DNA from: Phycisphaerae bacterium
GTDB lineage: Bacteria > Planctomycetota > Phycisphaerae > Sedimentisphaerales > Anaerobacaceae
Direction: 5' to 3'
DNA: 64,000 bases
Assembly (NCBI GenBank): GCA_028714855.1
Contig: JAQTLP010000001.1
Location: 126,572 to 190,571 of the forward strand
Positions 1 through 64,000 of the stretch are shown here, one piece after another. The number at the start of each line of letters is the position of its first letter. The stretch's first letter is position 1. The position numbers were made by a program, and so were the translations under genes. Below the pieces are notes generated by a model. That model was not told the DNA's origin, did no database searches, and saw nothing but the letters and a program-made list of their open reading frames with translations.

Positions 1-573
1 TCTCATACACCGGAACCACTGCCAGTACGGACCGCGGTTTCACTGTCAATGCCACCGGCGGCGAAATCGATGTAACGACAGGCGGCCAGACACTTACTAT
101 CGATACGACCGGGATCGTTAACGCCGGCACTTTGACAATCGGCGGAGCCGGCAATACCACGGTATCAAGCGTGATCTCCGGTGCAGGCGCATTGACCAAG
201 GCCGGCGCAGGGACCCTTACACTTTCGGGAGACAACACTTATACGGGCGTAACTACTATTGGTGCCGGGGGTACCGTGAGCGTTGGTACTATCGGTAACG
301 GCGGCGTAGCCGGCAACCTCGGCCAAGCCACCAATGCCGTAGGGAACCTCGTTCTTGACGGCGGCACTGTCTCATACACCGGAACCACTGCCAGTACGGA
401 CCGCGGTTTCACTGTCAATGCCACCGGCGGCGAAATCGATGTAACGACAGGCGGCCAGACACTTACTATCGATACGACCGGGATCGTTAACGCCGGTACT
501 TTGACAATCGGCGGAGCCGGCAATACCACGGTATCAAGCGCGATCTCCGGTGCAGGCGCATTGACCAAGGCCG
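1..573 (+). repeat. Near-identical 369-bp-period tandem duplication inside the autotransporter gene
   Basis: Bases 1-204 match bases 370-573 with only two differences (128 c/t-type change against 497, and 172 against 541). The period of 369 bp is 123 codons, so the frame is kept. The window begins inside a repeat unit, so more copies may lie upstream. Later passenger repeats have diverged at DNA level, which indicates that this duplication is recent or homogenised. Confidence 0.92.
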
Positions 574-3536
574 ATGGAGGCACGTTAACGCTATCGGGAA
601 CAAATACATACGCCGGCACGACGACGATAAACGCCGGCACATTGACAGTTTCAGGCGGCTCTGCTATCGCGGACGGAGGGGCAGTAAGCCTTGCGAACGT
701 CGCGGGTGCAAGTTTCGAATTATCAACCAGCGAGACGATAGGCTCACTTGCCGGCGGCGGCGCCCTCGGCGGTAATGTCAACCTCAATGCCACGACTCTT
801 ACCACCGGCGATGCCACTAATACTACTTATTCCGGCGTTATCAGCGGCGCCGGCGGCATATTGACCAAAGAGGGAGCAGGAACCCTTACGCTTGATGGTA
901 CGAACAGCTATACCGGTGCAACGAATATAAATACAGGTACGCTGACAGTGGCAGCGGACCAGGCACTTGGCACGGCTGCAGGAGCCACGACAGTGGCCAA
1001 TGGAGCGACATTAGGCATTTCAGGAACCACAAACTATGCGACTGCAGAAGCATTAACGTTAAACGGCACTGGAGCAGCCGGCAGGTCCGGAGCGTTGGAT
1101 AACATCATCAACGACAATACCTTTGCAGGCAACATAACCCTTGCAACAGCAAGCAAGATAGGTTCAACGGCAGGGACACTGACGGCATCCGGGACAATAG
1201 ATAACGGCGGGAACTTACTGACCGTAGGCGGAGCAAGCGACGCAACATTGAGCGGAGTAATCAGCAATACAGGCGGACTGACCAAGGCCGATGCAGGCAC
1301 GGTAACACTGTCCGGAATAAACACATATAGCGGGATAACGACAATCAATGCCGGTACTCTAAGCATCGGCGCCGACTCCGGATTAGGAACAGCGCCTGGT
1401 GCAGCGACAGCAGGGCAGATAGTCTTCGGTGGAGGCATACTGGAGTCATCAGGCAGCTTCACCCTTGCCGCCAACAGGGGTATAGCAATGACCGGAGCAG
1501 GCACGATAGATGTAGACGCAGGTACGACACTAACATATAACGGCATCGTTGCCGGAGCAAGCGCCCTGACGAAAGCAGATACGGGAACTCTGAGCCTTGG
1601 CGGAACAAATACCTATACCGGCGGGACGACATTTAACGCCGGCACAATAATCCTCGGCGATGATGCTGCACTTGGTACTGGAACGTTGACCCTTGGCGGC
1701 GCCGGCACTATTCAATCAAATGATGACGCCCGGGCGGTGAGTAATGCAATCGCACTTGGCGGCAACGCTTTGACGGTTTCGGGCGCAAGCAATCTGACCC
1801 TCAGCGGGGTGATCAGCGGTGCCGGTGCCGGCAGTACTTTGACAAAGACAGGTACCGGTACTCTTACACTTACCGGTGTCAATACCCATGTTGGCCTTAC
1901 TACATTAACAGCCGGTACTTTAACAGGTGCTTTTTCTCTTAATGGTGCCGGCGGACTTACACTTGGCGGCGGAACCTTCCGGCCAGGTAACAGTATCGGA
2001 ACTGTCGTTATTGTTGGACCTTATACTCAGAATGCAGGAAGCACACTCGAAGTAGAAGTTTCAAACTCGGGCGGGGTACTAACCAGTGATCTTCTGGATG
2101 TAACTGGCACAGTAAATCTCGCAGCCGGCAGCACTATTGACGTAGTTGATGTCAGTCCTGCCGGTTCGATAATTGTAACGGGGGACACTTTTAATATCAT
2201 TCAAGCAGGCGGAGCTATTACCGATGGCGGTCCGACCATTACCGATAATTCCGCCGTGCTGAGCTTTACCGGCGGGGTCAGCGGCGCTTTCTATCAGTTG
2301 ACAGCGGCACGGCGGACATTTGCCTCTGCCATCGGCGGAGGCGGCGGTGGTCCATTAGGGGCGATTGATTCTGATATGGCTAACGCAACCGGCGACTATA
2401 TAACGTTAATCAACGCTCTTACCGAGCTGAATACGGCCCAGCTCCGCGACGCAGAAGAACAACTTGACCCGCTGCCTCATGCTTCATCAACAATAGTATC
2501 TATCAGAAACACTCAACAAATGACCGGCAATCTGGCGAATTATCTAAGCGCACGGCGTTCAGGTACCGAAAGGGCCATGATGTTCGACTCTCAGACATAC
2601 GAGCGCCAAACGCTGATAGCAGACGCATCGAACGACCCTCGAATGCTTGCCTATGTCATCAATGAAAACAAGAAGATAGAGGAAATGCAACAAGAAGCAG
2701 CAACAGATAACGGCATCAAAGGTTTTTTCCGGCCATTCGGAGTTTTTTACGACCACGACACGACTTCTGGTATGACGGGTTTCGATGCCAAAGCGGTCGG
2801 CGCCCTGTTCGGTGTTGACAGGAATTACGGGTCCAACTGGATAGCCGGTGTCGGCGGCGGATATACCCGTTCCTCGCTTCACTTTAAGGGAAACCGCGGC
2901 GAAGGAGAGTCGGACAGTTTCAGAGTCGGGCCTTACGCATCTTACAGCAAAAAGAACTTCTTCGTCGACACATCGGTAAGCTTAGGTTTCCACGAGAATA
3001 AGAATAAGCGCAATATAAGGTTCGGCACTATTAACCGAACCGCCAGAGGTGATTACAGAGCCTACGATTTATCCGTATATGCCGGGACCGGTTACGATTT
3101 CCATCTCAAAGCTTTGACGGTTACTCCAACCGCATCCATGCAATATATCACCTATCACAGCGAAGGTTTCCGGGAGACAGGAGCAGGTGCGGCCGGCCTG
3201 AAGGTGAACTCAACGACATCGGAATCCCTTCGGAGCAAGCTGGGCGTGACACTATCAAAGGTCCTCGAATTACACGGGACCAAAGTTATTCCGGAAGTAT
3301 TTGCCGGGTGGGCGCATGAATTTATGGATGACGAGAATATCCAAGCCAGATTTGTAGATGGAACCGCAAAATTCACGACCGGTGTTGATGATGAATGGGA
3401 CGACAGTGTATATTTTGGAGCCGGCCTCTCGGCTTTGTTGAAGAAAAATGTCTCGGCCTTCGTACGATATGAAGGCGAATATTCTTCAGGCAATGGCATA
3501 AATGCATTGAACTTCGGGATTACCGTTCTGTTTTAG
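1..3536 (+). CDS. Autotransporter with passenger-associated repeats (5' end outside window)
   Basis: The frame is open from base 3, so the start lies upstream. The passenger carries at least six copies of the passenger-associated transport repeat, each reading about LTKxGAGTLTLSGxNTYTG followed by TTINAGTL, which predicts a right-handed beta-helix. From about base 2720 to the stop the protein changes to a roughly 270-residue autotransporter beta-barrel (GVDRNYGSNWIAGVGGGYTR near its start) and ends in the alternating pattern NFGITVLF with a terminal Phe, as outer-membrane barrels do. By family knowledge this is a type Va secretion protein whose barrel inserts in the outer membrane and displays or releases the passenger. 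The linker near bases 2340-2530 is less repetitive and could be the helical plug. The ligand or substrate cannot be told. The first 573 bases contain a nearly exact internal duplication. Confidence 0.9.
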   Translation, partial: SYTGTTASTDRGFTVNATGGEIDVTTGGQTLTIDTTGIVNAGTLTIGGAGNTTVSSVISGAGALTKAGAGTLTLSGDNTYTGVTTIGAGGTVSVGTIGNGGVAGNLGQATNAVGNLVLDGGTVSYTGTTASTDRGFTVNATGGEIDVTTGGQTLTIDTTGIVNAGTLTIGGAGNTTVSSAISGAGALTKADGGTLTLSGTNTYAGTTTINAGTLTVSGGSAIADGGAVSLANVAGASFELSTSETIGSLAGGGALGGNVNLNATTLTTGDATNTTYSGVISGAGGILTKEGAGTLTLDGTNSYTGATNINTGTLTVAADQALGTAAGATTVANGATLGISGTTNYATAEALTLNGTGAAGRSGALDNIINDNTFAGNITLATASKIGSTAGTLTASGTIDNGGNLLTVGGASDATLSGVISNTGGLTKADAGTVTLSGINTYSGITTINAGTLSIGADSGLGTAPGAATAGQIVFGGGILESSGSFTLAANRGIAMTGAGTIDVDAGTTLTYNGIVAGASALTKADTGTLSLGGTNTYTGGTTFNAGTIILGDDAALGTGTLTLGGAGTIQSNDDARAVSNAIALGGNALTVSGASNLTLSGVISGAGAGSTLTKTGTGTLTLTGVNTHVGLTTLTAGTLTGAFSLNGAGGLTLGGGTFRPGNSIGTVVIVGPYTQNAGSTLEVEVSNSGGVLTSDLLDVTGTVNLAAGSTIDVVDVSPAGSIIVTGDTFNIIQAGGAITDGGPTITDNSAVLSFTGGVSGAFYQLTAARRTFASAIGGGGGGPLGAIDSDMANATGDYITLINALTELNTAQLRDAEEQLDPLPHASSTIVSIRNTQQMTGNLANYLSARRSGTERAMMFDSQTYERQTLIADASNDPRMLAYVINENKKIEEMQQEAATDNGIKGFFRPFGVFYDHDTTSGMTGFDAKAVGALFGVDRNYGSNWIAGVGGGYTRSSLHFKGNRGEGESDSFRVGPYASYSKKNFFVDTSVSLGFHENKNKRNIRFGTINRTARGDYRAYDLSVYAGTGYDFHLKALTVTPTASMQYITYHSEGFRETGAGAAGLKVNSTTSESLRSKLGVTLSKVLELHGTKVIPEVFAGWAHEFMDDENIQARFVDGTAKFTTGVDDEWDDSVYFGAGLSALLKKNVSAFVRYEGEYSSGNGINALNFGITVLF

Positions 3537-3706
3537 ATAAGCGTCTTCGCCAATATAAAAACCGAATTGTAATTGCAAAAAAGAAATAGAAAGGCCGAAG
3601 AGGGCACTTTTTCGCAAAAAACGGGGTTATTTAAGGACTTTAACTTCTTGTTGGATAGGCAGTTGGGGAAAAACGCGCTTTTTTTCTCAAAAAACCGGAA
3701 AATTTA

Positions 3707-3735
3707 TTGACAAATAGCAGCAGCTACTGTATTAT
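3707..3735 (+). promoter_or_regulatory. Sigma-70-type promoter for the PEP-CTERM gene
   Basis: TTGACA at 3707-3712 and TATTAT at 3730-3735 are separated by 17 bp. This is a near-consensus promoter, leaving a leader of about 85 bases before the start codon of the following gene. No known riboswitch was recognised in the leader. Confidence 0.65.
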
Positions 3736-3826
3736 GCCTGTTGCGGTGGATGCCTCCGGTTTACGTACTATGCTGGGGAAATTCAGAAGATGAGAAGGAA
3801 GGTATAAGCGTTATAAGGAGGAGTAT

Positions 3827-4447
3827 ATGATGAAAAAAGTCAAGTTTTTTGTAGTAGCATTTCTTTTACTTTTTGGCACAACTTCTTTAGTAAGTGCTTC
3901 CATTACCGGCTGGAGCTGTGACGACGACGGAGACGGCGTGATAGTCATGGGTTCGGTAAGCCTGACACCGGTAGATGACGAGTATGAACTCGCGATGGAC
4001 TGCACACATGTTCTTTGGGAGCCGGGGCATATAGAGGGCGATTTCACGACCGATACACCCGAAGACCCGACTGTTCGTATCATCGAGGACGTGGAAAACG
4101 ACACGGGCTTCGCATGGACTGATTACCATATCACCATGGGCATGAGTCATACCTTCTCATTTGTGACTTCAGGTCTGCTCGTACCGAATGGTTGGACGGC
4201 GACACTCAGCGCTGTGACAGCCGGAACGATACCAAATGGCGGCAGTGGTTATGTAGGAACAATCGACTATGTTAATGTTACGGGTTCTGCATACGATATT
4301 GGCATTGACGATACCGGTACTTTCGGCTTTAAAGTATCGTTCCTCGGAAGCACTTCGTTCTGCACAGAGCAGTATCCTACGCCTGAGCCGGCAACAATTG
4401 GTTTGCTGGGACTCGGAGCGTTGGCGCTTCTAAGGAAGAGAAAATAG
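3827..4447 (+). CDS. PEP-CTERM sorting domain secreted protein
   Basis: A 206-residue exported protein. The N-terminus (MMKKVKFFVVAFLLLFGTTS) is a typical signal peptide, with likely cleavage after SASA-like residues near position 25. The C-terminus has the PEP-CTERM tripartite signal: PEPATIGLLGLGALALL followed by the basic tail RKRK. By family knowledge this is recognised by an exosortase and the protein is processed at the cell surface. The central part has no recognised domain; it is acidic and beta-rich in appearance and has a few cysteines. AGGAGG at 3816-3821 lies 5 bases before ATG 3827 and 8 before ATG 3830, so either of the tandem ATGs may be used. It stands alone between its own promoter and terminator. 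Confidence 0.88.
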   Translation: MMKKVKFFVVAFLLLFGTTSLVSASITGWSCDDDGDGVIVMGSVSLTPVDDEYELAMDCTHVLWEPGHIEGDFTTDTPEDPTVRIIEDVENDTGFAWTDYHITMGMSHTFSFVTSGLLVPNGWTATLSAVTAGTIPNGGSGYVGTIDYVNVTGSAYDIGIDDTGTFGFKVSFLGSTSFCTEQYPTPEPATIGLLGLGALALLRKRK

Positions 4448-4470
4448 TATCTATTCGACTACTATGCAAA

Positions 4471-4501
4471 AGGGCTCAGAAGAAATCTGAGCCCTTTTTT
4501 T
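4471..4501 (+). terminator. Rho-independent terminator after the PEP-CTERM gene
   Basis: The 10-bp arms agggctcaga (4471-4480) and tctgagccct (4486-4495) enclose a 5-base loop and are followed by a T run. The A run before the left arm could let it also work for the convergent apt gene. Confidence 0.9.
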
Positions 4502-4530
4502 ATTTACAGGCAACCGCTATCGGCCAAAGG

Positions 4531-5058
4531 TTAGTAAGATATTACCGTTTTAATAACATAGCCTTGGAGTTTTTCCCGGCCGTGCAGTCCTGACAGTTCT
4601 ATGAGAAAAGATATTGCGGCGATTTGACCGCCGATTTTTTCTATGAGTTTGCAGGCGGCGGCCATTGTTCCGCCGGTAGCCAGCAGGTCATCGACCATTA
4701 AGACTTTCGCGCTTTTGCTTACGGCATCACAATGCACCTGCAATGTGTCTGTGCCGTATTCCAAATCGTAGGTTATGCTTTCGGTTTTGGACGGCAGCTT
4801 GCCTTTTTTGCGTATTGGTACAAAGCCAGCACCGAGTTTTCTCGCGACGGCCGAACCGAATATAAATCCCCTTGCCTCAACAGCGGCAACATAGTCGATA
4901 TCCGCGTCTATAAAGGCGGCGCATAAAGCATCTATCGCTGCTGCAAATGCCTTAGGGTCGGCTAATAACGGCGTGATGTCGCGAAATAAAATTCCCTTTT
5001 TGGGCCAATCGGGTATGCTGCGAATGTAACTTTCGAGATTGATTTCATTAGTCGACAT
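4531..5058 (-). CDS. apt: Adenine phosphoribosyltransferase
   Basis: A 175-residue protein of the usual Apt length. It joins adenine and PRPP to AMP in cytosolic purine salvage. The PRPP-binding loop VLMVDDLLATGGTMAAA is intact at about residues 118-135, and the N-terminal region with IRSIPDWPKKGILFRDITPL is characteristic of Apt. It is the last gene of a leftward run, 50 bp after the sigma factor gene, and ends at the shared hairpin at 4471-4501. Nothing is odd about it. Confidence 0.95.
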   Translation of the reverse strand: MSTNEINLESYIRSIPDWPKKGILFRDITPLLADPKAFAAAIDALCAAFIDADIDYVAAVEARGFIFGSAVARKLGAGFVPIRKKGKLPSKTESITYDLEYGTDTLQVHCDAVSKSAKVLMVDDLLATGGTMAAACKLIEKIGGQIAAISFLIELSGLHGREKLQGYVIKTVISY

Positions 5059-5108
5059 TTATTTTCCCATCCATGGTATTGTCGCGGGTACCGTTAAGCA
5101 GGTGCCCA

Positions 5109-5969
5109 TTACCGTTCGTTCATATATTCGTAAAGTTTAGTAAGAGCGCTGCGTTGAATCTGGCGAATTCTCTCTCGTGTCAGACCTACCTGCTTACCTA
5201 TCTGCTTTAATGTCATCGGCTTGCGTCCATCAAGCCCGTAATGCGACCTCAAAACATCGGCTTCCCTTGGTTCGATTTCATTGAGCAAACTCAAGACCTT
5301 TGTCCGTTCTTCATCGGCAACCAAAGTATCCTCCGGCTTGCCCGCATTTTGATCCTGCAATGTTTCCTCGATTATTTGATTGTCTTCCGTTCCGTCACTG
5401 CCGGAGGTATCTCTCACAGAGCCAAGGATTTTGACAATGTGATGTATGATTTTTGCCTGGCGTACCGGCAGGTGCATTATCTCTGCCATCTCTTCGGCAT
5501 CCAGCGTTCTGCCGAGCCTGCTTTGGAGCTCCGCCGCAGTATGCCGCCAGTGGTTCATCAGCGCAACCATATAGGTTGGGATATGCACCGGCTGAACATT
5601 AGCCAGCAACGCACGTTTGATACTCTGCTTTATCCACCACGCCGCATAGGTGCTAAAACGGGTTCCATAGTCAGGGTCAAAGTAATCGACAGCTTTTATA
5701 AGGCCGAGATTGCCCTCCTCAATCAGGTCGCCCAGGCTCATCCCCCTGCCCGCATATTTTTTTGCGATATTAACGACCAGCCGGAGATTGCTTCGCACCA
5801 ACAGCTCCCTAGCCTGCGGATCGTTTTCTTCAACGACCAATTTTCCTAACGAATGCTCCTGCTCCACAGTCAGCAGCGAAGCCTCGTCAATTTCCTTAAG
5901 GTAATCTTTTATGGTGATATCAAATGCTATGGTTAGCTCCTCCGTCCCTCCAAAGCCCTTCAATTCCAA
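5109..5969 (-). CDS. Group 2-type RNA polymerase sigma-70 factor
   Basis: A 286-residue sigma-70 family protein. Region 1.2 (DYLKEIDEASLLTVEQE), region 2 (LRLVVNIAKKYAGRGMSLGD, then DLIEEGNLGLIKAVDYFD and the FSTYAAWWIKQSIKRAL core for -10 recognition), region 3 and region 4 (LTRERIRQIQRSALTKL helix-turn-helix for the -35) are all present. The long N-terminal region 1.1 of the primary sigma factor is absent, so it is more likely an alternative RpoS/SigB-like or group 2 factor than the housekeeping one. It follows rpsA by 145 bp, so it may be cotranscribed with the translation genes or have its own promoter. The regulon cannot be told from the window. Confidence 0.9.
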   Translation of the reverse strand: MELKGFGGTEELTIAFDITIKDYLKEIDEASLLTVEQEHSLGKLVVEENDPQARELLVRSNLRLVVNIAKKYAGRGMSLGDLIEEGNLGLIKAVDYFDPDYGTRFSTYAAWWIKQSIKRALLANVQPVHIPTYMVALMNHWRHTAAELQSRLGRTLDAEEMAEIMHLPVRQAKIIHHIVKILGSVRDTSGSDGTEDNQIIEETLQDQNAGKPEDTLVADEERTKVLSLLNEIEPREADVLRSHYGLDGRKPMTLKQIGKQVGLTRERIRQIQRSALTKLYEYMNER

Positions 5970-6114
5970 CTATAAGGTTAGATTCGGTTTCGACCTCAAC
6001 ACTTTTATAAGACAATCGACACTTTGCCATAGACAAACCTGTTTGAAGTATCGGTCAAATAAGCCTGCAGGTTTAGGCGATCAAATGCAGCGGGTCGATA
6101 CCTACCATCAGGCC

Positions 6115-7911
6115 TTAATTATCGGGCGTCTGCTCTGTGTTATCATCGCCGCTGGTCTGTTCGGACTTATCTGTTTCTTCCAGCGGTGCGATATTCAGAT
6201 CCGAAAGAACGGTTTGAGCGCCTGTTGAGGCAGGCTTCTGGGTAGATTCGGACGCTTGTTCTTCAGCAGCCCACTGCACCCTGCGCAAACTCAACCCGAT
6301 TTTACGCGCTTCAGTATCAACTCTTAGAATCTTAACCTCAATCTCTTCACCCAGCTTAACAATATCCTGTGTTTTTTCAATCTTATGGTCGGCAAGTTCA
6401 GAAATGTGCAACAGTCCTTCCAAGTCGGGCTCAAGCTCAACAAATGCGCCAAAATTGGTAAGCTTTGTTACTGTTCCTTTAATAATCTGTCCCGGTATAT
6501 ACTTCTCAGGGATCGCATGAGCCCACGGATCTTCGGACATCTGCTTTATTCCCAGAGATATTCGCCGTTTTTCCTCATCGACTTCCAAAACAACACATTT
6601 AACTTCCTGCCCCTTTTGCAATACCTCGCTGGGATGGCTATATTTCTTTGTCCAACTCATATCAGAAATGTGTATCATCCCATCAATACCCTTTTCTATC
6701 TCCACGAATGCGCCGAAATTAGTCAGACTGTGCACAGTGGTGGTAACAATGGTTCCAACCGGATATTTCTGCGAAGCAATTGTCCAGGGATTGGTTTCGG
6801 TTTGCTTCAGCCCCAGCGAAATTTCCTGTTTCTGCCTGTTAACACTCAACACAACCACCTCAACTTCGTCACCCAAATTGAGCATCTCGGAGGGATGTGT
6901 CAGGCGTTTGGTCCAGCTCATCTCACTAATATGCACTAATCCTTCAATTCCATCTTCAAGCCGGATAAACACGCCATAATTCATTACATTTACTACTTTC
7001 CCCTTGACCCTTGCTCCAATCGGATAGCGCTGCTCAACATTTTCCCAGGGGCTGGAGGTTTTTTGTTTCAAGCCCAAAGAAATCCTCTCGCCTTCCTTAT
7101 CCACCCCAATAACAACGACCTCGATTTCCTGGTCGAGCTGAACGACTTCTGAAGGATGTGATATCCTGCCCCAGCTCAAATCAGAGATATGCAGCAGGCC
7201 ATCGACGCCGCCCAAATCCACGAACACGCCGAAATCAGCGATGTTTTTCACAACGCCTTTTCGCACCTGATCAACCTCGATTTCTGACAGGACTTTTTCC
7301 TTGCTGCTCTTGCGTTCTTCCTCAATAAGCTTTCGTCTCGATACGACGATGTTTCGGCCTTCAATATCTATCTTGAGAATCTTGCACCTAAGTTCCTTGC
7401 CGATAAACCTGCTGATATCGCCCGGCTTTCTGATGTCAACCTGCGAAGCAGGCAAAAACACAGGTACGCCAATATCAATAAGCAAGCCACCCTTGATGCG
7501 TCTTACAACTCTGCCGTCAACAATATCGCCTTCCTTTTTGGTATCGACAATTGTTTCCCAGCCCCTGATTCGGTCGGCTTTACGTTTTGAGAGCAGGATA
7601 AGGCCGCCCTCGGAATCCGTATCTTCAAGCAGGACTTCGATTTCTCTGCCCGGAGCTACTTCATCCGGACTGTCAAATTCACTGGCATCGACGACGCCTT
7701 CGCTTTTGAGGCCGACCTCGACGATAACATCATTTCCTATTTGCGAAACGATAGTGCCTTTAATAATAGTCCCCGGCAATCGCGAATCGACCTTTGTCTG
7801 GAGTACTTCTTCCAAAAACGCGGTTTCTTTATCACTGAACATTTTGCCGACCTGCTGGTCGATGACTTCCTGCGACAGGCCTAATTTGTTAGCTATATTT
7901 CTATCAACCAT
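6115..7911 (-). CDS. rpsA: 30S ribosomal protein S1
   Basis: A 598-residue protein with six S1 (OB-fold) RNA-binding domains in a row. The first two, before about residue 190, are more diverged; the last four each carry variants of VxNFGAFVELExGIxGLLHIS and end with the recurring ISLGLKQ. It helps mRNAs bind the 30S subunit. The acidic, Gln/Thr-rich C-terminal tail after about residue 550 is low complexity. It follows ispH by 106 bp on the same strand, as in the cmk-plsC-ispH-rpsA order known from other phyla. The leader has two short GC hairpins, at 7957-7973 and around 7999-8011. Confidence 0.95.
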   Translation of the reverse strand: MVDRNIANKLGLSQEVIDQQVGKMFSDKETAFLEEVLQTKVDSRLPGTIIKGTIVSQIGNDVIVEVGLKSEGVVDASEFDSPDEVAPGREIEVLLEDTDSEGGLILLSKRKADRIRGWETIVDTKKEGDIVDGRVVRRIKGGLLIDIGVPVFLPASQVDIRKPGDISRFIGKELRCKILKIDIEGRNIVVSRRKLIEEERKSSKEKVLSEIEVDQVRKGVVKNIADFGVFVDLGGVDGLLHISDLSWGRISHPSEVVQLDQEIEVVVIGVDKEGERISLGLKQKTSSPWENVEQRYPIGARVKGKVVNVMNYGVFIRLEDGIEGLVHISEMSWTKRLTHPSEMLNLGDEVEVVVLSVNRQKQEISLGLKQTETNPWTIASQKYPVGTIVTTTVHSLTNFGAFVEIEKGIDGMIHISDMSWTKKYSHPSEVLQKGQEVKCVVLEVDEEKRRISLGIKQMSEDPWAHAIPEKYIPGQIIKGTVTKLTNFGAFVELEPDLEGLLHISELADHKIEKTQDIVKLGEEIEVKILRVDTEARKIGLSLRRVQWAAEEQASESTQKPASTGAQTVLSDLNIAPLEETDKSEQTSGDDNTEQTPDN

Positions 7912-8017
7912 AAATTCAATTTCTAAAATAAAAAAGTTATTGTTTCAGCGTCCCCCTCCTGTCGGCGACAGGATATCAAGGGCCGCATATTCATCCCGCC
8001 CCTTGTAGGGGCTGGAT

Positions 8018-8869
8018 TTACTTAATTTTCGCTAAATTTTCAACAAACTCTGCAATTATCCATTCGGGCGTAGAAGCCCCCGCAGTAACGCCTGCTACGC
8101 TGGGCAAAGCCCGTTTTTTGCCAAAGAGAACAACTTTATCAAATTCGCTCCAATTTTGCAAGTGAAACGTTTTGTTATTATATTTTTTGCAAAGCTCCGC
8201 CAGCCGGCAGGTATTTGCGCTTTCCAGGCCTCCGAGGACGAACATTATATCGACCCGCTTGCACAATTGCACGGCGGATTCCTGCCTTTTTATGGCTTCC
8301 CTGCACAAAGTATTGATTACCTTCATTTCGCCAAACCCGTGCCGGGCAATGGCCCCGAGCATCCTGCTGAAGTGCTCCTGGCTCTGCGTGGTCTGGCAGA
8401 CAATGCCCAATTTGGCGTTTTTAGGGAGCTTATGTAAATCGGATTCGTCGGCAATGACAACGACGTCTTTGGCAGAGCCGACGACCGCCTGCACCTCGGG
8501 ATGATTTTCATCGCCGATGACGACGACTTTGGAGCCGTCTTTTTCGAGCTTTTTTGCGATTTGCTGAACCCTCTTGACGAGGACGCAGGTGGCATCGACG
8601 ATGTTGATTCCTTTTTCCTTGAGCTTGACTATCTGCTTAGGCGCTGCGCCGTGCGAGCGGATAATGACTGTTCCCGATTTAATTTTGTCCGCATTGCCGA
8701 CGGTTTTAAGCCCCTCTTCAGCCAGCTGGCGGACAACATCGGCGTTGTGAATAATCGGGCCGAGACTATATACCGGAGCGACTTTTTTGGCGAGTATTTC
8801 TTCGGCGATACTGATGGCGTTCTTGACGCCCGGACAAAACCCGCAGTTTTCAGCAACTATAACTTTCAT
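8018..8869 (-). CDS. ispH: 4-hydroxy-3-methylbut-2-enyl diphosphate reductase
   Basis: A 283-residue IspH/LytB protein, the last step of the MEP isoprenoid pathway, making IPP and DMAPP from HMBPP. The three Fe-S cluster cysteines are visible as C12 (GFCPGV), C95 (DATC) and C189 (NTLC). Histidines H41 (GPIIHN), H73 (RSHG) and H123 (ENHPE), with E125, match the substrate pocket. The length is normal. It starts 18 bp after the cmk-plsC fusion, implying one transcript. Its product would feed the prenyl lipids used by the prenyltransferase near 59 kb. Confidence 0.96.
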   Translation of the reverse strand: MKVIVAENCGFCPGVKNAISIAEEILAKKVAPVYSLGPIIHNADVVRQLAEEGLKTVGNADKIKSGTVIIRSHGAAPKQIVKLKEKGINIVDATCVLVKRVQQIAKKLEKDGSKVVVIGDENHPEVQAVVGSAKDVVVIADESDLHKLPKNAKLGIVCQTTQSQEHFSRMLGAIARHGFGEMKVINTLCREAIKRQESAVQLCKRVDIMFVLGGLESANTCRLAELCKKYNNKTFHLQNWSEFDKVVLFGKKRALPSVAGVTAGASTPEWIIAEFVENLAKIK

Positions 8870-8887
8870 AAATATTCACCCTGCCTA

Positions 8888-10201
8888 TTAATAATCATAC
8901 GGCTGTTTTCCCTGTTTTATCCGGCAGTCGCTCTGCATTTTACGCAGGGCCTCCGTCAGCCGCTCGGCCATCTCTCTATCGTCCATTTTTTTGACCTCGG
9001 CAGATGGGATACACTTTCCGTATTGAACGGCGATAGACCGGCCGGGGGTAAACAGCTTTTTATGTCTCGGCCAGGCCTCGAACGCGCCGTCGATAAGCAC
9101 GGGCACAACCGAGGCGTTGCCCCTTCTGCACAACAGGCCGAAGCCGGGCTTAAAGGCGGTGATTTTCCCGTCGCTGGTGCGGGTGGCTTCCGGAAAGAGG
9201 CATACGCCGTGACCGGCTTTCAGCTTGTCGATGACGTTCCTCATCGCGGCGAGGTCCGCTTCGCCCCTTTTGACCGGTATTGTCTGGATAGAGACCAGCA
9301 GTTTGCCGAACAGGCCGCGGAATAGCGTATCGCGGGCGAGAAAATACAAAGGCCTTTTGATGAATATGCCGCAAAAGAGGGGGTCCAGAAAGCTTTGATG
9401 ATTGCAGATAAGCACAAGCGGACCGTAGTCGGGGACATTCTCGCGGTCTTGCGGTTGCAGACGGAAAAAGGTCTTGCAGAAAATCTTGCACAGCAATCTC
9501 GCGAAGCGGGGCCATAGCATTTTCGGCAGCCGATAAATATGGCTTTCCGCATATTTCAGAATTTCCTCAACGACTTCTTCGATTGATAAATCGGTGGTAT
9601 CGATGATAACTGCATCGTCTGCGGGTTTCATCGGCCCGACTGACCTGCTTTGGTCGCGGGTGTCCCTTTCCTCGATTTCTCTTTGTATTTGCTCGATTTG
9701 GTCTTTGGCCGTTAGTCCTTGCTCTGCCGCCCTTCTTTTTGCTCTCTCCGCGGGCGTTGCGGTGAGGTAAAATTTCAGACAAGCGTTCGGAAACGCTACC
9801 GTCCCCTGGTCTCTTCCTTCGGTAACGATTTTTTCTTCATCAGCGGCGAATTGCCTTTGCATTTCCACAAGCTTTTCGCGCAGCTTCGGGGCTGAAGCGA
9901 TATATTTTGCGCTGGCGGTAACTTCCGGCGAGCGTATTCTATCGGTGACATCAACGCCGTCGATGGAGGCCGTCATCTTATCGTTCTTCGCTGCGAACTG
10001 GAATTTTTTATGATTTAAGACATCGAGCAGTTCTATCTCGTCGCTCATATCGATGCCGGCCTGCATCGCCGCCAGCGTGACAGCGCGATACATTGCGCCG
10101 GTATCGAGAAAGCTCGCGCCGAGCCTTTCAGCCAGCAGCCGCGCAACGGTGCTTTTACCGCTTGCCGCGGGGCCGTCGATAGTAATAATCAGGTTCGCCA
10201 T
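8888..10201 (-). CDS. Cytidylate kinase fused to 1-acylglycerol-3-phosphate acyltransferase
   Basis: A 437-residue two-domain protein. Residues 1 to about 215 are CMP kinase: P-loop GPAASGKST, the DTGAMYRAVT motif, and the TEGRDQGTVAFP segment. Residues about 225-437 are a PlsC-type acyltransferase with NHQSFLDPLF (the NHX4D catalytic motif) and FPEATRTSDG (EGTR-like motif), plus the VPVLIDGAF block. The two genes are often adjacent in other bacteria; here they are one frame without an internal stop. The first half phosphorylates CMP/dCMP, the second makes phosphatidic acid at the inner membrane. It sits 17 bp after the phosphatase gene and 18 bp before ispH. Confidence 0.93.
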   Translation of the reverse strand: MANLIITIDGPAASGKSTVARLLAERLGASFLDTGAMYRAVTLAAMQAGIDMSDEIELLDVLNHKKFQFAAKNDKMTASIDGVDVTDRIRSPEVTASAKYIASAPKLREKLVEMQRQFAADEEKIVTEGRDQGTVAFPNACLKFYLTATPAERAKRRAAEQGLTAKDQIEQIQREIEERDTRDQSRSVGPMKPADDAVIIDTTDLSIEEVVEEILKYAESHIYRLPKMLWPRFARLLCKIFCKTFFRLQPQDRENVPDYGPLVLICNHQSFLDPLFCGIFIKRPLYFLARDTLFRGLFGKLLVSIQTIPVKRGEADLAAMRNVIDKLKAGHGVCLFPEATRTSDGKITAFKPGFGLLCRRGNASVVPVLIDGAFEAWPRHKKLFTPGRSIAVQYGKCIPSAEVKKMDDREMAERLTEALRKMQSDCRIKQGKQPYDY

Positions 10202-10218
10202 TTTAATTTAAGATAACG

Positions 10219-11511
10219 CTATTTTCCAACTTTGATAACGATAACGCTCGTATCATCGACCTGGCTGGCAAGTCCGACAAATCGTCTTCTGTACCCGAGG
10301 ATATTATTAACCATCTGCCCTGCCTCTAATGAGGTGAACTGCTTTGCGGTTTCGAGCATTCTTTCGCAGCCCCAGAATTCACCATCAAAGTTAGCAGCGT
10401 CAATCAGTCCATCGGTATAGAACAGCAGGCTGTCGCCATCTCGAAGCTTTAAGGTTTCAATCTCATATTCGGCGCCGGCTTCCACTCCGAGCACAAATCC
10501 GCCCTTGTTCAATTCCACGATTTTGCCGTCTCTTATCAGCACGGCCGGCTCGTGCCCGCAGTTGCAATATGTGATGGTCTTTTCTTTAACATCAAGGACA
10601 GCGTAAAAGAGGGCGACAAACTCGCCATCTTTGCATTCGCCGCAGGCCATTTTGTTGAGTTTATTGACGATTTTTTCTACGGCGCCTTTGTCGCATTCGG
10701 TATCGACATAGGCTCGTACCGCGCCTCGAAACAGACTCATCATAATCGCGGCAGGAATTCCCTTGCCCATAACATCAGCGATTGCCACAGCGACACGATC
10801 ACTGCTTAACCGGATGAAGTCATAAAAGTCACCGCCGACATCGAAACATGGTATATACGTAGCCGCTATATCCAGACCCGGCATCGAGGGCGCTTTTTCC
10901 GGAATCATCCTTCGCTGAATGACACCCGCCAAACGTATCTGTTCAGCCATGCGCTGCCCTTCAATCGCCTCGGCATAAAGCTTGGCGTTGGTTATTGCCA
11001 CGGCGCACTGGGAGGCAACGACCCTGGCAAGCGCAATATCATCTTCGTAAAACTGTCTGGGCTTGGGGCTATACAGCCGAAGCACGCCGATTGGTTTACG
11101 TCTAAATTTCATCGCGACGGTAAGCTGGCTTACGAGTCCTTCTTTTATTGCCGCCTCTTTATACTTTACACGGCCATCAACGCGCACATCATCCAACACC
11201 ACCGCCTCCCCCGCAAATGCCTGTTCAATAACCGTGTCGTGTTTTGAGACCGGTCCTTTGCTCTGATACTCATCGCTGAGTCCGTAGGAGCTTCGCATCT
11301 TCAGGTCGCCGGCTTCTTCATCCAGCAGCCGAATGGAGCACGCTTTGACTCCGGGCATAATTTTAACCGCCGCTTCAGCGAGTCTGTCGAGAACCTCCTG
11401 CAGGGAAAAAGTTCCCGCCACAAGGGTAGTGAGCTGATAAATCTGCTCGTCCCGCCCCTCGGAGTGGCGTGGCTCGTCTCTATCAATTTGTTCTTGAGTT
11501 TTTTCTGCCAT
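10219..11511 (-). CDS. GAF domain-containing SpoIIE/RsbU-type PP2C phosphatase
   Basis: About 430 residues. After a short hydrophilic start there is a GAF sensory domain (roughly residues 28-175, including CSIRLLDEEAGDLKMRSSYG), then a linker helix and a SpoIIE-type PP2C phosphatase domain (residues about 200-430) with FDVGGDFYDF and ADVMGKGIPAA metal-binding motifs and SLLFYTDGLIDA. By family knowledge such proteins dephosphorylate STAS anti-sigma antagonists in partner-switching systems. A STAS-like protein is encoded at 25028-25402, but a link is only inferred. ATG at 11511 is preferred; TTG at 11517 adds two residues. It heads the leftward run to apt. Confidence 0.9.
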   Translation of the reverse strand: MAEKTQEQIDRDEPRHSEGRDEQIYQLTTLVAGTFSLQEVLDRLAEAAVKIMPGVKACSIRLLDEEAGDLKMRSSYGLSDEYQSKGPVSKHDTVIEQAFAGEAVVLDDVRVDGRVKYKEAAIKEGLVSQLTVAMKFRRKPIGVLRLYSPKPRQFYEDDIALARVVASQCAVAITNAKLYAEAIEGQRMAEQIRLAGVIQRRMIPEKAPSMPGLDIAATYIPCFDVGGDFYDFIRLSSDRVAVAIADVMGKGIPAAIMMSLFRGAVRAYVDTECDKGAVEKIVNKLNKMACGECKDGEFVALFYAVLDVKEKTITYCNCGHEPAVLIRDGKIVELNKGGFVLGVEAGAEYEIETLKLRDGDSLLFYTDGLIDAANFDGEFWGCERMLETAKQFTSLEAGQMVNNILGYRRRFVGLASQVDDTSVIVIKVGK

Positions 11512-11638
11512 AATCAATTGTTATCACTAAGACCAACGAATTATACTGAAATTATGCCTCTTAGTGAACTTTTTTAATCTGTTTTTCATAATTGGCCGCT
11601 TGTATTAGAGGCCATTTTGAGTTAATGTAAAACCCGTA

Positions 11639-11914
11639 ATGGACGAGATAGCCAAGCGTATAATTTTCAGCGGCCAAGTCCAGGGCGTGGGCTTCCGCTT
11701 TACTGCGTTTAACATAGCCAATCGCTATGAGCTGGTCGGTTTTGTCCGCAATTTACCTGATGGCGCCGTAGAGATGCTTGCTCAAGGCACAGCCGGAGCG
11801 GTCGATGATTGCATCCGGGATATTGTTGAAGAATTCAGCGGATACATCAGAGAAACCAAAGCCGAAGAAACCCCTCCCAACCCTCAGTACGCAGACTTCA
11901 AAATCACTTTTTAA
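11639..11914 (+). CDS. acyP: Acylphosphatase
   Basis: A 91-residue acylphosphatase of standard length. The active-site arginine lies in GQVQGVGFR (near residue 20) and the catalytic asparagine in GFVRNLPDG (near residue 38). It hydrolyses acyl phosphates such as acetyl phosphate or carbamoyl phosphate in the cytoplasm. It is divergent from the GAF-SpoIIE phosphatase gene with a 120-bp shared upstream region, and it appears monocistronic. Confidence 0.94.
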   Translation: MDEIAKRIIFSGQVQGVGFRFTAFNIANRYELVGFVRNLPDGAVEMLAQGTAGAVDDCIRDIVEEFSGYIRETKAEETPPNPQYADFKITF

Positions 11915-12311
11915 TACGACAGCAAGGATATACGGTGATTAAGGTCTAATCTGATGTGTTCGATGTTTGAAACGTCAATTTTAATGCGGCATAAGCCATC
12001 TCGACGAGAGTAATAGCCGCCAACTTCCTGCTGGCGGCTAAACCTCGCCTCGCTTTTTCCTTCCCGCCTATCTCAGCGGAGAAATACCACATTCATATAT
12101 GAAGCGAAGCAGGTTGGTGAAATGTTGATGGAAATTCTGATTTTTTGGGAAAAATGCCTCGCCAAAGCACTTTAGGATATCTGGCCTGATTTAGCTAGGA
12201 ACGAGAAAACTCCGGAGGTTACAAAAGATGGATTTTTTTGCTTAAAACCGCCAAATCCGGCATTTAACAAGGCAATAATTTCCCCCGTCCGCCATTCTCT
12301 AATCTCCCCCC
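11915..12311. other. Noncoding interval with one strong hairpin
   Basis: About 400 bp between acylphosphatase and the ECF sigma promoter. I see no convincing ORF. A perfect 9-bp inverted repeat, tagccgcca (12014-12022) and tggcggcta (12032-12040), has a 9-base loop. It has no T run, so it may be only a weak terminator for the acylphosphatase gene or another RNA structure. Confidence 0.5.
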
Positions 12312-12340
12312 TTGTCAATAAACAGGTTGTTGGGTATAAT
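12312..12340 (+). promoter_or_regulatory. Sigma-70-type promoter for the ECF sigma/anti-sigma pair
   Basis: TTGTCA at 12312-12317 and TATAAT at 12335-12340 with a 17-bp spacer. The predicted start point is about 30 bases before the GTG at 12376. This suggests housekeeping transcription rather than autoregulation by the ECF factor alone. Confidence 0.6.
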
Positions 12341-12375
12341 GACTGAACTTACAACTTTTTTGGAGTATCGCCAAA

Positions 12376-12933
12376 GTGCTTGTGGAGAGGGTAAAAACGG
12401 AATCTGTGCCGCCGGCCAATGTAGCCCGCGCGGCAGAAATCTTCTCGAAATATGAAGATTTTATCCGTACGGTTATTTGTTACCATGTCAAAAATGATGC
12501 CCAGGCGGATGATTTGCTCCAGGATTTCTTCCTTTCTCTTGTTTCCAAGCCCATCCCCGCAAATATTCATAATGTCAAAGGCTATCTTTATAAGGCGATA
12601 ACCAACGATATCGTTGACGCCGTTCGCCGGGTAGAGAAGTACAAAACTCGAATGGGCAAATATGCTGAATGTTTTAATTATTCGGTCAACAACAACGAGC
12701 CGGAAAACGCCTTAATTGAAATAGAGCAAACAAATGAGATGTTCAGACTCATCAAGGGGTGTTTACGATATAGTGAAGCTCAGGCGATTACTTTGCGATA
12801 CAAAAACAGTTATAATATCGAAGAGGCAGCAAAAAAGATGAATGTTAATAATAGAACCATCAGCAGATATATCTCCACAGGGTTAAATAAAGTCCGTCAG
12901 TTTTTAATAGTAAAACAAGGTGATTTAGAATGA
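12376..12933 (+). CDS. ECF-type RNA polymerase sigma factor
   Basis: A 185-residue sigma-70 family protein of extracytoplasmic-function size. Region 2 lies at about residues 25-95 (DDLLQDFFLSLV and VKGYLYKAITNDIVDAVRR) and region 4 at about 125-180 (LRYSEAQAITLRYKNSYNIE, then AAKKMNVNNRTISRYI as the helix-turn-helix). Regions 1 and 3 are absent, as expected. The start is a GTG after a weak TGGAG; a second in-frame GTG is at 12382. Its stop overlaps the next gene's start in an ATGA (12930-12933), implying translational coupling to its anti-sigma partner. Confidence 0.9.
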   Translation: MLVERVKTESVPPANVARAAEIFSKYEDFIRTVICYHVKNDAQADDLLQDFFLSLVSKPIPANIHNVKGYLYKAITNDIVDAVRRVEKYKTRMGKYAECFNYSVNNNEPENALIEIEQTNEMFRLIKGCLRYSEAQAITLRYKNSYNIEEAAKKMNVNNRTISRYISTGLNKVRQFLIVKQGDLE

Positions 12934-14606
12934 TTACTCACAGTCCTAAATCGTTATGCAAGGAAGCTGAGTTGTATTACTATGATTTTCTCTATGATGA
13001 AAGCCGCAGACTTATTCCAGAACCTATCATTAGCCACATTGAGCAATGCTTGCCTTGCCGGGAACAGATAAACCATCTTGAAGCGGCGTTATTGCAAGCC
13101 GATGGTCTTGAATCGGGGCGTGTACGAGTCAGTCCTGCGGTTGCCACAATGCTGGAACTTCATTTTGCTTATACCGGCAAGCCTGTGACCTGCAATATTG
13201 CAAAACCTTTTCTGCCGACCCTGCCAGACCAAGTCTTGGGGATACATATACCAACACCGATAGTAGCGCATGTGTGCGATTGTCAACAGTGCTCTGAAGA
13301 TTTAGATGTAATTCGATGTCTCAATCTCAGGCATGAACAATTATGCCGGTTAAGCCGGCTTTTTGCAGATAAATCTGCCGGGAGTAATATCAGCTGCACA
13401 GAAGCCCAAAATGCTATCCCTTCGATTATATCAATGGCTTTTAGTGAAACCGATTCGGAAGTCTTAAAACACTTGTGCACGTGCCCAGTCTGCCGAAAAC
13501 TGGTTTATAAAGAGCGACAAAAATTCTGCGACAGTTTGCCGGAGTACGTTCCATCTCCGGGACTTCCCTGCGAGTCAGTTTCGGCAAGCGATTTTTTCGA
13601 TTATGTCATACCATACGGAATTGATCCGGCCAAGGAGCAATACTCTAAATTCAGGGAATCGTTCAGCTCACATGTAACCAATTGCCCAAAATGTCTGGCT
13701 AAAACGCAAGAGCTGCACAAGGCCATATATAGAATTCCCGAACGGGCTGAATCTGACGTCGTTACTATATACCAGATAGATGAATCCGCTAAAACCCAAG
13801 CGGCCAGTGGAACCGAGGAGCTTTATGCCGGTTTTCCCATAAGAGTAGACGTAAAGCAACGCGAAGAAATGAAGACTGAGCAGCCGGTTCCAAATGTTGA
13901 TTTTGCCGCCGCCCTAAAACAAAAGGTCTCAGTAAAAAAATTAAAGCCGTTGCTTAAAACTGCCATTGCTACAGCAGCAGTGATATCCATAGCAGCTGCG
14001 ATGCTGCTCAATATACCAACAGCCAAAGCAGTTACGCTGGAAAGAATCTACAAGGCCATCAAAAAAGCCAGAAATGTCCACACTACAAATTTTGCCCCTG
14101 ATAAGACAAAAATAATACAAGAAACATGGGTGTCGCTTACGTTAAATATTTATCTGTGGAAGTCTGGAAAAGAGCTTGTTCTATTGGATATTCCCAATAA
14201 GGTAAGAAAAGGCAAACAAGCGGACACTGCCGTAACCGAGACAACCCCATTAACTACAGCTTCGGCCGCTGACATCGAGGAAAAAATAACCGGCTCTTTA
14301 GGGTTAATGCCTTATGCCATATCCGACGTTCCTGAAGACGCCGTATGGAGCCACGTCGCTGACTTAGCAGACATTACTAAAAGCATCGAAGTATATGATT
14401 TGACGTGGACCGACAGAGCTTCCGGCGGCCCTGTCGTGCTCAGGAAGTGGCGGATATTTGCGGATTCCGAGACAAATCTTCCCCGGAGAATAGAGTGGTA
14501 TGTAAAATCGGCCGCTGACAGTGATTATATTGCAACATCCGTGACAACAGTTGAATATTTAAGCAATAGTGAAATGCAGAAAGTTATTAAAGACGCGTCT
14601 TTTTAG
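12930..14606 (+). CDS. Membrane-bound anti-sigma protein with four tandem ZAS zinc-binding motifs
   Basis: A 558-residue protein coupled to the ECF sigma gene. The N-terminal half contains four copies of the zinc-binding anti-sigma pattern Cys...His-x3-Cys-x2-Cys: C10/H36/C40/C43, C88/H114/C118/C121, C156/H181/C185/C188 and C214/H248/C252/C255. The usual single-domain anti-sigma factor has one. A single membrane segment follows at about residues 343-362 (TAIATAAVISIAAAMLLNIP), and the remaining 195 residues, presumably periplasmic, resemble LolA-like lipoprotein-sorting folds with WxS and DLTW segments; that assignment is weak. The expected role is to hold the ECF factor at the inner membrane until a periplasmic signal arrives. 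Why four zinc motifs exist is unknown. Confidence 0.85.
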   Translation: MITHSPKSLCKEAELYYYDFLYDESRRLIPEPIISHIEQCLPCREQINHLEAALLQADGLESGRVRVSPAVATMLELHFAYTGKPVTCNIAKPFLPTLPDQVLGIHIPTPIVAHVCDCQQCSEDLDVIRCLNLRHEQLCRLSRLFADKSAGSNISCTEAQNAIPSIISMAFSETDSEVLKHLCTCPVCRKLVYKERQKFCDSLPEYVPSPGLPCESVSASDFFDYVIPYGIDPAKEQYSKFRESFSSHVTNCPKCLAKTQELHKAIYRIPERAESDVVTIYQIDESAKTQAASGTEELYAGFPIRVDVKQREEMKTEQPVPNVDFAAALKQKVSVKKLKPLLKTAIATAAVISIAAAMLLNIPTAKAVTLERIYKAIKKARNVHTTNFAPDKTKIIQETWVSLTLNIYLWKSGKELVLLDIPNKVRKGKQADTAVTETTPLTTASAADIEEKITGSLGLMPYAISDVPEDAVWSHVADLADITKSIEVYDLTWTDRASGGPVVLRKWRIFADSETNLPRRIEWYVKSAADSDYIATSVTTVEYLSNSEMQKVIKDASF

Positions 14607-14618
14607 AACAGCGGCATT

Positions 14619-15419
14619 TTATTTCGGCACCCAAAGGGGCTTTTTGTTTTTATAGTCAACGCCCGTCTTCTCAACAAACAAGTCTTTAGCTTTTGTTAAA
14701 CTGACATGACCATCCGCAAATCCGACATTCACGGTTTTACGCGGATGCCGGCCGTCTATGGCATCGGGTTTTTGGTCGGGCCATAAATCTTTTCTTTCAT
14801 TAATCCAAAGACCGGGTACATAAGCAGTATCTTCGATTGCACCTTTGCTAAGAACCACAGGAGGCTCATCTACCGCATTCCACCAGCTTATTATACTATA
14901 GCCGCTGTCAACGATAAGCAGGGTGCTGGCGGGACGCGGCATATCACTGCTTCGCAAGGGCGTTCCAACAAATTCCGCCATACGGCTTTGTTTGTCATCA
15001 GTACCCTTGCATATAGAACGGTTCACGCCATAATTGCCGCAAAGGACATTGTTTTTGAACTTGGTACCTCTCAGACGTTTGGACGGGCATAATGCCACCG
15101 TTCTGGCCTTGTTGGCATTGCTGTAATAATCTTCCAACTGGTTAAACCACCACCATCCCGGTCTATCATATGACCTGTATCCCGGGTAGCCGCCCGTTGG
15201 CGGGTCTTTAGGCGAGCTGTCGAGGCCGTAAGGAAGGTTTTGATTTTCCAGTTCGTAACTAAACATGCCCTTCAGTAACTGACTAATATTCGAGCCGCAA
15301 ACGGCTACTTCAGCCTGCTTCCTGGAAAGCCGCAACGCCGGCAATAATAGAGCCGCAAGCATCGCAATTATCGCAATTGTCACAAGCACTTCAATGATTG
15401 TAAAAGCGGAACGCCTCAT
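14619..15419 (-). CDS. Pseudopilin-like protein with prepilin cleavage/methylation motif
   Basis: A 266-residue protein. It starts with MRRSAFTIIEVLVTIAIIAM, the type IV prepilin N-terminus: short basic leader, phenylalanine at the cleavage site, glutamate at +5 and a hydrophobic helix. The leader has Ala where the usual Gly precedes the cleavage site (SA|FTIIE). The C-terminal part has the GRHP...GFADGHVSL element, close to the H-x9-DG prepilin-associated motif common in planctomycetes; here the spacing is ten. Four cysteines are present. Such proteins are abundant in planctomycete genomes and are surface or pseudopilus-like; the exact role is unknown. It is convergent with the anti-sigma gene (12-bp gap) and is separated from the upstream secreted protease-like gene by a terminator. 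Confidence 0.85.
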   Translation of the reverse strand: MRRSAFTIIEVLVTIAIIAMLAALLLPALRLSRKQAEVAVCGSNISQLLKGMFSYELENQNLPYGLDSSPKDPPTGGYPGYRSYDRPGWWWFNQLEDYYSNANKARTVALCPSKRLRGTKFKNNVLCGNYGVNRSICKGTDDKQSRMAEFVGTPLRSSDMPRPASTLLIVDSGYSIISWWNAVDEPPVVLSKGAIEDTAYVPGLWINERKDLWPDQKPDAIDGRHPRKTVNVGFADGHVSLTKAKDLFVEKTGVDYKNKKPLWVPK

Positions 15420-15470
15420 AACCGGCTATTCTATTGCCGCTCGTCTGATGCGTCAACTTAAAGCACCTGC

Positions 15471-15506
15471 AAAAAAAGCAGATGGGGAATTATCCCGCCT
15501 GCTTTT
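15471..15506 (-). terminator. Terminator after the C39-fusion gene
   Basis: On the minus strand AAAGCAG pairs with CTGCTTT around a GGG/TCCC inner stem, followed by a run of T (plus-strand aaaaaaagca at 15471-15480 and gcttttg at 15501-15507). It lies just after the stop at 15531 and before the pseudopilin gene. Confidence 0.75.
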
Positions 15507-15530
15507 GATATTTCTACGAGGCCGCTAATC

Positions 15531-17336
15531 TCAGGCACATGCCTGCATATAATAATACGTCCATTCGCCCGTATCTGTACAGTTGCCTGGTTCTCCAGGA
15601 ACTTCCATACAGGGTGACTTTCGGTACCTGGGCATTGGGTACTGGTAGCAGTTTCCGCTCGCGGCAACTCCACAGCCCAGTCGCGTGAAGAACTCCCTGC
15701 ATTCGCCACCACATCCGCCAGCATAGACGCAGTATATAATATACCATTCCTGTTTTAGCAGGTTGCATTTATAGCCGGAGGCCCCTATGATATTACGAAG
15801 CTCGCTTTCGTCGATTTCGGCAAACTCGCCTTTTATAGCGTCTTCAGTATTGGAAATCAAAATCGCTATGCCACCGATCCAATCCTCCGGAAAGGAGTCA
15901 ATATCTGTCCGACAGTAGAATTGGTTGCTGGCCAAATCCACCGTCCAGACATATTTAGCATCAATTGTCTCAAGAGCAACAAAATGTTTTCTGCCGGGTA
16001 TATGCAGGATTGCCTTGCAATCGTGCAACTTCTTCAGCGTCTGGACATCGGTCTTGACAGCCCTGCAGTGAAGGCCCATGCCTTGTGCAAATTGCTTCAT
16101 TTCATAAAGATTTGTGGATTTATCCGGCCCATTTACCAGCTGAGCGAACTGTTGGTCTGTGATATTTTTACCCAACTGCGAAGTAATATATTTTAATGCT
16201 GCCGTTGCGCAGTTCCTGGGTTGTGCACTTTCAGAAGCTGCATAAGCCAATCTTTCGGTTAAGAGCAGATTTGTATCGACTCCCTGTGAGTAACGATACG
16301 TTTCCGACTTACCGCCGCTAAGAGAAAAACGCTCTATCAATGCATCGGCTTCATAGATGACCTCGAAATCGTAACTTTCAGGAGCATTCGAATCTATACT
16401 GGTAATATCCCACAAGTCACGAGCCAATAATCTTTTTGACCCGGTTTCGTACTGCTCCAGCAAAATGGTGAATGGAATCCAACCGCCGGCTGTCAACTGA
16501 TAGTTGGAGTATTGTTTGGAGGAAATGACAACACCATCCCTGCTTGTTAGACAGGATATTACGGCGTAATCCTTTTGCGGGTCCATTACAAACTCCATTT
16601 GCAGGCCATCAGGATTATTAAGCGTTAGACTTATTTGTGTTTGGCCATTAATTTGCTTTTCTATCGCAACAGCGTCCGCAGCGGCGAGATTATCGTATGA
16701 ATAAAAGCCGTATCCCCAAGGAATCAAACCTGCTGTCAGCGACCCGTTGACAACATGGGGGATACGGCCTGTCGTATCAACGATGGCGTGATTGCCGGGC
16801 AGAAAATAAGTGGTATATTTTTCACCGTCCCAAGCGAATATACGTCTGGCATTCCAGTCCAAGTTAAACTGCTCGGTCATATAATTACCGGCCAGTTCTT
16901 TGCCGGGCCTTACTGAATCTGTGCGCGAATTTACGTTGATTTCCCAGTAAAATCTGTCTCCATCGAACTTTACAATGACTTTCGAACTCATCGTATATTC
17001 GTTGGACAATCTGTATCGAGTATTAAACGGCTCGGCATCAAGTCTCATTTTTTGCAACTCTTCCGTAAGCTCTCTTTTGTTCGGGCTGTCCTGATATTGC
17101 TGAATATCTTTGTTGATTTGGTCATTGACCATATCTGCGTCCATCATTTTCGGGGCTCTGTATTCTTCGTGTGCTGCCTCAATCGTCCCTGCGGGTATCC
17201 AGGTCTTTCTTGGCTGGTTTGTTATTTTTTGAAAGATTTGTAAAATTTCCTTTCTTTCCAAGGGCCTGTCTGCAAAAGCAGCACCACTAACAAACAATAA
17301 AAAAACTGCTATCGACATAAAATTTCTTGTCTTCAT
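15531..17336 (-). CDS. Secreted protein: LolA-like region, C39 peptidase domain, double-glycine-leader-like segment and Cys-rich tail
   Basis: A 601-residue protein with signal peptide (MKTRNFMSIAVFLLFVSGAA, cleavage near AFA22). Residues 24 to about 360 look like an outer-membrane lipoprotein-sorting (LolA-like) beta fold. Residues about 370-495 fit a C39 cysteine peptidase with C376 (PRNCATAAL), H451 (GRKHFVALE) and D467 (VWTVDLAS). Residues 508-519 (IDESELRNIIGA) match the double-glycine leader consensus exactly in position: hydrophobic at -12, E-L at -8/-7, I at -4, G-A at -2/-1. The 82-residue tail after it has nine cysteines, including AGGCGGEC. C39 domains normally cut bacteriocin leaders after GG in a separate peptide; here enzyme and leader-like site are in one chain. 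A terminator follows. The domain calls are mine; the processing is a hypothesis. Confidence 0.72.
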   Translation of the reverse strand: MKTRNFMSIAVFLLFVSGAAFADRPLERKEILQIFQKITNQPRKTWIPAGTIEAAHEEYRAPKMMDADMVNDQINKDIQQYQDSPNKRELTEELQKMRLDAEPFNTRYRLSNEYTMSSKVIVKFDGDRFYWEINVNSRTDSVRPGKELAGNYMTEQFNLDWNARRIFAWDGEKYTTYFLPGNHAIVDTTGRIPHVVNGSLTAGLIPWGYGFYSYDNLAAADAVAIEKQINGQTQISLTLNNPDGLQMEFVMDPQKDYAVISCLTSRDGVVISSKQYSNYQLTAGGWIPFTILLEQYETGSKRLLARDLWDITSIDSNAPESYDFEVIYEADALIERFSLSGGKSETYRYSQGVDTNLLLTERLAYAASESAQPRNCATAALKYITSQLGKNITDQQFAQLVNGPDKSTNLYEMKQFAQGMGLHCRAVKTDVQTLKKLHDCKAILHIPGRKHFVALETIDAKYVWTVDLASNQFYCRTDIDSFPEDWIGGIAILISNTEDAIKGEFAEIDESELRNIIGASGYKCNLLKQEWYIIYCVYAGGCGGECREFFTRLGCGVAASGNCYQYPMPRYRKSPCMEVPGEPGNCTDTGEWTYYYMQACA

Positions 17337-17578
17337 GATTATCTCCTTCTCTTAAATTCAGGCTGGTAAAATTTATTTAGCAACCAGACTCTTGTTGTCG
17401 GGACAATTGCTAAAAGTCTTTCTGTAGAGAAGGCGATTGTGAAACAGGAGATGTGGATTGCTTTCCGCCAAGTTTATCGAAATTAACCTGCAAAAAAACA
17501 AACATTCAGGTGGAATGCAGCACCGTTGCCATGCGATTTGGAGGGCACCTGCAACAAAAGTATTACAGACGAGTCCTG

Positions 17579-18250
17579 TTATTCGGCCTTTTCAAGCCAG
17601 AATTCGCAAAATAGTCTTAAGTCATTGAAGTCGACGTTCCCGTCAATATCAAGGTCTGCTCCCTGACACCAGCCGGGCTCGTTACAGCCTGTTTGCAGCC
17701 AGTGGGAGGCGAGTATTGCATAATCATTAAAATCAACTTTGGTGTCTTGATCTAAGTCTGGTCGGACATGGTTAAAGATAAGAGTATAAAGCGGCTCGGT
17801 TGTACTCACGTCGTAATTATAGAATTCAACGTTGCAGTAACCTGTATCTACAGCATTATAATCAATAATGAACCAGTCACCCGCATCCGGGTCTTCACCT
17901 CCATAGAAATCAAACCCGAAACCGGGATATTCGATTTTCACCACATAAGCAAAGTCACCGGCAGCAGGCAAACAAGAGCCGGGACACTCATATCCATTAC
18001 AATCTCTTCCGTATAAAATATTTGTATCTTCCGTGACCAGAGCGCCGCCATACCACTCCTCAGCAACATCCGAACTGACAATAATCGTCAGTTTGGTCTC
18101 AACCATAACATCCCGGTATACGAAGGGGATACAGGGATCGGCTAATTCAAGGGGTGTGCTGCCATCAGAAAGGCATACTCTTGTCGAAACCTCTCCTGCC
18201 GCCATTGAGGTAATGCCAAAAAATAACATAAAGGCTATTATCTTTTTCAT
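17579..18250 (-). CDS. Secreted protein with C-terminal dockerin-type repeats
   Basis: A 223-residue protein. It has a signal peptide (MKKIIAFMLFFGITSMAAGE) and an uncharacterised beta-rich, Cys-containing body (residues about 22-165). At the C-terminus two calcium-binding dockerin-type repeats appear: DLDQDTKVDFNDYAILASHW and DLDIDGNVDFNDLRLFCEFW, each with the D-x-D-x-D/N-F-N-D loop. In planctomycetes such repeats are common on secreted proteins and need not indicate a cellulosome. It lies 242 bp upstream of, and on the same strand as, the C39-fusion gene, with no recognised terminator or promoter between, so cotranscription is possible but not shown. Confidence 0.85.
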   Translation of the reverse strand: MKKIIAFMLFFGITSMAAGEVSTRVCLSDGSTPLELADPCIPFVYRDVMVETKLTIIVSSDVAEEWYGGALVTEDTNILYGRDCNGYECPGSCLPAAGDFAYVVKIEYPGFGFDFYGGEDPDAGDWFIIDYNAVDTGYCNVEFYNYDVSTTEPLYTLIFNHVRPDLDQDTKVDFNDYAILASHWLQTGCNEPGWCQGADLDIDGNVDFNDLRLFCEFWLEKAE

Positions 18251-18780
18251 AATTTATTCTCCCACAAAAAAGTTGTTCTTGTCAAAGCGAACACAGTATA
18301 AAACTAAAATGCTACTGCCGAGAAAAGTACAAAACGCCTAATTGTCATCCATCATCAGCCCCTCATGCAAATGTGACAACATTCTGCACAACTCTTTCAC
18401 ATAAATCAATGGAATAAAAAAACTATGGTGCTCACAGACTTAAAAATCGCTTTTTAAGCTGGTATGGTATTTGCTATTACGTATTCGTATACGAATTAAT
18501 GTAATATTATTACGTATACGTATTACGAAGACACTCATTCGTAAGCGGAGCGAAATCGTACAAGGAGGTGCGGGGGAAAATTGAGAGTAAATTTCAATCA
18601 AAAGCGAGGGTAGGCAGACAGCAAAACCGGAAATTTCGAAAAGATTTTTACTGCTTTTGTCGTAATAAGTTAGCTCAAAAAGCACAAATCAGACAAGCAT
18701 TTTTTTCGCATCAAACGCGCAAGTCCCTCCAATTGCAGAGACAGCAAAAAAAGCGATATCTCGGAAAATTGGAGCTTAAT
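18251..18780. other. Intergenic region before the phage module
   Basis: About 530 bp without a convincing gene. It holds two dyads with a CGTATACG core (annotated separately) and an AAGGAGG at 18562-18568. A GTG at 18568 is in frame with the portal gene and would add 71 residues, but that extension is Lys/Arg/Gln-rich low-complexity sequence and the GTG overlaps the Shine-Dalgarno-like motif, so I treat it as noncoding. Confidence 0.5.
18483..18522. promoter_or_regulatory. Two palindromes sharing the core CGTATACG
   Basis: A perfect 14-bp palindrome attcgtatacgaat lies at 18483-18496 and a perfect 12-bp palindrome tacgtatacgta at 18511-18522. The identical 8-bp cores start 27 bp apart. The arrangement resembles a pair of operators for a dimeric regulator ahead of the phage head genes. 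No promoter could be placed with confidence. Confidence 0.5.
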
Positions 18781-20298
18781 ATGGGATTCGACCTCAGCAT
18801 TTTCAAAGACCCACAATTTGAGAGCGATTATGTCGAGTGGCTCGTTGATGAGCAATCGGCAGATATTCAGACGCACTTTTCAAAACTGTGGGAATACTAT
18901 GCAAACCGGATGATAGAGAGCGATAGCTCGGGGATTTCTGACAAACGAGCAAGCGAATCGGGACGGTGCTACGTTCAGGCACAAGAACACGGGCTGCCTC
19001 CGAGGATAACAGGGGTTGTACACTCAGTAAATGCAGGAATTTTCGGCGCACGGTCAATCAAAGACGTGCAGCGGAAAGAAGTGGTGATAGAAAACGATAT
19101 CGCGTGGCGAATAAATGCGGCGGTGGATTTTTTGTTCGGCAAACCAATAAGTTTTATAAGCCGGGCGCCGGACGGCCTTAAACGAGCAGAAATTGAATCT
19201 ATATTGAAGGCTGTGTTTGAGGCCAATGGCGCTATCGGCTTTTTTCAGGATATGGCGGTGCTTGGAAGCGTCTATGGTTTTGTCGATTGTATTGTCAGGC
19301 CTGGCAGTGAGATTTTAGAGCAATTCACTTCTTCTTCCTCCCAAACTCTCCCGTTCAACAATGTGCTGCAATTAGCACAAACAATCGGCTTAGAACTTAT
19401 CGAGGCGCCAAGAGCACTGCCTGTTCTGGAAGAAAACGACTATAAAAAAATCAGATATTACGTTCAGCATTTCTACCAGAAGAGAAACGCGATCAACAAG
19501 AAAAGCTCTTTTCTGGCAAGGCTATTGCTGCAAGGCAAACGGAGCGGTGACAGCCGGGAGACGATTGCAGTGACGGAAATTATTTCGGCAACAGGGTGGC
19601 AGAGGTATGAGAACAAACAACTTGCGGGAGAAGGCGAATTGCCCTGGGGATTTTTGCCGGTGGTGCATATCCAAAATATCGCTCAGCCATATTACTACGA
19701 AGGCCTAAGCGATGTTGAGCCGTTAATACCGCTGCAGGATGAGCTTAATACAAGATTGAGTGACAGGGCAAGCAGGATTACGTTCCAGTCGTTTAAGATG
19801 TATTTAGGCAAAGGGATAGAAGGCTTCGAGGACAGACCCGTCTCGCCGGGCATGATGTGGTACACCGATAATCCGGAGGCAACTATCGAAGAGTTCGGCG
19901 GAGACGCAACAACACCGAGTGAAGACCTGCACATTGCGGAAATTAGAGAAGCGATGGACAAAGCCAGCGGGGTGACGCCAGTGGTAGCCGGGGTTTTGAA
20001 GAATAAGCTCGGCAACCTTACAAGTGCAGTGGCCCTTAAACTTACGCTTATGGGGATGCTCTCAAAGAACGAACGAAAGAGATTCAGTTACAGCGACGGC
20101 CTCAAAAGAATCTGCAAGATGGTTCTGGATATACTCGACGGGGCTAATATTTACAGGACCGATGCTGCTGATAGAGAGATAGATATTATTTTCTCCAACC
20201 CTCTACCCGAAGATACGATGGAAAAGCTAAAGGAAGCAGAGATTAAAAAAGAGTTGGGCGTACCAACTGAGCAGGTGCTCAAAGAGTTAGGTTATTAA
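18781..20298 (+). CDS. Phage portal protein (SPP1 gp6-like)
   Basis: About 505 residues from ATG 18781, preceded by TTGGAGC. The sequence fits the SPP1 Gp6-type portal family: DIAWRINAAVDFLFGKPISF is the characteristic N-terminal block, LNTRLSDRASRITFQSFKMY and KASGVTPVVAGVLKNKLGNL lie in the central and crown regions, and the C-terminus has SNPLPEDTMEKLKEAEIKKE. By family knowledge twelve copies form the DNA entry ring at one capsid vertex. No terminase gene precedes it, although terminase normally lies directly upstream. It starts a six-gene rightward module. A longer GTG start at 18568 is possible but looks unlikely. Confidence 0.85.
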   Translation: MGFDLSIFKDPQFESDYVEWLVDEQSADIQTHFSKLWEYYANRMIESDSSGISDKRASESGRCYVQAQEHGLPPRITGVVHSVNAGIFGARSIKDVQRKEVVIENDIAWRINAAVDFLFGKPISFISRAPDGLKRAEIESILKAVFEANGAIGFFQDMAVLGSVYGFVDCIVRPGSEILEQFTSSSSQTLPFNNVLQLAQTIGLELIEAPRALPVLEENDYKKIRYYVQHFYQKRNAINKKSSFLARLLLQGKRSGDSRETIAVTEIISATGWQRYENKQLAGEGELPWGFLPVVHIQNIAQPYYYEGLSDVEPLIPLQDELNTRLSDRASRITFQSFKMYLGKGIEGFEDRPVSPGMMWYTDNPEATIEEFGGDATTPSEDLHIAEIREAMDKASGVTPVVAGVLKNKLGNLTSAVALKLTLMGMLSKNERKRFSYSDGLKRICKMVLDILDGANIYRTDAADREIDIIFSNPLPEDTMEKLKEAEIKKELGVPTEQVLKELGY

Positions 20299-20324
20299 AT
20301 CATAATGCAGGAGTCAAAATCCAA

Positions 20325-20855
20325 ATGAGTCAGATCGACACAGATGAAAATATTTTGTCAGAGACAGAAGCGGGACAGGAAGAGGCCGGAAACAGTCTGA
20401 AACTTGTTCCGGTAGCAGAGTCGATTCGCTATCGCAAGAGAGCACAGAGTGCCGAGAAGAAAATCGAAACTCTGACTGAGGAATTAGCCGAGGCAAAGTC
20501 GCAAACCTCCGAAATGACCAAGGAATTGAGCAGTGTCAAGCTGGAACAAAAGCTGATACACAAACTGGCCGCTGCGGGGGCTATTGATGTGGAAGCAGCG
20601 GCATTAATTGCCAAAGCCAAAATAGGAGAAGATACAGAAGCGGATTTGGACGGCGTAATTGGGCAGTTAAAAAAAGAAAAGCAATATTTGTTCTCCGGCA
20701 CCGGATCTGCTGTGACAGCGAAAAAGACCGCAGGAGCCAAGGACCGGACGCAAAACAGCCAGACAATACTCGAAAGAGCAGCTAAAAAAGCGGCAACAAC
20801 CGGTAATAGAACAGATTTGCAGGAGTATCTGAAACTGCGAAGAAATTTTGTTTGA
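20325..20855 (+). CDS. Probable phage scaffold-like protein
   Basis: A 176-residue, highly charged protein, 26 bp after the portal gene and 55 bp before the capsid gene. Residues about 30-85 form a predicted coiled coil (AEKKIETLTEELAEAKSQTS), followed by an Ala-rich helix (DVEAAALIAKAKIGE) and a basic C-terminus ending in KLRRNFV. Its position between portal and capsid, its length, and its coiled coil with basic tail are those of head scaffolding proteins. The assignment rests on context and composition rather than a motif. Confidence 0.65.
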   Translation: MSQIDTDENILSETEAGQEEAGNSLKLVPVAESIRYRKRAQSAEKKIETLTEELAEAKSQTSEMTKELSSVKLEQKLIHKLAAAGAIDVEAAALIAKAKIGEDTEADLDGVIGQLKKEKQYLFSGTGSAVTAKKTAGAKDRTQNSQTILERAAKKAATTGNRTDLQEYLKLRRNFV

Positions 20856-20910
20856 TTGTAATGAAAAACCAGCCCATCACAAGCGGGCATAAATAAAAGG
20901 AGAAAAACAG

Positions 20911-22065
20911 ATGGCTTTTACAGGAAAAGCAACATATTCAGCGGGCACGACTCTGCCGGAACTGGCGGAAGATGTGTCGGATTTGATTGGAATAATTTCG
21001 CCTTATGAAACACCTTTGCTGAACGCCTTAGGTGACCCAATGAAAGAGGCAAGCAGTACGCACCACGAATGGCTCGAAGACGAACTTTTACCAAACAAAG
21101 ACGCAATCAACGACAGCACCTACACCAACCCGACTTCCGATACCGACTTTGTGGTTGACCACGGCAGCAGATTCCGGGCGGGCGACCAAATTCAGGTTGA
21201 AGGGTCAGAGGAATTGATGCTGGTGACAGCCGTCAACAGCGACACGCTGACGGTGATTCGCGGCTACGCCGGCACCGCTGCAGAGGCGCTCGCCGACAAT
21301 AAGATAATTAACATCCTCGGCAATGCGGCTCTAGAAGGCGGGGACAAACCCGGCAACAGATTTACCACACGCACCAGGTGCGGCAACTATACACAGATAT
21401 TCACTGCCGCGGTGGAAGTAAGCGGAACGGACATAGCTGCCAGCCATCTGGGCCTATCAGACGAGATGGATTATCAAAAGCAGGAACGGCTGCGCGAACT
21501 GATTCGGGACCTAGAGAACACGGTCATCAACGGCGGTCAGCCGGCGAGCAACCCAGAGGGCAGCGACTCGGCGCGGAGGTCGATGAAAGGCATTATTAAG
21601 CACCTGGCGACAAATGTTTTCCATACCGGCGACAGCGATTTCCCAATCGGCAGCGACCTTGACGAAGCAAAGATTAACTATGTGCTGCGCAAGATTTGGG
21701 AAAGCAGCAGCGGCAACGTGGACCTGATTGTCGTCGGCGGTTTCCAGAAGCGGAAGATAAACGCTTTCTGTGCCGACAGCCGTAGCTACGCAGCAAACGA
21801 TACCACATTCACCGATATGGTTAGTATTTATGAAAGCGATTTCGGTGTTTGCAGGATTGTTACAACGCGGTGGATGCCGCAGGATGCGGCGCTGCTGCTG
21901 GATTCTTCGCGCATCAGCGTGCTGCCACTAGCGGGGCGGAGCTTTTACTTCAAGCCATTGGCAAGCAGCGGTGACTATGAGTGCGGAGAGGTGATCGGCG
22001 AATACACGCTGGAACTAAAGAATGAGGCGGCACACGGCCTTATTCGTGATTTGAGCACCGACTAA
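20911..22065 (+). CDS. Phage major capsid protein, SU10 type (DUF5309-like)
   Basis: A 384-residue protein that I recognise as the SU10 major head family: the N-terminus AEDVSDLIGIISPYETPLLN is characteristic, followed by the inserted beta domain (about residues 60-110, with DQIQVEGSEELMLVTAVNSD) and C-terminal RIVTTRWMPQDAALLLDSSR and FYFKPLASSGD. It would adopt the HK97 fold and build the icosahedral shell. GGAG precedes the ATG at good spacing. Codons and frame look intact, so the protein should be made if transcribed. A strong hairpin lies in the gap to the next gene. Confidence 0.88.
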   Translation: MAFTGKATYSAGTTLPELAEDVSDLIGIISPYETPLLNALGDPMKEASSTHHEWLEDELLPNKDAINDSTYTNPTSDTDFVVDHGSRFRAGDQIQVEGSEELMLVTAVNSDTLTVIRGYAGTAAEALADNKIINILGNAALEGGDKPGNRFTTRTRCGNYTQIFTAAVEVSGTDIAASHLGLSDEMDYQKQERLRELIRDLENTVINGGQPASNPEGSDSARRSMKGIIKHLATNVFHTGDSDFPIGSDLDEAKINYVLRKIWESSSGNVDLIVVGGFQKRKINAFCADSRSYAANDTTFTDMVSIYESDFGVCRIVTTRWMPQDAALLLDSSRISVLPLAGRSFYFKPLASSGDYECGEVIGEYTLELKNEAAHGLIRDLSTD

Positions 22066-22103
22066 CAACTGGGGGGCTACCCATCACACGTATTGGCAAG
22101 GGG

Positions 22104-22135
22104 GTGCCCAGAGACTTCATATGGTCTTTGGGCAC
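22104..22135 (+). other. 12-bp-arm hairpin after the capsid gene
   Basis: gtgcccagagac (22104-22115) and gtctttgggcac (22124-22135) pair over 12 positions with one G-T pair and an 8-base loop. There is no T tract, so it is not a classical terminator. It may protect the 3' end of the capsid message or attenuate the downstream genes. Confidence 0.7.
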
Positions 22136-22173
22136 TCAATCCTGCCGGTCAGATGAAATTGGAGCTATAAACA

Positions 22174-22830
22174 ATGGTTAAATTTGCAAACGATGTGGAC
22201 ATTTTGAAGTACGAACCGGCACTGTTTGGAGAATTGCATCTGCCATGGCAGGTATTGGCGGCAGGGAGCGGCGGGGTGCTCAGCGGGACGACATTTACAG
22301 CAAGCGGTGCAGATTTCGTAAACGCTCAGATAACAGCAGGCCAGGTTATACATCTGCATTCCGCAGATGATTCCCTAGATGGTGCGTATGAGATAGTTTC
22401 GGTCAACTCGGCGACAGAGCTTACAGTCTCGGTAGTCAGAACAGATTCGGGCGATGAACCAATAGCTCCGCCAGCGGCCACTGATATAACCTACCGCATC
22501 AGCACGTTCGGGCCGCAGGCCGGTGAAGCCGGTTTTCAGTTGACGGAATACTTCGGCATCCGGCCGGGTAATCCTGCAAGCGATATAGACGCGGAGGATA
22601 TTTTAGATGCCGATGTGCTAAGAACAGCATCAGTCTTTGCGGTCATATCAAGCATCTATACGATGTTAGCCAATAATGCTGAGGATGAGAATTTCTGGAA
22701 GAAAAGCCTGCATTACCAAAAGCTTTTTGAGAAGGTGAGGGAACGGTGCCGGCTAAGCATAGATACTGATGGTGATGGCACAGCCGATACCACTAAATCG
22801 GGAGCATCCAGAAAACTGGTACGTGATTAA
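22174..22830 (+). CDS. Phage head-tail adaptor-like or decoration protein (uncertain)
   Basis: A 218-residue protein in the phage module. Residues about 25-110 form a beta-rich region (QITAGQVIHLHSADDSLDGA then YEIVSVNSATELTVSVVR) that resembles a similar inserted beta segment in the capsid protein here (RAGDQIQVEGSEELMLVTAV). The C-terminal part is helical (SIYTMLANNAEDENFWKKSL) and ends with DTDGDGTADTTKSGA, a pattern common in head-completion or adaptor proteins. I do not recognise the family firmly; position after the capsid favours adaptor or head completion. Confidence 0.6.
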   Translation: MVKFANDVDILKYEPALFGELHLPWQVLAAGSGGVLSGTTFTASGADFVNAQITAGQVIHLHSADDSLDGAYEIVSVNSATELTVSVVRTDSGDEPIAPPAATDITYRISTFGPQAGEAGFQLTEYFGIRPGNPASDIDAEDILDADVLRTASVFAVISSIYTMLANNAEDENFWKKSLHYQKLFEKVRERCRLSIDTDGDGTADTTKSGASRKLVRD

Positions 22831-22849
22831 TCCACAGGGGGCAGGCAAA

Positions 22850-23056
22850 ATGAGCGACGCGAAAAACCAAAATCAGCGCACCTGGCGGTTTGACCGCAGG
22901 GTAAACCTTTCTGTGCTGATTCAACTGGCGTTTTTGGCCTCGCTGATTATGGGAAGCTGGGTCAATCTGCAAAACCAGCTTAATTTGCTGCAGCACGATG
23001 TAACAGCACTGCTCGCCAGCCAAAAGAGCTTTGAGCAGAAGCTCGAATCACTTTAG
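22850..23056 (+). CDS. Small phage-module membrane protein, ended by an amber codon
   Basis: A 68-residue protein from ATG 22850 (an earlier in-frame ATG at 22769 overlaps the preceding gene and is less likely). A basic N-terminus (NQNQRTWRFDRRVNLSVLI) leads into one membrane segment (about residues 20-38, LSVLIQLAFLASLIMGSW) and a short coiled coil (LQNQLNLLQHDVTALLASQK). This layout recurs in small phage-lysis or spanin-like proteins. The frame stops at TAG 23054-23056 but continues sensibly after it (next entry). It is followed by a lipoprotein gene, so a two-component spanin-like pair is possible. Confidence 0.6.
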   Translation: MSDAKNQNQRTWRFDRRVNLSVLIQLAFLASLIMGSWVNLQNQLNLLQHDVTALLASQKSFEQKLESL

Positions 23057-23140
23057 GCAAAAAACATTTCGTATGAGTATCGCCTGCGAATGTTAGAGAA
23101 ACAATTTCCGGAAGCAACCGCAGAGGACAAGTCTTATTAA
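23057..23140 (+). other. In-frame continuation of the small membrane gene beyond the amber stop
   Basis: Directly after TAG 23054-23056 the same frame reads 27 further codons (AKNISYEYRLRMLEKQF...) and then stops at TAA 23138-23140. The stretch is amphipathic, carries on the coiled-coil character and looks coding, which suggests either a nonsense mutation or amber read-through. Confidence 0.5.
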
Positions 23141-23158
23141 ATGTAAAGGAGAAATATT

Positions 23159-23740
23159 ATGAGAAAAATTTTAGCAAGTATGTTGTTAGGATTTTGCTTT
23201 TTGTCGGCCGGCTGTGAGAGTCTGCGTTTTGCGCCATCAGAGACGCAGAAACAAAACGCATGGCTGCATAATCGGACGGCGGCGATAACCACGGAAACAG
23301 CAAAGAGTGAAAATACCTCGGAGCAGCTTCAGGCCTTAACGAAACTGGCTGAACTGCAAAGCAGGGCGTTTGTATCTTACAATGGCCTGCCAAAGGAGTT
23401 TCCACAGGCGGAAACGGCGGAAGATTGTCTCGCTCAGTCGAACCGGCAACTCACACAAACGGCTTTGGCTCAATCAGCCGAAAGGCCTGATACGTGGCAG
23501 GCGGCTGATTCGGTGCTCGAATTGGCTATCGGCGTATGCGCATTATTCGGCGGCGTGTTTGGGACAAGGGCGGTGAGATTCTTAAGGGATGCTCAAATTA
23601 AATCGAAGGCCTTGAAGGAAATTGTCGAAGGCAATGAGCTATTTAAAAAGCAGAACCAGTCTTCTGTGGAAGCTTTCAAGCAGGCCCAGCAGAACCAGTC
23701 GCCCGAGACCCGCCAAATCGTCGCTGAAATGAAATCATAA
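23159..23740 (+). CDS. Phage-module lipoprotein
   Basis: A 193-residue lipoprotein: MRKILASMLLGFCFLSAGC has a lipobox LSAG|C at Cys19. The body has a Gln/Ala-rich helical region (residues about 40-125), one hydrophobic segment (LELAIGVCALFGGVFG, near residue 125) and a charged helical C-terminus. AAAGGAG precedes the ATG. It closes the phage module and is followed by a terminator. Together with the preceding small inner-membrane-type protein it could be an outer-membrane spanin partner; that is an inference from order and topology. Confidence 0.65.
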   Translation: MRKILASMLLGFCFLSAGCESLRFAPSETQKQNAWLHNRTAAITTETAKSENTSEQLQALTKLAELQSRAFVSYNGLPKEFPQAETAEDCLAQSNRQLTQTALAQSAERPDTWQAADSVLELAIGVCALFGGVFGTRAVRFLRDAQIKSKALKEIVEGNELFKKQNQSSVEAFKQAQQNQSPETRQIVAEMKS

Positions 23741-23769
23741 AATGATGCGTCAAAGTCTGTTTCGTAAAA

Positions 23770-23803
23770 CAAAGGGCTGTGAAAAAACACAGTCCTTTTT
23801 TTA
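23770..23803 (+). terminator. Terminator closing the phage module
   Basis: aaagggctgtg pairs with cacagtccttt (one G-T pair) around a poly-A loop, followed by a T run at 23795-23802. Confidence 0.88.
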
Positions 23804-23919
23804 TTATTTCATTTTTACAAAACCGCCGTCACAACTTGCGGCCCTACAGTGGTGAAAAAATAAACGAGTGCAAACCGGTATCAGCTTTGGTAGAATCAAT
23901 GTAAGGATTAAGGGAATAA

Positions 23920-24729
23920 ATGAGCGAAATAGAAATTAACACTCAATATCAGAAGCGGAAAATATCAAAACTGGCTATTGCTTCCCTAATACTGCCCGTT
24001 GTACTTTTCATGGGCGGGATATTAAGCGAGATATTCATTGCTCGTTTAAAGTTAGAATTAGAATTGGTTGGGATTACTCTAATAATAATTGCCGCACCTG
24101 CAGGTCTTATTTTGAGTGTTATAGCATTGGTGTTAATTAGAAGGAGTAAAGGGGCGTTAAGTGGAAAAGGATTTGCAATAGGCGGGATAATTATCTCTGT
24201 GATTCTTCTCCTTTTATTAGCCTCTGTAGTCTGTATTTCTTGTTATGTGCTTTGTTATGAAACGCCATACGATGATTCTAATCCGAAAGCTATTGTAGCT
24301 AAAATCGAAAACAACTGCGGTTTTAAATTTCCTGCAAAAATAGAGTCTTTAAAAGCTGCAGACAAATTCGCTGGCGGAATAGACCGGCCCTATGTTTTTG
24401 TAATTAATTTTACCACTGATAAAACCGGTTTTGTTGAATTAAGAGATTCTTTTTCTCAAATAGGTGGTTGGTCGGAAGAAATAACCTTAAAAGAAGGCGA
24501 TAACATACGTGATAAGAGTGGCTCCTGGTCCAGAAACGCTCCGCAATGGTGTAGTGAAAAAATTCCTAGAGGCAAGACTTATGAAAGCTTTTTGTTATGC
24601 AAGAATGATATAGGCCTACTTGATACCATTTTTGTTGAAGTAGCAAACTCCGGAGAGGTTGTTGTATATATGTACGGCTGGGGAGATAGCCGACAAAAAG
24701 AGAAAAAGAATGATTTGAAATTAAAGTGA
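23920..24729 (+). CDS. DUF4190-like membrane protein
   Basis: A 269-residue protein. A hydrophilic N-terminus with KISKLAIASLILPVVLF and two further hydrophobic helices ending in KGFAIGGIIISVILLLLL (up to about residue 110) fit the DUF4190 membrane-anchor module. The remaining 155 residues are an uncharacterised, probably extracytoplasmic domain with three further cysteines and Trp-rich segments (GGWSEEIT, SWSRNAPQWC). Base composition is more AT-rich than its neighbours. Its function is unknown; it stands alone after the phage module. Confidence 0.75.
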   Translation: MSEIEINTQYQKRKISKLAIASLILPVVLFMGGILSEIFIARLKLELELVGITLIIIAAPAGLILSVIALVLIRRSKGALSGKGFAIGGIIISVILLLLLASVVCISCYVLCYETPYDDSNPKAIVAKIENNCGFKFPAKIESLKAADKFAGGIDRPYVFVINFTTDKTGFVELRDSFSQIGGWSEEITLKEGDNIRDKSGSWSRNAPQWCSEKIPRGKTYESFLLCKNDIGLLDTIFVEVANSGEVVVYMYGWGDSRQKEKKNDLKLK

Positions 24730-25027
24730 AAAACAAGGGGAATTATGAGAGTTTATAAAGCTGCGTATAAAAACTTGGGTTGTAGTATAGATGATGAAAG
24801 AAACTTTCTATATGGCTATGAATTGTATGGACGGCAGGGCGCGTTGATAGATTTATTATTTTCTATTTATTACTTTCTATTTACATTTCGTCGCCGATTG
24901 GCAAGAACAACAAATCATAAATCATAATTAATAAATCGAAAATTAAAAATTGGGTCGATTCAAACCGGAAGGTTCAAGAAATCTGCTCGACATCTAAAGC
25001 ATAGCCGCCCGACAAACCTCGGACCCG

Positions 25028-25402
25028 CTAACCCGATTTCAGCCAGGTGAGCGCCTCGTCGGGGTCAGCGAACTGCTTGACTCTTATGCCCAGAATGGTT
25101 GCCACATTATTAAAGAACTTAAACTCGTGACCGTGGGGTGATGCCGGGTCAGAAACAGCAGCTATTTTGAATTCCGGTCCTACGCCGATTTTCATAAGCA
25201 TATCGGGCAGGTCATCTATTTGCGATATGGTAAACTTGGGCTGCATCTGCCGAAAATCGATAAGAATCTTGTGCGAGCCGTGCTCTTTTGCAAAAGGATA
25301 CAGTTCCTCGGCAAACCTTTTGTGCTCATCCCAGTCCATAACGCCGGACGCCTTCACGCTCACAATCCGGTCTTTTTCCAGATAATCAATCGTCCAGTCC
25401 AT
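25028..25402 (-). CDS. STAS/SpoIIAA-like protein
   Basis: A 124-residue cytosolic protein. MDWTIDYLEKDRIVSVKASG and the alternating beta-alpha pattern (HKILIDFRQMQPK, KIAAVSDPAS, FADPDEALTWL) match the SpoIIAA-like/STAS-like family (length about 120). In STAS regulators a phosphorylatable Ser follows the DF motif; here the position has Arg/Gln, so classical anti-anti-sigma phosphorylation is doubtful. It is divergent from the DUF503 gene at 25532. Confidence 0.75.
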   Translation of the reverse strand: MDWTIDYLEKDRIVSVKASGVMDWDEHKRFAEELYPFAKEHGSHKILIDFRQMQPKFTISQIDDLPDMLMKIGVGPEFKIAAVSDPASPHGHEFKFFNNVATILGIRVKQFADPDEALTWLKSG

Positions 25403-25531
25403 TGCCTATCCCTCGGTAAAGTGTTATGGGCTTACACATTCAGTAAATCAACCGTTTTTGTAGTTTTCAACATAAATTTAAAAAAATTCAAACTGTTGAA
25501 AGACTTACCACAAAGCCTACAATGTGGGGTT

Positions 25532-25819
25532 ATGATAGTCGGCGTATTGACAGCTCAACTGCATTTGCACGGAATAAATTCGCTGAAAGAAAAGCGAAGC
25601 ATCGTCAAGAGTCTCATCGGCAGGCTCAAAAGCAGATTTAATATCTCCATTTCCGAAGTCGACCATCAGGATGAAAAGACATCCGCAATTGTAGGAATTG
25701 CGCTGATTTCGAATGACACACGTTTTATAAATCAGCAGTTCGACAGCATCATCGACTTTATGCGAGGTGACGGCAGGTTCTATCTGGGGACAGTTGATCG
25801 CGAAACATTCGGTTCGTAA
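25532..25819 (+). CDS. DUF503/YlxP-like protein
   Basis: A 95-residue protein, MIVGVLTAQLHLHGINSLKE, then KRSIVKSLIGRLKSRFNISI and EVDHQDEKTSAIVGIALIS. This is the DUF503 family, a small alpha/beta protein often encoded near nusA-infB-rbfA and thought to act in ribosome biogenesis or RNA metabolism. Here it is isolated from those genes. ATG at 25532 fits the family start; longer in-frame reading from 25220 overlaps the opposite STAS-like gene and is not supported. Confidence 0.85.
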   Translation: MIVGVLTAQLHLHGINSLKEKRSIVKSLIGRLKSRFNISISEVDHQDEKTSAIVGIALISNDTRFINQQFDSIIDFMRGDGRFYLGTVDRETFGS

Positions 25820-25825
25820 CCGCTC

Positions 25826-26833
25826 CTAAAACATCATATCGACCGCAAACCTTGCGCCGAAGAATATGTCAACCGCCATCGCCGAGCCGAGAAGCGCCCA
25901 TCGCAGCCAGGCCAGCCGCAGCTTTGCGCGTGCTATAAAAAAAACGGCTAAAAGCGCAACTGTGCCGGCTATGTATAGTTTCGCATCCATCAGGAAGAGA
26001 TTTGCGTATTCATCGCCTAAACCGGCGAAGACCTGAAAGTATTTTGTCGCCTGCAGGAGTGTCACGATGGCAAGGCCGGCCATAAATGCCATGCTAAGCA
26101 ATATCCATCTTCTGTCGGACAGACCAGCCGAGCAAAGCCCCTGCAGGCCTGCGCCGATAAGAATCGAGCAGCATAACACGGAAAAGCTCAGCCAGATAAT
26201 CGGGCTTACTCCAAACAGCGGCTGGCAGGACGCCAGAATCACTCCGAGACAGAAAATTATAAGCACGCTCCACCGCCGGGCGGCAAAGAGCATTGCGAAC
26301 CCCATCACAAGCGCAGCTACGGGGACATGATAGAACCCAACCGAAGTCAACCCATGCTTAGCTGTAACAAGCGGAGCCGCCAATCCCATAAGGTCGGCGA
26401 AACGCAGGCTGGTCTGCATCGGGACAGCAAACAACCGATAGTGAGAAGATGCGCCAAAAAACAGCAGTATTGCCAGAAACGGCAGGATTGCTAACGGCAC
26501 TCTCAGCCACTGCCATTTGCCTTTAGGTCCGAACGCAGCCGGCAAAAACAGCCATGGCATCATCGCCGCCAAGAAGCCCGCCGTCGGGTGGTAACCAGCC
26601 AGTCCGAGCGCAAAAGGCCCGAAGCCGTAAATGGCTCCCGCAAAAAACGAACCGAGAAAACCCGGCACCCACCGCCGACTTAGCGAGAAACATCCCAAAG
26701 AGGCCAGACAAACATTTACAAGGATGAGAAATTGCAGTTTTGTGAAGGTGTTAAAATGCGGCCAATACAAATAGATTGCAAAGCTGAGGTAAACAACCGC
26801 CGCTGCGGTAAACCTGCCGAAGGTTTTACTCAT
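25826..26833 (-). CDS. Polytopic membrane protein of unknown function
   Basis: A 335-residue, very hydrophobic protein with about nine or ten predicted membrane helices (for example AAAVVYLSFAIYLYWP, FLILVNVCLASLGCFSL, VAALVMGFAMLFAAR, LYIAGTVALLAVFFIA). A loop with SSHYRLFAVPMQTSLRFADL resembles extracytoplasmic loops of YfhO/GT-C-like proteins, but no catalytic motif is clear. It lies 68 bp after the second PurF-like gene on the same strand and may be cotranscribed with the purine genes. Confidence 0.7.
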   Translation of the reverse strand: MSKTFGRFTAAAVVYLSFAIYLYWPHFNTFTKLQFLILVNVCLASLGCFSLSRRWVPGFLGSFFAGAIYGFGPFALGLAGYHPTAGFLAAMMPWLFLPAAFGPKGKWQWLRVPLAILPFLAILLFFGASSHYRLFAVPMQTSLRFADLMGLAAPLVTAKHGLTSVGFYHVPVAALVMGFAMLFAARRWSVLIIFCLGVILASCQPLFGVSPIIWLSFSVLCCSILIGAGLQGLCSAGLSDRRWILLSMAFMAGLAIVTLLQATKYFQVFAGLGDEYANLFLMDAKLYIAGTVALLAVFFIARAKLRLAWLRWALLGSAMAVDIFFGARFAVDMMF

Positions 26834-26901
26834 CCGCTACTCCCGCGAAAGTGGTGACGATTTTAGAAATAATTCTAAGGCGCAGGCCGTGCTTTGTCTG
26901 G

Positions 26902-28389
26902 TTAGAGTGCGGCCTTTGTTTCCGCCATCTTCCTCGATGATGGTTTTTTCGTTTCGATTATGTCTATTGTTGTTTTCGGAGACGCCGACCCTGGGCATTC
27001 GCCTGTCCAGCAGTATAGGCAAAGCTGCTCTTTCGGCAGACCGATGGCCCCAACCATATCATCCACAGTCTGATATTTAAGCGTCGTTACTCTTAAATCC
27101 TCAGCAATCCATTGCACCATCTTTTTGTATTTTTCGCCATTGCAGTCTATATATTCCGAGACATCCTTTACGTCATGACCTTCTAAGCTGCGAATGGCTC
27201 TGCGGGCGGCAAGTTCGTGAATCGAGCGGGTGGAAAGATTGAATCTGCAGGGAAACATCAGCGGGGGACATGCAGGTCTTATATGCACCTGCTTTGCGCC
27301 GCAATCCCAGAGCTTCTTTATGGCAAAGTTCTTAAGCTGTGTCCCCCTGACGATAGAATCCTCACACACAACAACGCTGTTGCCGTCGATTATCTCTTTA
27401 ATAGGGACAAGTTTCATCTTCGCGATGAGATCGCGTTTCTGCTGGGAGGGCGGCGTATAGCTTCTTCCGTAACCGGATGTATATTTGACAAGAGGTCGCC
27501 TGAACGGTTTGCCCGACTCCATTGCGTATCCCAATCCGTGAGCCAATCCTGAATCAGGGACCCCCGAAACCACATCAACCTCGATATCTTTATCGTGTTT
27601 CGCAAGGCAGCGGCCGCACCTTTCTCTTACGGCTTCCACATTTATCCCCTCGTAGCTCGACGCGGGAAAGCCGGTATATATCCAGAGAAACGCGCATATC
27701 TGATTAGTGCACCTGCCGGGTCTTTTCTGAACTATGCCGAACTCATTTATCAGGACAATCTCCCCCGGCTCAACGCTTTTTACGGCTTTGAAATCTGTAT
27801 TCGGAAAAGCGGTTGTCTCGGCGGTTACTGCCCAGCCGTCTTCCCGTTTGCCGATAACAAGAGGCGTATATCCAAACCTGTCCCTTGCCGCGTATATCCC
27901 ATCCTTATGCAGTAATAACAATGAGCAGGAACCTTCTATAACATCGAACATTTTCTCTATGCCGTTTGTCAGACTTCTCCCCTGATTGATCAGCTTCGCT
28001 ATCAGTTCAGGCGTATTGACGGCTTTTTTGCTGCTCATCTCGCTGAATGAAACGCCTTCACTCAGCAGCTTCTCGGCTAACTGTTCGGCGTTTTCTATAA
28101 AGCCGCTGGTAACAATGCAGAACGGCCCAAATCGGGAATTCAGATAAATCGGCTGCTCATCAGCGTCGCTGATAACGCCGATGCCTTTGCTGCCGGCCAT
28201 AGACTTGGCATCATCACAGAATTTCGCCTTGAACTGGCTGTGCTCAAGATTATGTATTTGCCTGGTGAAACCTTCTCCAAGCACCGCCATCCCGCCGTAT
28301 TCGGTCCCAAGATGTGAATGATAATCCGTCCCGTAGAAAAGTGTTTCCGAACAATTGCCCTTCAGGGCGACCCCGAAAATGCCGCTCAT
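26902..28389 (-). CDS. Amidophosphoribosyltransferase-like protein lacking the catalytic cysteine
   Basis: A 495-residue PurF homologue. The start is firm: GGAGGTGG lies just before the ATG, giving MSGIFGVA, so Ser occupies the place of the nucleophilic Cys that follows Met in true PurF. The glutaminase pocket is also changed: TSGF (residues 94-97) replaces the HNGN motif and the HRGQESAG block reads HLGTEYGGMAV. The phosphoribosyl half is kept: PRPP loop VVVCEDSIVRGTQ (residues 339-351). Cysteines that bind the Fe-S cluster in some PurF proteins look preserved (C227 or C232, C374, C457, C460). It lies 62 bp after purM. It may use ammonia, a partner glutaminase, or do something else. Confidence 0.85.
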   Translation of the reverse strand: MSGIFGVALKGNCSETLFYGTDYHSHLGTEYGGMAVLGEGFTRQIHNLEHSQFKAKFCDDAKSMAGSKGIGVISDADEQPIYLNSRFGPFCIVTSGFIENAEQLAEKLLSEGVSFSEMSSKKAVNTPELIAKLINQGRSLTNGIEKMFDVIEGSCSLLLLHKDGIYAARDRFGYTPLVIGKREDGWAVTAETTAFPNTDFKAVKSVEPGEIVLINEFGIVQKRPGRCTNQICAFLWIYTGFPASSYEGINVEAVRERCGRCLAKHDKDIEVDVVSGVPDSGLAHGLGYAMESGKPFRRPLVKYTSGYGRSYTPPSQQKRDLIAKMKLVPIKEIIDGNSVVVCEDSIVRGTQLKNFAIKKLWDCGAKQVHIRPACPPLMFPCRFNLSTRSIHELAARRAIRSLEGHDVKDVSEYIDCNGEKYKKMVQWIAEDLRVTTLKYQTVDDMVGAIGLPKEQLCLYCWTGECPGSASPKTTIDIIETKKPSSRKMAETKAAL

Positions 28390-28451
28390 ATTCCACCTCC
28401 ATTGTGTAACTTAATGATAATATCCTTATTACAAAAAGCGGTTCCCAATTC

Positions 28452-29519
28452 TCATTTGAGAAGCACATTACCTGTGCCGCTTGTTATCCTGCCTATCTTG
28501 TAAACTTTCTCTCCATAGTGCAAGAGCTTTTTAGCTATCGAATCCGCGAATTCCTCAGCGACCACCAGAACAAACCCGATTCCCATATTGAAGACGTTAT
28601 ACATCTCGGCTTCTTCGACCGGGCCTTTTTCCTGCAGAAAGGTGAATATCTTCTGCCTGGGCCAGCTTTCTTTTTTAAGGACCGCGTCACAGGATTTCGG
28701 CAGCACTCGCGAAACATTTCCCGGCAGCCCGCCGCCGGTGATATGGGCCATTGCGTGAACAACTTTTTTGACTTTGTAATTGGACAGCAGCTTAACTATC
28801 GGCCGAACATAAATCCGCGTCGGCTCCAGTAAGCAATCGCCAAGCACGGCGCCGCCGAGTTCATCAGGCGTGTCGGTCATTTTAAAGCCGCCTTTTTTAA
28901 AGCATATATTACGGGCAAGGGCGTAGCCGTTACTGTGCAGCCCGCTCGACGCCAGGCCGAGAATGCAGTCGCCCTTCCTCACACCCCTGCCGCTGATGAT
29001 TTTTTTTCGCTCAACCACTCCGACAGCAAACCCTGCCATATCAAAATCATTTTCACGGTATGTATCGGGCATTTCAGCGGTTTCCCCTCCTAATAATGCG
29101 CAATCGGCCTGCCGGCAGCCGGCCGTGACACCTTTCACCATTTCGGCTATCAGCGCCGGCTCCAGCTTATGAACGGCAATATAATCCAGAAAAAACAAAG
29201 GCTCGGCGCCGTGCACCAGCATATCATTGACGCTCATCGCCACTAAATCTATCCCCACCGTATCGAACTTTTTTATTTTGCTTGCTAACTGGATCTTGCT
29301 GCCAACCCCATCAGTGCAGGCGACCAAAACAGGACTTTTATAATTTTTTTTGAAAAGCTTTTCGTCGTAGTCGAGCCGGAACATCCCCGCAAACGCCCAT
29401 TTTTCGCCCATTACCCTCGGCCCGAAAGTGCTCGATACGTGCCCATAGATTTTATCGACCATCTCGTCGTTGGCATCGATGTCTACGCCGGACTGTTCAT
29501 AGCTGATGTATTTACTCAT
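28452..29519 (-). CDS. purM: Phosphoribosylformylglycinamidine cyclo-ligase (AIR synthetase)
   Basis: A 355-residue PurM, the fifth step of purine synthesis, closing FGAM to AIR with ATP. The N-terminal MSKYISYEQSGVDIDAND is the family start; ACTDGVGSKIQLA, VNDMLVHGAEPLFFLDY and GGETAEMPDTY are signature blocks, and AHITGGGLPGN lies in the C-terminal domain. ATG at 29519 overlaps the end of purF by 8 bases, suggesting coupling; upstream in-frame TTG/ATG (29540, 29537) would add residues not expected in the family. Confidence 0.94.
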   Translation of the reverse strand: MSKYISYEQSGVDIDANDEMVDKIYGHVSSTFGPRVMGEKWAFAGMFRLDYDEKLFKKNYKSPVLVACTDGVGSKIQLASKIKKFDTVGIDLVAMSVNDMLVHGAEPLFFLDYIAVHKLEPALIAEMVKGVTAGCRQADCALLGGETAEMPDTYRENDFDMAGFAVGVVERKKIISGRGVRKGDCILGLASSGLHSNGYALARNICFKKGGFKMTDTPDELGGAVLGDCLLEPTRIYVRPIVKLLSNYKVKKVVHAMAHITGGGLPGNVSRVLPKSCDAVLKKESWPRQKIFTFLQEKGPVEEAEMYNVFNMGIGFVLVVAEEFADSIAKKLLHYGEKVYKIGRITSGTGNVLLK

Positions 29520-30957
29520 TTGTCTGGGACCGATCATCAAACATATGCATTTGATAATGTTCCAAAGAGAACTTGTTCACCGCGGTATCGACCGGTATCG
29601 GATATTTGCCGCTCCAGCAGGCGGTGCAGTAATTCTCTGCCGGCGAAGCCGCACAGGCCAGCAGCCCTTCCAGAGAAATATAACCGACACTGTCCACTTC
29701 GAGAAAATCTTTAATCTGTTTCAGGTCGCGGTTGTTCGCCAGCAGCTCCTCTTTTGTCGGAAAATCCACGCCGTAAAAACAGGGATGCCTGATTGGCGGA
29801 CAGCTCACCCGCATATGGATTTGCTTTGCGCCTGCCTGGCGCAGTGTTCTAATCTTTCCTCTTGTGGTCGTGCCGCGGACTATCGAATCGTCCACCACTA
29901 CGACGCTTTTGCCTTCCACGACCTCTTTTACCACTGCAAGCTTAAGTTTGACCTCCGCCTCCCGCATCTTCTGGTCCGGCGAGATAAATGTCCTGCCTAT
30001 ATAGTGGCTCCTGACCATTCCCATATCGAAGGGTATTTTGCTTTGCTCCGCGTAGCCGATTGCAGATGATGTCCCTGAGTCCGGCACGGGTATTACAACA
30101 TCAGCCTCGGCAGGCTGTTCTATTGCCAGTCGTCTTCCGAGCTTTTTTCTAAACTCATGCACATTTTCGCCGAAAATAGTGCTGTTTTGTTTGGCAAAAT
30201 AAATATGCTCGAAGATGCAGTGGGCAGGCCTGACAGTACCCGGCTTAACGAAAAATCTGCTCGAGAGACCTTTCTTGTCCAGCCGGATAATCTCGCCCGG
30301 CATAATCTCGCGAAGAAACTTCACCCCGGCCGCATCAAAAGCGCAGCTCTCGCTGGCGACGACGTATGCGCCCTTTTCCGTTTGACCCAGACACAAAGGC
30401 CTTACGCCGTAAGGGTCTCTCGCTGCCTCAATCCGGTCGGCATACAAAAACAGCAGACAGTATGCACCCTGCAGATGATTTAACACATGGGCCAGAGGGT
30501 CAGGTTTGCCGACGTGCGTCGGCTTGGCAAGCAGATGAATAATTACTTCAGTATCGGAAGTTGACTTGAAGATACTGCCGTATGCTTCGTATTCGTCCCG
30601 CAATAGTGCGGCATTTATGAGATTGCCGTTATGCGCCACCGCCACTTGCCCGCGCGAGTACTCACTCAAAAGCGGCTGGCTATTTATCTCCTTACTGGAG
30701 CCGGTAGTCGAATATCGCACATGACCGATAGCTATAGGATTAGCAATGTCTTTTAAAACACCAGTACCGCTGCGGAAAACCCTGCCGACAGTCCCCATCC
30801 CCTTGTAGCATTGGATAGATTCACCGTTACTTGAGGCAATCCCCGCTGACTCCTGACCGCGATGTTGAAGGCCGTATAAACCCAGATAGGTTTTTTGAAC
30901 CGCATCAGGGTCCCCGAAAACACCGAAAAGACCGCAACTTTCTTTTTTTTCAAACAC
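29512..30957 (-). CDS. purF: Amidophosphoribosyltransferase
   Basis: The genuine PurF, first committed step of purine synthesis (glutamine + PRPP to phosphoribosylamine). From GTG 30957 (GAGG 9 bases before) it begins MFEKKESCGLFGVFG, giving a short propeptide cut to expose the nucleophilic Cys8. A TTG at 31011 would add 18 residues. HRGQESAG, HVRYSTTG, AHNGNLIN and the PRPP loop VVVVDDSIVRGTTT are intact, as are Cys residues of an Fe-S type PurF (NYCTACWSG near the end). It is followed by purM with overlap and then by the Cys-less paralogue, a rare side-by-side arrangement. Confidence 0.95.
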   Translation of the reverse strand: MFEKKESCGLFGVFGDPDAVQKTYLGLYGLQHRGQESAGIASSNGESIQCYKGMGTVGRVFRSGTGVLKDIANPIAIGHVRYSTTGSSKEINSQPLLSEYSRGQVAVAHNGNLINAALLRDEYEAYGSIFKSTSDTEVIIHLLAKPTHVGKPDPLAHVLNHLQGAYCLLFLYADRIEAARDPYGVRPLCLGQTEKGAYVVASESCAFDAAGVKFLREIMPGEIIRLDKKGLSSRFFVKPGTVRPAHCIFEHIYFAKQNSTIFGENVHEFRKKLGRRLAIEQPAEADVVIPVPDSGTSSAIGYAEQSKIPFDMGMVRSHYIGRTFISPDQKMREAEVKLKLAVVKEVVEGKSVVVVDDSIVRGTTTRGKIRTLRQAGAKQIHMRVSCPPIRHPCFYGVDFPTKEELLANNRDLKQIKDFLEVDSVGYISLEGLLACAASPAENYCTACWSGKYPIPVDTAVNKFSLEHYQMHMFDDRSQTNE

Positions 30958-31025
30958 GAACAGCAACCTCGAAAAATTATCCGCCGTAAGCGGAAAATGT
31001 AGTTTAGCCAATCCGCCCTACTAAG

Positions 31026-31487
31026 TCAAATAATTGTTGTTTCTTCCGGCTTACCTTCAGCAAAGTCTCGCCCAAAAGCGGACTCGGGATACATAAATTC
31101 AGGCACTCGGCAAATTTTGCCCTTGGCATCGACACAGGCAAGCACGCTCGAACCCTCCGCCAGAATCTCGCTGCTGCGGGTCAGCTTGTAAACGTGCTCA
31201 ACCCTGCTTGCACTGACTTTTGAGCAGCTTGTTTCCATCTGTAGTTTCTCGTCGTACATGGCAGGCCGGCGATATTTCACCCGCAGCTCCGCAACAACAA
31301 AAAACACCCCTGCTTTTTCTAAATCCTTATAAGCTACGTTGTTAACCCGTAAAAGCTCTGTTCGCCCCATCTCAAACCACACCGGATAGACGCTGTGGTG
31401 AACCACCCCGCCCTGGTCAGTCTCATTATACCGGGGCACAATAGTTATCGTATGTTTTTGAATAGTTGTGCGATTGGGAAAACCCAT
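31026..31487 (-). CDS. Acyl-CoA thioesterase, YbgC/FadM hotdog family
   Basis: A 153-residue hotdog-fold protein. The motif RYNETDQGGVVHHSVYPVWF contains the catalytic Asp of the 4-hydroxybenzoyl-CoA/YbgC thioesterase type, followed by EMGRTELLR. It hydrolyses acyl-CoA or acyl-ACP thioesters in the cytosol; the substrate is unknown. It is 68 bp upstream of purF on the same strand and divergent from the foldase gene at 31684. Linkage to purF is probably only positional. Confidence 0.88.
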   Translation of the reverse strand: MGFPNRTTIQKHTITIVPRYNETDQGGVVHHSVYPVWFEMGRTELLRVNNVAYKDLEKAGVFFVVAELRVKYRRPAMYDEKLQMETSCSKVSASRVEHVYKLTRSSEILAEGSSVLACVDAKGKICRVPEFMYPESAFGRDFAEGKPEETTII

Positions 31488-31612
31488 ATCTCAATCTCAG
31501 GTTAAAAACCAACAACCCAAAATAGCACAAAAACCGGCATTTGCAAGCAGTAAATTTACAGCTTCCGTCTTGTAAAAATCACGCCCCTGAAGGATAAAAG
31601 TATTGACTTATT

Positions 31613-31641
31613 CACTCGCGGATTGGATAATTACCCGTTCG
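31613..31641 (+). promoter_or_regulatory. Promoter for the PpiC-type foldase gene
   Basis: TTGACT at 31613-31618 and GATAAT at 31636-31641 with a 17-bp spacer, about 45 bp before the start codon. An AGGAAAGG Shine-Dalgarno lies before ATG 31684. Confidence 0.55.
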
Positions 31642-31683
31642 CAAAAAACTCTTAATATTTAGAACTCAGGAAAGGATAAAGTT

Positions 31684-32877
31684 ATGAAAACCAGCATTTC
31701 TCGTCGAATCCTCCAAATTGCGGCTGCCGCAACTTGTTTTGTAATGCTTTTTGCCACCGTGCTTTCTGCCAAGGCAAAAGCCAAGGCGAAATCTGAACCA
31801 AATGCCCCCGCAATTGCTGTAGCAGCAGAACCGAATAAACCCGCCGAAACAGCCGCTGACAGTGTTGCCGTGACCGTCAATGGCGTTGCTATTAACGAAA
31901 GCAAGATAGATGCCCAGCTCCAGCCGCAGCTCCAGAAAATAGGCACGCAGCTGCCTGAGCAATACAAAAAACAACTCAGACGGCAGATCCTTGAGAAAAT
32001 GATCATCGAACAGCTGCTGGATGAAAAAGTAAAAGCAGCCAAAATAACAATCTCCGAAGAAGAAGTAATGGAACGTATCAAAGAAATATCCTCGCAGCAG
32101 CAGCCGCCGTTATCACTCGAAGATTTCAAGACCATGGTAGAGGCCTACGGTCAAAGTTTCGACGATGTAAAACTCCGAATCCAGAAAGGGCTTGCCTATC
32201 AGAAGTTTATGGAAGCCCAGTGGGCCGGAAAGATAGACGTTCCGGAAGGCGATGCCCAAAAGTATTATGATGAAAATAAAACCAATTTTGAAACGCCCGA
32301 ACAGATCCGTGCAAGTCATATCCTCGTAAAACCTGTTACCGGTGACCCCAATACCGACCCGAACCAGGCAAAAGCAAAAGCCAAGGCGAAAACCGAGGGT
32401 TTACTTAAACAAATCAAAGGCGGAGCTGATTTTGCCGAATTAGCCAAGGTCAATTCGGACGATACATATTCGGCGGTACAAGGAGGCGACTTGGGCTTCT
32501 TCGGTAGAAGCCAAATGGTTCCTGCTTTTGAAAAAGCAGCTTTCGCACTGAAACCCGGACAGGTCAGCGATATCGTGGAAACCCAATTCGGTTATCACAT
32601 AATAAAGCTTACCGAACACAAAGACGCCAATACTATACCGTTTGATGAGGCCGAAAAAGACATAGTGGAGATGCTGACACAAACCAAAAAAGCCGAGTTT
32701 GCCGAGAAATACATCGAATCGCTCAAGGCTGATGCGAAAATCGTTTATCCCCCCGGCAAAGAACCGAACACTCCGGCTTTCAGCCCGGCAGCAGCTCCGT
32801 CTCGTCCTGATAGCAGCAAGCCGGCTACCGAGCCAGAAGAGAAGACCTCAGGCAAAAAGAAAACCTCCGCCAAATAA
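31684..32877 (+). CDS. Periplasmic peptidyl-prolyl isomerase, SurA/PpiC type
   Basis: A 397-residue exported foldase. Signal peptide MKTSISRRILQIAAAATCFV; then a Lys/Ala-rich, Pro-rich linker; a SurA-N-like helical domain (about residues 60-190, VAVTVNGVAINESKIDAQLQ); and one parvulin domain (about 205-315: IRASHILVKP, ADFAELAKVNSDD, GGDLGFFGRSQMVPAFEKAA, TQFGYHIIKL). The C-terminal tail is low-complexity Pro/Lys. It would help fold outer-membrane or secreted proteins, for instance the autotransporter barrel. Odd features are the AKAKAKAK tracts in the N-terminus and before the parvulin core. Confidence 0.92.
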   Translation: MKTSISRRILQIAAAATCFVMLFATVLSAKAKAKAKSEPNAPAIAVAAEPNKPAETAADSVAVTVNGVAINESKIDAQLQPQLQKIGTQLPEQYKKQLRRQILEKMIIEQLLDEKVKAAKITISEEEVMERIKEISSQQQPPLSLEDFKTMVEAYGQSFDDVKLRIQKGLAYQKFMEAQWAGKIDVPEGDAQKYYDENKTNFETPEQIRASHILVKPVTGDPNTDPNQAKAKAKAKTEGLLKQIKGGADFAELAKVNSDDTYSAVQGGDLGFFGRSQMVPAFEKAAFALKPGQVSDIVETQFGYHIIKLTEHKDANTIPFDEAEKDIVEMLTQTKKAEFAEKYIESLKADAKIVYPPGKEPNTPAFSPAAAPSRPDSSKPATEPEEKTSGKKKTSAK

Positions 32878-33158
32878 TAACTTTCTCGGCTGAGCACTGT
32901 AACGTTGCGTGTTATTGCATCCGCCTAATGGCGGTACTCGGAGGCCTCGTGCACAAAAAGGGACGTTAAACACCTTCTGCGGCAAGCTGCAAAAGGCAAG
33001 CATAGAGCCCGCAGGTAAAATTTGCAAAATTTTAACAAAATTTTGATTAATTAGCTGGCAAACGCCGATGTTCATCATATAAATTAGACGTTGTGCTTTC
33101 TGTAGATAGTTTCCGGCAGATTTTTTAAGGACGTCAGGCGCCTTTCAGGGACGAAATT

Positions 33159-33698
33159 ATGTCAAATCAACCACGAGTAGCAAAGGTATTAGCAGCCCTC
33201 CTGGTTTCAATGACCCTCGGAGCAATAGTTTTAATGGCTCTCGGCAACAATCCTCCTTCTTCCGGCCCATTTTGCCTCTCCAGCTATTATCGTCTCGACC
33301 CAATCGAAAAAACCATTTCTTCCCAGGCGGTCCAATCCCATTATCGCTGGAACTGCATCGAAATCTACTACAGCAACACCAAAGCCGGAAATATTGAACA
33401 GCTCGCTTCGCTCAGCGGCCTGTCCAGTCCGGAGGACATCAACTATCACTTCGTTATTTGTAACGGCCTCGGTGGTGATGACGGCGAGGTCCAGCCAACC
33501 GAAAAATGGCAAAAACAGTGGTCTATCGTACCGGGGCAAACTTGGTACGGCAGCAGTCAAACTATCCGCATCTGCGTTATAACGGAGGAATACCCAACGA
33601 ACCTCCAGATAAAAAGGGTAGAAGCGCTTGTAGAGGCGCTGTCCAGAAAATTTAACATTCAGCCTGCCTACATCTACTACCCAAGCAATTGGAAGTAG
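33159..33698 (+). CDS. Secreted amidase-2/PGRP-like protein
   Basis: A 179-residue protein with an N-terminal membrane anchor or signal (VLAALLVSMTLGAIVLMALG). The core WNCIEIYYSNTKAGN, then INYHFVICNGLGGDDGEVQP and EKWQKQWS, resembles the peptidoglycan-recognition/N-acetylmuramoyl-alanine amidase fold around YHFVI (zinc-ligand His region). The first zinc His of typical amidases (near HHS/HHT) seems replaced by YYS, so it may be a non-catalytic binder. This is an assignment from pattern memory. A 281-bp noncoding gap precedes it. Confidence 0.6.
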   Translation: MSNQPRVAKVLAALLVSMTLGAIVLMALGNNPPSSGPFCLSSYYRLDPIEKTISSQAVQSHYRWNCIEIYYSNTKAGNIEQLASLSGLSSPEDINYHFVICNGLGGDDGEVQPTEKWQKQWSIVPGQTWYGSSQTIRICVITEEYPTNLQIKRVEALVEALSRKFNIQPAYIYYPSNWK

Positions 33699-33733
33699 CG
33701 GCAAGGCCCTATAAAAAGCCAGCCAAAATAATT

Positions 33734-34171
33734 CTATCGGGCTTCTTTCACAATATCTGGTTTCAGCAGACCGAAGTCTTCTTTCTCTGTTAACACCACC
33801 CACGCACGCCAGTCTTTCTTGTTAATTCGTACCGGCTCGATTGATTTTACCTCTTCCAGCCAGGCCAAAAAGCCGAATCTGCTGTCCCTTCTGCTACGCC
33901 AGTATTCATCGCTGCCGAGAATATGGCGGTTATATTGCTGTTTTATTTCGATTATTCGCCTTGGCGTCAGATTCTCAAAATTCTTGACCGCCTTAACCTT
34001 TGCTGTCGCACAGACCGGCCCGCTGCTTTGCTTCAAAAATAACTTGTCGCCGGACAAAAGCCGTTCGAAAGCACAGGGCTTTACTGCGCTTAGGCGCGAT
34101 TCGATGAGCTTTCTGCCGTCTAAAATCGCATCCAAATACGGCTTTTTCAGGATTACCAGGTGATTAGTCAT
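33734..34171 (-). CDS. ASCH domain protein
   Basis: About 145 residues from ATG 34171. MTNHLVILKKPYLDAILDGR followed by KLIESRLSAVKPCAFERL is the start of an ASCH (ASC-1 homology) domain, a PUA-like RNA-binding fold; VCATAKVKAVKNFENLTPRR continues the barrel. Its role is unknown; RNA modification or nucleotide-level regulation is typical of the superfamily. A longer reading to 34276 would overlap the rmuC start and is unlikely. Confidence 0.8.
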   Translation of the reverse strand: MTNHLVILKKPYLDAILDGRKLIESRLSAVKPCAFERLLSGDKLFLKQSSGPVCATAKVKAVKNFENLTPRRIIEIKQQYNRHILGSDEYWRSRRDSRFGFLAWLEEVKSIEPVRINKKDWRAWVVLTEKEDFGLLKPDIVKEAR

Positions 34172-34275
34172 AAAAATCAAGGATTTATCATAAAAACCAA
34201 TCTGATAAATGGCAACTACTTTGACGAACGCCCGTATAATCCCTATAATAAAAACGGTTTTCTGAGGATAAAACA

Positions 34276-35310
34276 ATGGAATCAGTCCTGCTCGCCGTAG
34301 TTATAGTTTTGATTATAGCTGTATTGGGCCTTTTGGTTTGGCTACTCAGCACTATCTTCAAGAGCAAAGAAGAAACAGCCGTCCACGCTACTAATATCAC
34401 ACTCCTCGCCCAGCAGCTCGAATCGCTAAAAGCCGCTCAGGACAAAACCTCAGAGAATCTGCAAAAATCCCTCCAGACAGGCCAAACCAATCTCAACCAG
34501 AACCTCCAGTCAAGTCAGCAGCTGTTAAGCCGGCTGAATACTCAAATCGGCGAGCTGCATGGAACTAACAAACAAATGCTCCAGCTTGGAGTTGATGTCA
34601 GACGGCTTGAGGATATTTTAAGCTCGCCAAAGCTGCGAGGTCAGATGGGCGAGTGGTCGCTCGAAAACCTCCTCGCTCAAATCCTGCCGAAAGACAGTTA
34701 CAAACTCCAATATACCTTCAAAGACGGCAGGGTGGTCGATGCCGCTATTCAATTACAGAACTTCATGGTTCCCGTTGATGCGAAATTTCCGCTGCCGAGC
34801 TTTGAAAAAGTAGTAAAAGCGGAAACCGACAGCGAAAAAACAAAACTCCGCAGACAATTTCTCAAAGATGTAACCGCACACATCGACAAAATTGCGGCCG
34901 GCTACATCAGACCTGCCGAAGGCACGCTGGATTTTGCGTTGATGTATATACCTGCTGAGAATGTCTATTACGAAACAATTGTCAAATACGCAGACGAAAC
35001 GCAGGATATTATGCAATACTGTCTGGATAAAAAAGTAATCCCCGTATCACCGAACCTTCTATATGTGTATCTTATGACGGTCGCGATGGGTCTGCACGGC
35101 CTGCAAATCGAAAAACAGGCCGCCGAAATCCGCCAGAACTTAAAAAGATTGAACGCCTCTTTTGCTGACTTCGGCGGCTGCTGGGAAGTCCTCGGCAGAC
35201 ACCTGCGCAATGCCTTCGGCCAATACGAAGATGGCCAGAAAAAACTCGACCGCTTCGGCCTGCAATTAGGCCAGATACAGGATGAAAGTGAGACATCTAA
35301 TGGAAACTGA
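34276..35310 (+). CDS. rmuC: DNA recombination protein RmuC
   Basis: A 344-residue protein. N-terminal membrane helix (LLAVVIVLIIAVLGLLVWLL), a long coiled coil (residues about 45-115) and the RmuC nuclease-like domain with LLAQILPKDSYKLQYTFKDG, VPVDAKFPLPSFEK and LMYIPAENVYYETIVK. By family knowledge it limits inversion at short repeats; its PD-(D/E)XK-like fold is proposed. It overlaps the following thioredoxin-like gene by 11 bases. Confidence 0.93.
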   Translation: MESVLLAVVIVLIIAVLGLLVWLLSTIFKSKEETAVHATNITLLAQQLESLKAAQDKTSENLQKSLQTGQTNLNQNLQSSQQLLSRLNTQIGELHGTNKQMLQLGVDVRRLEDILSSPKLRGQMGEWSLENLLAQILPKDSYKLQYTFKDGRVVDAAIQLQNFMVPVDAKFPLPSFEKVVKAETDSEKTKLRRQFLKDVTAHIDKIAAGYIRPAEGTLDFALMYIPAENVYYETIVKYADETQDIMQYCLDKKVIPVSPNLLYVYLMTVAMGLHGLQIEKQAAEIRQNLKRLNASFADFGGCWEVLGRHLRNAFGQYEDGQKKLDRFGLQLGQIQDESETSNGN

Positions 35311-35845
35311 AAAACCAAATAAAAAACCTGTTCTTTCATTTTTAGCTATGGTGTTGGCGGTAATAGTTTTCGCTGCCATCGGCGCTCATCTTTTCAAAAG
35401 CCGCGGCGCCAGTCTCGTTGACGTTAATGCCCCGCAGATTCAAATTGACCAATGGATTACATCTCCGCCGCCTGACCTCAACGGCCGGGTCTATGTCCTT
35501 GAGTTTTGGGCAACTTGGTGTCCGCCCTGCATACAGTCGATTCCACATATGATTGAGCTGGCGGATAAATATAAAGACAAATCTGTCCCCTTTATAGCCC
35601 TTTCCGTAGACCGTTCTTCAGAACCGGTAAAAAAAACGGTGAAAGATAGAAACATAAATTATTATGTCGGAATGGATAATGGCCTATCCGCAAAATATTC
35701 CGTCAGAAGCATCCCGTCAACTTTCATTATAGGCCAAAGCGGTAAAGTCGTTTGGCAGGGACACCCGAGGCAATCCGATTTCGAACCCGCCCTCGTCAAC
35801 GCCTTAAATGCCCCGCCGCCAAAACCGGAAACAAATACAAAATAA
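35300..35845 (+). CDS. TlpA-like membrane-anchored thioredoxin
   Basis: About 181 residues. One N-terminal membrane anchor (LSFLAMVLAVIVFAAIGAHL), then a TlpA/ResA-like thioredoxin domain with the active site FWATWCPPCIQSIPHM and the cis-proline segment VRSIPSTFIIGQSG. It would reduce disulfides on the periplasmic side. ATG 35300 overlaps the end of rmuC by 11 bases; ATG 35282, six codons earlier, is an alternative. It is followed at 16 bp by a large membrane protein gene. Confidence 0.9.
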   Translation: METEKPNKKPVLSFLAMVLAVIVFAAIGAHLFKSRGASLVDVNAPQIQIDQWITSPPPDLNGRVYVLEFWATWCPPCIQSIPHMIELADKYKDKSVPFIALSVDRSSEPVKKTVKDRNINYYVGMDNGLSAKYSVRSIPSTFIIGQSGKVVWQGHPRQSDFEPALVNALNAPPPKPETNTK

Positions 35846-35860
35846 ACAGAGCAATCTCAC

Positions 35861-37576
35861 ATGAAGAGGACACTGACATTTTGTTATCTTGTTTTTTTCA
35901 TCACTGTCTTTATTCCACTTGCGACCTCAAGTCACCCCGAACCGGACTCTCCGCTTTGGCTCGCAACCTTGGGAATTTTTTCATTCGGTCTGGTAGCTAT
36001 TTCCATTTTCCTTCACGGTCTGTCTTATAGGCCTAAATCTTTTACTTGGCTTTGGAAAATCATTCCTTTCTTGCTGATAGCTTTTGTTGTTCTTTCTTGG
36101 TACTGGGAATTTATACTCTACCCCAAACCGGAATACCCATTATCAGAAACCGTCCTGGCAACACTTTTTGGGGTGGCGGTGCTCTTACCTGCATTCTACT
36201 TAAGTTTTAAGTTTGGCTATTCCAAAATTATCTCATCTAACAAACCTAATCTGAAATTCAGCCTTAAATCTATTGCCGTCATCTCTATTGTCATGATCTT
36301 ATGTATTATAAGTCATTTCACCCCAAACACGAAAGACAGAATCAATGTTAAAATCAACTATGTGGCCAAGTACAATGAAATTTCAAAACCCGCCGGCTAT
36401 GACCCTAATAACAACGCCGCCCCGTATTATCAGAAGGCCTTTGACCTGATTACGGTCGTTCCCGACATAAAAGACCTTTCCCAAAAATGGCCCGGCGATA
36501 TGAATGATGTTGAACTCAAAAAAGCTGAAGATTTAACAGAATCAAGCTCCCAAATAATCGAATATTTAACAGAAGCTTCTCAAAAACCATACTATTGGAT
36601 TGAACACCGGGCTAAGGATAATAACTTGTTAGAGATAATGTTGCCGGACCTTAAGAATATCAGGTTTTGCATAAAGGTGCTCAGCTTACAGACAAAATTA
36701 AAGGCATATCAAGGCCAGACAGAATCAGCCCTGCAACTTGTAAATGTAATCTACAGAATAGGAACGCATTTTGGCCAACGAAAGACTTTGATAGAACAAT
36801 TGGTAGGAATAGGCGTTGGCCAACTCGCATTAAATACTGGTCTTCAGATTCTCGATAAAACAGATATAAGTCCGCAATTATTGGAAAACTTCCAGCATCA
36901 AATTGAAGAATCATCACATACAAGAAACCCCATAATCGACTTTACTGCCGAAAGGATGATGTTCTATGACAAAGTGCAGAGGCTTTTTACTGACGACGGC
37001 CAAGGTGATGGCCGCTTGTATGGAACGGCTTTTTTAGAAGATCCTGTATTTTATGTTCAGCGAGCGTTTAAGCCGGAGTTGAGCAGACAGCCAAAAATAA
37101 CCAGAAAAGAAACTGTTGAACTTGCCGATAAGATGTATGATTATTTCGACCGGGCAAGCGGTAAGTTGCCGGCAGAATTGAACAAGGAACACGAAGACCC
37201 AGATAAAATAGCTGCAGAAATGGTAAAAGGCAACTATCTCTTGGAGACATTTGCCCCCGCTTGGGGACAAATCCTAAAAACATCCTATCGCTTGCAGGCA
37301 TATACTAATGGCCTGTTGACCACCATCGCTCTTTTACGATACAAAGCCGATAAAGGCGAATATCCGCAAAGTCTTGATGGGCTTGTGGCTTCTGGATATC
37401 TGAATGAATTGCCGATAGATCCGTTTAGCGACGGCCCGCTGGTTTATAAACTCACCAACAGTGATTTTATACTATACAGTTTCGCGGCGGATTGCGACGA
37501 TGATAACGGAATCCGCGACTCAAAAGATGGTAATGGCGATTATGTCTTCTGGCCTGTTGAATGGAGCAAAAAATAA
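35861..37576 (+). CDS. Large membrane protein with pseudopilin-like C-terminus
   Basis: A 571-residue protein of unknown function. The first 155 residues hold about five hydrophobic segments (for example LWLATLGIFSFGLVAISIFL, IIPFLLIAFVVLSWYW). The long central region is helical and probably periplasmic. The C-terminal 60 residues (GEYPQSLDGLVASGYLNELP then DPFSDGPLVYKL and LYSFAADCDDDNG) look like the C-terminal domain of GspG-type pseudopilins. Proteins of this layout occur in planctomycetes; I cannot assign a role. Its stop overlaps the upstream reading of the SDR gene, but the SDR start at 37591 lies after it. Confidence 0.7.
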   Translation: MKRTLTFCYLVFFITVFIPLATSSHPEPDSPLWLATLGIFSFGLVAISIFLHGLSYRPKSFTWLWKIIPFLLIAFVVLSWYWEFILYPKPEYPLSETVLATLFGVAVLLPAFYLSFKFGYSKIISSNKPNLKFSLKSIAVISIVMILCIISHFTPNTKDRINVKINYVAKYNEISKPAGYDPNNNAAPYYQKAFDLITVVPDIKDLSQKWPGDMNDVELKKAEDLTESSSQIIEYLTEASQKPYYWIEHRAKDNNLLEIMLPDLKNIRFCIKVLSLQTKLKAYQGQTESALQLVNVIYRIGTHFGQRKTLIEQLVGIGVGQLALNTGLQILDKTDISPQLLENFQHQIEESSHTRNPIIDFTAERMMFYDKVQRLFTDDGQGDGRLYGTAFLEDPVFYVQRAFKPELSRQPKITRKETVELADKMYDYFDRASGKLPAELNKEHEDPDKIAAEMVKGNYLLETFAPAWGQILKTSYRLQAYTNGLLTTIALLRYKADKGEYPQSLDGLVASGYLNELPIDPFSDGPLVYKLTNSDFILYSFAADCDDDNGIRDSKDGNGDYVFWPVEWSKK

Positions 37577-37590
37577 TAAGACAAAATAAG

Positions 37591-38352
37591 ATGATTTACG
37601 AAGACCTCAAAGACAAAAAGGTTTTAGTCACCGGCTCCAGCAGCGGCATCGGTCAGGCAGCGGCTGTTATGTTCAGTCAGCAGGGCGGCTTCATCGGCGT
37701 CCATTATTTCCAGACAAAAAAAGGCGGCGAAGAAACCCTCCAACAGGTCAAAAAATTCAGCGACGGAGTCCTCTTTTGCGCGGATATGCGGGACGAGGAA
37801 CAGGTAAACCAAATGGTCGAACAATTCATCGAAGCCGCCGGCGGCATCGACATCCTCATCAATAACGCCGGCTCACTCATCGACCGCCAGCCCTTCGAAA
37901 CCGCGACCCTCGATTATCACGAAGACGTATTCGCCACCAATGTCCGCAGCATCTTTCTGGCGACAAGGGCGGCTTTGCCGTATTTGAAAAAGACCAAAGG
38001 CAGTATCGTAAACATCGGCTCAATCGCAGGCCACCACGGCGGCGCAGACGGCTCCGGCATCTACGCAGGCGCAAAGGCCGCCGTTGCCACCGAAACCATC
38101 GCTATGGCCAAAGAATTCGCCAAATACGGAATCCGCGTAAATAGCGTCATTCCCGGCCTCATCGAAACAAGGTTCCACGAAAGGTTCAGCACACCCGAAC
38201 GCAGAAAAGCAGTTGCTCAGCAAACCCCGCTCGGCAGAAACGGCACTGCCGAAGACGTCGCCAAAGCGATTCTGTTCCTCGCAAGCGATGCCGCCTCCTT
38301 CATCACAGGCGAATATATCGCCGTCAACGGCGGCTTATATATGAGGGCTTAA
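37591..38352 (+). CDS. Short-chain dehydrogenase/reductase, FabG-like
   Basis: A 253-residue classical SDR. Cofactor motif TGSSSGIG near residue 15, NNAG near residue 92, the serine/tyrosine/lysine set in NIGSIAGHHGG and YAGAKAA, and the C-terminal GEYIAVNGGLYMRA. It uses NAD(P)(H) to interconvert an alcohol and a ketone; the substrate is unknown. Local context (membrane protein upstream, recJ downstream) gives no pathway. ATG 37591 is preferred over 37561, which lies inside the previous gene. Confidence 0.9.
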   Translation: MIYEDLKDKKVLVTGSSSGIGQAAAVMFSQQGGFIGVHYFQTKKGGEETLQQVKKFSDGVLFCADMRDEEQVNQMVEQFIEAAGGIDILINNAGSLIDRQPFETATLDYHEDVFATNVRSIFLATRAALPYLKKTKGSIVNIGSIAGHHGGADGSGIYAGAKAAVATETIAMAKEFAKYGIRVNSVIPGLIETRFHERFSTPERRKAVAQQTPLGRNGTAEDVAKAILFLASDAASFITGEYIAVNGGLYMRA

Positions 38353-38359
38353 AAACATC

Positions 38360-38388
38360 TTGCATTTCGCGCTCGTTTATGCTATAAG
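38360..38388 (+). promoter_or_regulatory. Promoter for recJ
   Basis: TTGCAT at 38360-38365 and TATAAG at 38383-38388 with a 17-bp spacer, directly after the SDR stop and about 50 bp before the recJ start. Confidence 0.5.
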
Positions 38389-38441
38389 TGCATTTTTGCT
38401 TTACGACAAATCAGAAAAATAAAGAACGAAACGGATTCTAA

Positions 38442-40277
38442 ATGCAATCTCACGCACGGATGCATACAAGCCCCGGCCGAACTCGCGAAAAATCGCGAAT
38501 CGAGACACTCATAAAAAGCAGTAAGGCGCGCTCCGCTGCCCCGCAAAAACAATGGGTAATCCATCCGCCGCATCCAGACGCCGGCGAACTTGCCAAATCA
38601 CTGAAGGTTTCGCCTCTTTTGGCGCAAGTCTTACTCAATCGCGGAATAACTGATGTCCACACCGGTTCCGTTTTTCTAAGGCCGAAACTGAACGAGCTTA
38701 TCAGCCCGGAACTGATGCCGGGCGTCAAGCCGGCCGTCGAACGAATAAAAAAGGCCGTCAAAGCCAGGGAAAGAATCACCATTTACGGCGACTATGACGT
38801 GGATGGTATTACCGGCGCCGCAATTCTCTGGCAGGTTCTGACGCTGCTCAATGCTGATGTAAATTTCTATATCCCGCATCGTATCGACGAAGGTTACGGC
38901 CTGAATGAAGAAGCTGTCCAGATTCTGGCGCAGGCCGGAACAAAACTTTTAATCACCGTTGATTGCGGTATCTCCGCGGTCAAATCAGCAGAACTCGCCG
39001 GGCAATTGGGACTCGACCTGATAATAACCGACCATCACGCGCCCGACCACGAATTGCCGAAGGCCGTCGCTATTGTCCACCCTGCAATGGATAAATCCTA
39101 CCCGAACCAAGACTCGTCCGGCTCAATGGTCGCCTACAAGCTGGCCTGGGCAATAGCCAATGAATTCACTGCCGGTGGGAGCGGGAGGCTCGAACCGAAA
39201 CTTCGCGAATTTATGCTTAACGCAACTTCTCTGGCAGCTATGGGCACCATCGCTGACATCGTGGACCTGAGGGGAGAAAACAGAATCCTGACAAGCTATG
39301 GACTCAAATCCCTGCCGCAGTGCAAACTCGCCGGCGTCCAGGCCCTAATCGAATCGGCTGGATTTACGGGACAAGGGCTTGATAGTTTCCGCATCGGTTT
39401 TCACCTTGCTCCAATGCTTAACGCCGCCGGCCGGATGGGACACGCAAGATTGGCCGTGGAGCTGTTAATAAATGACAGCCCCGTTCGCTCGACGGAAATA
39501 GCGCAATATCTCAAAGAGCAAAACGACCAGCGGCGCAAGTGCGAGCGAAAGATATTTGAGCAGGCCCGCGAAAAAATAGTCAAGGAAGGCTTGGACAGCT
39601 CCGACAGGACCAGCTTCGTCCTCGCAGGCCAAACCTGGCACTCCGGCGTAATAGGAATAGTAGCTTCGAGAATTGTAGACCTTTATAATCGCCCGACGAT
39701 TATGATTAACATAGGCAGCGCCGAAAACGGCATCGCCCAGGGTTCCGCACGCTCGATAGACGGTTTTTGTTTGCTCAGCGCAATCAAGGCCTGTTCGCAC
39801 CATCTGGTCAGTTTCGGCGGACACAAAATGGCTGCCGGAATAACCATCGAAACCGAAAAAATCGACCGGTTCGCTGCTGATTTCGAGGCCTACGTGAAAC
39901 AGCACCTCGCCAAAAATGATTGTGCTGCAAAACTCCATATCGATGCCGCAGCGCCATTGAGCGAATTCAGAAAAGAAACCGTTTCCGAACTCCAGATGCT
40001 CAGCCCCTACGGCAGGGGAAATCCAAGCCCGCTCTTCACTACAAAAGGCGTGCGTCTTGCCTCTCCGCCGAAAATCTGCGGCTCAAAGGGCAGTCACCTG
40101 CAGCTTGCAATAACGGACAATACAAACGCTATCCGCTGCATCGGTTTCGGGATGGGAAAATTAGAAAAAAAACTGCTTGAACACGAGTTCTTCGATGTCG
40201 CCTATCAGCCCCAGCTCAATACCTACAATGGCAACTGTAACGTCGAGTTCGTCCTCGCCGACATCAGGCTGGAATAA
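38442..40277 (+). CDS. recJ: Single-stranded-DNA-specific exonuclease RecJ
   Basis: A 611-residue RecJ, a 5'-3' exonuclease in recombination and mismatch repair. The DHH domain motifs are intact: YGDYDVDGITG, ITVDCGIS, TDHHAPDHELP and AAMGTIADIVDLRG, followed by the DHHA1 block SFGGHKMAAG and the OB-like C-terminal domain (LSPYGRGNPSPLF). The first 35 residues are Arg/Ser-rich and not conserved; later in-frame starts are possible. It is convergent with the transglutaminase gene (24-bp gap). Confidence 0.95.
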   Translation: MQSHARMHTSPGRTREKSRIETLIKSSKARSAAPQKQWVIHPPHPDAGELAKSLKVSPLLAQVLLNRGITDVHTGSVFLRPKLNELISPELMPGVKPAVERIKKAVKARERITIYGDYDVDGITGAAILWQVLTLLNADVNFYIPHRIDEGYGLNEEAVQILAQAGTKLLITVDCGISAVKSAELAGQLGLDLIITDHHAPDHELPKAVAIVHPAMDKSYPNQDSSGSMVAYKLAWAIANEFTAGGSGRLEPKLREFMLNATSLAAMGTIADIVDLRGENRILTSYGLKSLPQCKLAGVQALIESAGFTGQGLDSFRIGFHLAPMLNAAGRMGHARLAVELLINDSPVRSTEIAQYLKEQNDQRRKCERKIFEQAREKIVKEGLDSSDRTSFVLAGQTWHSGVIGIVASRIVDLYNRPTIMINIGSAENGIAQGSARSIDGFCLLSAIKACSHHLVSFGGHKMAAGITIETEKIDRFAADFEAYVKQHLAKNDCAAKLHIDAAAPLSEFRKETVSELQMLSPYGRGNPSPLFTTKGVRLASPPKICGSKGSHLQLAITDNTNAIRCIGFGMGKLEKKLLEHEFFDVAYQPQLNTYNGNCNVEFVLADIRLE

Positions 40278-40300
40278 ACTGCAGTAATCAAAACATACCT

Positions 40301-41794
40301 TTAAAGATTCGGGTCTTGGGTTTTCCCCGTGTCGATTGTCACCTTGTCGATTTTGAACTGGCCAAGAGTAGCCGCCAAATTGAGAAAGTCCGCCGGCTCA
40401 CCATTGCCTATGGCAAGCGCAATATGGCCCGCATCGAAACCCTTTGGTGCTCTCGTCGCATCGAGCCCAACCCACTTGTCGCCAACGTATGCCTCTACCC
40501 ACGCATGACCGCCGAAAACATTCTCCCGCCCCGCAAATGACTTTGTGTAAACAAGACCGAAAACCACCTTCGCTGGTATTCCGATTGCACGGCACATCGC
40601 CGCCGTCAGCACCGCAAACTCGGTGCAGTCGCCGACCTTACTCACTGCAACCTCCGCCGCCGATGCGTAACCAACCGACAAACTTTTGTTCTCAATGTAT
40701 CCGGATACAAACGTTTCGATTTTTTTTACGGCCTCTGTCGCGTCTTTGGTGTCTCCGACAGCCCGCTTGGCAAGTTCAATTATGTCATTGTTGTCGCTCT
40801 GCACATAGCTTGTGGGCTTCATCGCCTCTACTGTATTGCTGTCCTTGCCTTCGTATGGAAATTTCGCCCCTGCCGGCGCAGCGACAGGCTTAACGGTCAC
40901 GATTATTTTGCCTTCTTTCTGCTCCACACTTTGGTTGTCGCTGGATGGTATCACCAGCTTCGTTGATTGGCTGTTCGGCTCAAGGTAATAGGCGGCCGAC
41001 TTGGCTGATTCAATATTATTTAACGGCTCAGGACTGGCCAAAAACATCTTGTCAACCAGTTCCACAACGTCGTTCTTGCCTAATGCAAACTCCTTGGCGC
41101 AGGCAATGATTTCCATTTCCTGCGTCCCCATCATGGGCGTTATACTCTTTTTAGAACGAAAGTTTTCGTCAACATAGCTGGTTTGAACAATCTCACTGCC
41201 TGCCGGTGTCTTAATAGTTGTCTTTACCTCCGTCAAAGCCGCGACGCGTCCCAGAAGGTCAACATTCTTTTTCGGCCCGATACGTATTTTAGTTTCGAGC
41301 CCCCGCAGGCTGCCAATCTCGAATATCTTGGTGCTGTATTCCAAACCTTCCTCGAGACCTTTCTCGAGTTGCAGCAAACGCAGGCCTTCATTCAGCACTG
41401 CGCCGCTCGGCCATCCTATCGACTTCCTCTGCTCCCTCCCCATTGAAATAGCTGTAATATCTACTATCCATAGTTCATCCACCTTACCAGAAACGGTCGT
41501 CGTCGCAGCGCCAAAGTTCTGCGTAAGCTTAAAACCCAGCGGCTTGCCGTCAGTCGTCTCAATATTCGTTTCCGTCGTAGTCATCTGCACAGGTTCATTG
41601 ACCCGCTTGACAAGAATCCTCATTGTTTCGGTAGTGGTCACTTTATCATTGGCCTCTACACGGCTTCGGATTACATAACCCATTTTCTTGCTCCCCGTAA
41701 ACACGGCGTAATACTCGGTTTCCTCCGACTTGGCACTGCTCACGCCGGCTGCTGCTAACACCAGGCAAACGCCAAAAATACACCGGATTTTCAT
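40301..41794 (-). CDS. Secreted transglutaminase-like protein
   Basis: A 497-residue exported protein. Signal peptide MKIRCIFGVCLVLAAAGVSS; a long N-terminal beta region (residues about 25-330) seen in planctomycete and bacteroidete transglutaminase-like proteins; then a transglutaminase core (about 350-470) with the triad Cys in KVGDCTEFAVLTAAMCR, His in VFGGHAWVEAYV and Asp in WVGLDATRAPKGFD. Such domains act as proteases or crosslinkers outside the cytoplasm; the true reaction is unknown. It is divergent from murE. Confidence 0.88.
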   Translation of the reverse strand: MKIRCIFGVCLVLAAAGVSSAKSEETEYYAVFTGSKKMGYVIRSRVEANDKVTTTETMRILVKRVNEPVQMTTTETNIETTDGKPLGFKLTQNFGAATTTVSGKVDELWIVDITAISMGREQRKSIGWPSGAVLNEGLRLLQLEKGLEEGLEYSTKIFEIGSLRGLETKIRIGPKKNVDLLGRVAALTEVKTTIKTPAGSEIVQTSYVDENFRSKKSITPMMGTQEMEIIACAKEFALGKNDVVELVDKMFLASPEPLNNIESAKSAAYYLEPNSQSTKLVIPSSDNQSVEQKEGKIIVTVKPVAAPAGAKFPYEGKDSNTVEAMKPTSYVQSDNNDIIELAKRAVGDTKDATEAVKKIETFVSGYIENKSLSVGYASAAEVAVSKVGDCTEFAVLTAAMCRAIGIPAKVVFGLVYTKSFAGRENVFGGHAWVEAYVGDKWVGLDATRAPKGFDAGHIALAIGNGEPADFLNLAATLGQFKIDKVTIDTGKTQDPNL

Positions 41795-41927
41795 AATTCA
41801 ACCCCTTTTGCTCTTCTCGATTTCCAAAAAACTCTCCTGACCATTATAAACGCAAAGATTCGAATTTTCATCGCAAATTTTCTATTTGTCGACTAAAATA
41901 TGCCTAATTCCCTTGTAGCGTAACGTT

Positions 41928-43361
41928 ATGGTTTTTGATGAACTCTTAAAACTCGTTTCTTCGAATAAGGCCCCTGTTATTCGTATTGATTCGCGCCTTG
42001 TCAAAGCCGGCGATATCTTCGTGGCTGTCGTTGGTGCAGTATGCGACGGCCACGACTTCATCAGCCAGGCCGTAACAAATGGCGCCAAATACATCGTTTG
42101 CCAGAGGCCTTGTCTTCATAAAGGTCTGGAAACAATCCTCGTCGATGATTCCGCAAAAGCAGCAGCGGTTCTGGCGCAGGCTCGTTCGGGTAACCCTGCC
42201 TCTAAACTGACCAATCTCGCCGTCACCGGAACAAACGGCAAAACCACAGTCGCTTTTCTCGTCCGCTCCTGCATACAAATCGCCGGCCAAAAGTGCGGAC
42301 TTGTCGGCACAATTATCTACGATACGGGGTCGGAAACCTTCGAAGCGCCCCTGACAACGCCCGACTGCCTGACAATCGCCGAGAGACAATCGCAAATGTT
42401 AAAGGCCGGCGCAAAATATATGGTCATCGAAGCCAGTAGCCACGCACTCGCTCAAAACCGCCTCGCCGCTGTCAGCTTCAAAGCCGCCGCGTTTACCAAC
42501 CTCACAGGCGACCATCTCGATTACCACAAAACCAAAGAAGAATATCTCGCAGCCAAAACAAATCTTTTTGCAGGCCTTTCACCCCAGGCCACAGCTATAT
42601 TAAATAAACAATCACCAGAAGCGGAAAAAATCGCCAAAAAAACAAAAGCAAAAATTCTATGGTATGCCGTCGATGCCCCTGCTGATATCACAACCCATAT
42701 CGAATCAATGGACATAAATGGAACAGTTTTCTCGCTGGAATATGTCGGCCAGTCATCCATCGTAAGAACTCCTCTGCTGGGTCTGCACAATGTCAGCAAT
42801 CACCTCGCCGCGGCTGGAATATGCCTTGCCGCAGGCCTGGACTTAAAAACAGTAGCCGCCGGCCTTTCAGCCCTCAAGGGTGTGCCGGGCCGATTGGAAA
42901 AAGTCGATTGGAATGGCGATTTTGCCGTCCTGGTTGATTATGCGCATACCGACGACGCCCTGAAAAATGTCCTCTCGACATTAAAACCTCTCTGCAAAGG
43001 CAATCTAAGGGTCATCTTTGGCTGCGGCGGGGACAGAGACAGGACCAAACGCCCGAGAATGGCTAAGGTCGTCGAACAATTAGCTGACTTTGCAATTGTA
43101 ACAAGCGATAATCCCCGCACCGAAAATCCGCAGGGTATTATTAACGAAATCGCCGCCGGCTTCAAAAATCCTGGCTCACAGAAAATTACCATCGAGCCCG
43201 ACCGAAAAAAGGCAATCGCAATGGCGATGAATACTGCCGGCAAAAACGATATTGTCCTCATCGCCGGTAAAGGCCACGAAGATTATCAAATAATCGGCAA
43301 ACAAAAATTCGGCTTCTCAGACAATGCGGTCGCTTTGGAGTGCTTAACAAAAAGAAAATGA
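41928..43361 (+). CDS. murE: UDP-N-acetylmuramoyl-tripeptide synthetase
   Basis: A 477-residue Mur ligase adding the third amino acid to UDP-MurNAc-L-Ala-D-Glu. The ATP loop VTGTNGKTTVAFLVRS, the carbamoylated-Lys region and the C-terminal DNPRTENPQ are present; DNPR is the meso-diaminopimelate specificity motif, so the peptidoglycan is probably A1gamma type. Its stop overlaps the murF start in ATGA. It opens a murE-murF-mraY run. Confidence 0.95.
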   Translation: MVFDELLKLVSSNKAPVIRIDSRLVKAGDIFVAVVGAVCDGHDFISQAVTNGAKYIVCQRPCLHKGLETILVDDSAKAAAVLAQARSGNPASKLTNLAVTGTNGKTTVAFLVRSCIQIAGQKCGLVGTIIYDTGSETFEAPLTTPDCLTIAERQSQMLKAGAKYMVIEASSHALAQNRLAAVSFKAAAFTNLTGDHLDYHKTKEEYLAAKTNLFAGLSPQATAILNKQSPEAEKIAKKTKAKILWYAVDAPADITTHIESMDINGTVFSLEYVGQSSIVRTPLLGLHNVSNHLAAAGICLAAGLDLKTVAAGLSALKGVPGRLEKVDWNGDFAVLVDYAHTDDALKNVLSTLKPLCKGNLRVIFGCGGDRDRTKRPRMAKVVEQLADFAIVTSDNPRTENPQGIINEIAAGFKNPGSQKITIEPDRKKAIAMAMNTAGKNDIVLIAGKGHEDYQIIGKQKFGFSDNAVALECLTKRK

Positions 43362-44737
43362 AAAAATTCCTTATCAAAGACCTCGCCCAGATAATCAAAT
43401 CGCAGCCTCTTGAGGATTCGGGCCGTGCTCTGCGGGCCGTCAGTCACGGCTCCTTCATACGCGTCAATACCGATTCGAGAACCATCAAGACCGGCGATTG
43501 CTTCTTCGCCATCTCAGGCGATAACTTCGACGGCCACGACTATATTGACGACGCCTTCGCCAAAGGCGCCGTCTGCGCCGTCGTCAGCAGAGATATCGAT
43601 TCCCCGGGCTTTTGCCTGCTGAAGGTCGATGATACCATAAAAGCCCTCGGCGACTTCGCCGCCGAATTTCGCCGGTTGATGAATTTCAAGGTCGTTGCCG
43701 TCACCGGCTCGGTCGGCAAAACCACCGTCCGGCAAATCGTCCATCACATTTTAAGTCAGAACCACCGTGTCTTTCAATCCCAGAAAAATTTCAATAATCA
43801 AATCGGCCTCCCTCTGACACTTCTCGGCGCCGACCCGAAACACGAAATCGTCGTCACCGAACTGGGAACAAACCACCCTGGCGAAATCGCATATCTTACT
43901 GCCATTGCCCAGCCGAACATCGCGGTTGTAACCAATGTTTACCCCGCCCACCTGGAGGGCTTCGGCAGCGTCGATGCTATCGCGAAAGAAAAACTGTCCA
44001 TCTCACAAGGCCTCCCGTCCGATGGTGTCTTGATAATCAACTCCGCCGTCACACCGCCCGCGGAACTCTCAGCCAAAATCCTGACCTTCGGAAAAATAGG
44101 TAACTGCGACTTCCGCGCCCAAAACATCTCCTTCGACGGCCCAGCCAGTCGGTTCACCATCGATGGGGCAGAGGTTCTCCTGCCGCTTGCCGGCCCCGGC
44201 AATGTCGAAAACGCCCTTGCCGCCTGGGCTGTCTGCAGCCAATTCGGCATAACTATTGATGATTTCGCACAGGCGGTAAAGACCTTGTCGACCGTTCCTA
44301 TGCGGGCCGAATTCCTGCAAATCGGAACGCTGACGGTATTAAACGATTGTTACAATGCAAACCCAGCCTCGATGAAAAATGCCCTCGACATATTGGCAGG
44401 CCTTGTCTCAAAAGAAAAACGCCGGGCGGTTTTTATCTGCGGTGACATGGCTGAGTTGGGACGGCAAACGGAGGATTTGCACACCGGCCTGGGCAACGAC
44501 ATCGCCGGGGCCGAAGTTCAGCTCCTGCTGACCGTCGGAGATTCAGCGAAAATCGCCGCAGACTCCGCAAAAAACGCCGCAAAATACGGTTTGCAAACAA
44601 ATTCTTTCGCAGATGTCCTTTCAGCTTGCAATAATCTCAAAAAATTCATAAAAGATTACGATATAATATTGGTCAAGGGCTCCAGAATTAACAGGCTGGA
44701 AGTGGCCGTCGAAAAATTAAAAGAACTTTTCTCGTAA
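43358..44737 (+). CDS. murF: UDP-N-acetylmuramoyl-tripeptide--D-alanyl-D-alanine ligase
   Basis: About 459 residues from ATG 43358, overlapping the murE stop (ATGA). It attaches D-Ala-D-Ala to the UDP-MurNAc tripeptide. ATP loop VTGSVGKTTVRQIVHH, the FQSQKNFNNQIGLPLTL Mur-ligase block, TELGTNHPGEI and LNDCYNANPASMKNALDIL are family signatures. A GTG at 43340 would add six residues. Gene order matches the dcw cluster but murD, ftsW and murG do not follow mraY here. Confidence 0.95.
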   Translation: MKKFLIKDLAQIIKSQPLEDSGRALRAVSHGSFIRVNTDSRTIKTGDCFFAISGDNFDGHDYIDDAFAKGAVCAVVSRDIDSPGFCLLKVDDTIKALGDFAAEFRRLMNFKVVAVTGSVGKTTVRQIVHHILSQNHRVFQSQKNFNNQIGLPLTLLGADPKHEIVVTELGTNHPGEIAYLTAIAQPNIAVVTNVYPAHLEGFGSVDAIAKEKLSISQGLPSDGVLIINSAVTPPAELSAKILTFGKIGNCDFRAQNISFDGPASRFTIDGAEVLLPLAGPGNVENALAAWAVCSQFGITIDDFAQAVKTLSTVPMRAEFLQIGTLTVLNDCYNANPASMKNALDILAGLVSKEKRRAVFICGDMAELGRQTEDLHTGLGNDIAGAEVQLLLTVGDSAKIAADSAKNAAKYGLQTNSFADVLSACNNLKKFIKDYDIILVKGSRINRLEVAVEKLKELFS

Positions 44738-44792
44738 AGCTGTCTTGCCAGGCCTTTAGCAAAACACGCAATTACGAGATACGAGATATAGT

Positions 44793-45932
44793 ATGATATA
44801 CCATTTGTTGTGGCATTTCCGCGACGTCTTCACTCATAAACTGGGCTTCTATGCCTATCAGGATGTCCTGTTTCGCTCGGTAGCCGCCGTCTTGACAAGT
44901 TTTCTTGTCGCGATTTTCCTTGGCCCTTCCATAATCCGCTTCCTGATGCGCAAAAAAATCGGCGACCGCCCGGAGTTTCATCACGCCGCACTTAACGAAT
45001 TGACCAGGGAAAAGGCCAACACCCCTACAATGGGCGGCCTGATTATCATCATCGCCGGTTTAGCGACAACTTTGCTCTGGGCAAAGCTAAATAACCCCTT
45101 CGTCCAAAAAGCAATCATTTTAGTGATAATGTTTGGCGCCCTCGGCGGCATCGACGACTGGCTGAAACTCACTGCGGACATCAGGCACCGAAGCAGAGAC
45201 GGTTTGAAACCCTGGGAAAAAATCCTCTTCCAATTCGGCTTCGCCGTCCTAATAGGCCTCTTCTTGTATAGAGACTTTACTAACATCCCGGACGGTAAAC
45301 TGTTCTGGCTGCCGTTCTATAAGCACGGCCTGCCGCTGGCCAACTGGATGTTTGTCCTTATTGCCATTTTTTATCTGTCCGCTACCAGCAATGCCGTCAA
45401 TCTGACCGATGGTATGGATGGCCTCGCTGCTGGCTGCGTCGGAATGGTCAGCCTCGTTTTGGCCCTGCTTTGTTACGTCGCTTCCGAAACAATGACAAGA
45501 ACAACCTCTGTCACCTGGTCCAGCTACCTCCTGCTCCCCGCAATCCCGCAGGCCGGCGAACTGAGTATCTTCTATTCGGCAATCTTGGGAGCTGTGCTCG
45601 GCTTCTTGTGGTACAATTGTCACCCTGCCCAGACCTTTATGGGTGATGTCGGCTCTCTGCCGCTTGGCGCAGCAATGGGCTACGGCGCTCTCGTGACGAG
45701 AAATGAAATTCTCCTCCTGATTATCGGCGGCGTGTTTGTGCTCGAATTGGTCAGCGTCATTCTTCAGGTTGGTTACTTCAAATACACCGGCGGAAAACGT
45801 ATCTTCAGATGCGCCCCAATCCACCACCATTTTCACCTCTCCGGCTGGTCCGAGCCGCAGGTCGTTGTCCGATTTTGGCTCCTCGCCGCTGCCTTCGCCG
45901 CAATCGCACTCGCAACTCTGAAAATCCGCTAA
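44793..45932 (+). CDS. mraY: Phospho-N-acetylmuramoyl-pentapeptide-transferase
   Basis: A 379-residue integral membrane enzyme that makes lipid I from UDP-MurNAc-pentapeptide and undecaprenyl phosphate. Signature motifs: KANTPTMGGLIIIIAG, LGGIDDWLKL, SNAVNLTDGMDGLAAGC, MGDVGSLPLGAAMG and FRCAPIHHHFHLSGW. About ten hydrophobic segments are visible. The cluster ends here, and a new promoter follows. Confidence 0.96.
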   Translation: MIYHLLWHFRDVFTHKLGFYAYQDVLFRSVAAVLTSFLVAIFLGPSIIRFLMRKKIGDRPEFHHAALNELTREKANTPTMGGLIIIIAGLATTLLWAKLNNPFVQKAIILVIMFGALGGIDDWLKLTADIRHRSRDGLKPWEKILFQFGFAVLIGLFLYRDFTNIPDGKLFWLPFYKHGLPLANWMFVLIAIFYLSATSNAVNLTDGMDGLAAGCVGMVSLVLALLCYVASETMTRTTSVTWSSYLLLPAIPQAGELSIFYSAILGAVLGFLWYNCHPAQTFMGDVGSLPLGAAMGYGALVTRNEILLLIIGGVFVLELVSVILQVGYFKYTGGKRIFRCAPIHHHFHLSGWSEPQVVVRFWLLAAAFAAIALATLKIR

Positions 45933-45942
45933 AAAGCAGCTG

Positions 45943-45972
45943 TTGACAAAATTTATTCTTCACTCTTATAAT
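45943..45972 (+). promoter_or_regulatory. Consensus promoter for the DUF2157/GDYXXLXY pair
   Basis: Perfect TTGACA (45943-45948) and perfect TATAAT (45967-45972) with an 18-bp spacer, starting 11 bp after the mraY stop. A GGAGG at 46005-46009 precedes ATG 46016. Confidence 0.75.
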
Positions 45973-46015
45973 GCGCTCATTGATAAAACAAGTGTTTCTA
46001 TGCCGGAGGCTGAAA

Positions 46016-47365
46016 ATGAAAGACAGCATCAAAGTTTCCAATCATTTCAGAAAAGAGCTTAAGCAGGAACTTCAAATATGGCAGTCCGATGGCATCATCA
46101 CCCCTGGCCAGTCGACAGCAATAAATCAAAGATACATGCTCGACCAGACAGCAGGAGAATCCAGAAATATAGTGCTGTCTGCCATATACATAATTGGAGC
46201 TGTCCTGGTCGCCGCTGGAGTTATCAGTTTCGTAGCTGCCCATTGGGATAAAATTACTCCTTCTGTCAAAATCGCCGTAATTATCAGCTTTATGCTCGCC
46301 TGTCACCTCTCAGGGTTTTATCTTTGGAAAATCTCCGGCAAAAGTCCCCGGCTCGGTCATGCGCTTATAACCCTTGGAACATTGGTCTTCGGCGCTAACA
46401 TCGGCCTGCTTGCCCAAATCTTTCACATCGAAGCCAACTTCTACAATGGAATGTATGCATGGGCAATAGGCGCCCTCGTAATGGCCTACGCCCTCGAAAG
46501 CGAGCCGAATATTATAATTGCTGTAATTGTATCGTTCATAGCTTTTTGCGGCTGGATTGCCGACGATTCTCATTCCTTCTGCTACTATCCATTTGTTGCT
46601 GCTGCTGTCGTACTGCCGTTTGCTTACCTTCATCGCTCAGTAATCACCTTTGCCTTTTCTCTTCTTGCCGTAGCAATTTCTGTTATGGTATATGCCGCAT
46701 GGGATAGCAGCGGCCTCTTCGGGTTCTCAATCGCTGCCGCAGGTGTTGGCTTGTTCTGCTTCGCTTATGGCCTGTTGTCTAATCGTACGAACAGCTTTAA
46801 AATCTTCGCGCCGCCGGCAATGGTGTTCGCCGTCCCCTTAGCTGCAATGAACGCGTATATGTTGTCCTTCGAAGAATCGGCCAGGGAAGTCAAACTCGCT
46901 TCAATCAAAGCAGAACCATGGACAATTCTGGTCGCGGTTGTCTATATCATCGCTGTGCTTATGTGGATATACGTTTTTAAGTCGATGCTGTCTGATCGCC
47001 GGCTCCGCCCCATTTCCATCTCGATGCTTGTATCGACAATATTATTGCTCTCAGGGATAATCATCAAGATTTTCCCACAGGGCAGCCGGGCTGATAACGA
47101 TTATTTTTCGCTCATAATCACCGCCAATATCGCCTGCTTGGCCTTATGTGTCGGCCTGATTATCAATAGCTACCGCGCGGAAAACAGAGGCATCTTCTGG
47201 GCCGGAATACTCCTAACCGCCCTGATTATTACCAGCAGATTTCTCGAATATGAAACAGACCTGCTCCTAAAAGCGGCGGTCTTCACCGGTTGCGGTATCG
47301 GCTTAATCTTGGCGGGAGTCAGTTTTGAAAACTACCTGAAAAAAAGGAGGCTTATAAATGAATAA
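46016..47365 (+). CDS. DUF2157 membrane protein
   Basis: About 449 residues from ATG 46016 (GGAGG six bases before). After a 70-residue cytosolic N-terminus it has about twelve hydrophobic helices. VLVAAGVISFVAAHWDKITP is the DUF2157 signature. The protein overlaps the next gene by 8 bases, and DUF2157 with GDYXXLXY is a known gene pair in many bacteria; the function is unknown, possibly envelope related. It has its own consensus promoter. Confidence 0.88.
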   Translation: MKDSIKVSNHFRKELKQELQIWQSDGIITPGQSTAINQRYMLDQTAGESRNIVLSAIYIIGAVLVAAGVISFVAAHWDKITPSVKIAVIISFMLACHLSGFYLWKISGKSPRLGHALITLGTLVFGANIGLLAQIFHIEANFYNGMYAWAIGALVMAYALESEPNIIIAVIVSFIAFCGWIADDSHSFCYYPFVAAAVVLPFAYLHRSVITFAFSLLAVAISVMVYAAWDSSGLFGFSIAAAGVGLFCFAYGLLSNRTNSFKIFAPPAMVFAVPLAAMNAYMLSFEESAREVKLASIKAEPWTILVAVVYIIAVLMWIYVFKSMLSDRRLRPISISMLVSTILLLSGIIIKIFPQGSRADNDYFSLIITANIACLALCVGLIINSYRAENRGIFWAGILLTALIITSRFLEYETDLLLKAAVFTGCGIGLILAGVSFENYLKKRRLINE

Positions 47366-47879
47366 ACGCCTGTCCTATTTTATTATAGCAGTTGCTGTCC
47401 AGCTTCTCATTCTTGGTGCTGTTCCTGCCGGGAAAATCTGTGCGTTGTGCACAGGAAAAACCGTTATCCTGAAAACAGCCCCCTATGACCCCTACACGAT
47501 AATGAGCGGCTACTACGTCAATCTCAGCCACGAAATCTCTCACCCGCAAATCACGAACGAATGGCAGAATTGGCCCGGTGGACAGCGGGTATGGGTAGTG
47601 CTAAAAAAAGGTGACGGTGAAATCTGGAACGCCGTCTCCGTGCACAATTCTCGCCCCAAATCCGTGCCGGCTGATTGCGTGATTATAAAAGGCAAAAAAG
47701 AAAACCATAGAATAGTATATGGAATCGAATCGTATTTTATCCCCGAAGATGCACGTAATACGGTAGAAAGTGACCTCCGGACAAACTCCAACGAGGCGAG
47801 GGTTAAAGTCAAAATAGATTCTTTAGGCCGTGCGGCTTTGGTAAGTTTGCTGATACAGGATAGAGTTTATAAATATTAA
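47358..47879 (+). CDS. GDYXXLXY-type membrane-anchored protein
   Basis: A 173-residue protein with one N-terminal hydrophobic segment (LSYFIIAVAVQLLILGAVP) and an extracytoplasmic domain. DPYTIMSGYYVNLSHEIS is the position of the family motif GDYxxLxY (here SGYYVNLSH), followed by VWVVLKKGDG and SYFIPEDAR. It overlaps the DUF2157 gene by 8 bases and is presumably coexpressed with it. The function is unknown. Confidence 0.85.
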   Translation: MNKRLSYFIIAVAVQLLILGAVPAGKICALCTGKTVILKTAPYDPYTIMSGYYVNLSHEISHPQITNEWQNWPGGQRVWVVLKKGDGEIWNAVSVHNSRPKSVPADCVIIKGKKENHRIVYGIESYFIPEDARNTVESDLRTNSNEARVKVKIDSLGRAALVSLLIQDRVYKY

Positions 47880-47882
47880 ACT

Positions 47883-48167
47883 CTACTCGTAATGGTCTTC
47901 GATGTGGATTCGGACGTTTTCTCTGTAACCTTCTGAATCATCCGGATTGATTTTGTTCAATCGCCTCTGTGCTAAAAATATCTTGGCCGCCGTCCCAACA
48001 CAACCGGCCCCTGCAATAAAAAATACCGCCGCCGCTAACATCGCGAAAAGGGCCGGCAGCACAAGAATTAAAATGCCGAATCCTACCAAAAGCAGCCCAA
48101 CCGTAAAAATCCCTTTTGCTATACCTTTCGATGCTTGAGAGATTGCATTCGTGTAAAAGCTGAACAT
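47883..48167 (-). CDS. Small membrane protein of unknown function
   Basis: A 94-residue protein with two membrane segments (GIFTVGLLLVGFGILILVLP and FAMLAAAVFFIAGAGCVGTA) and an acidic tail. No family is recognised. It lies immediately after groEL in the leftward direction but beyond the groEL terminator, and converges with the GDYXXLXY gene (3-bp gap). Confidence 0.65.
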   Translation of the reverse strand: MFSFYTNAISQASKGIAKGIFTVGLLLVGFGILILVLPALFAMLAAAVFFIAGAGCVGTAAKIFLAQRRLNKINPDDSEGYRENVRIHIEDHYE

Positions 48168-48186
48168 TTCTTTTCCTTAATTAAAG

Positions 48187-48212
48187 AAAAACGGGCTCCT
48201 TGGTGGAGCCCG
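48187..48212 (-). terminator. groEL terminator
   Basis: cgggctcc (48192-48199) and ggagcccg (48205-48212) form a perfect 8-bp stem with a 5-base loop; on the minus strand a T-rich tract follows. It lies about 20 bp beyond the groEL stop. Confidence 0.88.
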
Positions 48213-48230
48213 CTTAGAGTCTCTTTCTTT

Positions 48231-49853
48231 TTAATACATCCCGCCGCCGGGTGGCATCGCCGGTGCCTCTTTCTTCTCAGGAATCTCGCTCACTACCGCA
48301 TCGGTCGTTAATAACAGCGATGCAATTGACGCTCCGTTCTGCAGCGCAGCCCGCTCGACCTTCGTCGGCACAATCACGCCGAACCCAATCATATCGCCGT
48401 ATTCCTTGTGTAATGCGTCGTAGCCGAAATTCTTCTCTTTGCTTTCCATAACCTTCTGTGCGACAATCGAACCGTCCAGCCCTGCGTTCTCGGCAATTTG
48501 CTTAATCGGTGCCACCACTGCCCTGCGAACAATATCAATGCCGATTTTCTCATCGCCGCTGGTCTTGATTTTATCTAACCCCGGCAATGCCCGCAGCATC
48601 GCTACCCCGCCGCCGGGCAGAATGCCTTCCTCTACCGCCGCCCTGCACGCATGCAGCGCGTCTTCCACGCGGGCCTTCTTCTCCTTCATTTCCGCCTCAG
48701 TTGCTGCCCCGACATTGATTTGTGCGACCCCGCCCGCCAGCTTCGCCAGTCTCTCCTGCAGTTTTTCAATATCGTAATCGCTCGTGGAGTTTTCAATCTC
48801 GGTCTTAATCTGTTCGATTCTTCCTTTTATTTCCGTAGAGCTGCCCGCTCCCTCGATAATGGTCGTGTTGTCTTTGTCGATGGTAACTTGTTTCGCCCTG
48901 CCAAGCTGCGCCAGTTCGATGTTTTCCAGTTGCAGCCCCAGGTCTTCGAAAATCGCCTCTCCGCCGGTCAGGACGGCAATGTCACTAAGCATCGCCTTCC
49001 GCCTGTCGCCGAAGCCCGGCGCCTTCACCGCCGCCACTTGCAGCACACCGCGAAGCTTATTGACAACCAGTGTCGCCAGCGCCTCGCCCTCGATGTCCTC
49101 GGCTATAATCAAAAGCGCTCTGCCTTGCTTGGCCACTTTCTCCAGCAAAGGAACAAGCGATTTTACCGAGCTTATTTTCTTTTCATGAATCAGTACATAC
49201 GGCTTATCCAGCACAACAGTCATATTCTCTAACTTGTTGATAAAGTGCGGGCTTAAATATCCCTTGTCGAACTGCATACCCTCAACCAGTTCCACCGTCG
49301 TTTCCAGCGATTGGCCCTCTTCGACGGTAATGACGCCGTCTTTGCCGACCTTGTCCATCGCTTCTGCCATCTTCTTGCCGATTTCGGCGTCCTGGTTTGC
49401 CGAGCAGGTCGCCACCTGTTCGATTTGCTTGTTCGAATCGACCTGTATGCTCATCTTTTGCAGCTCTTCTATTATCTTCTCGACTGCTTTTTCGATGCCG
49501 CGCTTCACCTGCATCGGGTTGGCTCCTGCCGTGATGTTCTTCAGGCCTTCATTGAAGATGCTCTCCGCCAGAATCGTTGCGGTCGTTGTCCCGTCGCCGG
49601 CTACTGTCGAGGTCTTCGAGGCCACTTCCTTTACCATTTGAGCGCCTAAGTTCTCGTATGCGTCTTCCAGCTCTATCTCTTTCGCCACCGTCACTCCGTC
49701 TTTGGTAACGGTTGGTGAGCCGAACGATTTTTCCAAAACCACGTTTCTGCCGCAAGGCCCTAATGTTATCTTCACCGCTTTCGCGAGTTTCTTTACGCCT
49801 GCCTGTATCGCTGCGCGTGCGTCAGTGCCGTAAGCTATCTTTTTAGCTGCCAT
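48231..49853 (-). CDS. groEL: 60 kDa chaperonin GroEL
   Basis: A 540-residue chaperonin. [20 protein letters not shown]-like block (here [20 protein letters not shown]), [14 protein letters not shown] and the [13 protein letters not shown] segment are intact, as are the ATP-binding Asp residues. The C-terminus ends [10 protein letters not shown], with only a vestige of the usual GGM repeats. It follows groES by 44 bp and ends in a terminator. It folds cytosolic proteins in a double ring with GroES. Confidence 0.97.
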
Positions 49854-49897
49854 CTCTTTATTTCTCCTTCTTTAGCTTTCTATCAATAATCAATTAT

Positions 49898-50188
49898 CTA
49901 CTTCTCAATTACAGCCATTATGTCCGACTCGCTCATAATCAGGTACTCTTTGCCGTCTATCTTTATCTCGCTGCCGGCATAGCTTGTAAAGAGCACCATA
50001 TCTCCCTTTTTCACTTCCAGCTTCCGCACCGTCCCGTCATCGAGCGTTTTGCCTTCGCCGACGCTTATGACTTTCCCTCTTTGCGGTTTTTCTTTGGCGG
50101 TGTCCGGCAGAACTATCCCGCCCGCCGTCTTGGTCTCCGCCTCTAATCGCTCTACAAGCACCTTATCTGCTAATGGCCGAATCTTCAT
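49898..50188 (-). CDS. groES: 10 kDa co-chaperonin GroES
   Basis: A 96-residue Gro[22 protein letters not shown], the mobile loop [18 protein letters not shown] and the C-terminal [13 protein letters not shown] are typical. GAAAGGAG precedes the ATG. No CIRCE element (TTAGCACTC-N9-GAGTGCTAA) was found upstream; instead a CCCCG/CGGGG hairpin sits at 50226-50247. The receiver-like gene ends 74 bp upstream, so promoter position is unclear. Confidence 0.97.
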
Positions 50189-50262
50189 TTGACCTTACTC
50201 CTTTCAAAAAAATCCTTAATTCTCGCCCCGAAACACTCTAAACGGGGGGCTGTAATATACAC

Positions 50263-50673
50263 TTATTCCGCAAAATTGCCATTATTATATTTCTTTATAA
50301 ATAACCTGTTCAACTGTTCCCGCAGAATACCCATATTCACCGGCTTGTCAATAACGCTGAAAACATCCAGCCCCAGTGCCGCCCTCAGCACCGCCTCCCC
50401 CGGCTCGTTCGACAGCAGTATGCACGGCAGCCTCGGATAATCCATCCGGATAATCTTTATCGTCGCCAAACCACTGCCCTCAGAATCCGTATCCACTATT
50501 GTCGCCTGTATTCGCCTCCGCTTGATAATCTCGACAAACTCGCCTGTGCTTTCCGCCACTAACAGGTTAACCCCTCTCGGCTGAAATATATGGCGCAGCG
50601 CATCAGGCCACCCCCAGCCGGCCCCGCTGGCCAATACATTCACCTCGTCTAATTTGGACTCATTCAAAACCAT
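50263..50673 (-). CDS. Response-regulator receiver-like protein
   Basis: A 136-residue single-domain protein with a CheY-like pattern: phosphoacceptor Asp in QATIVDTDSEGSG (near residue 60), the Ser/Thr position in CILLSNEP, and Lys in FSVIDKPV. The N-terminal acidic pair is not clear (residues near SGAGWGWPD), so metal binding and phosphorylation may be weak or lost. No output domain. It lies 74 bp upstream of groES on the same strand. Confidence 0.75.
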   Translation of the reverse strand: MVLNESKLDEVNVLASGAGWGWPDALRHIFQPRGVNLLVAESTGEFVEIIKRRRIQATIVDTDSEGSGLATIKIIRMDYPRLPCILLSNEPGEAVLRAALGLDVFSVIDKPVNMGILREQLNRLFIKKYNNGNFAE

Positions 50674-50865
50674 AGCTTCCCATCTATAATTGCAAATATC
50701 GTGCCAAATCCCTCCCCCAAAACCCCTATTTCCGCAACCGCTTATTCCAAGCAGACTTACACCCTAAAGGTATGCTTGCTTCTAACCTGCCAACTCCGCA
50801 CTATCCTGCCAATTCGACAGAGCTTGGCATCAATAATCCGCCCCCGGCTGATGAACAGCACGAAA

Positions 50866-52002
50866 TCAGAAATCCATACCGGCAGCGACAGGAGCTATAT
50901 CCCCCAGCAGCTTCTTCACTGTCGCAAGATCTGCGATATCAAAAGTCTTTCTCTCGTCGGTTTCGCCTGTTTTTTCTGGGGGTGGCTGATACGAAAGCAC
51001 AATGCTGCCGCCGCATTCGAAGCACGCCATATCGCCTGATTTACCTTCTCCGGCCAAACGCCTCCTGTCCCTTAGAAAGACAAACATTCTGAAAAGGCCG
51101 TTTGCCTTTACGGCTATAACGTTTTCCGTATGTTCTATCTCGTTTAGTTTGTGCCATCGGACAATGATGTTCTCTGCCGCATCGATTACCGCGTCCTTGT
51201 CCGCGCCTTCAATAACCCACAGCGGTGTATAATAAAAAGGCCTGGCTACGCGTAAAGATTCCTTCTCGAATACCACATCGTCTTTGCGTATCCGTATATC
51301 CTCAATAGGAAATGGCTCAGTTGTGGCCTGAAGGTGCTCATGCCTGAGGATTGTCGCGCCGGCACGGCCGTTGAAGATAGCGCGAAAATATCCGTCTGTC
51401 TGTTCAATGAAATCATTCATCGCCGCCAGAACGCCCTTTTCATACGCTTGGTCGCGGTGCTCGGAGCTCATAATCGTGAAATGGTTGTTTTCAATATATG
51501 CGAAGTTGGCGCCGGCGAAATAATCTTCCCCGTCAAGTCGTAACCCAAGCAGTATTTCCGCCGGATTTAGCTCTGCTATGTTTTCACTGCATAGGTAGCA
51601 AGGCTTCCCATCTTCATCTATGTTGATAAGTTTCGTTTTATCCGCGTCCCCATTGATTACTCCTCGCTCAATCAGCAGCGAATGATTCTTTCGCAGTTCT
51701 CTGTCGGGATTCCACAACAGGCGAAACTTAACGCCGGTAGTTTCATCTTTGAATTGCTTGGGTTCCTTCCCACCCCGGCCTAAAGGCTCTGCCAGAACAA
51801 ATCCGCAATTGACCTGCTGACGGTACAACGCAAGCAGACCGTAAGCTAACCCCTGCCGTCCGGTCAGTTCGCTCACGTCTTGCAGGATTTGCTCCCGCTG
51901 CCCAGATGAAGCTCCTGCAATCCGCGAAAACAGCTCTTTATCGTCAGGACTTGCCCGGAAGTGTCGGTGAATCTTATTCAGATACTTTTGCTCCGTCGAC
52001 AT
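50866..52002 (-). CDS. HIT/GalT-like protein (DUF4922-like), possible nucleotide-sugar phosphorylase
   Basis: A 378-residue protein. The segment RAGATILRHEHLQATTEPFP contains a histidine-triad-like H-x-H-x-Q motif of the GalT/HIT superfamily, and PCYLCSENIAELNPAEILL (near residue 145) and CFECGGSIVLS add paired cysteines that may bind a metal. The family (DUF4922 by my recollection) is related to galactose-1-phosphate uridylyltransferase and ADP-glucose phosphorylase. It lies 9 bp after a trehalose-synthase-type glycosyltransferase gene, so it may interconvert a nucleotide sugar and a sugar phosphate for that pathway. Substrate is inferred, not shown. Confidence 0.7.
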   Translation of the reverse strand: MSTEQKYLNKIHRHFRASPDDKELFSRIAGASSGQREQILQDVSELTGRQGLAYGLLALYRQQVNCGFVLAEPLGRGGKEPKQFKDETTGVKFRLLWNPDRELRKNHSLLIERGVINGDADKTKLINIDEDGKPCYLCSENIAELNPAEILLGLRLDGEDYFAGANFAYIENNHFTIMSSEHRDQAYEKGVLAAMNDFIEQTDGYFRAIFNGRAGATILRHEHLQATTEPFPIEDIRIRKDDVVFEKESLRVARPFYYTPLWVIEGADKDAVIDAAENIIVRWHKLNEIEHTENVIAVKANGLFRMFVFLRDRRRLAGEGKSGDMACFECGGSIVLSYQPPPEKTGETDERKTFDIADLATVKKLLGDIAPVAAGMDF

Positions 52003-52011
52003 TGAGCGGCC

Positions 52012-53223
52012 CTAAAATAAGACCACGTTATCTTCGTGATACAGCGAAAGGAACAGCAGCATATAATCACGAACGTGACGTGTCAGCAGAAAATTATTTC
52101 GGATATGTTCCCGCCCGTTCTCGCCGAGCTTCTTGGCGTACTCCGGAGTATTCAGCAGCTGCTTAATAGCAAAGGCGGCGCCTTCAATCGAATGAACAAG
52201 CAAACCGGAATAATTATGAGTTATCTGCAGCGGGATACCGCCGACTGCCGAGGCAACCACAGGCTTGCCTTTCCACAATGCCTCCGATACCGTCAAACCG
52301 AAACCTTCTCCGATTGATTTTTGTATTATTATCGTTGACGCCCTCTGCAGCGCGTTGATTTCGAGGTCGTCTTGTGGCAGCAAAAGAATATGTATGTCAC
52401 TGTCCTGCTGCGCTTTCTCCTTCACTTCCTCAAAAACCTGCACCGATTCCGGGTCGTCGACCGCCGTCCCGCCTGCCAGAATAAGCTGACAGTCTATGTG
52501 CCTCTTCACCAGCAGATACGCCTCGATGACTCCGACCGGGTCCTTCAGACGGTCGAACCGCGATATCTGTGTGATAACGGGCTTCTCCCTGTCGATGCCG
52601 TATTTCTGCAGCACCGACTCAACCATCTCCGCTGGCAGTTCCTTGTTCTTGTCGCTCAATGGGTCTATCGAAGGAGCTATCAGGAATTGTCTCATCGCCA
52701 GCTTCTGCGCAAAGCTGGGCGCCGAGAACACGACAGAATCGTACCTGTCAATGAAATGCCTCAAAAACCGCCAGACCTTCCGGTCGGGCTTGGATGCGTC
52801 TATGTGACACCGCCAAATCCATTTGTTGTCGGCTTTTTTATCTATAAGACCTATCGGCTGGGGGTCGTGAATAAAAACTATGTCACTGTCAGTTGCAACC
52901 TGCTCGATGTTCTTCTCACTCGTGTCCATAAAAATATCGAAGTCATGTTGCGTTATCTCCTCCTGCTTTCCGTGAATGGCGTTATGAAACTTCTTGGTGA
53001 CCGAAAAAAAATCCCCTCCGCCTCGTATAACGTCCCATTTTGTGTTGATGCCCAGCTCATTGAATAGCGGGACCATCCTGTTCAATATCTCTGCTACTCC
53101 TCCGCCGACCGCCGTCGAGTTTACCATCTGGACGCTGCGTCCTTTCAGCTTCTCCGCCACCAGCATCAGGTCGTCTACAACTCCACGCTTGGCAATCGGA
53201 ATGTAATCTTCTAATGTGCCCAT
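52012..53223 (-). CDS. Trehalose synthase TreT-like GT4 glycosyltransferase
   Basis: A 403-residue GT-B protein. GGGVAEILNRMVPLFNELGI, VFIHDPQPIGLI and WRCHIDASKPD are typical of TreT (trehalose glycosyltransferring synthase), and the C-terminal domain has QISRFDRLKDPVGVIEAY and the GT4 ExxxE-like KSIGEGFGLTVSEALWKGKP. TreT joins NDP-glucose and glucose to trehalose. The gene lies one base from the DUF5752 gene and 9 bp from the HIT/GalT-like gene, so the three form an operon, likely for trehalose or another compatible disaccharide. Confidence 0.85.
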   Translation of the reverse strand: MGTLEDYIPIAKRGVVDDLMLVAEKLKGRSVQMVNSTAVGGGVAEILNRMVPLFNELGINTKWDVIRGGGDFFSVTKKFHNAIHGKQEEITQHDFDIFMDTSEKNIEQVATDSDIVFIHDPQPIGLIDKKADNKWIWRCHIDASKPDRKVWRFLRHFIDRYDSVVFSAPSFAQKLAMRQFLIAPSIDPLSDKNKELPAEMVESVLQKYGIDREKPVITQISRFDRLKDPVGVIEAYLLVKRHIDCQLILAGGTAVDDPESVQVFEEVKEKAQQDSDIHILLLPQDDLEINALQRASTIIIQKSIGEGFGLTVSEALWKGKPVVASAVGGIPLQITHNYSGLLVHSIEGAAFAIKQLLNTPEYAKKLGENGREHIRNNFLLTRHVRDYMLLFLSLYHEDNVVLF

Positions 53224-53224
53224 A

Positions 53225-53899
53225 TCACGAACGTATCCTTCTCTCTATCAAATCGATGATTTTCTTCCTCAAATCCTCCAGTGTAAAAGTATATGGGTCA
53301 AGCCGTGAAATTTTGTCCGCCAGCTCCTTGTCCCCTATTGCCCTCTCTATCCATAGCGACAGGTCGTTCTTGCCCTTCTCGAGACGCAACCGCGACTCGA
53401 AAACGTGAAAGTATATCGAGTCGATTGTTATCTGCCTCAGAATGTCCGCCAGCTCCTTCAAATCGTTGGCGACATGGTTCGTAGGAAAAATAAAACTTAT
53501 CGATTTTATGAAATGGAACTCCGCCCCCGGATTAACAAATTTCTTCTTTGCCTTCGGATGCTTTTGAAGATACTCCTCGATTACAAGGATTATTTTCTCC
53601 CGCAGACTTCGCACGCTCGAGTATCGGATTATATCGATGCTCGCAAGCTTCTCCCCCAGTTCGTCTTCGCCAAGAACGTTGGATACCCAGTATGCAAAAT
53701 CATTAGGCGGCTCTGGGGATAAATGCTGATGCTGCTGAAGAAAACGGTGCGTATGCTGATATATGCACGCCCCTGATACCGTCCTTATCAGTTCTAACAG
53801 CTTGCTAAGTGTTGACGCCTTCAGCCCCGTCAATTCCGATAAATGCAGTCTCGTGCATAACCTGAACGGCTCAGACGCTTTTATTAATTCTGCCATCAT
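53225..53899 (-). CDS. DUF5752 family protein
   Basis: A 224-residue protein. FRLCTRLHLSELTGLKASTL, then IYQHTHRFLQQHQHLSPEPP and NDFAYWVSNVLGEDELGEKL are strongly conserved features of DUF5752. The HTHRF and SPEPPNDFAYW segments suggest an enzyme or sugar-binding site, but no role is established to my knowledge. It is the first gene of the operon with the TreT-like glycosyltransferase (1-bp gap) and the GalT-like protein. Confidence 0.85.
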   Translation of the reverse strand: MMAELIKASEPFRLCTRLHLSELTGLKASTLSKLLELIRTVSGACIYQHTHRFLQQHQHLSPEPPNDFAYWVSNVLGEDELGEKLASIDIIRYSSVRSLREKIILVIEEYLQKHPKAKKKFVNPGAEFHFIKSISFIFPTNHVANDLKELADILRQITIDSIYFHVFESRLRLEKGKNDLSLWIERAIGDKELADKISRLDPYTFTLEDLRKKIIDLIERRIRS

Positions 53900-54315
53900 T
53901 CATCTCTCTGACAAAAATCCAATTATATTCTTAAATGATAAATCTGATAATGTCAACAGCTTCCTTCTCGCTTGGCCTCCTGACCTGCTTGTCGACGGCA
54001 AGCTCTACACTATCGTTGATTTCGAACACGTCAAGCTCGGCGCGGCCTATCAGACCAGGCCTCTACGTAACTCGAGTTAAAGAATAAATACCTCGCAATC
54101 TTTATTGCGATTCCGTTTTACTTCACCCGCTATAAGTTATTTAACTTATTTCTATTGAAACCCCGTCAGGAACCGCTATAATCGGAAATCACGCTGATAT
54201 CGGGGTGCCTCTTTGAAACGCACAGATTTATAGGCTCGAAATTCATCTGGGCTTCAGATGAAATAAAAAGGTGACGTATTTATTCTCGCTGACAACCAAA
54301 ATAGGGAGAAGAAAA
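53900..54315. other. Divergent intergenic region before catalase
   Basis: About 415 bp between the divergent DUF5752 and catalase genes. A rightward reading frame (53763-54080) enters it from the antisense strand of DUF5752 and is probably spurious. A TGTCAA near 53955 (TTGACA on the minus strand) may be the -35 of the leftward operon, but the -10 is unclear. No peroxide-regulator site was recognised. Confidence 0.45.
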
Positions 54316-55749
54316 ATGACTGAAAAAAAACTAACTACCGCAGCAGGAATTCCTGTATCCGACAATCAAACATCTCTAACCGCAGGCCAAAGAGGTCCGA
54401 CATTGCTCCAGGACCATCATCTGCTTGAAAAACTGTCCCATTTTAACCGCGAACGTATCCCTGAGCGCGTTGTGCATGCAAAGGCTGCTGGCGCGCACGG
54501 CACGTTCACCGTTACCAGCGACATCACAAAATACACTAAGGCTGCCGTTTTCTCCAAAGTCGGAAAGAAAACGGAAGTCTTCGGCAGGTTCTCTACCGTC
54601 GCAGGAGAAAAGGGCTCCGCTGACACCGTGCGAGATGTCAGGGGCTTTGCGCTTAAGTTCTATACCGAACAAGGTAACTGGGATATGGTAGGCAACAACA
54701 CCCCGACCTTCTTCATCAGAGACGCAATCAAGTTCCCTGATTTTATTCATACCCAGAAAAGAGACCCGAAGACAAATGCCAAGAATGACACAATGCAGTG
54801 GGATTTCTGGTCACAGGTCCCAGAATCTCTCCATCAGGTGACTATCCTCTTTTCTGACAGGGGCATTCCCAAAGGCATCCCTTTCATGAATGGCTACGGC
54901 AGTCACACATATAGTTTCATCAACGCCAAAAACGAGCGATTCTGGGTCAAGTTCCATTTCAAGACTCAGCAGGGAATACAGTGCTTTATGCAGGAAGAAG
55001 CGGATAAGATTGCGGGAGAGGACCCCGACTATCACGTCAAGCAGCTCTTCAACGCGATAGAAAAAGGTGACTTCCCAAAATGGACACTTTCCGTCCAGAT
55101 TATGCCCGAAAAAGAGGCCGAGAACTACCGATGGAATCCCTTCGACCTGACCAAAGTATGGCCCCACGGCGATTACCCCCTCATTGAGGTCGGCGTACTT
55201 GAGATGAACAAAAATCCCGAAAACTATTTTGCCGAAGTCGAACAGGCTGCCTTCTCGCCCGCAAACGCGCCTCCCGGAATCTCCTTCTCACCTTGCAAAA
55301 TGCTTCAGGCCCGAATCTTCTCTTATGCCGATGCTCACAGGTATCGCCTCGGCGTCAACTTTGAACGGCTACCTATAAATTGTCCCCACGCCGCAAAAGC
55401 CGATAATTATCAGCGCGACGGAAAAATGAGGTTCGACGATAACGGCGGCTCCTCCCCAAATTACGAGCCGAACAGCTTCGGCGGCCCAAAGGCAGACCCC
55501 GCATATAAAGAACCCCCTCTGAAAATCTCCGGCGATGCCGATTGGTATGAGCAGAAGCGCGGCGTCGATGACGATTACATCCAGCCGGGAAACCTTTATC
55601 GTTTAATGCCGCCTGACCAGCAGAAAAGACTGGTTCAGAACATCGCGCGTTCGCTCCGTAAAGTCTCGAAGGAAATCCAGAAAAAAATGCTCGAGCATTT
55701 TACAAAGGCTGACAAACAATACGGCGAAGGCGTCCAAAAAGCTTTATAA
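54316..55749 (+). CDS. katA: Haem catalase (clade 3-like, KatA/KatE type)
   Basis: A 477-residue monofunctional catalase from ATG 54316 (AGGGAGA upstream). The distal His region [20 protein letters not shown], the Asn region [20 protein letters not shown] and the proximal Tyr in [14 protein letters not shown] are intact. The length fits the small-subunit clade. It removes hydrogen peroxide. It appears monocistronic with its own terminator; the 45-base-longer ATG at 54271 is less likely. Its presence suggests exposure to oxygen. Confidence 0.96.
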
Positions 55750-55757
55750 TCGTTTAG

Positions 55758-55779
55758 CCCTGCCATCACTATGGCAGGG
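55758..55779 (+). terminator. Hairpin after catalase
   Basis: ccctgccat (55758-55766) and atggcaggg (55771-55779) form a perfect 9-bp stem with loop cact, followed by a T-rich but interrupted tail. Confidence 0.7.
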
Positions 55780-55952
55780 TCTTCGTTTATATTTAGCCCC
55801 CAGCTCCGTTGCAGGCGCGAGGATTACTTCGTCCGTTCTCCGCCCTCTGCTGAAGCGATGGCGGAAATCCCAATTAATAAGTTCATTTTTAGCTGGCGAT
55901 AGGACGATAACTATATAAGAAATAAAAAGAAATTGTCTCGGAGTCCAATGAA

Positions 55953-56072
55953 ATGTTCAAAAAAGCCCTCTTAATTATCCTGTTGCTTCTCGTCATACTT
56001 TCTGCGGTTGGTTGTCAAACAGTACAAGGCGCCGGCGGAGATATCAGCTGGCTTGCCGGTGCAAGAGACTAA
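55953..56072 (+). CDS. Entericidin-like small lipoprotein
   Basis: A 39-residue ORF: MFKKALLIILLLLVILSAVG, then Cys21 in a lipobox (SAVG|C) and a mature part reading CQTVQGAGGDISWLAG. The CxTVxGAGxDI pattern after the lipobox is the hallmark of entericidin A/B small lipoproteins. If real, the mature peptide is a 19-residue lipoprotein in the cell envelope; entericidins have been linked to envelope stress and cell lysis. GTCTCGGAG upstream gives a GGAG for initiation. It is too short for usual gene-finding cut-offs. Confidence 0.65.
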   Translation: MFKKALLIILLLLVILSAVGCQTVQGAGGDISWLAGARD

Positions 56073-56274
56073 CATTAAGGCTTGTCTTTAACAAAACCCT
56101 TGCCTCGCCTGCCCTCGAATGTCGTAGTCGGGGGTTGCTCACTCGGTCTTCTGTCGGGGGCCAGAACGCTTTCGGTGTGCTAACTTGGGAAACTTAGTTC
56201 GAGAGAGTTAATGTTGAAAAATTATTATGGTGCCCCCCAGATTTAACTGCCGAACTATGAACAACGAACTAACT
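56073..56274. other. Noncoding gap with one copy of a 23-bp direct repeat
   Basis: About 200 bp without a gene. Bases 56134-56156 match 58571-58593 at 21 of 23 positions (core ggtcttctgtcg). The two copies flank the GIY-YIG-like and kinase genes. Confidence 0.5.
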
Positions 56275-56475
56275 TCAGATTGAAAAGGTATAGCCGTATT
56301 TCCACCCTTTGCCGCTGGTATCTTCCCCATATCCCTGCGCCGTCATTCTCCTTTCCCATTGCCGGGCTGCCGTCTCGCAAGTGAATTGCTGCATTACTTT
56401 GAAATCGCGAGGGTTGGTATGTTCCCTCTTTCTTTTTTCCGGCTCATCCGTAAGTCCTGCATACCTCATACGCAC
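56275..56475 (-). CDS. Small GIY-YIG-like protein
   Basis: A 66-residue protein (64 from ATG 56469; GTG 56475 also possible). MRYAGLTDEPEKRKREHTNP resembles the GIY-YIG start (YxGxTxDxxxRxxEH), and ETAARQWERRM then GWKYGYTFSI resembles the end of small single-domain relatives. The catalytic Arg and Glu of full GIY-YIG nucleases cannot be assigned firmly. It lies 171 bp downstream of the kinase gene on the same strand. Confidence 0.6.
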   Translation of the reverse strand: MRMRYAGLTDEPEKRKREHTNPRDFKVMQQFTCETAARQWERRMTAQGYGEDTSGKGWKYGYTFSI

Positions 56476-56646
56476 TCAACTTTCGTAGAATTCCTGCCCG
56501 TCATTGTTTACTTTATTGCCCATCCGCCCGCCGCACAATTATCCCTGCCCTGTGAGATGTGTTGTGTACTATCTAACCGGGGTTGGCGTATTGATAATAA
56601 ATTAAATCGCGGATTGTTGTTACGTCTCTATCGGGTATCTCCATGC

Positions 56647-57831
56647 CTATGCTTGTGTCTCACTTTCTGATTTTTGCCATGCCGGTGGCGGGACAACCTT
56701 ATCGTAAGAAAACAGTTGCACATTCCCGCAGTTAGTACAGGTAAATATCTTCATCGTGCGGCCTCCAACAAGATTGAAGCCTAAGTTATGGATTTTTGTT
56801 GCGTTCCCATCGGCAACCAGATCATATTCTCCTATCCCACACACCTTACATTTTCTTTTCTGCGTTAGATCAATACCATCCGCGCCGCATTTGATCAGAC
56901 CTATAGTTCTGTCAATCTTCTTAAGCAATGCCCCTGCGTCTGGTAAGCAATTTCTTTCTCTTTCAACTATACATTTATCAAACAATTGATTTGCTAAATT
57001 AATCCCTGGAGAATCTGGGAACATCTTTTCAACATTAAATTCATCGTCCCTGAAATACCACAACCGTAGTAAGCGTCGCCCACTTGTCATTGACCATAGC
57101 ACTTTACCTAAAGAGAACACGTCAAATGTTGGCTTTACTTCCTCAATTCGCATTCCTATTGCCCATCCTGGCATCCAATCATGGCTACCAACATTTTGAT
57201 ATTTTTCAGAAATTCTTGTATGCTGTGGGTCATCAAAAAACACGAGTCCGAAATCTCCCAGCACTAGATCGTTCTTCGTTCCAACAAATATGTTTTCAAG
57301 TTTTATATCCCTATGGACGTATCCTTCTTTGTGCAATTTTGCGACTCCTTCTACTATAGGCCGAATCGCTTTCAAAACAGATAAAAAATCGCCTTTGTAC
57401 TCATCCATTTTCTGTGCTAACGTACCTCCGGAATAAAATCTTGAAACGAACCATTCGCCGTCGGGGTCAGAATTCACCAATTCAAGCAAATTAGAGTGCA
57501 AATTTCTCGACATTACACCAATCTCACGCTTTATCCTCTCTTTTGCTAAATTCGGATCTCTTGCATCTTTCGGCTTGTGCAGAACCTTCAATGCAAATTG
57601 ATTCGCAGGGTCTTCCATCTGCAACATTTTTGGCAGCCATTTGCACAATTCCTTATGATCATCAAGTTGTCTTTGCGCCCCGTAATCAAAATTTGACGTT
57701 ATGGCTTTTAGGATTTTACGAACACTGTTCTTAACCTCGATGTATTCATCTTTTCGACATACGCGATACACCTTGCCTTGTCCACCGCCATCATGTTCTG
57801 CAATAATTTGCCATTTTTGTTGGTAATCCAT
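56647..57831 (-). CDS. Serine/threonine protein kinase with C-terminal zinc ribbon
   Basis: A 394-residue soluble Hanks-type kinase. Gly-rich loop HDGGGQGKVYRV (residues 13-24), Lys82 in FALKVLHKP, catalytic loop YVHRDIKLENI (H173-D175) and DFG at 193-195 are intact, so it should be active. Two features are unusual: about 60 residues lie between the Gly loop and the Lys, and after the kinase a four-Cys zinc ribbon follows (CKVC at 328-331 and CTNC at 365-368). There is no membrane segment, unlike PASTA-type kinases. It ends 171 bp before a small GIY-YIG-like gene. Substrates are unknown. Confidence 0.88.
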   Translation of the reverse strand: MDYQQKWQIIAEHDGGGQGKVYRVCRKDEYIEVKNSVRKILKAITSNFDYGAQRQLDDHKELCKWLPKMLQMEDPANQFALKVLHKPKDARDPNLAKERIKREIGVMSRNLHSNLLELVNSDPDGEWFVSRFYSGGTLAQKMDEYKGDFLSVLKAIRPIVEGVAKLHKEGYVHRDIKLENIFVGTKNDLVLGDFGLVFFDDPQHTRISEKYQNVGSHDWMPGWAIGMRIEEVKPTFDVFSLGKVLWSMTSGRRLLRLWYFRDDEFNVEKMFPDSPGINLANQLFDKCIVERERNCLPDAGALLKKIDRTIGLIKCGADGIDLTQKRKCKVCGIGEYDLVADGNATKIHNLGFNLVGGRTMKIFTCTNCGNVQLFSYDKVVPPPAWQKSESETQA

Positions 57832-58325
57832 ATTCTTATATCCTTAATTTTTAATTTCTGCTAATACACCACCTTGCTCCATCACTAAACATCTTCGTTG
57901 TAAGCAACTCATTCTTTTTGTGCCTTTTTGTGGCAAACCATGCTTTGATTTTCCTTTTGAATTCATGGGGCAAAATTAGAGCCTGTCGCCGTTTTTAATC
58001 ATGTCATAATTCCGCTTTTTTCTTGTTTTACAATTCTACCCAAACCACACAATACCAAAGACTACCCCCGCGATGCTTTTTCTCCGCCGTTGCTCACCCC
58101 ATTTTACCCGCAAATTTTGTTAAAGGAAAGCATTTATAACAGCTATATTTTCCCGCGAAATCCGTGCTCTCTGTGATAAAAAAATTCGTGCTTATTCGTG
58201 TTAATTTGTGGTTAGAAATTTTCCCCATTTTACCCACAAACTCAAACCCCCGCAAACATTAAAGTCCGCATCCTAAAAACCCCAATTCTCAAATCCCTCA
58301 CTTTGAAAACCATGACTCTAAAATC

Positions 58326-58359
58326 AGTATATTAGCATGTATGCATATACTAATATACT
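58326..58359. repeat. Inverted repeat, 10-bp arms
   Basis: agtatattag (58326-58335) and ctaatatact (58350-58359) are perfect reverse complements around a 14-base AT-rich loop containing atgcat. Confidence 0.75.
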
Positions 58360-58581
58360 TTCCCCGCCCCGGCCTGACCCTCGAAGCGTAGTTTACCTCG
58401 CCATCTCTATGAGGGCGGGCATAAAAATCCCCAATTCTTAAAACCCCGCAGACAAAAAAAGAATACCTAACTATCTTAGGTATTGCCTTCTCGCCCTGAC
58501 CCCCGACGAAATCGCCATCGTTGAAAAATCATCTTAAAAAAATCTCGAAGCGCAGCACAGATCCTTGATTGTTGCTAACTT

Positions 58582-58599
58582 GGTCTTCTGTCGAAGACC
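58582..58599. repeat. Inverted repeat ggtcttc/gaagacc
   Basis: Seven-bp perfect arms (58582-58588 and 58593-58599) with loop tgtc. It overlaps the second copy of the 23-bp direct repeat whose first copy is at 56134-56156. Confidence 0.7.
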
Positions 58600-58656
58600 C
58601 GTATTCTAAACGCGAATCCCCCAATCCGTCCATCAAAAAATCTATGCGTCTATCCT

Positions 58657-58681
58657 CACTATATGGCATTGCCACATAGTG
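58657..58681. repeat. Inverted repeat cactat-tggc/gcca-atagtg with a partial second copy
   Basis: cactat.tggc pairs with gcca.atagtg around att, with one unpaired position each side. The inner 17 bases ctatatggcattgccac recur exactly at 58734-58750, 75 bp downstream, where the outer arm is lost. Confidence 0.7.
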
Positions 58682-59248
58682 AACTGCATTTCCCAAATCC
58701 ACCGCAACAAAAATCCCTCCGTGATTATCCGCGCTATATGGCATTGCCACCTACTGAAAAAAATACCACATCTCCAGCCCAAATTCGCAACTTAAAAACT
58801 CGTGTTAACTTAGGCAATTTAAGCCTTAGGTACCTGTACCCAATTTTTCTATGAACTACGAACTAAAATTCTCTGTGAACTCTGCGTTCTCTGTGGCTAA
58901 GATTTTGTTTTGAATTTCGTATCTTGGTGATTGGGATTTATTTGAATTTTGTCGCTTGTTTTTTGAAATTTTCCGCGACTTGTTCGCTTCGAACAATTCG
59001 CGCAGGGGGGTAAAAAATTCACCGACATTTTCAACCATTTTCCGCGCATTTTCTCTCACTTTTGCGCGCATTTTTACCAATTTTTAGCATTTTTTACCAC
59101 TTTTTAGCAGCTTTAAACCACCAACTTGCGCGTTTGGTGCTACCCCACTTTCCCTATCTTTTCTATTTTGATAATTAACTTATTTTTCCCAAAATCTCAC
59201 CAATTTCAATTTCTCTTTTTTCTTTAATCCTTGTAAAATACTAAACTT

Positions 59249-60184
59249 ATGAAATCTAAATTATTAATTCTTTTCCTCGCCACCCGCCCGAAGTTTTTGA
59301 CCGCATCCATCGCCCCGGTTCTCGTTGGCTCCGCCCTCGGCTTCGCAATCTCCGGCTCCTTCTCGCTGCATCTCTTTATCCTCGCGCTACTTGCGATAAT
59401 GGCCCTGCACGCCGGCGCCAACGTAGCCAACGATTATTTCGACCATATCTCCCGCAACGACTGGCTCAATCAAAACCCAACCCCTTTCTCCGGCGGCAGA
59501 CGTTTTATTCAGGACGGAATCCTCTCCCCTAAAGCGACATTACTCCTTTCCCTGCTTGTATTTACGACAGGGGCAATCCTCGGCACCATTATCTTTTTAC
59601 TTACCCAAAGCGTCTTTATTTTAGCCCTCGGCCTTATCGGCCTGCTCGGCGGTTTCTTCTACACAGCTCCGCCTCTTCGCCTCGGCTATCGCTCCATCGG
59701 CGAACCCGCCATTGCGCTGTTATTTGGCCTTCTGCCGGTCTATGGCTCATACTACCTGCAAACACAAACCATTGGTATTATTCCACTTATACCATCTGTC
59801 ATTGTCGGAATATTGATTTTCTTGGTGATTTTGATAAACGAATTCCAGGATGTCGCCGCCGATGCCGCCGTAAATAAAAGGACCCTTGTAGTCCGTTTCG
59901 GCGTCCCCGCTTCTATATGGATTTATCGAATAGCGCTCGCCTCAAGCTATCTTATTGCGGCAGTAGCAATACTGCTTTATCGCCCTTTTACTTGTGCAGG
60001 ATTGCTTTATATTCTTACGTTACCGGCAGCTATAGTCGCGATAAAAGTCGCAAATAAAAACAATTTGCTCAAACCCGGCCAATACCGCGCCAGCAAGTTG
60101 ACAGTATTTCTACACGCCCTTGGTTCGCTGGCCCTCATTGCCGGCTTTATCATTTTCGGCCTCTCCTGGCTGCGCAGAATCTAA
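59249..60184 (+). CDS. UbiA/MenA-type prenyltransferase
   Basis: A 311-residue integral membrane protein with about eight or nine helices. The first Asp-rich site reads GANVANDYFDHISRND (near residue 57-72) and the second NEFQDVAADAAVNKRTLVVR (near 195-215). These are the Mg/prenyl-diphosphate sites of UbiA-superfamily enzymes, closest in pattern to MenA-like 1,4-dihydroxy-2-naphthoate prenyltransferases. No other menaquinone genes are in view, so the acceptor is not certain. It starts a rightward cluster. Confidence 0.85.
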   Translation: MKSKLLILFLATRPKFLTASIAPVLVGSALGFAISGSFSLHLFILALLAIMALHAGANVANDYFDHISRNDWLNQNPTPFSGGRRFIQDGILSPKATLLLSLLVFTTGAILGTIIFLLTQSVFILALGLIGLLGGFFYTAPPLRLGYRSIGEPAIALLFGLLPVYGSYYLQTQTIGIIPLIPSVIVGILIFLVILINEFQDVAADAAVNKRTLVVRFGVPASIWIYRIALASSYLIAAVAILLYRPFTCAGLLYILTLPAAIVAIKVANKNNLLKPGQYRASKLTVFLHALGSLALIAGFIIFGLSWLRRI

Positions 60185-60221
60185 TTGACCGAATTGCTTA
60201 TGCCGTTTAGACTTATTACAA

Positions 60222-61067
60222 ATGAATAGGCGTATTATAATAAACGCAGACGATTTCGGCCTGTGCAGCGGAGTAAATAAGGCTGTGGCACAGGCACACA
60301 CTGACGGCGTGCTGACCAGCACGACGATTATGGCCAATATGCCTGCCGCCGACGAAGCCGTCAAAATAGCTAAACAGTTGCCAAACCTCGGCTTAGGTGT
60401 TCACCTTAACCTGTTCAAAGGCCGGCCCCTGTCGAAAGACCAGAGCGTCAACTGTTTACTTAACACCGATGGCGACTTCGCTTTAACACCTGCCAAGTTG
60501 TCTCTTCTATCCGTATACAGACGTAAGATTCGAACTGCCATACAAACAGAGCTGGCCGCTCAAATTCAATGGGTAATTGACAACGGCTTAAAGCCGACCC
60601 ACTTAGACTCACATAAACATATTCACAGCTTTCCCGTTATTTTCCCAATAGTGTGCGGCCTGGCCAGGCGGTTTGAAATTCCCGCCATACGTTTTACCCT
60701 TGAGCCGAAACAGCTTTTGGCAATGCCCTGGCCGCTGCCGAGCGAAGGCGGGAGAAAAAGAGCAAAAGCGATCCGGATTATGGCCAAGATTAACCGTATC
60801 CAAAACTCGGCTTTACTGAAAACCGATTGTATTCTCGGCGTTGCGCATATAGGGAAAATAGATGTGAATTTCTTCAAGGCAGTCGCTTTATACAGCTCGG
60901 CGGCAACCGCAGAAGTAATGACTCATCCCGGGCTTGACAACGACTCGAAACACAAGCAATCCAGCCTGCATCAGCGAAAGGGTGAGCTTGAAGCTCTTTG
61001 CAGTGAAAGAACAAAACAGTATCTCAAAAACGCAGGAATGAAATTAGTGCATTATGGACAGCTCTAA
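60222..61067 (+). CDS. ChbG/HpnK-type carbohydrate deacetylase
   Basis: A 281-residue YdjC-fold protein. IIINADDFGLCSGVNKAV carries the catalytic Asp-Asp, GVHLNL a metal His, and PTHLDSHKHIHSFP the second metal/catalytic block. The family removes acetyl groups from amino sugars; HpnK members act in hopanoid glycolipid processing. It overlaps the GT2 gene by 14 bases, which supports a lipid-linked sugar role. 37 bp separate it from the prenyltransferase gene. Confidence 0.88.
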   Translation: MNRRIIINADDFGLCSGVNKAVAQAHTDGVLTSTTIMANMPAADEAVKIAKQLPNLGLGVHLNLFKGRPLSKDQSVNCLLNTDGDFALTPAKLSLLSVYRRKIRTAIQTELAAQIQWVIDNGLKPTHLDSHKHIHSFPVIFPIVCGLARRFEIPAIRFTLEPKQLLAMPWPLPSEGGRKRAKAIRIMAKINRIQNSALLKTDCILGVAHIGKIDVNFFKAVALYSSAATAEVMTHPGLDNDSKHKQSSLHQRKGELEALCSERTKQYLKNAGMKLVHYGQL

Positions 61068-62052
61068 CCAGCTTAATAAAAATCCCATTGATTGCTCGAT
61101 TATAGTGCCGCTTTACAATGAAGCACCGGCGGTCAAAGAGCTTTACAGCCGGCTGACCAAAACAATGAGCGAAACCGGCCTGTATTATGAACTGGTCTTT
61201 ATCGACGATGGAAGCAGCGACAATACCCTGGAGCTGATAAAAGACATCGCCGGCAAAGACAGCAAGGTTGTCGGCGTTGAGCTTCGCCGAAATTTCGGCC
61301 AGACGCCTGCTCTTGCCGCAGGCTTCGATGTCGCAAAGGGACAAATAATAATATCGATGGACGGCGACCTGGAAAACTTTCCGGAGGAAATACCGAACTT
61401 TATCGAAAAGATTAACGCCGGCTACGACGTTGTCAGCGGCTGGCGCAAAAACAGAGCACATGGTTTTATAATGAGAAAAATACCGAGTGTGACAGCCAAT
61501 TGGATTGCCTCAAAAGTAAGCGGCGTTGATATCCACGATTTCGGCAACACCTTCAAAGCTTACAAACGCGAAGTCATTGAAGAATTGAACTTGTACAGCG
61601 AGATGCACAGATTCATCCCGGCACTGCTGTCTCGCAGCGGCATCAAAATCATCGAGATACCGGTAAAGCATATCAACCGGCCCTACGGAACCAGCAATTA
61701 TGGAATCTCCAGAACGGTTAGAGTCGTCTTCGATTTGATAACGCTGCGGTTCCTGCTCGGATACGCCACCAAACCGCTGCATTTTTTCGGCCGGCCTGCT
61801 GTTTATTCTATCCTGTTATCTTTCGCACTGTTTGCATATATACTGTATGATAAATTCGTTTATAAGGTGCCGATTACTGTTGCACACGCACCGTTGACGG
61901 CCTTGGCGGCGATGCTCCTGCTGATTGGCGCCATATTTGTAACCACAGGACTGATAGGCGAGATGATAAGCAGGGTATATTTTGAATCAACAAACAAAAA
62001 GATATATTCAGTTCGTAAGGTCCATCACAGGGAAAATTTAACGGCAGGTTAA
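61054..62052 (+). CDS. GT2 glycosyltransferase, DPM1/GtrB-like
   Basis: A 332-residue protein. The GT-A domain has SIIVPLYNEAPAVKELYSRL, FIDDGSSDNTLELI, MDGDLENFPEEIP (DxD) and a GWRKNRAHGFI segment; two C-terminal membrane helices follow (about residues 245-265 and 275-300). This is the polyprenyl-phosphate glycosyltransferase layout (GtrB/ArnC-like), which loads a sugar onto undecaprenyl phosphate. With the convergent ArnT-like gene it could form a lipid-sugar donor and transfer pair. It overlaps the deacetylase gene by 14 bases. Confidence 0.9.
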   Translation: MDSSNQLNKNPIDCSIIVPLYNEAPAVKELYSRLTKTMSETGLYYELVFIDDGSSDNTLELIKDIAGKDSKVVGVELRRNFGQTPALAAGFDVAKGQIIISMDGDLENFPEEIPNFIEKINAGYDVVSGWRKNRAHGFIMRKIPSVTANWIASKVSGVDIHDFGNTFKAYKREVIEELNLYSEMHRFIPALLSRSGIKIIEIPVKHINRPYGTSNYGISRTVRVVFDLITLRFLLGYATKPLHFFGRPAVYSILLSFALFAYILYDKFVYKVPITVAHAPLTALAAMLLLIGAIFVTTGLIGEMISRVYFESTNKKIYSVRKVHHRENLTAG

Positions 62053-62054
62053 AA

Positions 62055-62603
62055 GTGGCAAAGAAGAAAAAACAATCTCTGGCTGCACTGTATATTATTT
62101 TAATCGCAACAGCGGTGGTAATTTTATTAGTCAGGCATTTTCATATCAAGAATTTTTGTATCATAGAGCCGGATATCCTTTATACCAGCGGCCAGCCGCG
62201 GGGAATGGACTATACCCGCCTGCTCTATAGATATCATATCGCCACAATTATCAACCTGCGCTCCCAGGCAGAGCACCGCAACAGAAACTGGTATAACGAA
62301 GAAGTAACCTGGGTCAGGAACAATGGCGTTAAATATATCGAATTGCCTATGGATAAGAATAACCCTTTTCCTGACTGGCAAACTATCGACAGGTTTTTTA
62401 ACACAATGTCTGACAAAACCAACCTGCCGGTTCTCCTGCACGGAAGCGGAGATGATGAGAGGGTTGCTATGCTCACAGCGGTGTGGCTGAGTAAAAGTCA
62501 AAAATATACCGCCGGGGAAATCACATCGATAGTAAAAAAAATTGTAAACCGGCGCGAACTGACAAAAGCTGAGACGGAATATATCCGTTCTCTAACAGAA
62601 TGA
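62055..62603 (+). CDS. Membrane-anchored dual-specificity phosphatase-like protein without the catalytic Cys
   Basis: A 182-residue protein starting at GTG 62055, two bases after the GT2 stop. One N-terminal membrane helix (LAALYIILIATAVVILLVRH), then a DSP-like domain: ILYTSGQPRGMDYTRLL, IATIINLRSQAEHR and IELPMDKNNPFPDW are typical of the group. The P-loop, normally HCx5R, reads LLHGSGDDER (H129, Gly130 in place of Cys, R136). Without the Cys it should not work as a PTP; it may bind a phosphorylated lipid or sugar. The rest of the fold seems preserved. Confidence 0.8.
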   Translation: MAKKKKQSLAALYIILIATAVVILLVRHFHIKNFCIIEPDILYTSGQPRGMDYTRLLYRYHIATIINLRSQAEHRNRNWYNEEVTWVRNNGVKYIELPMDKNNPFPDWQTIDRFFNTMSDKTNLPVLLHGSGDDERVAMLTAVWLSKSQKYTAGEITSIVKKIVNRRELTKAETEYIRSLTE

Positions 62604-62613
62604 AAATACCCCG

Positions 62614-64000
62614 CTAAGTGTCGCTGTCCTTTTTTATCAGCGGGGCTGATTTGTGAAATAATGCTCCGCTTACCTCTCGCCAGCCCGAATTTTCTTTGCG
62701 ATACACCTCTCTGAAACGGTTATCCTGAGTCAATTCTTTCATGTAACCTGAGGCTGCTGCAATCCAGTACCCCCTTTGATAACAGTTGTATAATTCATCC
62801 GCATCCGATACTACCGGAACAGTTGTGCCGAAATAGTGTACAAAGTTGCTCGATACGTGTTTATAAACGACGATGTTTTCAGTCGGCGGGACTATCTGCG
62901 CCACTTTTTTGGAGAAGTCTCGCGAATATCTAAACTCGTCCGTAGAAGCTGCAAAGCTCGCGTATGAAATCATACTCACGACAAGAACACCGGCGAAAAC
63001 CGCCGTACAACCCCAGCCGTTTTTCCCTTTGGCGAACAACGCAGCTATTATGGCAGCAGCTACTATCGTTGCCGACGCAAGTATTAACATCTTGTGAAGA
63101 TTCACAGGGCTTATTTTGGCTACGCAAATGGTCGCTATGATAATGCCGACAACTACAACTGCAAGATGTCCCTGGAACATTTTTACGGCAAATTTGTGCT
63201 CGTATGCTTTTTGACTGAAGACCATATCCTCAAGAAGAATGCCAATCAAAATTGCCATGGCAGGCATTGAAGGCAGAATATAATGCTGGCGTTTGCCTGC
63301 ATTGATAGTAAGAAACACCAGGTTCACAACGAACCACAACCACAAAAACAGCATCACAGGCCGCTTCTTGTTCCAAACCTTGTAGAAAGGAGCGGCCAGC
63401 GCCAGCGGTAAGAAAGCGGCCCAAGGCGCTATGTATCTGAACATTATGAGAAAATAGAAATAAGGCGGATAATCTCCTTTTGCATAAGTTCCGAAGAAAC
63501 GGTCGACAAATTCATGCTTCCATACCATTAAGTCCCAGTTTACTTTGTGAGCGATAGCCAGCGGCCACGGCAATACGATGGCCAGAAAAATAATCACCCC
63601 TGCCACTGATACCCAGTTAAATAGTTTCCTCCATTGCCGGAATATGGCAACGTAGAAAAACAGTGGAATCAGGACAAGCGGCAGCGGAGCAGGCCCTTTG
63701 GCCAGGTTACCAAGAGCAAAACTTATCCAGAAGACAAGCATATATACAATCTGCTTATTCCGGTCTTTTGCAATAACTGCCGAGTAGAAACTTAGAAAGC
63801 ACAGCAAAACAAAAAACATCAGAGCCATCTCCGGTCGGGCACTGTGGGAATAGCGGAGATAGCACAGCGATGTTGCCCAAACAGCCCCCGAAATTACTGC
63901 AATGCGAAAAGATAGCCACAGATTTACAAAGTACAGAATGGCGACAACAGAAAGCACCGCAAAGATAACGCTTGGCATCCGTGCGGCGAACTCATCAACC
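62614..64000 (-). CDS. ArnT/PMT-like membrane glycosyltransferase (N-terminus outside window)
   Basis: At least 461 residues; the frame stays open to the window edge (VDEFAARMPSVIFAVL), so the start and the first periplasmic loop lie beyond it. Visible are about ten membrane helices, the RYSHSARPEMALMFF segment typical of GT39/GT83 proteins near the second helix, LGNLAKGPAPLPLV, and a C-terminal periplasmic domain (residues about 360-450). The family takes a sugar from a polyprenyl-phosphate donor. It is convergent (10-bp gap) with the pseudophosphatase gene, near the GtrB-like donor-forming enzyme. Confidence 0.85.
   Translation of the reverse strand, partial: VDEFAARMPSVIFAVLSVVAILYFVNLWLSFRIAVISGAVWATSLCYLRYSHSARPEMALMFFVLLCFLSFYSAVIAKDRNKQIVYMLVFWISFALGNLAKGPAPLPLVLIPLFFYVAIFRQWRKLFNWVSVAGVIIFLAIVLPWPLAIAHKVNWDLMVWKHEFVDRFFGTYAKGDYPPYFYFLIMFRYIAPWAAFLPLALAAPFYKVWNKKRPVMLFLWLWFVVNLVFLTINAGKRQHYILPSMPAMAILIGILLEDMVFSQKAYEHKFAVKMFQGHLAVVVVGIIIATICVAKISPVNLHKMLILASATIVAAAIIAALFAKGKNGWGCTAVFAGVLVVSMISYASFAASTDEFRYSRDFSKKVAQIVPPTENIVVYKHVSSNFVHYFGTTVPVVSDADELYNCYQRGYWIAAASGYMKELTQDNRFREVYRKENSGWREVSGALFHKSAPLIKKDSDT

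Follow-up and report, generated by a model that had tools for sequence, protein, structure and literature searches.

Descriptions of ZAS anti-sigma factors give each protein a single zinc module. In these proteins the fourth ligand, a Cys (CHCC motif) or a His, lies 23–26 residues before H-x3-C-x2-C, and they are encoded 3' of an ECF sigma factor gene, as set out in PMC4960319. Class I anti-sigma domains (ASDs), as characterised in PMC7406223, bind the sigma4 domain through a three-helix bundle and sigma2 through a fourth helix. The survey in that paper took one ASD per protein, the highest-scoring match, so arrays could not show there, and terms for tandem, double, multiple or duplicated ASDs are absent from its main text. 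Among the matches listed by searches of open-access papers, we likewise saw no account of ZAS or anti-sigma domains arranged in tandem. Here we analyse a locus of a Phycisphaerae bacterium that encodes four predicted modules of this kind in one chain with a putative membrane anchor. It lies in a 64,000-nucleotide stretch of contig JAQTLP010000001.1, which we refer to as the window.

Results

The features of the gene pair in the window are as follows.

12376–12933, + strand: ECF sigma factor gene, 185 aa, GTG start, presumed partner (Pfam Sigma70_r2 E 3.7e-7 and r4 E 3.7e-6; NCBIfam sigma70-ECF E 1.9e-16)
12930–14606, + strand: anti-sigma factor gene, 558 aa, with four ZAS units, a membrane segment and a LolA/RseB-like domain (motifs, homologues, models)
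12957–13058, + strand: ZAS unit 1, C10-H36-C40-C43, distance 26 (four ligands kept in 21/21 rows)
13134–13166, + strand: helix 69–79 beyond the low-confidence linker 55–67, read as the probable fourth helix of unit 1 (AF2 model; role by analogy to the class I ASD of PMC7406223)
13191–13292, + strand: ZAS unit 2, C88-H114-C118-C121, distance 26, signature PFLPxL..PTPIT (four ligands kept in 21/21 rows)
13395–13493, + strand: ZAS unit 3, C156-H181-C185-C188, distance 25, extra Cys183 (ligands kept in 18, 18, 18 and 17 of the 18 rows having the unit)
13569–13694, + strand: ZAS unit 4, C214-H248-C252-C255, distance 34 (ligands kept in 16, 18, 18 and 18 of the 18 rows having the unit)
13950–14015, + strand: single hydrophobic segment, about residues 341–362 (hydropathy scan)
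14016–14603, + strand: extracytoplasmic domain of LolA/LprG/RseB-like fold (AF2 and VIA-align)

The initial annotation had read this locus as four Cys...His-x3-Cys-x2-Cys motifs with spacings of 26, 26, 25 and 34, placed before a single membrane helix and coupled by ATGA to one ECF sigma gene. All four units are indeed of the CHCC type, and the ligand positions listed above match these Cys-His distances exactly. A hydropathy scan, carried out on a copy of the ORF without the C-terminal domain, finds one hydrophobic segment near residue 341, and the TGA of the ECF gene overlaps the ATG of the anti-sigma gene as ATGA. Chance occurrence of the motifs is ruled out by the conservation of the ligands among homologues together with a shuffle test: 20,000 shuffles of residues 1–340, which hold 17 Cys and 10 His, gave a mean of 0.024 copies of H-x3-C-x2-C and a maximum of 2, as opposed to the 4 observed.

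Profile searches with the window protein itself return little. It has no Pfam family even at E 10 and so lies below the curated cut-off of zf-HC2 (PF13490), a model that matches nowhere in the host genome, and the NCBIfam RsrA model gives a weak match to residues 10–48 (E 0.03). The domain call therefore rests on the motif and on the homologues. In the search for repeated zf-HC2 units suggested by the initial annotation, the window protein is unmatched and 15 of the 21 aligned N-termini match at E<=1. Two of ten homologues scanned singly exceed the curated cut-off (L061, 1.9e-8; L069, 6.9e-5), and scans of single units are weak, with zf-HC2 at E<=1 in 2, 3, 9 and 1 of 18 members for units 1–4. 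As for the features that define ZAS proteins, H-x3-C-x2-C is present in four copies, the fourth ligand lies within the 23–26 residue range in units 1–3 and outside it in unit 4, and the gene is downstream of an ECF sigma gene. The predicted protein would work like the ZAS anti-sigma factors and, judged by motif, spacing and gene order, belongs to them; its assignment as one with four ZAS units is well supported.

Every one of 21 aligned N-termini, from the window protein and all 20 loci of named genomes, retains the complete ligand sets of units 1 and 2. For units 3 and 4, each ligand is kept in 16 to 18 of the 18 rows that have these units; in the unit 4 column, a His that the two-unit L071 happens to have there was left uncounted. 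Conservation of Cys and His across the units speaks against only one unit being real, and the possibility raised earlier that homologues keep these residues in a single unit is clearly contradicted by the 21-row alignment. In a second alignment of 24 proteins, which extends down to 25% identity and omits the broken, masked or cut homologues L006, L008, L012, L016, L018 and L019, 16 columns are invariant and 8 of these are the ligands of units 1 and 2. Mean column identity is 69% for unit 2 versus 55% for unit 1, and unit 2 has an invariant signature of its own, PFL..PTP. Unit 3 (13395–13493) contains an extra Cys, giving H-x-C-x-C-x2-C, in 16 of 18 aligned homologues. Profile-profile matches between units range from 95.8% for units 1 and 2 and 93.4% for units 1 and 4 to 72% (3 and 4), 58% (1 and 3), 44% (2 and 4) and 34% (2 and 3), the weaker of which lean largely on the common H-x3-C-x2-C part.

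The AF2 model of the cytoplasmic part (299 aa, 21 sequences) has a mean pLDDT of 79.4 and a pTM of 0.69. All four units share one layout, with the His inside a first helix, the following Cys where that helix breaks and the final Cys within the helix after it: residues 36/40/43 in helices 31–39 and 41–55 (unit 1), 114/118/121 in 110–117 and 119–130 (unit 2), 181/185/188 in 176–184 and 186–202 (unit 3), and 248/252/255 in 239–251 and 253–271 (unit 4). RsrA places its His and Cys residues across a helix break in the same way, according to PMC4960319. At the level of secondary structure, then, all four units are predicted alike, and not just one as the initial annotation had allowed. Behind unit 1 a low-confidence stretch (55–67) leads to helix 69–79, a layout that, in this partner-free prediction, fits a class I anti-sigma domain with its three-helix bundle, linker and fourth helix. 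Such a helix is nearly directly joined at unit 2, and none is evident at units 3 and 4. Residues 68–284 are mostly of high confidence and are separated from unit 1 by the low-confidence linker. The model matched no anti-sigma structure (best Foldseek E 2.2; best VIA-align Z 3.4), and a profile search of PDB sequences with the cytoplasmic part gave chance matches only; for modules this short and helical, such searches carry little information.

The number of units varies among relatives. Of 50 loci, some of them redundant, 30 have a main ORF with four motifs, 7 one with three and 12 one with two; a single locus, a C-terminal fragment, has none, and exactly one motif is found at no locus. The three-motif loci are of several kinds. 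Unit 3 can still be recognised in L010/L059 (Tyr in place of the last Cys of unit 3) and L013 despite its broken motif, unit 4 is present without a clear unit 3 in L024 and L025, L016 is spread over different frames, and the frame of L018 lacks unit 1. On a tree of ECF plus outer-domain sequences, built from 29 of 35 deduplicated loci, motif number changes at least 7 times, and the two-unit L020 is sister to the four-unit L061 with full support. Since unit number varies and units 1 and 2 are constant, these two form the core of the array. In L006 and L056, a four-unit homologue has a TAG stop in the outer domain, either an assembly error or a pseudogene.

The genome of L062 encodes a second four-unit protein (L102) and a protein cut by the contig end, L103:3651-5426, which has at least 7 ZAS units and adjoins two ECF genes. 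Unit profiles read its array as U1-U2-U3-U4-U2-U3-U4. Its N-terminus (L103:3651-3890) looks like the sigma2 region of an ECF factor, at E 1.8e-6 in a one-sequence search, and is perhaps what remains of an ECF gene fused to the array.

An ECF gene adjoins the anti-sigma ORF in 45 of the 50 loci. The five without an intact ECF match are L013 and L019, which are cut, L014 and L063, which are identical in sequence and have a broken ECF frame, and L067. In the last (L067:3997-6671), an intact four-unit homologue has a WYL regulator directly upstream in place of the ECF gene, and the only ECF factor found in that genome is 26% identical. Over 17 loci, distances between ECF sequences correlate with those of units 1–4 at 0.63, 0.72, 0.35 and 0.54, and at 0.41, 0.48, 0.07 and 0.22 as partial correlations given the outer C-terminal domain. 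This is weak evidence, as the 17 loci (among them L010 with its degenerate unit 3) are related, and no p value is given because the sequences are not independent. A varying number of units, the constancy of the first two and a looser co-divergence of units 3 and 4 with the ECF factor suggest that units 3 and 4 are accessory modules rather than equal partners.

The same data bear on how many units touch the sigma factor. Unit 1 might do so alone, with units 2–4 serving mainly as a structural body or as a docking site for another partner. The classical linker and fourth helix at unit 1 alone, the mostly confident block set apart behind that linker and the private signature of unit 2 would all accord with this. 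Unit 2, however, is never absent where the N-terminus is intact, and its co-divergence with the ECF factor is as strong as that of unit 1; we regard contact by unit 1 alone as a tentative, somewhat doubtful alternative. Another alternative is a multivalent store, in which at least two units each hold one copy of the same ECF sigma factor for joint or stepwise release. Four complete CHCC motifs are kept under selection, and the longest array lies beside two ECF genes, as such a store might predict. We nevertheless consider it unlikely: the repeated changes in unit number leave a single ECF gene in place, unit 3 is almost without co-divergence beyond that of the C-terminal domain, and a separate linker and fourth helix are predicted at unit 1 only. 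A bolder version, likewise improbable in our estimate, is a variable-length sigma-factor magazine: a membrane-tethered array of anti-sigma modules in which units are added or multiplied (two, three, four or at least seven, the block of units 2-3-4 recurring) under the control of a fused RseB-like envelope sensor. If this were true, unit number would set the number of sigma molecules stored or the sharpness of their release.

For the four copies, the initial annotation had proposed that they could hold several sigma factors, give graded redox or zinc sensing, or be decoys. Its reading of an anti-sigma factor with four ZAS units stands; the holding of several different sigma factors does not fare as well. 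The host genome has 13 Sigma70_r2 matches, 9 of them ECF-like. In eight of these nine, the window pair among them, the next ORF has one hydrophobic segment or more; the ninth itself encodes three such segments. More than one motif per protein would suit the retention of several different ECF factors of the cell, but that idea is disfavoured, and to our minds very improbable, because the other ECF genes have membrane partners of their own or span the membrane themselves.

Outside the membrane, the protein continues into a domain that the initial annotation missed, along with the conserved gene cassette described below. The AF2 model of this domain (196 aa) has a mean pLDDT of 89.8 and a pTM of 0.84. 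VIA-align ranks LolA-like 4mxt (Z 10.5), LprG 3mha (Z 10.5) and RseB 2v43 (Z 10.2) on top, with superpositions of 4.2–4.3 A rmsd over 158–164 residues. Scores from Z 10.5 to 8 extend over many LolA, LprG, RseB and MucB entries, which shows a common fold but is no proof of lipid binding. Foldseek alone places ependymin-related proteins and LolA on top, and LolA/RseB-type Pfam families are absent among the 4 families listed for 18 outer domains at E<=1, a set that omits L056, L065 and L070 (internal stop or cut). Nine further loci were found around outer-domain matches. One, L092, is a fragment with a masked N-terminus. The remaining eight encode short proteins, in open frames of 293–368 aa and with a different, zinc-free N-terminus; an ECF match overlaps or adjoins seven of these eight. 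The occurrence of the domain in short zinc-free proteins beside ECF genes fits an interchangeable sensor domain.

Sensing might instead take place in the cytoplasm, with oxidised CHCC sites losing zinc and forming disulfides to give a graded release of the sigma factor independent of any envelope signal. The four units all belong to the CHCC type, RsrA requires its N-terminal Cys for oxidative release (as reported in PMC4960319), and the additional HxCxC Cys of unit 3 recurs in 16/18 rows. On the other hand, zinc motifs of membrane-bound anti-sigma factors may be structural according to PMC7406223, a separate extracytoplasmic domain of sensor-type fold is present, and some relatives lack the ligands of units 3 and 4. 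A cytoplasmic redox or zinc sensor is thus improbable in our assessment.

The anti-sigma gene is followed by convergent genes.

14619–15419, − strand: convergent pseudopilin-like gene (N_methyl), conserved neighbour (domain match; synteny)
15531–17336, − strand: secreted-looking protein with a Peptidase C39 domain and a Cys-rich tail, conserved neighbour (Peptidase_C39 1.1e-14; synteny)
17432–17455, − strand: bipartite element MACATNT-N10-AATCGCC, a candidate ECF promoter ahead of the C39 gene (pattern matching)
17579–18250, − strand: dockerin-like protein, conserved neighbour (Dockerin_1 2.3e-4, just under the cut-off; synteny)

The pseudopilin-like gene follows the anti-sigma gene in 18 of the 20 named loci; in the remaining two (L065, L070) the DNA ends within the anti-sigma gene. 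Where the DNA reaches, the C39-peptidase protein comes next in the named loci, usually with the dockerin-like protein too, and the two-unit L068 and L071 show the same arrangement in part. A WYL regulator lies upstream in six loci (L052, L054, L057, L062, L067 and L069). The C39-peptidase protein (15531–17336), whose gene is syntenic in many relatives and whose C-terminal tail is rich in Cys, could have a role in handling a secreted peptide. A phage portal protein gene at 18568–20298 (phrog_64, 9e-25) directly adjoins the cassette, and a prophage may begin near it.

The bipartite element lies ~95 bases upstream of the C39 start codon and was first picked by eye from 13 upstream regions. It is the sole exact match in the 2.31 Mb genome; with one mismatch the pattern occurs in 11 places, compared with 3 for a reversed control pattern. 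The exact element is found at the corresponding place in 3 of the 12 other upstream regions (L052, L060 and L061), and in other relatives it is a near match, changed, or, in several, missing. That it is an ECF promoter is a guess. No element common to the ECF upstream regions was seen by eye, and autoregulation is therefore not supported.

Searching 61 genomes with the protein, we found relatives in 31, the host genome among them. In a profile search of 392 genomes of the phylum, 16 matched: eight, of the same order, strongly (best E per genome 3e-63 or lower), and eight from outside the order at E 4e-7 to 9e-6. The latter have exactly one H-x3-C-x2-C each in the matching frame and look like ordinary single-unit ZAS proteins. 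Strong homologues are thus confined, among these 392 genomes, to one order of Phycisphaerae. The 20 loci from the named-genome scan are all from MAGs, labelled Phycisphaerae, Phycisphaerales, Sedimentisphaerales, Planctomycetes/Planctomycetota, uncultured planctomycete or uncultured bacterium. Within the host genome, the zinc array and the outer domain each occur once. With four modules here and two to at least 7 in relatives, these proteins form a small branch within the well-known ZAS family, apparently undescribed so far.

Discussion

From the computed repeats, their conservation, the outer-domain fold and the gene linkage, we infer sigma binding, the contacting units, zinc occupancy, the signal, proteolysis and the target as follows. 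The protein would be a membrane-anchored class I (ZAS) anti-sigma factor for the upstream ECF factor, with units 1 and 2 as core, units 3 and 4 as accessory modules, sensing by the outer domain and proteolytic release, a reading to which we assign a probability of roughly 0.6. Units 1 and 2 would be the working core of the cytoplasmic array, and the evidence leans towards these two as the part that binds the sigma factor. Unit 1, with its three-helix bundle, flexible linker and fourth helix, probably grips the sigma4 and sigma2 domains, and unit 2 may strengthen or complete that grip; as unit 2 is the better conserved of the two, the choice of unit 1 as the main grip is a guess. Units 3 and 4 would be accessory modules that can be lost or multiplied without loss of the system. 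The fused LolA/RseB-like domain probably senses the signal on the far side of the membrane. Proteolysis of the membrane segment would release the sigma factor, whose probable target is the adjacent C39-pseudopilin gene set. M50 site-2-type proteases are present in the host genome. Counting against this reading are L067, intact with no adjoining ECF gene, and the lack of a Pfam match to the window protein, and against the promoter part, that the candidate element does not lie upstream of the ECF gene and is missing or changed in several relatives.

Among the closest described systems is the CHCC-type RsrA of Streptomyces, whose Cys11, His37, Cys41 and Cys44 (PMC4960319) parallel C10, H36, C40 and C43 of unit 1 here, and which is likewise encoded after an ECF gene (PMC4960319). 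RsrA, however, is described as a soluble protein of 105 aa with one unit, whereas the protein studied here combines four units with a membrane helix and an outer domain. RslA of M. tuberculosis shares the arrangement of a cytosolic ZAS domain on a membrane-associated protein (PMC2877774) but has one unit, of the HHCC type (PMC4960319), and the account in PMC2877774 mentions no LolA/RseB-like domain such as is present here. The class I ASD groups of PMC7406223 resemble the present units, as modelled, in carrying Hx3Cx2C across helices 2 and 3; the linker and fourth helix that follow there find their counterpart in the prediction for unit 1. With RseA/RseB and MucA/MucB there is a common element in the RseB-type (LolA-like) periplasmic fold within an ECF anti-sigma pathway; RseB and MucB, as presented in PMC7400510, are separate two-domain proteins, in contrast to the single LolA/RseB-like domain fused to the anti-sigma factor here. 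One chain thus joins what are separate proteins in those two systems. Members with two, three, four and at least seven modules, as a rule next to a single ECF gene, make this family a ready-made series for asking what extra anti-sigma modules contribute, be it avidity, storage, sensing or spacing. The repeated array of variable length with a fused LolA/RseB-like domain appears to be new among described ZAS proteins.

Follow-up and report, generated by a model that had tools for sequence, protein, structure and literature searches.

An exported planctomycete protein combining a C39 peptidase, a double-glycine leader motif and a cysteine-rich tail

Peptidases of family C39 are known mainly as cytoplasmic parts of transporters, cutting separate precursors in trans. 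A gene on the reverse strand of the 64,000-nucleotide stretch analysed here (the window; Phycisphaerae bacterium, contig JAQTLP010000001.1) encodes a C39-like protein with a signal peptide, a double-glycine leader motif and a cysteine-rich tail, raising the question whether such a chain could free its own tail as a peptide outside the cytoplasm. The best explanation at present is an exported self-processing precursor, acting in cis or between copies, which would free a disulfide-rich peptide of ~82 residues (probability roughly 0.6), with the cleavage itself being predicted.

Domain architecture, distribution and peptidase site

The protein is composed of the following parts, with signal peptide, leader position and an 82-residue tail with nine Cys being as described in the original prediction:

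15531..17336 (-): coding sequence, 601 aa, with signal peptide, LolA/RseB-like domain, C39 peptidase, double-glycine leader and Cys-rich tail in this order
17268..17336 (-): signal peptide, residues 1-23 (...AAFA/D, boundary placed by eye), from the sequence and similar N-termini of homologues
16287..17267 (-): N-domain, residues 24-350, LolA/LolB/RseB-like fold (Foldseek, VIA)
15846..16286 (-): C39 peptidase domain, residues 351-497 (Pfam match; VIA Z 14.0 to 6mpz)
16209..16211 (-): predicted catalytic Cys376, aligning with the C39 nucleophile (79/79)
15984..15986 (-): predicted catalytic His451 (79/79)
15936..15938 (-): predicted catalytic Asp467 (D 78/79, N 1/79)
15780..15815 (-): double-glycine leader motif, residues 508-519, IDESELRNIIGA, with cleavage predicted after A519 (conservation; strict pattern; AF2)
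15534..15779 (-): Cys-rich tail, residues 520-601, predicted product (eight conserved Cys; own fold; separate gene in the split locus L091)

The N-terminus (MKTRNFMSIAVFLLFVSGAAFA) is signal-peptide-like, and nearly all complete homologues begin alike. Peptidase_C39 (PF03412; residues 371-497, E 1.1e-14, 54.9 bits vs. a curated cut-off of 22) is the sole Pfam match in the 601-aa chain, membrane and ATP-binding domains of ABC transporters not being matched. Among NCBIfam models, C39_FapD matches best (E 2.2e-5), its 23.8 bits lying below the equivalog cut-off of 330. The N-domain (residues 24-350) is most similar to LolA3 of P. gingivalis according to Foldseek (E 3.5e-9; RseB E 1.6e-4), and VIA yields Z scores of 8.0-12.1 to LolA/LolB proteins (LolB 12.1, LolA3 11.5). 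Homologues mostly belonging to one family (f7; L056, L069-L087 and others) are devoid of an equivalent of residues ~62-107, a stretch modelled in the window protein as a hairpin of helices (67-111) belonging to the LolA-like domain.

Homologues are present in 89 of 198 related genomes searched, most of them matched from the N-terminus to the last cysteine (e.g., 63 % identity in Planctomycetes bacterium GWC2_45_44). Across 392 genomes of the phylum, long matches are restricted to the planctomycete order of the window; outside this order the matches are partial and mostly cover the C39 region of open reading frames of ~720-1050 aa, presumably ABC transporters. Within the order, the tail is present in 83 of 161 genomes, always following the C39 part except for one split locus (L091) and fragments at contig ends. 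Likewise, a search for stand-alone tail siblings in 61 and then 161 genomes retrieved unfused tails solely from this split (genome G076) and from contig-end fragments. The window genome contains two other C39 matches (L093 and L094, on contigs C3 and C15), namely a TPR-containing open reading frame (932 aa) and a membrane protein (368 aa) whose C39 part is exposed. A C39 match resembling a peptide-exporting ABC transporter was not found in this genome.

The predicted structure of the whole chain (AlphaFold2 with 69 homologues; mean pLDDT 90.9, pTM 0.88) supports the domain assignment, since residues 353-498 match C39 domains with Z 12.6-14.0, the best match being 6mpz, the structure of a C39 domain in complex with a leader. 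Profile alignment assigns residues of the leader-binding groove of PCAT1 to positions in the window protein: G135, contacting leader position -4, corresponds to G489 (Gly in 74/79, opposite a conserved Ile) and A55 to L410 (Leu or Met in 77/79). At the position of groove residue I59, the window protein has K414 (Lys in 61/79), unlike the known enzymes. Furthermore, most tailed homologues lack an oxyanion-type Gln six residues ahead of the Cys. These two departures would suit a catalytically idle scaffold, in which a one-time C39 domain survives as a fold and the leader Gly is conserved by chance or for structural reasons. Against such idleness stands the conservation of the predicted triad in an alignment of 80 sequences (79 with tails, to which all counts refer): no substitution occurs at C376 or H451, and only one (Asn) at D467, whereas the idle C39-like domains of type I exporters are without the Cys (PMC6363468). 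Thus, an idle domain appears very improbable, and the triad and C39 fold originally proposed are borne out.

Leader motif and cysteine-rich tail

The segment at residues 508-519 had been proposed to fit the double-glycine leader consensus position by position. Among the 79 tailed homologues, Gly at -2 (78/79, 99 %) and hydrophobic residues at -12 (99 %) and -4 (95 %; Ile in 63/79) agree with this proposal, but Glu at -8 does not, occurring in only 21/79. Hydrophobicity is also found at -7 (78 %) and -15 (68 %), and this spacing, with polar positions in between, is that of double-glycine leaders. A strict pattern ([ILVMF]x4[ILVMF]x2[ILVMF]xG[GAS]) falls on the G518 column in 54/79 homologues, compared with 0-2 times at 12 other glycine columns conserved to at least 85 %, and shuffled proteins yield 0.14 matches per protein at any position. 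Judged from these alignments, the motif is more than chance. Searches with single leader-plus-tail members against Pfam and NCBIfam (>43,000 models) gave weak matches only, among them three families of double-glycine leaders (TIGR04149, Bacteriocin_IIc and ComC). TIGR04149 weakly matched three members (best E 0.0026), with the match in the window protein located at residues 506-519.

Position -1 is occupied by Gly (40), Ala (23) or Ser (10) in 73/79 homologues (92 %), the residues accepted by C39 enzymes, and by Leu, Gln, Met or Thr in the other six; the motif is therefore kept in most homologues, with departures at -1. These four residues would presumably be poorly accepted by the C39 enzymes known so far. 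Five of the six exceptions (Leu/Met/Gln) form one subclade, all of them belonging to a single family, which argues that not every member would be cut in the usual way. One may therefore consider the leader a built-in pseudosubstrate docking uncut in the C39 cleft and holding the enzyme shut, with the tail serving as a permanent binding domain that opens the enzyme on meeting a target. This alternative would suit the subclade and agrees with -2 Gly being retained in the six homologues where cutting would be blocked at -1, with the docking of the leader in the AlphaFold2 model and with the fusion almost never being split. It conflicts, however, with acceptable residues at -1 in the large majority of the family, and is considered unlikely, though it is the strongest of the alternatives discussed here.

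In the whole-chain model, the leader (pLDDT 83-86) forms a helix at residues 510-513 (-10 to -7) and a strand/bridge at 517-518 (-3, -2). This predicted helix-then-extended shape is that of C39-bound leaders; in published complexes the leader helix spans ~-10 to -4 and is followed by an extended GG in the narrow active site (PMC6959990, PMC6363468). When predicted without the C39 part, the leader loses the strand and drops to pLDDT 62-64, whereas the tail retains 90-96, a comparison of predictions that concerns secondary structure and confidence only. The tail is thus likely an autonomous domain and not part of a continuous fold with residues 508-519, the leader being shaped by the rest of the chain.

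The window tail (S520-A601) comprises 82 residues with nine Cys. As a family trait the count of nine does not hold: eight cysteines are conserved in 96-99 % of the homologues, exactly eight are present in 53/79, and C546 is the extra one of the window protein. Sequence change is somewhat faster in the tail than in the C39 domain. Neither a solved fold (best Foldseek E 1.5, best VIA Z 3.6) nor a convincing Pfam or NCBIfam family was found for it.

A split version of the fusion

Genome G076 harbours, besides a normal fused copy, the split locus L091 on contig C198. It encodes (i) an enzyme of 466 residues (1803-3203) consisting of signal peptide, LolA-like and C39 domains and stopping just past the latter, and (ii) directly upstream of this tail-less enzyme, two open reading frames of ~127 residues (609-992 and 1294-1677). 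Each of the latter combines a signal peptide with a GG-terminated segment (IPDDEAAQVTGG and VPESEAALIVGG, respectively) and a Cys-rich tail; these are the only cases in which the double-glycine leader follows the signal peptide in a small precursor. The two precursors are 56 % identical to each other, and their tails match the profile of the fused tails with E 5e-10 and 2e-6. L091 is located outside the usual gene cassette, has no pilin or dockerin-like neighbour and adjoins a repetitive open reading frame of 1077 residues (3364-6597, +).

The arrangement at L091 implies that the tail can be the product portion of a short exported precursor with a double-glycine leader, encoded beside a tail-less C39 protein. 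Separate neighbouring genes for enzyme and peptide in this relative suggest an extracytoplasmic release of the peptide by the enzyme, and we regard the split as the best evidence, at the level of gene organization, that the fused leader may be a substrate and the fused tail a product. It also bears on the pseudosubstrate reading, since a permanent lid makes little sense where leader and tail reside in separate exported precursors. Activity of the split enzyme is uncertain, because its triad Asp is not at the usual place in the alignment (VSQSD).

For the fused protein, self-processing would proceed as follows: Sec would carry the chain across the inner membrane, and disulfides would form in the tail outside the cytoplasm. 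The leader helix (~-12 to -4) located after the C39 domain may then be bound by this domain, either within one chain or between two copies, and a cut after G518-A519 would free the ~82-residue peptide from the LolA-like/C39 part. Counting against self-processing are the six departures at -1, a hydrophobic -7 in only 78 %, K414 and the mostly absent oxyanion Gln. The original idea of self-cutting and peptide release is thus supported in part: joint conservation of triad, leader and tail, the split version and the predicted leader shape speak for it, and the departures at -1 against it.

Gene neighbourhood and comparison with known systems

The gene is part of a cassette recurring across the order. 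In the window, the following features accompany it:

17579..18250 (-): exported protein with a dockerin-like repeat, 223 aa (Dockerin_1 at E 2.3e-4, narrowly missing the curated cut-off)
17432..17457 (-): ECF-like promoter element TCCACA-N16-CGCC, located 121 nt before the start codon (recurrence in homologous loci)
14619..15419 (-): pseudopilin-like protein, 266 aa (N_methyl E 3.5e-5; weak H-X9-DG match below cut-off)
12930..14606 (+): membrane anti-sigma-like protein, 558 aa (position after the ECF sigma factor; Cys-rich N-terminus; only weak anti-sigma matches)
12376..12933 (+): ECF sigma factor, 185 aa (TIGR02937 E 1.9e-16)

Among loci with enough flank, the dockerin-like gene is found upstream in 63/82 and the pseudopilin gene downstream in 66/84; the facing pair is represented by the anti-sigma-like membrane protein in 42/53 and the ECF sigma factor in 34/50. 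Profile comparisons of the N-domain, the tail and the C39 part with the neighbouring anti-sigma, dockerin-like and pilin proteins were negative. Directly beside the cassette, the window contains phage genes (18568-22065, +) for a portal (PHROG 64, E 9e-25) and a major head protein (PHROG 1328, E 7e-79), which are absent at the matching place in a genome of the same genus (G001, L174); in G049 (L175), a portal fragment adjoins the cassette.

The promoter motif, generalized to TC[AC]ACA-N16-CGC[CT], occurs in 22/86 upstream regions of the C39 gene, 109-153 nt before the start and always with a spacer of 16, compared with 0.016 per 300 bases in the background; it marks the family to which the window belongs. 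It is not enriched upstream of the dockerin-like, sigma or pilin genes. The motif resembles an ECF promoter and would fit the adjoining sigma factor; expression is probably controlled by the neighbouring ECF sigma/anti-sigma pair. A second element (TCAACATTT-N-CGCT, spacer 16) at 12103-12128 (-), between the acylphosphatase-like and sigma genes and pointing left, is a possible further ECF promoter.

The conserved pilin-like neighbour also invites a third alternative, namely that the C39 domain cuts another exported protein in trans (e.g., the pseudopilin or the dockerin-like protein), in the manner of FapD in the periplasm, and that the tail merely targets the C39 domain. Also pointing in this direction are C39_FapD as best NCBIfam match, albeit far below the cut-off, and the properties of FapD, which has a Sec signal and a Cys needed for secretion (PMC5557850). 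However, consensus lines of the pilin and dockerin-like neighbours contain no conserved leader-like GG motif, while the C39 protein itself has one, so that processing of a neighbour is rather improbable. In the self-processing reading, the pseudopilin and dockerin-like proteins would probably be partners at the cell surface. As to the role of the peptide as surface component, signal or antibacterial, we lean towards the surface or signalling, because no conserved immunity-like gene is found beside the C39 gene.

The C39 domains of PCAT1, LahT and ComA have the fold, the Cys-His-Asp triad and the leader consensus in common with the window protein. In contrast to them, its C39 domain is not joined to a transporter; it has a signal peptide for export, is linked to a LolA/RseB-like domain and is followed in the same chain by leader and tail, with Lys at the I59 position. 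The nearest free C39 peptidases are FapD of the Pseudomonas functional amyloid system and the NapP type, which likewise have no transporter, but neither a LolA-like domain nor a substrate in the same chain. FapD works in the periplasm, its target being still unclear and a clear substrate motif lacking (PMC5557850), and NapP adjoins GG-motif peptides (PMC11798529). LolA, LolB and RseB share with the window protein the fold of its N-domain and are not fused to a peptidase and peptide. Precursors of class II bacteriocins, ComC and TIGR04149 RiPPs share the leader consensus, whereas the leader of the fused protein is not N-terminal in a small precursor but internal, after a 500-residue exported enzyme.

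Peptidase family, leader and LolA fold are thus each known; their combination in one exported chain, with a regulatory/surface cassette and a natural split, was not found in the literature searched. Neither a joint treatment of C39 peptidases, Planctomycetes and double-glycine motifs nor a cis-acting C39 precursor was found there, in line with the original statement that no one-chain system is described. More tentatively, and at somewhat less than even odds, the protein may be a Sec-exported single-chain peptide factory of one planctomycete order, which unites peptidase, leader and product, matures itself outside the cytoplasm and is under its own ECF sigma/anti-sigma control; its LolA/RseB-like domain might sense the envelope state, or hold it, up to the moment of cleavage.

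A near-canonical leader and its putative product ride here with an exported C39 enzyme, and the split form provides a natural control. If the self-processing reading is true, double-glycine processing would take place outside the cytoplasm, without ATP or a transporter, and the tails would represent a new family of bacterial peptides rich in disulfides, encoded by about half of the order's genomes.
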